Virus record (IMG/VR): IMGVR_UViG_3300030108_005945
Location: 13,582 to 34,712 of that record
DNA from: a virus
Length of the DNA: 21,131 nt
Strand: one strand, 5' to 3'
The notes under the pieces are model-generated. The model made no database searches and was not told where the DNA came from. It saw only the letters and a program-made list of their open reading frames with translations. The position numbers were made by a program, and so were the translations under genes. Below, one piece after another: positions 1 to 21,131 of this stretch; the stretch's first letter is position 1, and each line of letters starts with the position of its first letter.

Positions 1-10
1 ATCGCTGGTA

Positions 11-28
11 AAGGAACTAGCCTATAAT
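11..28 (+). promoter_or_regulatory. Putative promoter, copy 1 of the AAGGAACT/TATAAT block
   Basis: AAGGAACT (11-18), four bases, TATAAT (23-28), six bases, then the ATG at 35. The same words with identical spacing recur before the genes at 197 and 398. TATAAT as a -10 box would put the start site on or next to the ATG. Seen directly; promoter function is inferred. Confidence 0.6.
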
Positions 29-34
29 AACAGT

Positions 35-184
35 ATGCCAGAAGAGTTGAGAAACATTAGCGAAAATCTGCAGGCGAATTTGATTGCATATTTGGATGGG
101 ATTCAATCAGTCCTGCCGGAAGGGTCGGAAGACGTTATCGATGGTGTGTGTCAGATAGTTGTAGATACGTTAAAGGAACTCTAA
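35..184 (+). CDS. Small hypothetical protein, 49 aa
   Basis: ATG to TAA, 49 residues, starting MPEELRNISENL and ending VVDTLKEL. It is acidic, with an amphipathic helical look and no transmembrane segment. I do not recognise the family. The start is supported by the promoter block exactly six bases upstream. Its last codons (AAG GAA CTC) form part of the AAGGAACT element serving the next gene, so the two are tightly packed. Like the rest of the first 1.3 kb it uses more G and C at third positions than later genes. It is probably an early-type phage gene of unknown role; existence is supported mainly by the repeated promoter-to-ATG layout. Confidence 0.6.
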   Translation: MPEELRNISENLQANLIAYLDGIQSVLPEGSEDVIDGVCQIVVDTLKEL

Positions 185-190
185 TATAAT
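173..190 (+). promoter_or_regulatory. Putative promoter, copy 2 of the AAGGAACT/TATAAT block
   Basis: AAGGAACT (173-180), four bases, TATAAT (185-190), six bases, ATG at 197. The block overlaps the 3' end and stop codon of the upstream gene, yet the spacing is exactly that of copies 1 and 3. Confidence 0.6.
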
Positions 191-196
191 AAGAGT

Positions 197-370
197 ATGC
201 CGAAAACAGACTTTGAAAAACTAACAGAGGAGCGCTCAGCCGCTACACTACTAAGAGATGAACTGTGCTTCCTTATTGGATGGACGAAAGCAGATAACCC
301 GGAGATTGCGGAGAAGCTCGAGAAGGCTTTGAAGATGCATGAAGAAGCAAGGTGCCAGGATTGGCTCTAA
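197..370 (+). CDS. Small hypothetical protein, 57 aa
   Basis: ATG to TAA, 57 residues, starting MPKTDFEKLTEERSAATL and ending ARCQDWL. It is charged and probably helical, with two cysteines and no signal peptide or membrane segment. I do not recognise it. The start lies six bases after TATAAT in the second promoter block. It begins MP- like its neighbour at 35, but the rest is not obviously similar. It sits with the RadA-like gene in a set of three genes that each have their own identical promoter block, which suggests coordinated, probably early, expression. Confidence 0.6.
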   Translation: MPKTDFEKLTEERSAATLLRDELCFLIGWTKADNPEIAEKLEKALKMHEEARCQDWL

Positions 371-373
371 TAC

Positions 374-391
374 AAGGAACTATACTATAAT
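374..391 (+). promoter_or_regulatory. Putative promoter, copy 3 of the AAGGAACT/TATAAT block
   Basis: AAGGAACT (374-381), four bases, TATAAT (386-391), six bases, ATG at 398 of the RadA-like gene. Unlike copy 2 it lies in non-coding DNA after the previous stop, so the conserved words are not a by-product of coding sequence. Confidence 0.65.
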
Positions 392-397
392 ATTGTT

Positions 398-1303
398 ATG
401 CAGATGAAACTAGGAATTGACCAGACAGACTTTACCGCAGTAGGTAATATTGAGATCCCTGAGATCTTTTTTAATCGTATGAAGTCCGGAGTACAGGACT
501 TCGATAAGCTTTTTGGAGAAGGGCTCCTGCCTGGGGCTTCTATTACGCTGACGGCTCAGGCTGGGTGCGGCAAGACTACGTTCGCCCTCCAGCTACTTGA
601 GAACTTGTCGCAGGCTGGGTACGCTACCGGTTACGCCTCTGGGGAGGAGAACTGCTTCCAGCTCGCCTTTACTTGTAGGCGCCTTAACGTCAAAGGTGTG
701 AAGATCGCTAACGTTACCGATATCGATACGATCGCTAAGGCGATGGAAGATAACGATGTGATGGTCGTCGATTCGTTCCAGGCTCTGACTACTAAGACTA
801 AGATGAATAGTAGGCAGCTGGAGCAGTACGCCATCAGTACGCTGTGCAATAAAGCTAAGGAGACCGAGTGTGTGTTGATCTTTATTATGCACCTTACTAA
901 GAGTGGCCAGTTGAAGGGCTCGACTCTCGTACCTCACTCCGTCGATGTCAATATGATGATCAGTCATGACCTCGAGTCGGACGACGATACTACTCGTATC
1001 ATCTCAGTATCGAAGAACCGCTTCGGTCAGTGCATCGATGTACAAGCCATTATGGGCCATAAGGGCTTCCATATCGGCGAGAAGGTAACGACTGGTAAGA
1101 AGATTAAGTCCAAGAAGGATAGGAAGGCTGAGCTTAAGAAGAATATCCTCAAGATGGACCCGCCTAACATTACTGAGCAGAAGGTAATGTCAACCTTTAA
1201 CCTTACTAAAGGTCAGACGTACGTAGCGCTTAAGCAGCTCGTAGATGATAAGAAGCTTAAGAAGTATGGTAGAGGTTCTAGGGCAGTATGGAAGAAGATC
1301 TAA
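398..1303 (+). CDS. RadA/RecA-like recombination ATPase with C-terminal winged-helix-like region
   Basis: A 301-residue P-loop ATPase of the RecA fold, closest in motif order to RadA (Sms), which promotes strand exchange and branch migration. Visible: Walker A around residues 53-61 (AQAGCGKTT), SGEEN at 81-85, Walker B VMVVDS at 121-126, HLTKSG at 165-170, and the RadA hallmark KNRFG at 206-210. RadA normally has an N-terminal zinc finger and a C-terminal Lon-like domain. Both are missing; instead residues about 245-301 are basic and look like a winged helix (ITEQKVM...TYVALKQL). That pattern resembles short phage Sak4/RadA-type proteins, and a DnaB-like role is less likely. The start lies six bases after TATAAT. 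Codon use is richer in G and C than most of the window. Likely role: phage recombination or replication. Confidence 0.8.
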   Translation: MQMKLGIDQTDFTAVGNIEIPEIFFNRMKSGVQDFDKLFGEGLLPGASITLTAQAGCGKTTFALQLLENLSQAGYATGYASGEENCFQLAFTCRRLNVKGVKIANVTDIDTIAKAMEDNDVMVVDSFQALTTKTKMNSRQLEQYAISTLCNKAKETECVLIFIMHLTKSGQLKGSTLVPHSVDVNMMISHDLESDDDTTRIISVSKNRFGQCIDVQAIMGHKGFHIGEKVTTGKKIKSKKDRKAELKKNILKMDPPNITEQKVMSTFNLTKGQTYVALKQLVDDKKLKKYGRGSRAVWKKI

Positions 1304-1327
1304 TGTAACTTTCTCATCGGCATAACA

Positions 1328-1368
1328 AAAGCCTCTCTCGTTTCGGGTAACTGAGCGAGAGAGGTTTC
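1328..1368 (+). terminator. Hairpin after the RadA-like gene, probable terminator
   Basis: CCTCTCTCG (1332-1340) pairs with CGAGAGAGG (1356-1364), extended by AA/TT and a G-T pair, with a 15-base loop. The following TTTC is a weak U-tract. A second CT/GA-rich inverted pair follows at about 1367-1394. Position, about 25 bases after the stop codon, fits a terminator; the poor T-run lowers confidence. Confidence 0.5.
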
Positions 1369-1521
1369 TCTCTCTCGACCCCGTACGCAGAGAGACCCCC
1401 CTCTAGAGACAGTCAGCGTTCGAGATTGGTTATATAGAGGCAAAGGTAACAACGTGTTAGAGGCACATGTCTTCAAAATTTTTTAGCATATACCGGAAAC
1501 CTTTATATTTGGGAGGGGTTA
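1369..1521. other. Non-coding stretch between the RadA-like gene and the small-gene cluster
   Basis: No credible ORF or tRNA fold was found. It holds the second CT/GA inverted pair and a GGGAGGGG run at about 1511-1518, which is 17-18 bases before the next ATG and so too far to be a normal ribosome site. It marks the change from less AT-rich sequence to the AT-rich remainder of the window. Confidence 0.4.
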
Positions 1522-1529
1522 CATAAATA
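1522..1529 (+). promoter_or_regulatory. Late-type promoter word, CATAAATA
   Basis: A 7/8 match to the T4 late consensus TATAAATA, exactly five bases before ATG 1535. Part of the series described in the findings. Confidence 0.55.
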
Positions 1530-1534
1530 TTGGC

Positions 1535-1855
1535 ATGGCTGCAACAATAAAAACAACAATAAATAAATTAGAAGTTAAATATGAATCTGATGGTTTAAGT
1601 GATGTGGTGATCGCTGTACAATACGATTTGAGTGGAAATGACCGCGGTACAGTTATAGAGTTCAACGCATGTGGTATCGAAATTGCAGCTCCGGATCCAA
1701 GTAGTTTTATTGCTTTTAAATCATTAACAGAGTCTGATGTTTTAAACTTCATGAAAGCCACAGAGGGTTATAATTCACGAATACAGACTCTTACCGCTCA
1801 GATCGCTGCAGCTCGAGCTACTCCTACTACGTGTTTAACAGGAGTACCTTGGTAG
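1535..1855 (+). CDS. Small phage protein with AQI...R.P...G.PW C-terminus, 106 aa
   Basis: A 106-residue protein without signal peptide or transmembrane helix. The N-terminal part is beta-rich with alternating polar and hydrophobic residues (TINKLEVKYESDGLSDVVIA). The C-terminal part is helical: FIAFKSLTESDVLNFMKATEG, AQIAAARATPTT, ending GVPW. I recall the combination 'aromatic-LTE..V..W/F + AQI...R.P...G.PW' from small proteins of many tailed phages (a DUF, possibly structural); that is memory, not a search. The start is fixed by CATAAATA five bases upstream. The protein at 8408 has a similar size and beta-then-helix layout and could be a distant relative. Confidence 0.7.
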   Translation: MAATIKTTINKLEVKYESDGLSDVVIAVQYDLSGNDRGTVIEFNACGIEIAAPDPSSFIAFKSLTESDVLNFMKATEGYNSRIQTLTAQIAAARATPTTCLTGVPW

Positions 1856-1857
1856 AG

Positions 1858-1865
1858 ACTAAATA
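1858..1865 (+). promoter_or_regulatory. Late-type promoter word, ACTAAATA
   Basis: TAAATA core, 6/8 to TATAAATA, exactly five bases before ATG 1871. Confidence 0.4.
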
Positions 1866-1870
1866 ATAAT

Positions 1871-2260
1871 ATGTCCGAAACTTATAATAAAAACGCACGA
1901 GAGAAAGAGCTTCTAGAAGAAGCTTATGGTAACGTCTATACAGAGGCTGATGAATCACGAGCTGAGCGCGCTGACGTTGATAGATACGAATACGAGCAAG
2001 GTAAAGAAGCGGCATATGATTCAGAGGCTGATGCATATAGAGATATGTCTGATAAGTATAAAGCAGAAGATTCTGTTGAAGTTGGTAATATATACAGGGG
2101 TGAATCATATTATGAGTTAGTTGTTGGTATCAAGGGAGATAATGTATTTACTAAGAGAATTGATATCAAGGATGGTAATCAATATGATATCAATCAGATG
2201 CATAAAGAGCTCTCACATGCTGGTAACATTGATTTTGAAGTTCTAAATGAAATCCTTTAA
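1871..2260 (+). CDS. Acidic hypothetical protein with N-terminal LLEEAY peptide, 129 aa
   Basis: A 129-residue acidic protein. Residues about 7-20 (KNAREKELLEEAYGNVY) nearly repeat the N-terminus of the protein at 4037 (NKNAREKELLEEAYASLY), although the rest differs. The middle (about 25-70) is rich in E, D, Y and A and probably extended or helical. The C-terminal 55 residues (YYELVVGIKGDNVFTKRIDI) look like a small folded beta unit. The LEE-A sequence fits the T4 prohead-protease pattern L-x-E before A, so this may be a head-targeted protein (see findings). The start is supported by ACTAAATA five bases upstream. Its 3' end overlaps the next gene by 14 bases. Function unknown. Confidence 0.7.
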   Translation: MSETYNKNAREKELLEEAYGNVYTEADESRAERADVDRYEYEQGKEAAYDSEADAYRDMSDKYKAEDSVEVGNIYRGESYYELVVGIKGDNVFTKRIDIKDGNQYDINQMHKELSHAGNIDFEVLNEIL

Positions 2261-2864
2261 GATATATCTAGAAGATAAAACTACGGCTCTAATACCGAAA
2301 GGGGGTACCCTTGAGGATTTTCTTAGATCTTTAGAAGGTAGGACTATTAGTCAAATCTTAGATGATGGCTCTTATATGAATCTATACATGGGTAACAAGT
2401 ATGGTATTGGTGGTCAAAGAGAAGGTAGTGATAGAGATGCTACAGACTTTGTTAATAAGCTAACACGCTTTGTTAATAGGGATGTAGGAAAGAAAAGACC
2501 TAAAGTTAGAGAATATGAGACAGATCAGTTCAAAGAAGAGAATGATTATGAGTCATACAATAAGGCTAGGAGTCAGAAAGCTAGATTAGGATTAAATCGT
2601 TTAAAGGCACGTAGAGAAGGTAAAGAGGATGAGATGAACAAGATTAACGATGAGATAGATAAGCTACAAGACTTTTTAAGTAATCACCCATATCAGAGAG
2701 GTATGAGTATGATTGAGAGAGAATACGACCAAGCAGTAAAAGATTATCACAATACTCCGTTAACAGCAGAGTATCTTACTGACGATGGATCAGAAGCCTA
2801 TGATGAGCTGGTTGCTGCATTTGCTAAGCTAGGTGGTGAGTCAGAAACAGTAATAGACGTCTAA
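2247..2864 (+). CDS. Hypothetical charged coiled-coil-type protein, 205 aa
   Basis: A 205-residue soluble protein, highly charged. Residues 1-45 are more globular (MKSFKIYLEDKTT...GGTLEDFLRSLEGRTISQIL). Residues about 80-150 are rich in K, R, E and Q and predicted helical (KARLGLNRLKARREGKEDEMNK). The C-terminus is acidic (GGESETVIDV). The first residues, MKSFKIYLED, resemble the MKTYQEFIAE type of N-terminal targeting peptide of T4 internal head proteins. This is a resemblance only. It overlaps the upstream gene by 14 bases and its stop overlaps the next start (TAATG), so the genes are probably translated from one message. I cannot assign a family. Confidence 0.7.
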   Translation: MKSFKIYLEDKTTALIPKGGTLEDFLRSLEGRTISQILDDGSYMNLYMGNKYGIGGQREGSDRDATDFVNKLTRFVNRDVGKKRPKVREYETDQFKEENDYESYNKARSQKARLGLNRLKARREGKEDEMNKINDEIDKLQDFLSNHPYQRGMSMIEREYDQAVKDYHNTPLTAEYLTDDGSEAYDELVAAFAKLGGESETVIDV

Positions 2865-3010
2865 TGTCTTACACAATAGTAGATACTTCTAGTTTGCCTT
2901 TGTCTGCCGGTGGCGAGGCTCCGCCATTTAAGATCTTAGATAGTTCTAATAATTGGGTAATGTCAGCATGTTCAGAAGCTGACGCACAAGAATGGATAGA
3001 TAAGCAATAA
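2864..3010 (+). CDS. Small hypothetical protein, 48 aa, first of a tandem pair
   Basis: ATG shares its A with the preceding stop (TAATG); it ends TAA at 3010. The 48-residue product starts MSYTIVDTSSLPLSAGG and ends SEADAQEWIDKQ. It resembles the next protein: both have a glycine-containing N-terminal loop, a P-[FI]-[KY]-[IY] strand, D-S-[SA]-[NG]-N followed by W, and a C-terminal EAD...WI[DE] helix. This looks like a tandem duplication of a small beta-beta-alpha unit. No function is known to me. Overlapping start and stop codons suggest translational coupling. Confidence 0.65.
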   Translation: MSYTIVDTSSLPLSAGGEAPPFKILDSSNNWVMSACSEADAQEWIDKQ

Positions 3011-3162
3011 TGGCATATACTAAACATCTTACAGAAAATGCTATACTCTCCGGCGGTAAAGGAGATGAGCCAATATATTATATTAAAGATTCAGCAGGTA
3101 ATCAGGTATGGTGGACGGTTACAGCAGAAGAAGCTGACACGTGGATAGAGAACCAAGACTAA
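3010..3162 (+). CDS. Small hypothetical protein, 50 aa, second of a tandem pair
   Basis: ATG overlaps the previous TAA by one base; ends TAA at 3162. The 50-residue product starts MAYTKHLTENAILSGGKGD, has KDSAGNQVWWTVTAEEAD, and ends WIENQD. It is alignable by eye with the 48-residue neighbour (MxYT..., D-S-x-[NG]-N-x-[VW], EAD-x-W-I). A tandem paralogue is the simplest explanation. It is the last gene of the 1535-3162 cluster, which has no internal gaps from 2247 on. Confidence 0.65.
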   Translation: MAYTKHLTENAILSGGKGDEPIYYIKDSAGNQVWWTVTAEEADTWIENQD

Positions 3163-3163
3163 T

Positions 3164-3427
3164 TTATATAATTCTGTGCATTATCCAGCAAATTAAATTA
3201 GTAGCTGGGTACCAATTACCACATATCTCTATAAGCCATGCACCTACTTTATATCTAAAGTATATCTCTTTAGCTTTATGGATACTTCCTCTAGTTCGTT
3301 TCCATATAGTATAGTGAGGTCCTTGTGCACTTATAAAGAACTTTCTCTCATTACTAACATAAAAGCGTTTTAGACAGACATGGTTACTGCCAATACGCAC
3401 CTGTTTTATTATATTATCTTCATTCAT
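3164..3427 (-). CDS. Doubtful minus-strand ORF, 87 aa
   Basis: ATG at 3427 to a stop two bases from the end of the convergent plus-strand cluster. The 87-residue product is basic and rich in W, Y, C and I (FYVSNERKFFISAQGPHYTIW, then YKVGAWLIEICGNWYP). It has no recognised motif. There is no opposite-strand ORF here, so it is not a shadow of a better gene, and neighbouring genes leave no other use for the DNA. Against it: no TAAATA or Shine-Dalgarno near the start. A TATAAT (minus strand, 3453-3458) would give an untranslated leader of roughly 19 bases. If it is not a gene, 3163-3614 is a 450-base non-coding gap. Confidence 0.35.
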   Translation of the reverse strand: MNEDNIIKQVRIGSNHVCLKRFYVSNERKFFISAQGPHYTIWKRTRGSIHKAKEIYFRYKVGAWLIEICGNWYPATNLICWIMHRII

Positions 3428-3468
3428 AATTCTAATTCAACAGGACACGTATATTATAATATAAAATC

Positions 3469-3491
3469 AACTTCTAATCCAATTGGAAGTT
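3469..3491. terminator. Ten-base-pair hairpin, possible bidirectional terminator
   Basis: The 23-base inverted repeat AACTTCTAAT-CCA-ATTGGAAGTT forms ten pairs (one G-T) around a three-base loop. It is followed by TTTT on the plus side and GATTTTAT on the minus side. It lies in the gap upstream of the gene at 3615. Terminator function is inferred; the remaining DNA to 3598 shows no other clear element. Confidence 0.4.
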
Positions 3492-3598
3492 TTAATGGAA
3501 ATCCTGATATACTATTAATATTATTAATGTGAGACCACCCGCAGAAATTTTTTGCCGCGTGATCTTCGATCGAAAAGGTATAAAAATAAACTTTATTG

Positions 3599-3606
3599 TA
3601 TAAATA
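3599..3606 (+). promoter_or_regulatory. Late-type promoter word, perfect TATAAATA
   Basis: Exact T4 late consensus, but eight rather than five bases before ATG 3615, predicting a leader of about three bases. It also argues against a start further upstream at 3552. Confidence 0.55.
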
Positions 3607-3614
3607 ATATTACT

Positions 3615-4037
3615 ATGGGCAAACAACACAATGGTTTCAAAAAAGATATGGACCTACTTAGCGAAGCTTACGGCGCTATGTTAGGTGGAGCACACTCAAT
3701 TCAAGGCACAGGTATTGCAGCACAACACGCTGCAGATCATATGGCTAGTGAAGACGGTGAAGATAAAACAGGACATGATTCTGATAAGCAATTGCTTGAT
3801 GCAGTTGAAAAGAAGCATACTGCTGGTAAAGCGTTACTTGATAAGGCTCGCGAAGAGTTAAATCAAAATGGTAGTCTTTCAGCTCACACAAGAGATTCTT
3901 TAGCTCGTGATGAATATGGTTATCATGGAGAAGATGGTGAAGATCATCATGAAGATGAGTCATACGAAGATAAGATGAATCAGATGGGAGCTGCTCACGG
4001 CTATACTGGAGCTGACAAAGGCCACGCTACTGACTAA
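3615..4037 (+). CDS. Histidine- and aspartate-rich hypothetical protein with LLSEAY N-terminus, 140 aa
   Basis: I start this at ATG 3615 (MGKQHNGFKKDMDLLSEAYGAML), just after a perfect TATAAATA, rather than at an in-frame codon at 3552 upstream of that promoter. The 140-residue product is hydrophilic and rich in H, D, E, G and A, with a helical middle (LLDAVEKKHTAGKALLDKAREEL) and a low-complexity acidic/histidine region around residues 95-125 (GEDGEDHHEDESYEDK). It has no cysteine cluster or membrane segment. LLSEAYG matches LLEEAYG of the protein at 1871 and fits L-x-E before A. It overlaps the next gene by one base. Function unknown; a head-interior or metal-binding role is speculative. 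Confidence 0.65.
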   Translation: MGKQHNGFKKDMDLLSEAYGAMLGGAHSIQGTGIAAQHAADHMASEDGEDKTGHDSDKQLLDAVEKKHTAGKALLDKAREELNQNGSLSAHTRDSLARDEYGYHGEDGEDHHEDESYEDKMNQMGAAHGYTGADKGHATD

Positions 4038-4321
4038 TGAATAAAAACGCTAGAGAGAAAGAGCTTTTAGAAGAAGCGTATGCTTCTCTCTATGAGCGTA
4101 AAAACCCGGATGCTAATACATATGATGCTGAGGGCGAGTTGCCCGGTCCTATAGCAGAATTAGATCCGGATATTGAGGAAGAAGAAGGTGGTGGCTGTCC
4201 AAATTTGGATAAACTTATTGGATTAGCAGCTGCTAGCGAAGATGCAGAAGGCGTTGAGGATATAAATGTGACTGATGAAGATAAAGCATTTAAAGACGTT
4301 GTAGAAGATACCCCTTTATAG
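4037..4321 (+). CDS. Very acidic hypothetical protein with LLEEAY N-terminus, 94 aa
   Basis: A 94-residue strongly acidic protein. Its first 18 residues (MNKNAREKELLEEAYASLY) copy the N-terminus of the 129-aa protein at 1871, while the remainder is unrelated and E/D-rich (ELDPDIEEEEGGG, then EDAEGVEDINVTDEDK). A shared short N-terminal peptide on otherwise different bodies is typical of a targeting or processing signal. Its start overlaps the previous stop (TAATG) and its stop overlaps the GTG of the next gene (TAGTG), so the three genes are probably co-translated. No function is known. Confidence 0.65.
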   Translation: MNKNAREKELLEEAYASLYERKNPDANTYDAEGELPGPIAELDPDIEEEEGGGCPNLDKLIGLAAASEDAEGVEDINVTDEDKAFKDVVEDTPL

Positions 4322-4722
4322 TGATTAAGTCTCGTAAATTTATAGCAGGTTTAGCTCTATTCATAGCAGCTACTGCTTTTGTATTTACAAACCACACAGA
4401 CTTCGCTGGGTGGGCTGATATGATGAAATGGGTCTTTGGTATATATGTTGGAGGTAATGTCGGTGCACACACAGCTGCTAAAGTTAAATTAGGTAATGGT
4501 CATCATCCTCCAGCTGCAACATCTAATGGTCAACCGGGTGTTATTATAGCTCAAGATGATGTACATGTAACACATCCAGGGGTTCGTTCAGCAGCTACTA
4601 CACCATATGTAGCTGTTAAAACAATGTCAGGAAAAGATCCAGCGGTTGTAGCTGAACAAATAGAGCAACAAGATCCTGAAGGTATAGAAATACCACCACC
4701 AGAAAAAGGCGAAAAGATTTAA
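4321..4722 (+). CDS. Small membrane protein, candidate holin
   Basis: GTG start overlapping the previous TAG by one base; 133 residues. The N-terminal half has a basic start (MIKSRK) and two hydrophobic segments at about 7-23 (FIAGLALFIAATAFVFT) and 34-50 (MMKWVFGIYVGGNVGAHTA), joined by a short loop. The C-terminal 80 residues are soluble, proline- and glutamate-rich. The W-x-FG-x-Y-x-x-GNVG pattern is one I associate with phage holin-like proteins. No cysteine or enzymatic motif is present. A second holin-like gene lies at 13392 beside the amidase, so one may be an antiholin or serve the lysozyme at 7575. Holin function is inferred from topology and memory only. Confidence 0.5.
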   Translation: MIKSRKFIAGLALFIAATAFVFTNHTDFAGWADMMKWVFGIYVGGNVGAHTAAKVKLGNGHHPPAATSNGQPGVIIAQDDVHVTHPGVRSAATTPYVAVKTMSGKDPAVVAEQIEQQDPEGIEIPPPEKGEKI

Positions 4723-4748
4723 ATTAGCTGGACATGGTTTAGAGCATG

Positions 4749-4756
4749 AGTAAATA
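4749..4756 (+). promoter_or_regulatory. Late-type promoter word, AGTAAATA
   Basis: TAAATA core, 6/8 to TATAAATA, exactly five bases before GTG 4762. It supports GTG as the pyrophosphatase start. Confidence 0.45.
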
Positions 4757-4761
4757 TCTTC

Positions 4762-5370
4762 GTGTATAAGCGGGATATTAATAATATTACAAGACGTGCT
4801 TTCGAAAGTAAAAAAAGGCGGAATTTGGAACTTGTAGAAGTTCATAAAGATACTCCAAAAATTATTAATGCTATTGTAGAAATACCTAAAGGAACATCTG
4901 CTAAGTATGAATACAACCCGGAGCTAGATATGTTCCAATTAGATCGTTGTCTACCGAGCTCAATGCAATATCCATGTTCCTATGGATTTGTTCCTTCTAC
5001 ATTAGCAGAGGATGGAGATCCTTTAGATATTCTTATATATAATGATACCCCAATTCAAAGAGAGACTTTAGTAGAATGTAACGTAATTGGTGTATTAGAT
5101 ATGGAAGATGATAGTGGAAGAGATTGGAAAATTTTAGGAGCACCTACATCACATATTAAAAACTATCGCTCGTTAAAAGATATTGATCCTATGTTTTTTA
5201 AAGTAGCTTCAAACTTCTTTAAGCATTATAAAGATCTTAATGACAAGTTTGTACAAGTAAACGACTGGCATGGTAAACAAAAAGCGCAGGAAATTATTAA
5301 ACAATGTACAGCTCGATTTAATCCGGATGATACTTATACGTATTTTGCAACAGGTGCAGTAGTTGATTAA
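4762..5370 (+). CDS. ppa: Inorganic pyrophosphatase, family I
   Basis: A 202-residue soluble enzyme that hydrolyses pyrophosphate to two phosphates, pulling polymerase and phosphoribosyltransferase reactions forward. Motifs: EIPKGTSAKYEY at 40-51, YGFVPSTL at 74-81, and the metal-binding signature EDGDPLDIL at 83-91, with D84, D86 and D89 matching the conserved aspartates. D121 and K123 (GRDWK) match the later active-site pair. The size is close to bacterial enzymes (about 175 aa) plus a basic N-terminal extension of about 20 residues. The start is GTG, supported by AGTAAATA five bases upstream; an ATG at 4746 opens only a seven-codon frame. With NrdAB and a phosphoribosyltransferase in the same window it fits nucleotide metabolism during phage replication. 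Confidence 0.92.
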   Translation: MYKRDINNITRRAFESKKRRNLELVEVHKDTPKIINAIVEIPKGTSAKYEYNPELDMFQLDRCLPSSMQYPCSYGFVPSTLAEDGDPLDILIYNDTPIQRETLVECNVIGVLDMEDDSGRDWKILGAPTSHIKNYRSLKDIDPMFFKVASNFFKHYKDLNDKFVQVNDWHGKQKAQEIIKQCTARFNPDDTYTYFATGAVVD

Positions 5371-5384
5371 CTAAATAATTAATA

Positions 5385-5390
5385 TATAAT
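5385..5390 (+). promoter_or_regulatory. TATAAT with N6 spacing to ATG
   Basis: TATAAT exactly six bases before ATG 5397, the spacing seen at 23, 185 and 386, but without AAGGAACT. An AATAAATA overlaps it (5388-5395) with only one base to the ATG. Confidence 0.4.
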
Positions 5391-5396
5391 AAATAT

Positions 5397-5741
5397 ATGT
5401 TTATTGAAGTAAGTATCTTTATAGGTATTCTATGTTGGACAATGTCGTCCATAATGACTGCAGCCATGTTTGGAGCAATGATATCTCCGGAAAAACCTAA
5501 GCTGTTATCACGTATTATTATTACATGTTTACTTTTAATACCTTCCTTAATAATAATACCTCTATCCTTAGTAGCTACCATTCTACTATCAATTATTTTA
5601 ATTGTATTATTGCTAACGACTTTTGGTATAAAAATAACGTTAGAGTTACTAAGAGATGGAATTCCAGAAATTGATGATGATGGTAATATTATTGAAGTAG
5701 AAGAACCGATTACAACTCCTCCTACAGCTCCTTGGGTATAA
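5397..5741 (+). CDS. Small membrane protein, two or three transmembrane segments, 114 aa
   Basis: A 114-residue hydrophobic protein. Residues 3-28 (IEVSIFIGILCWTMSSIMTAAMFG) form one membrane helix. Residues about 38-78 are a long hydrophobic stretch, enough for one or two more helices (IIITCLLLIPSLIIIPL, then SIILIVLLLTTFGI). The C-terminal 35 residues are acidic and soluble (EIDDDGNIIEVEEP), ending TAPWV. There is no lipobox. It lies 26 bases after the pyrophosphatase gene. It could be another holin-like or envelope protein, but nothing specific identifies it. Confidence 0.6.
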   Translation: MFIEVSIFIGILCWTMSSIMTAAMFGAMISPEKPKLLSRIIITCLLLIPSLIIIPLSLVATILLSIILIVLLLTTFGIKITLELLRDGIPEIDDDGNIIEVEEPITTPPTAPWV

Positions 5742-5764
5742 TTGCTTAAGATATACAAAGGTCG

Positions 5765-5772
5765 AATAAATA
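5765..5772 (+). promoter_or_regulatory. Late-type promoter word, AATAAATA
   Basis: A 7/8 match to TATAAATA, exactly five bases before ATG 5778. It moves the start of the next gene inward from a possible TTG at 5742. Confidence 0.5.
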
Positions 5773-5777
5773 TAGGT

Positions 5778-6092
5778 ATGACCGACCCAAGTTACGTAAG
5801 TGATATTAATCAAGTTTATACATCGATGTATAACCCTCAGCCAAGTGAAAAGGTCTTAGAAGAAAAAAATCATGATTATGATATTCCAAAATGGGCTAGG
5901 TTATTACATAAACATAAACAAGAACAAGATCAGACAGGTCCTCCACATATTGCACATATTGAGCCTGAAGCAGATGCAGAAGAGTCTAATGAGGAGCCAG
6001 AACATAAAGCTAATCAATATGTAGATTCTATTATTGATATAGTTAAGAGTGAAATAAAAAAAGCCTTTATTGCAGGCACTAAAGCAAATTAG
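5778..6092 (+). CDS. Acidic hypothetical protein, 104 aa
   Basis: I start at ATG 5778 (MTDPSYVSDINQVYTSMYN), five bases after AATAAATA; an in-frame TTG at 5742 lies upstream of that word and is less likely. The 104-residue product is soluble, acidic in the middle (EPEADAEESNEEPEHK) and ends in an amphipathic helix (YVDSIIDIVKSEIKKAFIAG). The motif IPKWARLLHKHKQEQD at about 36-51 is basic and helical. The overall layout resembles small phage accessory or internal proteins. I do not recognise it. It is followed nine bases later by the DUF5662-like gene. Confidence 0.6.
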   Translation: MTDPSYVSDINQVYTSMYNPQPSEKVLEEKNHDYDIPKWARLLHKHKQEQDQTGPPHIAHIEPEADAEESNEEPEHKANQYVDSIIDIVKSEIKKAFIAGTKAN

Positions 6093-6101
6093 TAGTATGT
6101 T

Positions 6102-6629
6102 ATGGACAAAGATCAAAATGAAGGTCCTTCTACACTCCCCCTTGAAGATAGGGAGGACTATAGACGTCGATTATTATCTGTCTGGGAGCACACTCAAGCG
6201 GTAAGATCTTCAGCTGTAAAACTAGCTACACGTCTTATTGACAATGCTGAAACAAAAAATGATCTAGACCTTGCTCGTAGACTGTTACAACGTTGTAGTA
6301 AGCATGACTTATCGAAATTTCAAGGCATAGAATGGGATACATTACATAGAGATGAAGATAAAGAAGCGTTAAAATTAGCTATACATCAACACCAACAAAC
6401 TAACGATCATCACCCTGAGTATCATGTTGATGGTATAACTGCTATGAATGACGCGCAGATTGCAGAAATGGTATGTGATTGGCATGCAAGACAATCTGAA
6501 ATGGGTACTGATTTTAGATCTTTTATACGTAAAGATGCACCTAAGCGTTGGGGCTTTACAACCACTTCAAAAGTATATAAGGTTATTAAAAGATTTGTAG
6601 ATTTACTATTAGATCCAGTTTTTAAGTAG
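6102..6629 (+). CDS. DUF5662-like protein with HD-type metal-binding residues
   Basis: A 175-residue protein whose motif set matches the phage/bacterial DUF5662 family as I remember it. Present: H30 in WEHTQAV, C-SKHDLSKF at 65-73, H95-x-H-x5-N-D-H-H-P-E at 95-106, D126-WHARQSEMG, and FRSFI. The ordered His and Asp residues in helical context suggest an HD-like metal-binding hydrolase fold. Substrate is unknown; a nucleotide-related role is a guess. An ATG five bases upstream (6097) is in another frame. No TAAATA precedes it, so it is probably read with the gene at 5778. The C-terminus is basic (KVYKVIKRFVDLLLDPVFK). Confidence 0.7.
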   Translation: MDKDQNEGPSTLPLEDREDYRRRLLSVWEHTQAVRSSAVKLATRLIDNAETKNDLDLARRLLQRCSKHDLSKFQGIEWDTLHRDEDKEALKLAIHQHQQTNDHHPEYHVDGITAMNDAQIAEMVCDWHARQSEMGTDFRSFIRKDAPKRWGFTTTSKVYKVIKRFVDLLLDPVFK

Positions 6630-6651
6630 CATTATGTAAACATTATATTAT

Positions 6652-6659
6652 AATAAATA
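6652..6659 (+). promoter_or_regulatory. Late-type promoter word, AATAAATA
   Basis: A 7/8 match to TATAAATA, exactly five bases before ATG 6665, in non-coding DNA. TATAAT overlaps at 6649-6654. Confidence 0.6.
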
Positions 6660-6664
6660 CATAT

Positions 6665-7057
6665 ATGAAAATTAAATTGTTTGCGCTCGTCGCATTTGCA
6701 GCAGGACTTGCAGTAGCAAGTGGTACTCCTGAAAAGGAAGAAGGAAGAAAAGATCGAAGTAAACCAGGTATTAAACAGTGGATTGAAAAATTTGATAAGA
6801 ATGGTGATGGTAAGTTGGATGAAGCTGAGCGTAAAGCTGCTGGTGAGGCTAGAAAAAAAATGTTTCTTGAAAAATTCGATAAAGACGGAGATGGTAAGCT
6901 TAGTGCAGAAGAACGTAAAGCTGCAGCAAATGCTATGAAAAAGCGTAGAGGCTCTAGACCTGAAGGTAAGCGTCCTGAAGGTAAGCGTCCTGAAGGTAAA
7001 GGACCAAAAGGTAAAGGTAAAGGTAAAGGTAAAGGACCAAAGCCTGGAAAAAAGTAA
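6665..7057 (+). CDS. Secreted EF-hand calcium-binding protein with Lys/Gly-rich repeat tail
   Basis: A 130-residue exported protein. Residues 1-20 are a Sec signal peptide (MKIKLFALVAFAAGLAVASG). Two canonical EF-hand loops follow, DKNGDGKLDEAE at about 43-54 and DKDGDGKLSAEE at about 72-83, each with D, N/D, D, K and E in the calcium-coordinating positions. The tail from about 95 is a low-complexity basic region: three RPEGK units (15-base DNA repeats, 6956-7000), then KG dipeptides. EF-hand proteins of this design are frequent in Planctomycetes and Verrucomicrobia and rare in phages. It likely acts in the periplasm or outside the cell, perhaps binding calcium or polyanionic polymers. A late-type promoter sits five bases upstream, tying it to phage expression. 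Confidence 0.8.
   Translation: MKIKLFALVAFAAGLAVASGTPEKEEGRKDRSKPGIKQWIEKFDKNGDGKLDEAERKAAGEARKKMFLEKFDKDGDGKLSAEERKAAANAMKKRRGSRPEGKRPEGKRPEGKGPKGKGKGKGKGPKPGKK
6956..7040 (+). repeat. Tandem codon repeats inside the EF-hand gene
   Basis: Three near-identical 15-base units (CCTGAAGGTAAGCGT-like, encoding RPEGK) followed by several 6-base GGTAAA units encoding GK. Such tracts are prone to slippage and length variation. Confidence 0.8.
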
Positions 7058-7133
7058 TATTTTACACTCTCTGTGAGTGTGATAAAACATGCGGTTGTTC
7101 AGTTATATTCTGTAGCTGCATTAAATAAACTTT

Positions 7134-7545
7134 GGGGGTGCCATGGATTCGACATTATGTAGGATTTATAACTCGCATACCGTGGTTGATCGGTTGGCCA
7201 CGTTAAAAGCCGATTAATTACATAACTGCAGAACAAGAAGAAGCAGACCTTCTTGCGCAAGCAGAAGCCATCTTCAACAACCCAGATGCATTCTTGGTTC
7301 AAGAAGAAGCGCTTTTAGCAGCGTAGAAAACAAACATGGATTCTCATTAAAGTGTTTGGGTAACGCAATGAGTTGTTAATATAGCGATTAGCGTAATAAG
7401 CAGCTAGATTAGAACATAACATAATTAAAAGAAATGTAGGACGGTTGATATAGCCATATATCCTTAAAATAGAATATATCTAAGTATGTAGACGGTTGTT
7501 TTGACAACTTAATGGACAGGGGTTCGATCCCCCTCACCTCCACCA
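7134..7545 (+). ncRNA. ssrA: Transfer-messenger RNA (tmRNA) with 32-residue tag
   Basis: Ribosome-rescue RNA of about 412 bases. The 5' end GGGGGTG (7134-7140) pairs with CACCTCC (7534-7540) as the acceptor stem, including the G3-U70 pair that marks alanine identity. TGGATTCGAC follows at the D-loop position, and the 3' end has a T-arm AGGGG-TTCGATC-CCCCT and an encoded CCA. Pseudoknot 1 is visible: CGTGG/CCACG interlocked with ATCGG/CCGAT (about 7181-7214). Thirteen bases later the resume codon GCA (7228) opens a frame to TAG at 7324-7326. The tag begins AEQEEADLLAQ and ends EEALLAA, 32 residues, long compared with the usual 10-15. Downstream sequence should hold the remaining pseudoknots. 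It lies between two phage genes; phage tmRNAs are known but uncommon. Confidence 0.93.
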
Positions 7546-7546
7546 A

Positions 7547-7569
7547 TAGGAACCTCTTTATAATAAATA
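7547..7569 (+). promoter_or_regulatory. Overlapping early-type and late-type promoter words before the lysozyme gene
   Basis: TAGGAACC (7547-7554), four bases, TATAAT (7559-7564) copies the spacing of the blocks at 11, 173 and 374 with a 6/8 match. Overlapping it, AATAAATA (7562-7569) lies exactly five bases before GTG 7575. The element starts two bases after the tmRNA CCA end. Confidence 0.55.
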
Positions 7570-7574
7570 TATAC

Positions 7575-8399
7575 GTGACTCAGCAATTTGACGAAGGTAT
7601 GAAAGAAATAGTTTTAGGTTTATTAGCTATAGGTTCTGCACCCTTTTCAGCAGATAAGATACAAGATTTTCTGGATAAACGACCAGAGCCTATAGAACAA
7701 AAAATTGATGCAATCGATACAGTTGAAGATATTATGCCTTCAACAAACTTTCATAGAGCAGCAGAAGAGTATTTGAAACAATATGAAACACGTGATAAGA
7801 ACGGCTATACTCCTCCTGAGCTACCTGATACAAGAAAAGCTACGAAATCGATTACAGCTGTAGAAGATTTTCCACCAGATAAATCAGATTCTGAGGTACT
7901 TAATTTAGCTGGAAATTTAATTAAACCGGTAGAAATTTATGGTGACGATATTAACGACCCAAGAAATAAAAAGTTTTTAAGACCATATACTGATGATGTA
8001 GGTATATATACTATAGGAATAGGTCATAAGATTGGAGATGGTTCTAGAGCAGCAAAAAACAAATGGGTACAAAAATACGGAAACTCTATTTCACCACAAT
8101 TTGCCGAACAATTATTTAATAAGAGATTAAACTATCATTTAGAGAGAGTAAAAGGTATTTTTGGTTTGACGTTTAATGATTTAAATGATGAGCAAGCTGC
8201 TGTTTTACTTGATATTAGTTATAGAGGTGATTTATTACCAGGTATGAATTGGGTTAAATTATTACAACAAGGTAAAAATATAGAAGCTGCAAATGAATAT
8301 CTTGATCACAAAGAGTACAAAAGACGTAAGAGTAAAGGGAGAGATGGAGTAGTTAAGAGAATGGAGAGAAATGCTGGTATACTTGCAGATAAAACTTAA
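7575..8399 (+). CDS. GH24 (T4-type) lysozyme, phage endolysin or structural muramidase
   Basis: A muramidase of the phage-lysozyme family that cleaves the glycan backbone of peptidoglycan. Starting at GTG 7575 it has 274 residues; an in-frame ATG at 7512 lies inside the tmRNA T-arm region and is rejected. Residues 9-26 (MKEIVLGLLAIGSAPFSA) look like a signal or signal-anchor. A 90-residue linker follows. The catalytic domain begins near 115: E120 (KPVEIYG), then YTDDVGIYTIGIGHKIGDG at about 138-156 with the conserved T and GH, then AVLLDISYRGDL and a basic C-terminus. About 12 extra residues separate the catalytic Glu from the TIG.GH motif compared with T4 lysozyme. A second lysin (amidase) lies at 13703, so one of the two could be virion-associated. 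Confidence 0.85.
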   Translation: MTQQFDEGMKEIVLGLLAIGSAPFSADKIQDFLDKRPEPIEQKIDAIDTVEDIMPSTNFHRAAEEYLKQYETRDKNGYTPPELPDTRKATKSITAVEDFPPDKSDSEVLNLAGNLIKPVEIYGDDINDPRNKKFLRPYTDDVGIYTIGIGHKIGDGSRAAKNKWVQKYGNSISPQFAEQLFNKRLNYHLERVKGIFGLTFNDLNDEQAAVLLDISYRGDLLPGMNWVKLLQQGKNIEAANEYLDHKEYKRRKSKGRDGVVKRMERNAGILADKT

Positions 8400-8402
8400 A
8401 TA
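8395..8402 (+). promoter_or_regulatory. Late-type promoter word, CTTAAATA
   Basis: TAAATA core, 6/8 to TATAAATA, exactly five bases before ATG 8408. It overlaps the lysozyme stop codon. Confidence 0.4.
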
Positions 8403-8407
8403 AAGAT

Positions 8408-8731
8408 ATGGCGGTAACAATAGAATTTTCCACAGCGGTACCTTATATAAGCAGTAATAAAGTTGTAGAGTGGGAGCTAGGAATGACGTTTACTAATAGT
8501 ACCTCTGGCGCAGCAGATTATTATGTTTCAGAATTTTCAACAACTTTGGAAGCTGATAATGGTGATTTTATACCGAAGAGAGAATCAGCTTGGACACGTG
8601 CAAATTTAAATACAATGTTAAATGGTTTATCAGGTCATTGGAATGCAATTTTTGCGTCACAGGTAGCATCGGTAATTACAAGTCCCCCAGATAATCCAAC
8701 GCCTGATAAGAATTATGTTATACCTTCATAA
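8408..8731 (+). CDS. Small hypothetical phage protein, beta-rich, 107 aa
   Basis: A 107-residue soluble protein. The first 60 residues alternate as beta strands (MAVTIEFSTAVPYISSNKVVEWELGMTF, then TTLEADNGDFIPK). A helical segment follows (ESAWTRANLNTMLNGLSGHWNAIFASQVASV) and a proline-rich tail (SPPDNPTPDKNYVIPS). There is no signal peptide. Size, strand-then-helix order and the position of the conserved aromatic/helix segment recall the protein at 1535, but the C-terminal GVPW ending is absent. Possibly a minor structural component; no family was recognised. A weak late-type word lies five bases upstream of the start. Confidence 0.65.
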   Translation: MAVTIEFSTAVPYISSNKVVEWELGMTFTNSTSGAADYYVSEFSTTLEADNGDFIPKRESAWTRANLNTMLNGLSGHWNAIFASQVASVITSPPDNPTPDKNYVIPS

Positions 8732-8775
8732 ATAAAGAATAAAAAAGGTATTGCTATTTAAAATTTAAATATTAT

Positions 8776-8783
8776 AATAAATA
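8776..8783 (+). promoter_or_regulatory. Late-type promoter word, AATAAATA
   Basis: A 7/8 match to TATAAATA, seven bases (not five) before ATG 8791; TATAAT overlaps at 8773-8778. A leader of about two bases is predicted. Confidence 0.5.
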
Positions 8784-8790
8784 TTGATAT

Positions 8791-9264
8791 ATGAAAAAAG
8801 TAACTACATTACTCGCTGCATTAGCCTTTGCTTCTGTGGCCCTTGTTGGACCCGCTGCAGCTGCAACTGTAGCAGGTGTTGAATTAACTGATTATAGCAT
8901 TGGAGTTTCAAAAACTGATGGTGACTATAGTCTTGTTGTTGGTACTACTGCTCCAATCGCCCTTGCAGGGCTTGAGGTAGATATTAAGCCCGCTGTTGAA
9001 TTTGGTAGCGGTGATCTTAATTTCGACCTTGGTGCATCTTATGATGTGACTGAAGTTTATGGATGTACTGTTTCTGCTATTGGTGGTGTTGGCCTTAATT
9101 GGGTTGATACAGACGATATTGGATTTGACATTCGTGCTGGTGCTGGTGTATCGTATGAGATCGGTGATGGTAAAGCAGTATTTGCTACTTATACCTTAGG
9201 TTACGATTTTGACGCTGAAGATGATGATACCGAGCTTAGACTTGGTCTTTCATTCGAGTTTTAA
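8791..9264 (+). CDS. Small outer-membrane beta-barrel protein
   Basis: A 157-residue exported protein. Residues 1-25 are a typical Sec signal peptide ending in an AxA-type site (MKKVTTLLAALAFASVALVG...AAA). The mature part is made of alternating strands with Gly, aromatic and acidic turns (AVEFGSGDLNFDLGASYDV, GAGVSYEIGDGKAVFATYT). It ends LRLGLSFEF, with the terminal aromatic typical of barrels assembled by the BAM complex. Length suggests six to eight strands, like OmpX/Ail/OprF-type small barrels. Phages occasionally carry such proteins (for example lambda Lom), where they can alter adsorption or host surface. The gene is preceded by a late-type word and followed by a strong terminator. 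Family beyond 'small porin-like barrel' is not assignable by eye. Confidence 0.75.
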   Translation: MKKVTTLLAALAFASVALVGPAAAATVAGVELTDYSIGVSKTDGDYSLVVGTTAPIALAGLEVDIKPAVEFGSGDLNFDLGASYDVTEVYGCTVSAIGGVGLNWVDTDDIGFDIRAGAGVSYEIGDGKAVFATYTLGYDFDAEDDDTELRLGLSFEF

Positions 9265-9280
9265 TTTAACTATAACCCTT

Positions 9281-9310
9281 AAAAGCGCTCCTTCGGGAGC
9301 GCTTTTTTTT
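9281..9310 (+). terminator. Strong intrinsic terminator with TTCG tetraloop
   Basis: GCGCTCC (9285-9291), TTCG loop, GGAGCGC (9296-9302), preceded by AAAA and followed by eight T residues (9303-9310). It lies 16 bases after the beta-barrel gene stop. Stem, stable loop and U-tract make this a confident rho-independent terminator. Confidence 0.93.
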
Positions 9311-9484
9311 ATGGATTTTATAACACCTCCAGATAAAGACAATATAATATGGCGTATAAAAAAATCCGATAATACACACGTGTATATGATATTAGAGGGT
9401 TCAGGCGACCATACGTGGATTGAAATTGAATACTTGGTTAAATACCCTTGGTATTCGTCTCTTTTAGATTGGCTATCAGGCTAA
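9311..9484 (+). CDS. Small hypothetical protein directly after the terminator, 57 aa
   Basis: ATG at 9311 follows the terminator T-run immediately; 57 codons, TAA at 9482-9484. The product starts MDFITPPDKDNIIWRIKKSD and ends YPWYSSLLDWLSG; it is rich in W, Y, D and I and looks like a plausible small alpha-beta protein, not random sequence. Its end overlaps the last nine bases of the convergent DUF1501 gene. No promoter word or ribosome site lies upstream, because the terminator occupies that DNA; it would depend on readthrough. A longer in-frame start at 9209 runs inside the beta-barrel gene and through the terminator and is unlikely. Confidence 0.4.
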   Translation: MDFITPPDKDNIIWRIKKSDNTHVYMILEGSGDHTWIEIEYLVKYPWYSSLLDWLSG

Positions 9485-10678
9485 GACTTCTTTAATAGGT
9501 GTACCTTTTGCAGCTATATAAAATGGTCTACCAGTTGGTGAGAGAAACTCTTGTTCTACTGGGAGACCTAACGCTCTCCCTATTGTAGCGTTAACATCAG
9601 ATATTGTATATGGGTTTTTAATTACTTTAGATGCCGTCTTATTAGTCTCCCCAGCCACGTAGCCGCCTTTAACCCCTGCACCGATAAGAACTGTTGAATA
9701 ACAAGATGGATGATGATCACGACCATCATTAACATTTATCTTTGGCGTTCTACCAAACTCAGTCACAAGAGCTATAAGTGTAGTATCTAAAAGACCTTCG
9801 CTATCTAAATCCAATACTAATGCACTTAAAGCATCATCTACTTCTTTAAGTTTATTATCTAACTTAGTAAAGTTATCTACATGGGTATCCCAACCACCGT
9901 TATTAATTTCTATAAATTTAATATCACCTTTAATTAAACGTTTAGCTAAAAGACAACCTTGGCCTAATTTAGTATTACCATATCTAGATCTAGATTCTGG
10001 TCTCTCTTTAGTTAAGTCAAATAATTCTAAATCTTTAGATTTTAAAAATCTTACTGTATTATCATAGAACTCATTATACTCTGTAGCTAGAGGTGCTTTA
10101 AACTTACTATTGATCTCTCGTAATATATGCATTCTTTCTTCAAGTTTACTATCTACTTTAGAATTTTTTAACCCTCCATTAGGATCTATAATAGGTAGAG
10201 GAGATTTAACCTTAGGTAAGAATCCAGAATTAGGATGAGCAGAAGAACCAGAAATTAAAACATAATCAGGAATATCTTTTTCTCTATCTTGAATATGAGC
10301 TACCCAAGAACCCAAACTTGGATGTACTATACTACCTATTTGCCTATAAGATGTTCTATTAAGATATTGAGCTTGTTCATGTGCTCCTGTTTTAGAATGT
10401 GTTGATCTTATAATAGACATTTTATCTACTACTTCTGCTAATTTTGGTAACCTATTACCTAATTCTATTCCACTTACATTTGTGCTTATCTTTGTTGTAT
10501 CTCCCATTACATCTTTATTATCTTTAGGATCAAAAGAATCTATATGGCTCATACCCCCGTCTAAGCAAATGTAAATAACATTTTTAGCTTTTGAAGCTAT
10601 AGGTACATCTTTAGCATCTAATGTCTTTAGACCGTAAGTAGATGCTGCTAGGGTTTGTATAAATAGTCGTCTGTTCAT
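9476..10678 (-). CDS. DUF1501 family protein (sulfatase-like fold) with Tat-type signal
   Basis: A 400-residue member of DUF1501, a family related to sulfatases and alkaline phosphatases and very common in Planctomycetes and Verrucomicrobia. The N-terminus MNRRLFIQTL carries a twin-arginine-type motif, predicting export in folded form. Conserved sites: CLDGGMSHIDSFDPK at 38-52, HEQAQYL at 100-106, NGGWDTH at 260-266, TEFGRTP at 306-312, and GRDHHP at 319-324, which look like the metal and active-site positions of the fold. Length is near normal for the family. It starts one base downstream of the DUF1549 stop on the same strand, so the pair form an operon; in bacteria these two families are regularly adjacent. 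Substrate unknown; roles in envelope or polysaccharide processing are suggested from genomic context only. Confidence 0.88.
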   Translation of the reverse strand: MNRRLFIQTLAASTYGLKTLDAKDVPIASKAKNVIYICLDGGMSHIDSFDPKDNKDVMGDTTKISTNVSGIELGNRLPKLAEVVDKMSIIRSTHSKTGAHEQAQYLNRTSYRQIGSIVHPSLGSWVAHIQDREKDIPDYVLISGSSAHPNSGFLPKVKSPLPIIDPNGGLKNSKVDSKLEERMHILREINSKFKAPLATEYNEFYDNTVRFLKSKDLELFDLTKERPESRSRYGNTKLGQGCLLAKRLIKGDIKFIEINNGGWDTHVDNFTKLDNKLKEVDDALSALVLDLDSEGLLDTTLIALVTEFGRTPKINVNDGRDHHPSCYSTVLIGAGVKGGYVAGETNKTASKVIKNPYTISDVNATIGRALGLPVEQEFLSPTGRPFYIAAKGTPIKEVLA

Positions 10679-10679
10679 A

Positions 10680-12422
10680 TTAGCTTATTAGTTTAAATTC
10701 ATGCGAGTTAATTAGTATCCATACTATATCTTCATAACTTGCGTCTTTTAATAATTCTCTCTCTTTATCATTAGGAGCTCTTCCTATATAAGATATAAAA
10801 ATTATATTCATTCCTAATTCACGTTTCATATCTTTAGCTTGGCTAGCTACGTACCCGTTATTATCTTGAAGTGCTTGTGTTACACCCCCATTCATTAAAT
10901 TTAATATTTGGGTTATGTTTGGCTGTTCGTTACCTGTTTCAATAAGCTCTCTATCCGATCTACCAAACTCTCTTAAAAAATTAGCGTTACGTCCTTCGAA
11001 TATATGTGAAGATCTTATTACTAAATTACCTTTTATTTTAGGTGCACCTTCATAATAACTGCCTCTTATTTTAGTATACTGGTCCCATTTTTTTAAAGCA
11101 TCATTGACAGGCATAGATTGTAAACCTGTAAAGAGATCTATGTAATCCTGCTTCCTGTCCTTAGGTTGCCACTTGTCCGGGTCACCTTGATATAAAGTCA
11201 CTATAGAGTCCCATAGTTGTGCACTAGTCATTCTTCTTAAAACAGGCCCTTTAAATTCGTTATCTGGGTCAATTTTAGCTTGATAGAACTTTGTATTATA
11301 TAAAATATTATTAAACTTCTTTAAATCATAATCAACCTCTTTCATCACTTTAACTAAGTATTCTATTAATCGAGTATTACGACCATCTTTTACTTCATCA
11401 AATAAAGCTACTTCATTTAAATTATCTATTAATGGAAAGCCAAACGATCTATCCCATAACCGATTTACTATATTAGCAGCAAATGTTGGATGTGTATCAT
11501 TAGCTAACCAGTTGGCAAAATTCTCTCTTAACCCTTCTCTCTTACGCTTCTCTTTAACTCTGTCTCCTACTGCTGTTTCAGCTTTTACCACTTCACCGGG
11601 TTCAGCATCTCTATACTTATAATCATCTGGAAGCTTTAATTTCTTATCTTGATCCTGTACTATAGTATGCTGATATCCATGTCTATAAAATTGTCCTATT
11701 CTATTAGTAGAACCTTTTTGTTTCCCGGACTTATCTAACTCTTCAGCTTCTTTTCTTAATCGTTGAAACTCCTTTCTATCTTCTTTTTTACCTCTAGTAT
11801 TTAACTGAGTGAAGAATGCTGTCATATTATAATAATCCATCTGCGTCCAATCATCAAATGGATGATCATGACATTGTGCACAACTTATATTCATTCCAGC
11901 AAAAGCTTGAAATGTATTACTAACATTATCGAGAAGCATTCCTTCATCTCTTAAGAAATAACCCACTTCTGGATTCTCCCATATGTTACCTTCCGCAGTT
12001 AATATCTTTTTTACAAACTCATCATATGGTGTATTGTTTTCTATTTCTTGTTTAACCCAAGTTATATATGTATCACCATCAATATTGTTAGAAAGACGTC
12101 TCTTTATTCTAAGAAGATCAGCATAAAAGTTAAACATACTTTCTGTATAACCTTTAGAGTTTTGAAGATCTTCAATTAATTTTTTTCTGTCGGGTCTCTT
12201 TATAAACGTTTTCCATTCTTCGTATGTAGGTACCCTTCCAGCAATATCTATATATGCCCTCCTTACAAATATGAAGGGGTTAACTACTATAGGCAACTCA
12301 ATCCTTTTATTTTTAAGATCATTAGCAATAATTTTATCTATTTCTTTACTATGATCTATCGTTTGATTTGCTTGAATATTAGAGCAAAGTAGACATAAAA
12401 ATATTGTTATAGCTTTCACCAT
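10680..12422 (-). CDS. DUF1549/DUF1553 domain protein lacking the PSCyt1 cytochrome domain
   Basis: A 580-residue secreted protein, with signal peptide at 1-18 (MVKAITIFLCLLCSNIQA). DUF1549 spans about 25-210: NPFIFVRRAYIDIAGRVPT at 48-66, GNIWENP, and CAQCHDHPFDDW at 181-192, whose CxxCH could bind haem. DUF1553 spans about 300-560, starting NFANWLANDTHP...NIVNRLWDRSFG at 301-328, with RRMTSAQLWDSI, LVIRSSHIFEGRNANFLREFGR, and NLMNGG later. Planctomycete homologues usually have 700-1100 residues with an N-terminal PSCyt1 cytochrome domain or other extras; this is a compact version. It is co-transcribed with the DUF1501 gene. A perfect TATAAATA five bases before the ATG makes it look like a phage late gene. 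Confidence 0.88.
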   Translation of the reverse strand: MVKAITIFLCLLCSNIQANQTIDHSKEIDKIIANDLKNKRIELPIVVNPFIFVRRAYIDIAGRVPTYEEWKTFIKRPDRKKLIEDLQNSKGYTESMFNFYADLLRIKRRLSNNIDGDTYITWVKQEIENNTPYDEFVKKILTAEGNIWENPEVGYFLRDEGMLLDNVSNTFQAFAGMNISCAQCHDHPFDDWTQMDYYNMTAFFTQLNTRGKKEDRKEFQRLRKEAEELDKSGKQKGSTNRIGQFYRHGYQHTIVQDQDKKLKLPDDYKYRDAEPGEVVKAETAVGDRVKEKRKREGLRENFANWLANDTHPTFAANIVNRLWDRSFGFPLIDNLNEVALFDEVKDGRNTRLIEYLVKVMKEVDYDLKKFNNILYNTKFYQAKIDPDNEFKGPVLRRMTSAQLWDSIVTLYQGDPDKWQPKDRKQDYIDLFTGLQSMPVNDALKKWDQYTKIRGSYYEGAPKIKGNLVIRSSHIFEGRNANFLREFGRSDRELIETGNEQPNITQILNLMNGGVTQALQDNNGYVASQAKDMKRELGMNIIFISYIGRAPNDKERELLKDASYEDIVWILINSHEFKLIS

Positions 12423-12427
12423 AACAA

Positions 12428-12435
12428 TATTTATA
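12428..12435 (-). promoter_or_regulatory. Late-type promoter word, perfect TATAAATA, before DUF1549/DUF1553
   Basis: Minus-strand TATAAATA (8/8 to the T4 late consensus) exactly five bases before the ATG at 12422. It is the only copy of the series with both perfect word and N5 spacing. Confidence 0.7.
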
Positions 12436-12453
12436 CGTCTTTAACGTAGAAAC

Positions 12454-12594
12454 CTACTTCTTTCTTCGTTTACAAGGACCGCCCTGTCCTCTATATTTTT
12501 TATGACCTTTAGAATTTCTAGAAATTCCTTGTCTAGTTTTCTTAGGTTTTCTATCACTTATCTTCCACGATGGTGTATTATTTTGTTTTGCCAT
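12454..12594 (-). CDS. Tiny basic protein, 46 aa
   Basis: ATG at 12594 to TAG at 12454, 46 residues, strongly basic: MAKQNNTPSWKISDRKPKK at the start and RNSKGHKKYRGQGGPCKRRKK at the end. The SKGHKKYRGQG pattern recalls small Lys/Arg-rich proteins in marine T4-like phages (memory only). It probably binds nucleic acid or another polyanion. It overlaps the 3' end of the gene at 12578 by 17 bases, in line with the tight packing of this strand. A TATATA lies just upstream on the minus strand but no TAAATA. The short length is the main doubt. Confidence 0.6.
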   Translation of the reverse strand: MAKQNNTPSWKISDRKPKKTRQGISRNSKGHKKYRGQGGPCKRRKK

Positions 12595-12778
12595 ATGTAT
12601 ATATTTTACCTTCTTCTGTTATTATTGCAACATCACCATTTTCATCCCAATACGCGCTTGCTGAGATATTTTTAGTAGATAACGCGTTAACTTTTTCTTG
12701 AGCTTCTAAAAATTTACGACCTGCGCTCTTTGCCCACATTTTAAGATCTTGTGGAAAGATGTATTCAAGATTCTCCAT
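12578..12778 (-). CDS. Small hypothetical protein, 66 aa
   Basis: A 66-residue soluble protein starting MENLEYIFPQDLKMWAKSAG. Its N-terminal half is helical (KFLEAQEKVNALSTK). The C-terminal half looks like a beta hairpin (SASAYWDENGDVAIITEEGKIYTYG). It overlaps the upstream gene by 14 bases and the downstream gene by 17 bases, indicating a coupled three-gene unit. No family was recognised and no catalytic motif is visible. Confidence 0.6.
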   Translation of the reverse strand: MENLEYIFPQDLKMWAKSAGRKFLEAQEKVNALSTKNISASAYWDENGDVAIITEEGKIYTYGKTK

Positions 12779-12983
12779 CTACTTCATCATAATGAAGACC
12801 ATCATTACCATTTTGCCCAATAATATCGATACGCTTTTCTGCTTCTGCTATCTCTTCTTCTGTTAAGTCATCGTAGATAATTTTATCCTCATATTCATCT
12901 TTTGAACCAAAAATAGCTTCGTAGTTATCACTATACTGTTTATAGGATACAGAAAGAGGTCGTGGTTTGTCTCCCTTACTCAT
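12765..12983 (-). CDS. Small acidic phage protein, MSKGDKPRP type, 72 aa
   Basis: A 72-residue acidic protein starting MSKGDKPRPLSVSYKQYSDNY with AIFG soon after. I associate the 'MSKGDxPRP...Y..NYD.IFG' pattern with a small conserved protein of many phages; its function is unknown. The rest is acidic and helical (DLTEEEIAEAEKRIDIIGQNG). TATAAT lies on the minus strand eight bases before the ATG, near an ATAGG...CCTAT inverted pair at 12983-13004, probably the unit's promoter. It heads the 12983-12454 cluster. Confidence 0.65.
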   Translation of the reverse strand: MSKGDKPRPLSVSYKQYSDNYEAIFGSKDEYEDKIIYDDLTEEEIAEAEKRIDIIGQNGNDGLHYDEVDGES

Positions 12984-13009
12984 AGGCTTATATTATAACC
13001 TATATTATG

Positions 13010-13264
13010 CTATTTGCTAGATGTAGGCTTAAAGTAAAGCTGCCTTTCAAGTTTTCTAAAGCGCGCATCAGAATGCCAAACTTCATCAGTTTGTGGAGTG
13101 TATACTCCCTCTTTACTTTGAATCGGTACTCCCTTCGACAGATTTAAGGTAGAAGGCTGATAGATGTTCAAGGTGCCGCTTTTCGTCGAGGAGCTCGTCC
13201 CGCAAGATGTCAGCCCGATCATTAGAATCGACATCGCCAGCAGTGCGTAATGTTTCAATTTCAT
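13010..13264 (-). CDS. Lipoprotein, candidate outer spanin (Rz1-like)
   Basis: An 84-residue lipoprotein. Residues 1-21 are a lipoprotein signal (MKLKHYALLAMSILMIGLTSCG) with a clear LTSC lipobox, so Cys21 would be lipidated. The mature part is short and polar (NIYQPSTLNLSKGVPIQSKEG) with a C-terminal charged helix (RFRKLERQLYFKP). Its first 152 bases lie in another frame inside the 3' part of the gene at 13113. A lipoprotein gene starting inside a small coiled-coil gene beside lysis genes is the classic Rz/Rz1 spanin layout. Spanins link and fuse the inner and outer membranes at lysis. The assignment rests on layout and lipobox; it is less proline-rich than many Rz1 proteins. Confidence 0.65.
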   Translation of the reverse strand: MKLKHYALLAMSILMIGLTSCGTSSSTKSGTLNIYQPSTLNLSKGVPIQSKEGVYTPQTDEVWHSDARFRKLERQLYFKPTSSK

Positions 13265-13385
13265 TTATTAATTTTTTCTGTTTATCTCTAGACTCAGTAA
13301 CTACGCGGTGATAATGCGTCTTATTCCTTAGCTCCAAGTAAGCAACTAAGGCTCGTAATACGCCTTTTATCAAACCACCAGCCAC
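13113..13385 (-). CDS. Small coiled-coil protein, candidate inner spanin (Rz-like)
   Basis: A 90-residue protein from a GTG six bases after the holin-like gene stop. The first 19 residues (MAGGLIKGVLRALVAYLEL) are moderately hydrophobic and could be a weak membrane anchor. Residues about 25-80 form charged helices (DKQKKLINEIETLRTAG, then ADILRDELLDEKRHLEHLSAFY). The lipoprotein gene at 13264 begins inside it in another frame. Together with the amidase and holin-like genes this suggests an i-spanin. Doubt: the N-terminal segment is short for a transmembrane helix, so it could instead be a peripheral lysis or structural protein. Confidence 0.5.
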   Translation of the reverse strand: MAGGLIKGVLRALVAYLELRNKTHYHRVVTESRDKQKKLINEIETLRTAGDVDSNDRADILRDELLDEKRHLEHLSAFYLKSVEGSTDSK

Positions 13386-13391
13386 GGTTAA

Positions 13392-13649
13392 TTATTTTTT
13401 AGTAGCTTTTTTAACAACATTAGAAACTGCATCTTTTACAGTCTCTTCAACTTTTTCTTCAACTACAGCTTTTGCTTTAGCCTTGCCGATGTTAAGTGCT
13501 AAAAACTCTACAACTTTGTAGATCTTAGATACCCAGCTTCCTTCTTTAGGAGTTGGGGTTGCAGCACAAAAAGCAGCAGCTGCAGCAATAATAGCTGCGA
13601 TTAAGCCAAACCATGGTTTGTCACTAATAAACTCAAGTATCATATCCAT
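13392..13649 (-). CDS. Holin-like membrane protein next to the amidase endolysin
   Basis: An 85-residue protein. Residues about 12-30 (WFGLIAAIIAAAAAFCAA) make one strong membrane helix; TPTPKEGSW follows, then a second, weaker hydrophobic helix (KIYKVVEFLALNIGKAK). The C-terminus is basic and Lys/Val-rich (VSNVVKKATKK). Small size, one or two membrane segments, charged C-terminus and divergence from the amidase gene 53 bases away fit a holin. It heads the minus-strand lysis unit, holin-like, i-spanin-like, o-spanin-like. GATAAATA lies five bases before the ATG, followed by CTTTTATGG, identical to the bases before the amidase start. An in-frame second Met (residue 3) leaves room for a dual start. 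Confidence 0.6.
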   Translation of the reverse strand: MDMILEFISDKPWFGLIAAIIAAAAAFCAATPTPKEGSWVSKIYKVVEFLALNIGKAKAKAVVEEKVEETVKDAVSNVVKKATKK

Positions 13650-13654
13650 AAAAG

Positions 13655-13662
13655 TATTTATC
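13655..13662 (-). promoter_or_regulatory. Late-type promoter word, GATAAATA, holin-like side
   Basis: A 7/8 match to TATAAATA on the minus strand, exactly five bases before the ATG at 13649. The 15 bases ATAAATACTTTTATG are the same as on the plus strand at 13691-13705. Confidence 0.65.
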
Positions 13663-13689
13663 TAAGCTATTACATTTTACAACTTTTTT

Positions 13690-13697
13690 AATAAATA
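13690..13697 (+). promoter_or_regulatory. Late-type promoter word, AATAAATA, amidase side
   Basis: A 7/8 match to TATAAATA, exactly five bases before ATG 13703. With the minus-strand copy it forms a mirrored divergent promoter pair in a 53-base gap. Confidence 0.65.
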
Positions 13698-13702
13698 CTT
13701 TT

Positions 13703-14443
13703 ATGGCACTTAAAGATACAACAAAGAAAATTCAAGAGGCTGTAGGAGCTACAGCAGATGGTATTTACGGTAAGAATACTGCGTTAAAAATTATAAGTAA
13801 GCTAGGATTTACTAAAGAAGAACTTACTAAAATTATTCAGAAAAAAACTGATTCTCTTCCAGATGGTGCTTATGGACCTAACACAGCAAAAACTATTTTA
13901 GAAGCGTTAGGCTTAAGTAAAGAACCCGCAGTGGTTCAGGTCGCATCAAGTGCCGTCGACGGAACATATCCAGAAATTAGTAAACCATCACCAAACATAT
14001 CTTCCTCAAAAATTAGACCTGAAGGGGTAGTACTTCACCACTCGTCGGGTTCATATGCAGGTTCAGTAAGTTGGATATGTCAATCAAAGTCGCAGGTATC
14101 ATATCACTGTCTTATAGATACTAATGGTGAAAGAACAGTTTTTGCTGATGATGATCGTCGGTGCTGGCATGCAGGTAAATCAAGTTTTAATGGCCGTACA
14201 AACTGTAATGGCTTTTTATTAGGTTTATCTTTTAGTGGTAATACGCATACAAGAGAGTTAACTGATGATGAAGTAGCTTCTGCAGTTGAATGGCTAGTCC
14301 CTAGATTCGAAAAGTGGGGGTGGCCAAAAGATCTTTCAACAGTAACAACACATAGAGAGATCTCACCAGGGAGAAAAGATGATCCGGATTCTCGTGCAGA
14401 AGACAAAATAAAGAGTGCATTAGAGGCTGCTTTTAATAAATAA
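13703..14443 (+). CDS. N-acetylmuramoyl-L-alanine amidase endolysin with N-terminal wall-binding repeats
   Basis: A 246-residue zinc amidase that cuts between MurNAc and the stem peptide. The N-terminus has two peptidoglycan-binding-like repeats at about 8-36 (ATADGIYGKNTALKI) and 43-71 (SLPDGAYGPNTAKTI). After a linker (72-105) comes an Amidase_2/PGRP domain: VVLHHSSG at 109-116, HCLIDTNG at 135-142, CWHAGKSSFNG at 154-164, and THREISPGRKDDP at 216-228. H112 or H113, H217 and the Asp at 226-227 are the probable zinc ligands; K225 is the usual catalytic Lys/Tyr position. No signal peptide, so release should need a holin, and a holin-like gene lies divergently next to it. The start is supported by AATAAATA five bases upstream. 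Confidence 0.9.
   Translation: MALKDTTKKIQEAVGATADGIYGKNTALKIISKLGFTKEELTKIIQKKTDSLPDGAYGPNTAKTILEALGLSKEPAVVQVASSAVDGTYPEISKPSPNISSSKIRPEGVVLHHSSGSYAGSVSWICQSKSQVSYHCLIDTNGERTVFADDDRRCWHAGKSSFNGRTNCNGFLLGLSFSGNTHTRELTDDEVASAVEWLVPRFEKWGWPKDLSTVTTHREISPGRKDDPDSRAEDKIKSALEAAFNK
14435..14442 (+). promoter_or_regulatory. Late-type promoter word, AATAAATA
   Basis: A 7/8 match to TATAAATA, exactly five bases before ATG 14448. It is built from the last codons and the stop of the amidase gene (AAT AAA TAA), so coding constraints contribute to it. Confidence 0.45.
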
Positions 14444-14447
14444 TTAT

Positions 14448-14648
14448 ATGATTAAAAGACTCACAGAAAGTAGTGTTAGGATATGTTGTGGGAAAGCTGG
14501 TTGTCCTGTCGTCGAAAAAATTGATGACGATCACTATAAAGTTACTGATGATGACGGTAATACAATTATTGTGAAGAAAGAAGAGCTTAAGCTTATGGGC
14601 GATGCAGTAAATACTATCGACGGTGACGAAGAGTTGCTTTGTGGCTGA
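14448..14648 (+). CDS. Small cysteine-containing phage protein, 66 aa
   Basis: A 66-residue acidic protein. The N-terminus ESSVRICCGKAGCPVVEKID has three cysteines in CC-x4-C, then a beta-rich part (HYKVTDDDGNTIIVKKEEL). The cysteines could bind a metal, but no full zinc-finger set is present; a fourth Cys lies at the C-terminus (LLCG). I recall similar 'RICCGK.GCP' small proteins in marine phages, function unknown. It starts five bases after AATAAATA and overlaps the following gene by about eight bases. Confidence 0.65.
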   Translation: MIKRLTESSVRICCGKAGCPVVEKIDDDHYKVTDDDGNTIIVKKEELKLMGDAVNTIDGDEELLCG

Positions 14649-14931
14649 TTTATTATTTTATACCTTTACTTCTTATGGACTCTGTTATATTTTAATGGAG
14701 GCAAAAATTTTTAATTTTGTTAGAGACAAAATTACTAAAATTAAATTCTTTAAGGATTTGTTAAACTGCTCTCTTTGCACAGGTTTCTGGACCGGTCTTA
14801 TCATAGGAACTTATGCTAGCAGTTACAATAATATTCTTTTTGCTTTGTATAGCAGTAGCAGTTGCTATCTTATCTATCTAGTTAATAGCATACTACTCAA
14901 CAAAGTATACCCTATTGAGAAAGAGAAATAA
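14641..14931 (+). CDS. DUF1360-like membrane protein
   Basis: I start at GTG 14641, overlapping the previous stop; an in-frame GTG at 14623 would add six residues. About 96 residues (MADLLFYTFTSYGLCYILMEAKI). The hallmark FFKDLLNCSLCTGFWTGLIIG (L-x-C-x-x-C-x-GFW-x-G) matches the DUF1360 family of small membrane proteins found in phages and Bacillus spores. There are hydrophobic segments at the N-terminus, at TGFWTGLIIGTYA, and near the C-terminus (YLIYLVNSILL), so two or three membrane passes. The two cysteines of CSLC may bind metal or form a disulfide. It overlaps the convergent gene at 14912 by 20 bases. Function unknown. Confidence 0.7.
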   Translation: MADLLFYTFTSYGLCYILMEAKIFNFVRDKITKIKFFKDLLNCSLCTGFWTGLIIGTYASSYNNILFALYSSSSCYLIYLVNSILLNKVYPIEKEK

Positions 14932-15280
14932 TATGCTCTTTTAATCTCGACAACTGTAAAACAGCATATTCCATACCATCTTCTTCTGCTTCTTCCATTA
15001 GCTGGTCGATCTTTTCTATAACATCTAAGTTAATAATTTCTGCAGCTTCAATCTCTTCATCTGCTATTATTGCTACGGTAGGTGTTTGATAATAACCTGC
15101 TTGCCCTGCATTATATTGTGAATAACCTCCTGCTCCCGGGTAACCAGTAGGTAGTTGACCCTTTCTATAAGAATAACCAGTAGGTGACATGTTAGCAGTG
15201 TATTTAGCATTAGGACCAGGATTATAATCTAACCCTCTATATCCTTCATATATTTTCTGTAACTCTTCAAAATCGTTCAC
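14912..15280 (-). CDS. Gly/Tyr-rich hypothetical protein, 122 aa
   Basis: GTG at 15280; 122 residues. The N-terminal MNDFEELQKIYEGYRG is helical and loosely like the LLEEAY-type N-termini elsewhere in the window. Residues about 18-68 are low-complexity and rich in G, Y, P, S and N (KGQLPTGYPGAGGYSQYN), probably disordered. The C-terminal half is acidic and helical (ADEEIEAAEIINLDVIEKI, then VLQLSRLKEHI). This hinge-plus-helix design resembles small phage structural or assembly proteins, but I cannot name a family. AATAAATA five bases upstream supports the GTG start. Tail-to-tail overlap with 14641 is 20 bases. Confidence 0.65.
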   Translation of the reverse strand: MNDFEELQKIYEGYRGLDYNPGPNAKYTANMSPTGYSYRKGQLPTGYPGAGGYSQYNAGQAGYYQTPTVAIIADEEIEAAEIINLDVIEKIDQLMEEAEEDGMEYAVLQLSRLKEHIISLSQ

Positions 15281-15285
15281 ATATA

Positions 15286-15293
15286 TATTTATT
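15286..15293 (-). promoter_or_regulatory. Late-type promoter word, AATAAATA
   Basis: Minus strand, 7/8 to TATAAATA, exactly five bases before the GTG at 15280. It decides between GTG 15280 and an out-of-frame ATG at 15282 followed at once by TGA. Confidence 0.55.
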
Positions 15294-15313
15294 GAAAAAA
15301 ATAAGTTTTACTA

Positions 15314-15319
15314 TATAAT
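15314..15319 (+). promoter_or_regulatory. TATAAT before the phosphoribosyltransferase gene
   Basis: TATAAT five bases before ATG 15325; no TAAATA and no AAGGAACT. It lies 21 bases from the divergent AATAAATA, so the 44-base gap seems to serve both strands with different promoter types. Confidence 0.4.
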
Positions 15320-15324
15320 AGGTT

Positions 15325-15762
15325 ATGGAAGTTTTAAAGTTTTCTTTTGATGAAATAAATGTTATGTCTCGGTTGTTAGGCTCAAGAGCTAAAGAGGGTA
15401 ACTTTACTCATATATTAGGCATTGGACGAGGTGGTTTAATACCCGGTACTATAATTAGTTATGAATTAGATTTACCGTTATTAACTTGTAATGTAAGCTC
15501 ATATATTGGTAAAGAAAAAAATGAAATAAAAGTTAATCATGATATTAAACTAAATCAATTTACAAAAGATAGTAAACTATTAGTTGTTGATGATATATGC
15601 GATACAGGTGAGACTGTAAAGTGGTTGAGTAACAGATTAACTTTAGCAGATATTGAACATTGTAGAGCTTGTATTTTTACAAAATTAAAGCATCGGGATT
15701 ACCTTAATTATTATGCAAGTGTTGTACCAGATGATAAGTGGATTGTTTTTCCGTGGGAATAG
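15325..15762 (+). CDS. Type I phosphoribosyltransferase, probably purine-type
   Basis: A 145-residue enzyme of the PRTase fold, which joins a base to PRPP. The PRPP-binding loop is LLVVDDICDTGETV at 85-98, an exact match to the family signature (hydrophobic-DD-hydrophobic-x-x-TG-x-T). GIGRGGLIPG at 32-41 is the N-terminal PPi-binding loop typical of xanthine-guanine (Gpt-like) enzymes. The C-terminus ends DDKWIVFPWE, also like Gpt proteins (W-x-x-FPWE). Substrate is therefore probably guanine or xanthine, by similarity. It heads the plus-strand unit leading to nrdB, nrdA and clpP and fits purine salvage feeding phage DNA synthesis; pyrophosphate it releases would be removed by the enzyme at 4762. 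Confidence 0.87.
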   Translation: MEVLKFSFDEINVMSRLLGSRAKEGNFTHILGIGRGGLIPGTIISYELDLPLLTCNVSSYIGKEKNEIKVNHDIKLNQFTKDSKLLVVDDICDTGETVKWLSNRLTLADIEHCRACIFTKLKHRDYLNYYASVVPDDKWIVFPWE

Positions 15763-15775
15763 ATTAATATAATAT

Positions 15776-16144
15776 ATGGCTAGCAGAAAAATTACGTGTT
15801 TAATAACTGGTAAGAGTTATACTTACAGTCAAGACTACTATGATAAAAAAGTAAGAGACTATACCGATGAAAATAATCTTAAAAAATATTTTATAACCCA
15901 GAAAGCTAAAAACTATCTCAATAAAGGTTATTCGATTCAAGAAATAAGAAATATATTAAATGTAAATGAGGAAGGAATTCCGGGCGCTGATTCTCAGGTG
16001 TTGGTAGAACTCATTGAGTTTCATAAGATTCAAGCTTCTCATACTGCAAAAAAAATATCAAATACTTTAAACTTTGCTACACATAAATCTGATCCAGAAG
16101 TTACTCATTTTATAAATAATATCAGAGACTATGAGCAAGACTAA
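15776..16144 (+). CDS. Conserved-looking phage hypothetical protein, 122 aa
   Basis: A 122-residue basic protein. The N-terminus MASRKITCLITGKSYTYSQDYY has a C-x-x-TG element and a strand pair. The middle is helical (LKKYFITQKAKNYLNKGYSIQEIRNIL), and residues about 70-122 are mixed helix with H and N. 'CLITGK.Y...DYY.KK' together with 'KKYF.T.KAK..L..GYS..EIR.IL' is a pattern I remember from T4-like marine phages next to nucleotide genes; the function is unknown. It lies 13 bases after the phosphoribosyltransferase gene and overlaps the next by 14 bases. TATAAT lies two bases upstream of the ATG, too close to drive it. Confidence 0.7.
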   Translation: MASRKITCLITGKSYTYSQDYYDKKVRDYTDENNLKKYFITQKAKNYLNKGYSIQEIRNILNVNEEGIPGADSQVLVELIEFHKIQASHTAKKISNTLNFATHKSDPEVTHFINNIRDYEQD

Positions 16145-16364
16145 ACAATTTATCGCACAGCAGGGCTCGAATACTACAGTAAAAATATTCGAAGCAGGAA
16201 CCGGACAATTATATAGAGTTATTACTGTTGGTGGTAATATAGTATCTCAACCTTACATAGCCGGCCACATACTAACTGTTACAGTTGAAGCAGCAGGAAA
16301 AAAGCATGTAAAGACTTTTGCTCTCCCACATGGTAGTTTACAAACCTCAATTCCAGTACAGTAA
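16131..16364 (+). CDS. Small beta-rich hypothetical protein, 77 aa
   Basis: A 77-residue protein starting MSKTKQFIAQQGSNTTVKIFE. It is mostly short beta strands (VKIFEAGTGQLYRVITVGGNIVS, then ILTVTVEAAGKKHVKTFALP), ending GSLQTSIPVQ, with no membrane segment or cysteine. It looks like a small beta sandwich or barrel unit. It overlaps the previous gene by 14 bases and precedes nrdB by 14 bases. Unknown function, but the tight spacing places it in the nrd transcription unit. Confidence 0.65.
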   Translation: MSKTKQFIAQQGSNTTVKIFEAGTGQLYRVITVGGNIVSQPYIAGHILTVTVEAAGKKHVKTFALPHGSLQTSIPVQ

Positions 16365-16367
16365 AGT

Positions 16368-16372
16368 AGGAG
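16368..16372 (+). promoter_or_regulatory. Shine-Dalgarno site of nrdB
   Basis: AGGAG six bases before ATG 16379. It is notable because most genes here lack a recognisable ribosome site and instead have a promoter word at that distance. Confidence 0.6.
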
Positions 16373-16378
16373 TATATA

Positions 16379-17362
16379 ATGGACGGGAGTACTATATTTA
16401 CGGAACAGCTATCTAGAAAGCCAAATCTATATCCTTGGACGGAACAATTTATAGAATCTATGCATAATGGATTTTGGACTGATAAAGAGTTTTCTTTTGC
16501 GTCAGACGTTCAACAATTTAAGACACAGCTTACTGATCAAGAAAGAGAGATTGTTGTAAGAGTATTATCTGCTATTGGTCAAATTGAAGTTGCTGTAAAA
16601 AGTTTTTGGGCTAAGTTAGGTGAAAATTTACCACACCCAGCACTTCAAGATTTAGGTTATGTTATGGCTAATACTGAAGTAATTCATAATAATGCTTATG
16701 AAAGACTTCTAACTGTACTTGATATGGAGGATATATTTGAGGAAAATCTTAAACTTGACTTTATTCAAGGACGAGTAAAGTATCTTAGAAAATACACACA
16801 TAAGTTTTATAGCAGTTCTAAAAAGCAATATTTATATGCTTTGACTCTTTTTACTTTATTTGTTGAGAATGTTTCTCTCTTTTCACAATTTTATGTTATA
16901 AACTGGTTTGCAAGATTTAAAAACGTGTTAAAAGATACTGATCAGCAAGTTAAATACACCCGAAATGAAGAAAATATTCATGCTTTAGTAGGTATTAAAA
17001 TTATAAACACTATACGCGAAGAACTACCAGAGCTATTTGATGATGAGTTAGAAGAACGCATAAGAGGAGAAGCTATTGAAGCATATAACTCAGAGGCTAA
17101 AATAGTTGATTGGATGATTAATGGTATTAAAGAGCCTGGTCTAGATGCTGATACTGTAAAAGAATTTATAAAGAATAGAATTAATTCTTCTCTTGAACAA
17201 ATTGGATTTAAACCCGTATTTGACGTTGATAATGAACTTCTAGAGGCTACAATGTGGTTTGAAGAAGAACTTCTTGGAAACAATATGACTGATTTCTTTC
17301 ATTCACGACCTGTTGAGTACTCTAAAAAGAGTCAGTCATTTGATGAAGATGATCTATTCTAG
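16379..17362 (+). CDS. nrdB: Class I ribonucleotide reductase, small (beta) subunit
   Basis: A 327-residue radical-generating subunit that makes dNTP synthesis possible together with the alpha subunit encoded next. Metal-site residues visible by family pattern: E70 (IGQIEVAV), E100 and H103 (TEVIHNNAY), E163 (LFVENVSLF), E198 and H201 (NEENIHAL). Y107, four residues after H103, is at the tyrosyl-radical position. The first ligand is Glu instead of the Asp of E. coli and mouse enzymes, a feature known in Chlamydia-type class Ic proteins, which however lack the tyrosine. The C-terminal SFDEDDLF is the acidic tail that docks on alpha. A clear AGGAG precedes the start. The nrdA gene follows after 14 bases. 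Confidence 0.94.
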   Translation: MDGSTIFTEQLSRKPNLYPWTEQFIESMHNGFWTDKEFSFASDVQQFKTQLTDQEREIVVRVLSAIGQIEVAVKSFWAKLGENLPHPALQDLGYVMANTEVIHNNAYERLLTVLDMEDIFEENLKLDFIQGRVKYLRKYTHKFYSSSKKQYLYALTLFTLFVENVSLFSQFYVINWFARFKNVLKDTDQQVKYTRNEENIHALVGIKIINTIREELPELFDDELEERIRGEAIEAYNSEAKIVDWMINGIKEPGLDADTVKEFIKNRINSSLEQIGFKPVFDVDNELLEATMWFEEELLGNNMTDFFHSRPVEYSKKSQSFDEDDLF

Positions 17363-17376
17363 AAGATTATATTATT

Positions 17377-19023
17377 ATGAGTGACATTTATTGGCTTAAC
17401 GAAGATTCTCGTAAGTTTCTTGAGAGAGGGTATTTATTACCTGGTGAAAATCCTGAACAACGAATAGAAGATATTGCGTATAAAGCGCAAGAATATTTAG
17501 GTATTGATGGCTGGGCAGATAAATTCATAGACTATATGCATAAGGGGTTCTATTCTCTATCATCTCCTATATGGTCAAACTTCGGTAGAGAGAGGGGGTT
17601 ACCTATTTCATGTTTTGGATCTTATATTCCTGATGATATGGAGCAGATTCTAGGTAAGGTTGCTGAAGTAGGCACTATGTCTAAAGTAGGTGGCGGTACA
17701 TCTGCTTATTTTGGTGATGTTAGACCAAGAGGAGCTGCAATTTCAACAGGTGGTACATCTACTGGTGTTCATCATCAGTTAACAGTTTTCGATGCTTTAA
17801 CAAACTATATCTCACAAAGCAACGTACGTAGAGGCTCTTTTGCTGCTTATGTACCTATTGATCATGGTGATATTGAAGAGTTTCTAGGCATAAGAGGAGA
17901 AGGAAATGCTATACAAGACTTATCTATAGGTGTTACTGTCAGTGATGAGTGGATGGAGTCTATGTTAGCTGGGGACAAAAAGAAACGTAATATATGGGGT
18001 AAAGTTATTAAGAAGCGTTACGAATCCGGGTATCCTTATATCTTCTTTTCAGATAATGCTAATAATAATGCACCTCAAGTATATAAAGATAAAGGTAAGC
18101 GTATTCATGCTTCAAACTTATGTACTGAAATTTTCTTATCTTCTGAAGAAGATGAATCATTTGTATGTGATCTTTCCTCTCTTAATCTTGCTAAATGGAA
18201 AGAGATTGTAGAAACTGATGCTATTGAAACTCTAACATACTTTTTAGATGCGGTTATGACAGAGTTTATTAATAAAACTAGAGGGGTTAAGAATATGGAA
18301 TCGCCTCATAAGTTTGCTTTAACGCAAAGAGCTTTAGGTGTAGGGGTATTAGGTTGGCATTCATATTTACAGCAAGAGAGTATTGCTTTTGAGTCAATGG
18401 AAGCTAAGCTAGAAAACTCTCTTATCTTTAAAACTATTCAAGAAAGAACAATTGTTGCTTCAAAAGAGATGGCAATCGAATATGGTGTACCTTCACTCAT
18501 GGAAGGGTATGGCTTACGTAATAGTTGTTTAGTAGCTATAGCTCCTACTACCAGTAGCTCATTTATCTTAGGTCAAATTAGCCCTTCAATAGAACCTCTT
18601 AATAGTAATTACTTTACTAAAGACCTCGCAAAAGGTAAATTTACTTATAAAAATCCTGAACTTACTAAAGTACTCAAGCAGTATGATAAAGATGATATAC
18701 CTACTTGGAAAAGTATATTGCAAAAAGGTGGATCAGTTCAACACTTAAAGTTTTTAACTGATCACGAAAAAGAAGTATTTAAAACTTTTGGAGAAATATC
18801 TCAAAAAGAAATTCTTATTCAAGCAGCTCAACGTCAACCATATATTGACCAAGGTCAATCTATTAATATACAAGTTCCTCCTAAAACTAAACCTAAAGAA
18901 GTAAATGAGCTTATTGTATGGGCCTGGGAAAACGGTATTAAGTCATTATACTATCAACGGAGTGCTAATCCTGCGCAAGAGTTAGCTCGTTCTTTAAATG
19001 AATGCACAACATGCGAAAGTTAA
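17377..19023 (+). CDS. nrdA: Class I ribonucleotide reductase, large (alpha) subunit, without ATP cone
   Basis: A 548-residue catalytic subunit reducing ribonucleoside diphosphates. Visible: C79 (PISCFGS), NLCTE at 247-251 with the thiyl Cys249, N247 and E251, C264 (SFVCDLSSLNL) as partner of C79, PTTSSSFILGQ at 390-400 (phosphate-binding), the radical-transfer tyrosines Y525-Y526 (SLYYQRS), and the C-terminal redox pair C543-x-x-C546. All catalytic residues are thus present. It is about 200 residues shorter than E. coli NrdA, and the N-terminal ATP cone that mediates dATP shut-off is absent, so the enzyme is probably insensitive to dATP, as in several phage enzymes. It forms an operon with nrdB; the clpP-like gene follows 13 bases later. 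Confidence 0.95.
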   Translation: MSDIYWLNEDSRKFLERGYLLPGENPEQRIEDIAYKAQEYLGIDGWADKFIDYMHKGFYSLSSPIWSNFGRERGLPISCFGSYIPDDMEQILGKVAEVGTMSKVGGGTSAYFGDVRPRGAAISTGGTSTGVHHQLTVFDALTNYISQSNVRRGSFAAYVPIDHGDIEEFLGIRGEGNAIQDLSIGVTVSDEWMESMLAGDKKKRNIWGKVIKKRYESGYPYIFFSDNANNNAPQVYKDKGKRIHASNLCTEIFLSSEEDESFVCDLSSLNLAKWKEIVETDAIETLTYFLDAVMTEFINKTRGVKNMESPHKFALTQRALGVGVLGWHSYLQQESIAFESMEAKLENSLIFKTIQERTIVASKEMAIEYGVPSLMEGYGLRNSCLVAIAPTTSSSFILGQISPSIEPLNSNYFTKDLAKGKFTYKNPELTKVLKQYDKDDIPTWKSILQKGGSVQHLKFLTDHEKEVFKTFGEISQKEILIQAAQRQPYIDQGQSINIQVPPKTKPKEVNELIVWAWENGIKSLYYQRSANPAQELARSLNECTTCES

Positions 19024-19036
19024 ACTCAATTTAAAT

Positions 19037-19651
19037 ATGAAATGGAAATATGATAATCAAGAAGAAGGTACTGAAACTAATACATCACAATATATAAATG
19101 CAGGAGCATCCGGAGGAGGGTCAGTAACTAAAACTGTAGAGAATAACATATATTTTTATGGTGATATTTTAGAAAGTAATGCATTAGAATTAAATGCTTC
19201 TTTATATGAATTAGATAAAAAACTTTCAGTTACTAAAGTATTTTTAGATATAAAACCGGTTATAAATTTAAGAATAAATTCATACGGAGGTTCACTTTTT
19301 GCTGGACTAGCTACTGTTGATGTTATTAGAAATTTAAAATGTGATGTTCATTCTTATATAGAAGGAGCAGCTGCTTCTGCAGCTACTATTATCTCTGTTG
19401 CATGTAAAAAGAGATTTATAGGAAAATATTCTAAGATGCTTATACATCAATTAAGCGCTGGTGTATACGGTAAGTATACAGAGCTTGAAGATGATATGGA
19501 AAATAATAAACATCTTATGGCTACTATAAAAAAGATTTACAAAGAGTATACTAATTTACCGATGAAAAAGCTTGATGAAATTCTTAAGCATGACTTATGG
19601 TTTGATAGTAAAGTATGTTTAGAATATGGTCTAGTTGATGAAATAGTCTAA
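19037..19651 (+). CDS. ClpP-like serine protease
   Basis: I start at ATG 19037 (MKWKYDNQEEG), giving 204 residues; an in-frame ATG at 18998 inside nrdA would add 13. The ClpP/crotonase fold is clear: YFYGDILESNA, then LRINSYGGSLFAGLAT (oxyanion Gly-Gly), EGAAASAATI with nucleophile Ser114, MLIHQLSAG with His137, and HDLWFDSKVCLEYGLVDEI with Asp186, matching the ClpP S-H-D triad. The N-terminal 35 residues are polar and Gly/Ser-rich (NAGASGGGSVTKT). Similar proteins occur in T4-like marine phages, and ClpP-like prohead proteases occur in other phages, so processing of phage proteins or interplay with host Clp are both possible. It overlaps the convergent gene by four bases, sharing stop-codon bases. 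Confidence 0.88.
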   Translation: MKWKYDNQEEGTETNTSQYINAGASGGGSVTKTVENNIYFYGDILESNALELNASLYELDKKLSVTKVFLDIKPVINLRINSYGGSLFAGLATVDVIRNLKCDVHSYIEGAAASAATIISVACKKRFIGKYSKMLIHQLSAGVYGKYTELEDDMENNKHLMATIKKIYKEYTNLPMKKLDEILKHDLWFDSKVCLEYGLVDEIV

Positions 19652-21131
19652 TTAGTAGGCGTTTCTTTAGCAAAAGAACCATCTTTTTCAACCTGAGGAA
19701 AAGGCGGTTTTATATCACCATCAATATTAACTCTTCTTCTATCATGAGGTAGCAAGGTACTTTCATTTTCTCGTTCTAATGGTATAGGAGCAGCTGGAGT
19801 AGTACTAGGATTCTTTTTTCCATGTCCTATAGGCAATGCTGGTGTACTAAAACCATCTACATTTATATCTTCAGCACTAGCCATCTCTCTTATATTAGCT
19901 CCAGATTCTGTTAATCTTAAAGGTAGATTTTTAAAGTGATGTGAATGAGGAACCATTTCTATTATATCATTATCACTAGATCTAATAGTTATAGGACAAT
20001 TACGAATAGTACCTAGAGGAAATCCTAAATCTATATCAGCTCTAAATTTTAACCCATTTACTAATTTACCAAATACTGTTGTATCTTCTGTTTGTTGTAA
20101 CTCTGCAGGAGCAGTTACATGATGTAAATAAGTTTCTCCTTGAAGATAGCTACCTCCACCAACTATTAAATTATTTTTAACTCCTAATCCTGGTTCGATA
20201 TAAATTTGTTTATTAGAGCGAAGAGAAATATTTTTTAAAGAATTTATTTCAACTAAATTTTCACTACCTATATGTATACCTTTAGAAGAGTTAATAGTAA
20301 CTTTATGGGCAGCTAGTTTATAACTTGTAGCACCTACTTCGACAGGTCCAGTAGTTTTTACATCTATACCCCCAGAACCTACACTAATATTATATTTGTT
20401 AGCTGCCTGTACAGTATAGTTACCAACTGGAAATTTACTATTATCAACTTCTTCTACATGAGGAACTGACTCTACATCTACATACGCACCTGCATGTGTA
20501 CCTACAGTTACTCTTCCTGGAGTCGATCTTCCTGTATCATCAAATCTAATAGATGGATAATCATTAAAAGTAGCTCCAACCATAATAACTTTATTTCTAA
20601 AAGTAAACTCTTGATCATCTCCACCTACATTAGGACCATCGCCAAATGCTTTAAGTTCTAAATCAGTTAATTTTTCTTCTTGTAGTCTTGTTATTTCTTC
20701 ATCTAATTTTTCTTTTTCAATAGTAGGGTCAAAACTTCCTCCTTCTGTAGCCGGGTTCTCATCGTCACCATAATCAGCTACCGAAGGGTTGAGAACTACT
20801 CTACGAGAGGGTTGAACATTATAATTTGAATAAGAATTTACTTGATTGCTACTACTATTAACTTCAGAACTAGAAGCATTTGTAGAAGGAAAGCCTTGAT
20901 CTTCATTCAAATAAATTTCTTGACTTTTAGAAGGATTTTGACTCTTTGTACCTGATTTAGGAGTTACAACTCCATTAGGATAACTCTCACCTCCTCTTAA
21001 AACTGTGAATTGTGAATTTCGCTCAGCGATAGGGGTATATGCCTCTTTCCAATCAGCTACAGCTTGAACTTGATCTTCGTTTTTAAATCCATGTTCTTGA
21101 ACTTTTGAACCTACTACCTTTTCTATATAGT
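19648..21131 (-). CDS. Baseplate or tail structural protein, partial (5' end outside the window)
   Basis: The frame is open from the window edge (21131) to TAG at 19648, at least 494 codons; a TTG at 20910 is internal and not the true start. The part nearest the edge reads QEHGFKNEDQVQAVADW and AYTPIAERNSQFTVLRG; a polar linker rich in S, N and P follows. The centre (about 20450-20150) is repetitive beta sequence, NYTVQAANKYNISVGSGG, KLAAHKVTINSSKGIHIGS, ISLRSNKQIYIEPG, like the beta-helix of gp5/VgrG-type spikes. The C-terminal third has HSHHFKNLPLRL and PALPIGHGKK. A T4 gp5-like hub or spike, or another baseplate component, is likely; no lysozyme motif is visible in the portion present. Structural role is confident, exact identity is not. 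Confidence 0.6.
   Translation of the reverse strand, partial: YIEKVVGSKVQEHGFKNEDQVQAVADWKEAYTPIAERNSQFTVLRGGESYPNGVVTPKSGTKSQNPSKSQEIYLNEDQGFPSTNASSSEVNSSSNQVNSYSNYNVQPSRRVVLNPSVADYGDDENPATEGGSFDPTIEKEKLDEEITRLQEEKLTDLELKAFGDGPNVGGDDQEFTFRNKVIMVGATFNDYPSIRFDDTGRSTPGRVTVGTHAGAYVDVESVPHVEEVDNSKFPVGNYTVQAANKYNISVGSGGIDVKTTGPVEVGATSYKLAAHKVTINSSKGIHIGSENLVEINSLKNISLRSNKQIYIEPGLGVKNNLIVGGGSYLQGETYLHHVTAPAELQQTEDTTVFGKLVNGLKFRADIDLGFPLGTIRNCPITIRSSDNDIIEMVPHSHHFKNLPLRLTESGANIREMASAEDINVDGFSTPALPIGHGKKNPSTTPAAPIPLERENESTLLPHDRRRVNIDGDIKPPFPQVEKDGSFAKETPTN

Follow-up and report, generated by a model that had tools for sequence, protein, structure and literature searches.

Three consecutive genes at the start of a 21,131-base stretch of viral DNA stand behind one and the same block of sequence, which raises the questions of what this block does, which viruses use it and what reads it. 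The stretch, hereafter the window, comes from a virus record of 34,712 bases, where it runs from 13582 to 34712.

Identical blocks ahead of three consecutive genes

The block, AAGGAACT-N4-TATAAT-N6-ATG, was found exactly at 11-37, 173-199 and 374-400 on the plus strand of the window (Table 1). Both spacings were identical in the three copies, as the preliminary description had stated, and the number of matches expected by chance in the window was 0.29 with up to three mismatches allowed. The overlap described between copy 2 and the end of the previous gene was recovered as well, the box falling on the codons AAG GAA CTC TAA (K-E-L-stop). At record positions 13330 and 13471 lies a pair of which copies 1 and 2, with their two genes, are near-duplicates. 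Diverged copies of the two genes flank both sides of an NNNN gap at about record positions 13578-13581, just before window position 1, and the pair may have arisen by tandem duplication, or the assembler may have joined two strain variants across a scaffold gap. The result is independent of this pair because the full record holds 16 exact AGGAACT-N4-TATAAT sites, accompanied by three one-mismatch sites, all on one strand; the opposite strand had zero exact sites and the reversed control gave 1. The ATPase family encoded behind copy 3 was present in eight of 13 records.

Table 1. Coordinates of the block copies, their genes, predicted late-type promoters and related elements (window positions unless a record is named)
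Feature	Position	Strand	Remark
AAGGAACT box, copy 1	11..18	+	-24 to -17, taking the ATG as the start
TATAAT -10 element, copy 1	23..28	+	
Gene A, 49 aa, without family	35..184	+	diverged second version at record positions 13353-13481, across the NNNN gap
AAGGAACT box, copy 2	173..180	+	formed by the last codons of gene A
TATAAT -10 element, copy 2	185..190	+	
Gene B, 57 aa, without family	197..370	+	
AAGGAACT box, copy 3	374..381	+	
TATAAT -10 element, copy 3	386..391	+	
KaiC/DnaB-like ATPase gene, 301 aa	398..1303	+	behind copy 3
TAAATA-N5-ATG late-type promoter	1524..1529	+	gene 1535-1855
TAAATA-N5-ATG late-type promoter	1860..1865	+	gene 1871-2260
TAAATA-N5-ATG late-type promoter	6654..6659	+	gene 6665-7057
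Partial copy TAGGAACC-N4-TATAAT	7547..7564	+	overlaps late-type promoter
TAAATA late-type element	7564..7569	+	N5, then GTG 7575 (endolysin-like gene)
TAAATA-N5-ATG late-type promoter	8397..8402	+	gene 8408-8731
TAAATA-N5-ATG late-type promoter	13692..13697	+	endolysin/amidase gene 13703-14443
Tandem cassettes (four), G005	~25059, 24857, 31923, 43092	minus	
Tandem cassette (one), G020	~9207		

The block has the properties of a promoter

In some 1 Mb of DNA from the clade, AGGAAC and TATAAT stood N5 apart 193 times, while each of the remaining spacings between 0 and 39 was counted 0-7 times. The consensus of 343 sites, which were preselected for AGGAAC and TATAAT, was WWAAGGAACTctgATATAATAA, with the N4 before TATAAT leaning to CTGA. 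TATAAT was nearly invariant at its fixed distance from the box and was mostly followed by AA or TA. The gap to the ATG varied more (N6 at 185 sites, N5 at 69 and N7 at 13), and this combination of rigid spacing to TATAAT and looser spacing to ATG is the behavior of a promoter and unlike that of a translation signal. None of the columns upstream of WWAAGGAAC was conserved in the 343 sites, which thus lack a -35 element; one close to TTGACA would lie some 17 bp upstream of the -10. Because the block also stands ahead of tRNA genes (8-27 bases before the first tRNA in several clusters) and of tmRNA genes (13 bases before that of G005), it acts on DNA as a promoter and not on ribosomes.

These observations bear on the idea that the block works at the level of RNA or translation, for instance as a ribosome-binding site far from the start codon (AAGGA) or as a place where a protein binds within a 5' untranslated region. 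AAGGA does resemble the Shine-Dalgarno core and most copies precede an ATG, but its end lies 19 bases before the ATG, TATAAT and not the ATG is what the box keeps at a rigid distance, and genes for untranslated RNAs carry the block too; we regard this reading as very improbable. Still less credible is a promoter of a phage single-subunit RNA polymerase. A long, rigid and phage-specific block is typical of such promoters in T7-like phages, but TATAAT is a sigma-type -10 and the phages are T4-type with gp55. PF00940 also matched none of the 37 records, a weak argument as control genomes gave none either.

Orthologous small genes in diverged genomes keep the same promoter in front, and the homologue of the copy-3 gene in G005 is likewise preceded by it (AAGGAACTATACTATAATATTGTTATG). 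The sites crowd the small-gene region; in G005 the interval 16-45 kb holds most of them, and structural genes have hardly any. The assignment to a promoter class made in the preliminary description was thus supported by the rigid box/-10 spacing, the strand bias, the tRNA and tmRNA sites, the lack of -35 conservation and the absence from cells described below. We also considered AAGGAACT as a free-standing operator and rejected it: 120 of 190 occurrences had TATAAT, many of the other 70 had one-base variants of the -10, and the rest were about as frequent as shuffled 8-mers.

A viral element confined to an uncultured T4-type clade

The full 27-base block matched at least 119 stretches in IMG/VR, compared with nine for a scrambled block of equal composition. 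In 36 further virus records AGGAACT-N4-TATAAT reached up to 19 sites per record, confined to a single strand in nearly all records, with no control matches; many records are fragments and some are near-identical, so these site counts are partly non-independent. This record-wide and clade-wide occurrence, obtained by the motif search over genome and relatives that the preliminary description had proposed, shows that the motif does not arise solely by local duplication. By contrast, 257 Gb of bacterial and archaeal genomes yielded 34 block matches, one per stretch, against about 30 expected by chance according to our own estimate (17 fixed bases, two strands), and more than one copy per genome contig was found in none of 84,980 species. 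The block is a property of viruses and is absent from any sampled cell beyond chance. A 30-base consensus queried against 50,697 phage records gave nothing convincing, and 11 named T4-type or marine phages had 0-3 near-matches each, which is the chance level; the block is used by no cultured T4-like phage among those checked. The literature searched, for the most part outside subscription journals, contained nothing relevant on the box or on leaderless T4-like phages.

The carriers form one deep, uncultured clade of the T4 superfamily that has gp55. T4-type gp23 was present in six large records, and in a gp23 tree five carriers formed one clade (support 100/100) distant from T4, P-SSM2 and HTVC008M, with best identities to isolates of about 34%. 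The 196,877-base G005 encodes T4-type gp17, 18, 20, 21, 23, 32, 41, 43, 44, 46, 47, 55, 61, uvsX and uvsW, and gp55 homologues were identified in G005 and G026. The record of the window is a fragment without gp23, tied to the clade by gene families that it shares with the large carriers (NrdA, NrdB, head maturation protease, the copy-3 ATPase and sigma, among others). No close isolated-phage relatives were found of the sigma factor, the ATPase or the protein at 19648-20910.

Predicted leaderless layout of early and late genes

Transcription starting seven bases after the -10 places +1 on the A of the ATG when the gap is N6. Judging from this geometry, transcripts would start at the ATG and most messages would be leaderless. 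The -10 element lies 5-7 bases ahead of the start codon, the arrangement by which leaderless genes are recognized. Strong Shine-Dalgarno sites were detected in 1-7% of genes in six clade records, similar to the background in a distant control stretch, compared with 26% in T4, 27% in HTVC008M and 23% in phiM9. Both the -10-to-ATG distances and this genome-wide lack of Shine-Dalgarno sites favor the leaderless messages that had been predicted from the three copies. Among the few host-type TTG-N17-TATATT promoters that stand in tandem with the box, the ATG mostly follows at the same distance.

A second element, TAAATA-N5-ATG, occurred 217 times in the clade versus about 10 times at other offsets. 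The predicted late promoters of the clade are of the gp55 type, with TAAATA at -11, likewise positioned for leaderless messages; in T4, TAAATA mostly lies 29-35 bases before the ATG, with the Shine-Dalgarno site between. This class also accounts for the site at 7547, for which membership as a fourth, partial copy had been suggested. Its last base begins a TAAATA with exact late-promoter geometry toward a GTG (Table 1), and it is best read as a putative late promoter with a partial box rather than as a degraded member of the AAGGAACT class. We also observed TAAATA at -11 from the ATG in nine genes of the Pelagibacter phage HTVC008M (L259-L265), with Shine-Dalgarno sites kept elsewhere. HTVC008M is thus a cultured T4-like phage with part of the leaderless late layout.

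A sigma-70-like gene with tandem promoters

A complete sigma-70-like gene with regions 1.2, 2, 3 and 4 was identified outside the window (L001:2887-4020). TTGAAC- or TTGAAA-N17-TATATT was conserved ahead of the gene in each of the seven sequences in the comparison. Six of these (G000 and L121-L125) also had a AAGGAACT-N4-TATAAT copy at the ATG of the gene; L126 has the sigma gene without the TATAAT copy. In the simplest reading, host polymerase would transcribe the gene first, and the AAGGAACT class would afterwards raise its expression.

The position of the gene directly behind a copy suggests that its product might itself read the box and activate its own gene in a positive loop, which the separate host-type promoter would start. 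Several findings make this rather unlikely. Nearly every residue of regions 2.4, 3.0 and 4.2 agrees with housekeeping RpoD, the helix VTRERIRQIEAKAIRKL that reads the -35 among them, so the factor would not be expected to recognize a new box; the gene was found in eight of 37 records; and it is absent from G017, though that record spans the homologous early region and has dozens of box sites. For these three reasons we do not assign the box to the phage sigma factor, and the sequence of L126 also speaks against the loop. As a universal reader of the box the factor was rejected, since a profile search was positive in just five of the 13 records read as sequence.

Phage-type and host-type promoters were also seen at a fixed distance elsewhere, in a cassette AAGGAACT-N4-TAWAAT-N15-TTGWAC-N17-TATATT located shortly before an ATG (Table 1). 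L125 has a perfect 22-base palindrome (AGTTCCTTATGCATAAGGAACT) some 100 bases ahead of its sigma gene at 10001. The palindrome consists of two inverted boxes with no -10, and boxes in tandem 12 bp apart occupy the same place upstream of sigma in L001 and L126. These tandem boxes and the inverted repeat were too few to serve as the basis for a reading.

What reads the box

Taken together, AAGGAACT-CTGA-TATAAT is probably the early/middle promoter of the clade, with a box-bound phage factor, leaderless starts and late genes of the gp55 type. As to start site, timing and the factor involved, we infer from the layout that RNA polymerase would contact TATAAT (-12 to -7) by way of region 2 of a sigma-70-type factor, while a phage-specific factor (an activator or a polymerase-bound phage protein) would sit on the box at -24 to -17 and replace the -35 contact. 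Transcription would begin at the A of the ATG, five or six bases past the -10, giving mostly leaderless messages. The box would act as the on-switch of tens of short transcription units, tRNA and tmRNA units included. The sigma-70-like gene would be transcribed first from its canonical host-type TTGAAC-N17-TATATT promoter and again from the AAGGAACT promoter, and late genes would then follow on gp55-type TAAATA promoters, also positioned for leaderless messages.

The main rival to a phage factor is that the host sigma-70 holoenzyme alone reads AAGGAACT and TATAAT as a plain early promoter, with the box lengthening an extended -10 element on its upstream side. TATAAT matches the sigma-70 -10 perfectly, CTGA is a frequent N4 and puts a TG one base before TATAAT (TGaTATAAT) as in extended -10 promoters, and the sites lie in the small-gene region, home of T4-type early genes. 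Against this, a host that read the block would be expected to hold many genomic copies, yet contigs of the sampled species have one at most (the host may be outside the collection), and the same phages carry separate host-type TTGAAC-N17-TATATT promoters in tandem with the box at sigma and other genes. We consider reading by the host alone unlikely, though less so than a sigma-driven loop.

The likeliest reader of the box would be a phage-encoded factor acting on host polymerase, a view to which we lean with moderate confidence because cells lack the sequence and because the letters of the box drift between records (AACGAACT in G017, AAGGAACA/AGGGAACA in G026) while TATAAT stays constant. The argument from these dialects is weak, since the hosts might not be the same either, and G017 has two dialects side by side. 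The box may bind an activator, as the preliminary description had suggested. Two universal small early proteins, one of 81 aa with four conserved cysteines and one of 60 aa, are candidate readers, and neither matched a Pfam family. The four-cysteine protein (~81-88 aa; L125:8816-9073, L124:8884-9150, L024:226-477) was present in nine of nine records that reach its region, had no match in isolates and is a candidate early regulator.

Comparison with known promoter systems

The preliminary description had placed the box away from -35, which stands, and gave its position as -23 to -16, which we correct to -24 to -17, counting from the A of the ATG as the start. This position lies outside the places of the -35-reading sigma region 4 and of the T4 MotA box, and the box matches none of the known T4 promoter classes. 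The -35 element of ECF sigma factors is GGAAC, about 16 bases from the -10. The clade box shares these letters but lies four bases from a -10 that is TATAAT, and the likeness is likely a coincidence.

T4 middle promoters (MotA/AsiA) come close in design. They too have a phage-specific box in place of the -35, upstream of a perfect sigma-70 -10, and serve many separate early-region units in a phage of the T4 superfamily. However, the T4 MotA box is TGCTTtA, with GCTT at -30 to -27 and 11-13 bases from the -10 (PMC1524935), whereas the clade has AAGGAACT as its sole conserved box, four bases from the -10, and messages that appear leaderless. A tblastn search for motA and asiA (E<=1e-3) gave no match in 13 records, which are incomplete, and these proteins diverge fast. 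Like the clade sites, T4 early promoters stand ahead of tRNA genes and small genes of unknown function (PMC1524935); unlike them, they feature GTTTAC from -36 to -31 together with a UP-like element rich in A (PMC1524935), while the clade sites show no conservation upstream of the AAGGAACT box. The TAAATA-N5-ATG class is of the same type as T4 late promoters (TATAAATA, gp55), and gp55 homologues are present; the AAGGAACT sites carry TATAAT, so they are not of the late class. Leaderless bacterial genes carry TANNNT some 10 bp ahead of the start codon (Zheng 2011, PMC3160421), and the clade shares with them a -10 directly ahead of the start codon with no 5' untranslated region. Those genes are cellular with an ordinary sigma-70 -10, whereas the phages add a nearly invariant upstream box and place both early and late promoter classes in the leaderless layout.

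We tentatively propose that this may be an undescribed architecture, in which a phage factor at -24 to -17 against the -10 takes over from the -35 contact and switches on tens of leaderless units in a T4-type clade without Shine-Dalgarno initiation, early and late alike. Middle promoters have gone unrecognized in cultured marine T4-like phages and are perhaps too diverged to detect, according to the authors of the methylophage Melnitz study (PMC9004378), and the study of the Far-T4 phages detected none of the T4 genes for transcription control (PMC4360716). In this clade, hundreds of copies make a replacement promoter class visible in the sequence itself, so its reader can be searched for directly. 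The layout suggests a whole lineage of large phages built for leaderless messages in early, tRNA and late units, which bears on phage adaptation to hosts with rare Shine-Dalgarno initiation. The 27-base signature can be used both to find these phages and to correct their gene starts.

Further features of the carriers

Two DUF1501 genes and one DUF1549/DUF1553 (PSCyt2/PSD1) gene were found at 9476-12422 of the window and at L001:4802-6223, with homologues in G005, G006 and G023, among others. These families are typical of Planctomycetes and Verrucomicrobia, a hint at a host from the PVC group. A late-type TAAATA promoter belongs to the DUF1549 gene, at about 12433-12428 on the minus strand. The window also encodes a phage tmRNA at 7134-7545 with an unusually long predicted tag (AEQEEADLLAQAEAIFNNPDAFLVQEEALLAA), and the tmRNA of G005 stands behind a AAGGAACA-N4-TAAAAT site.
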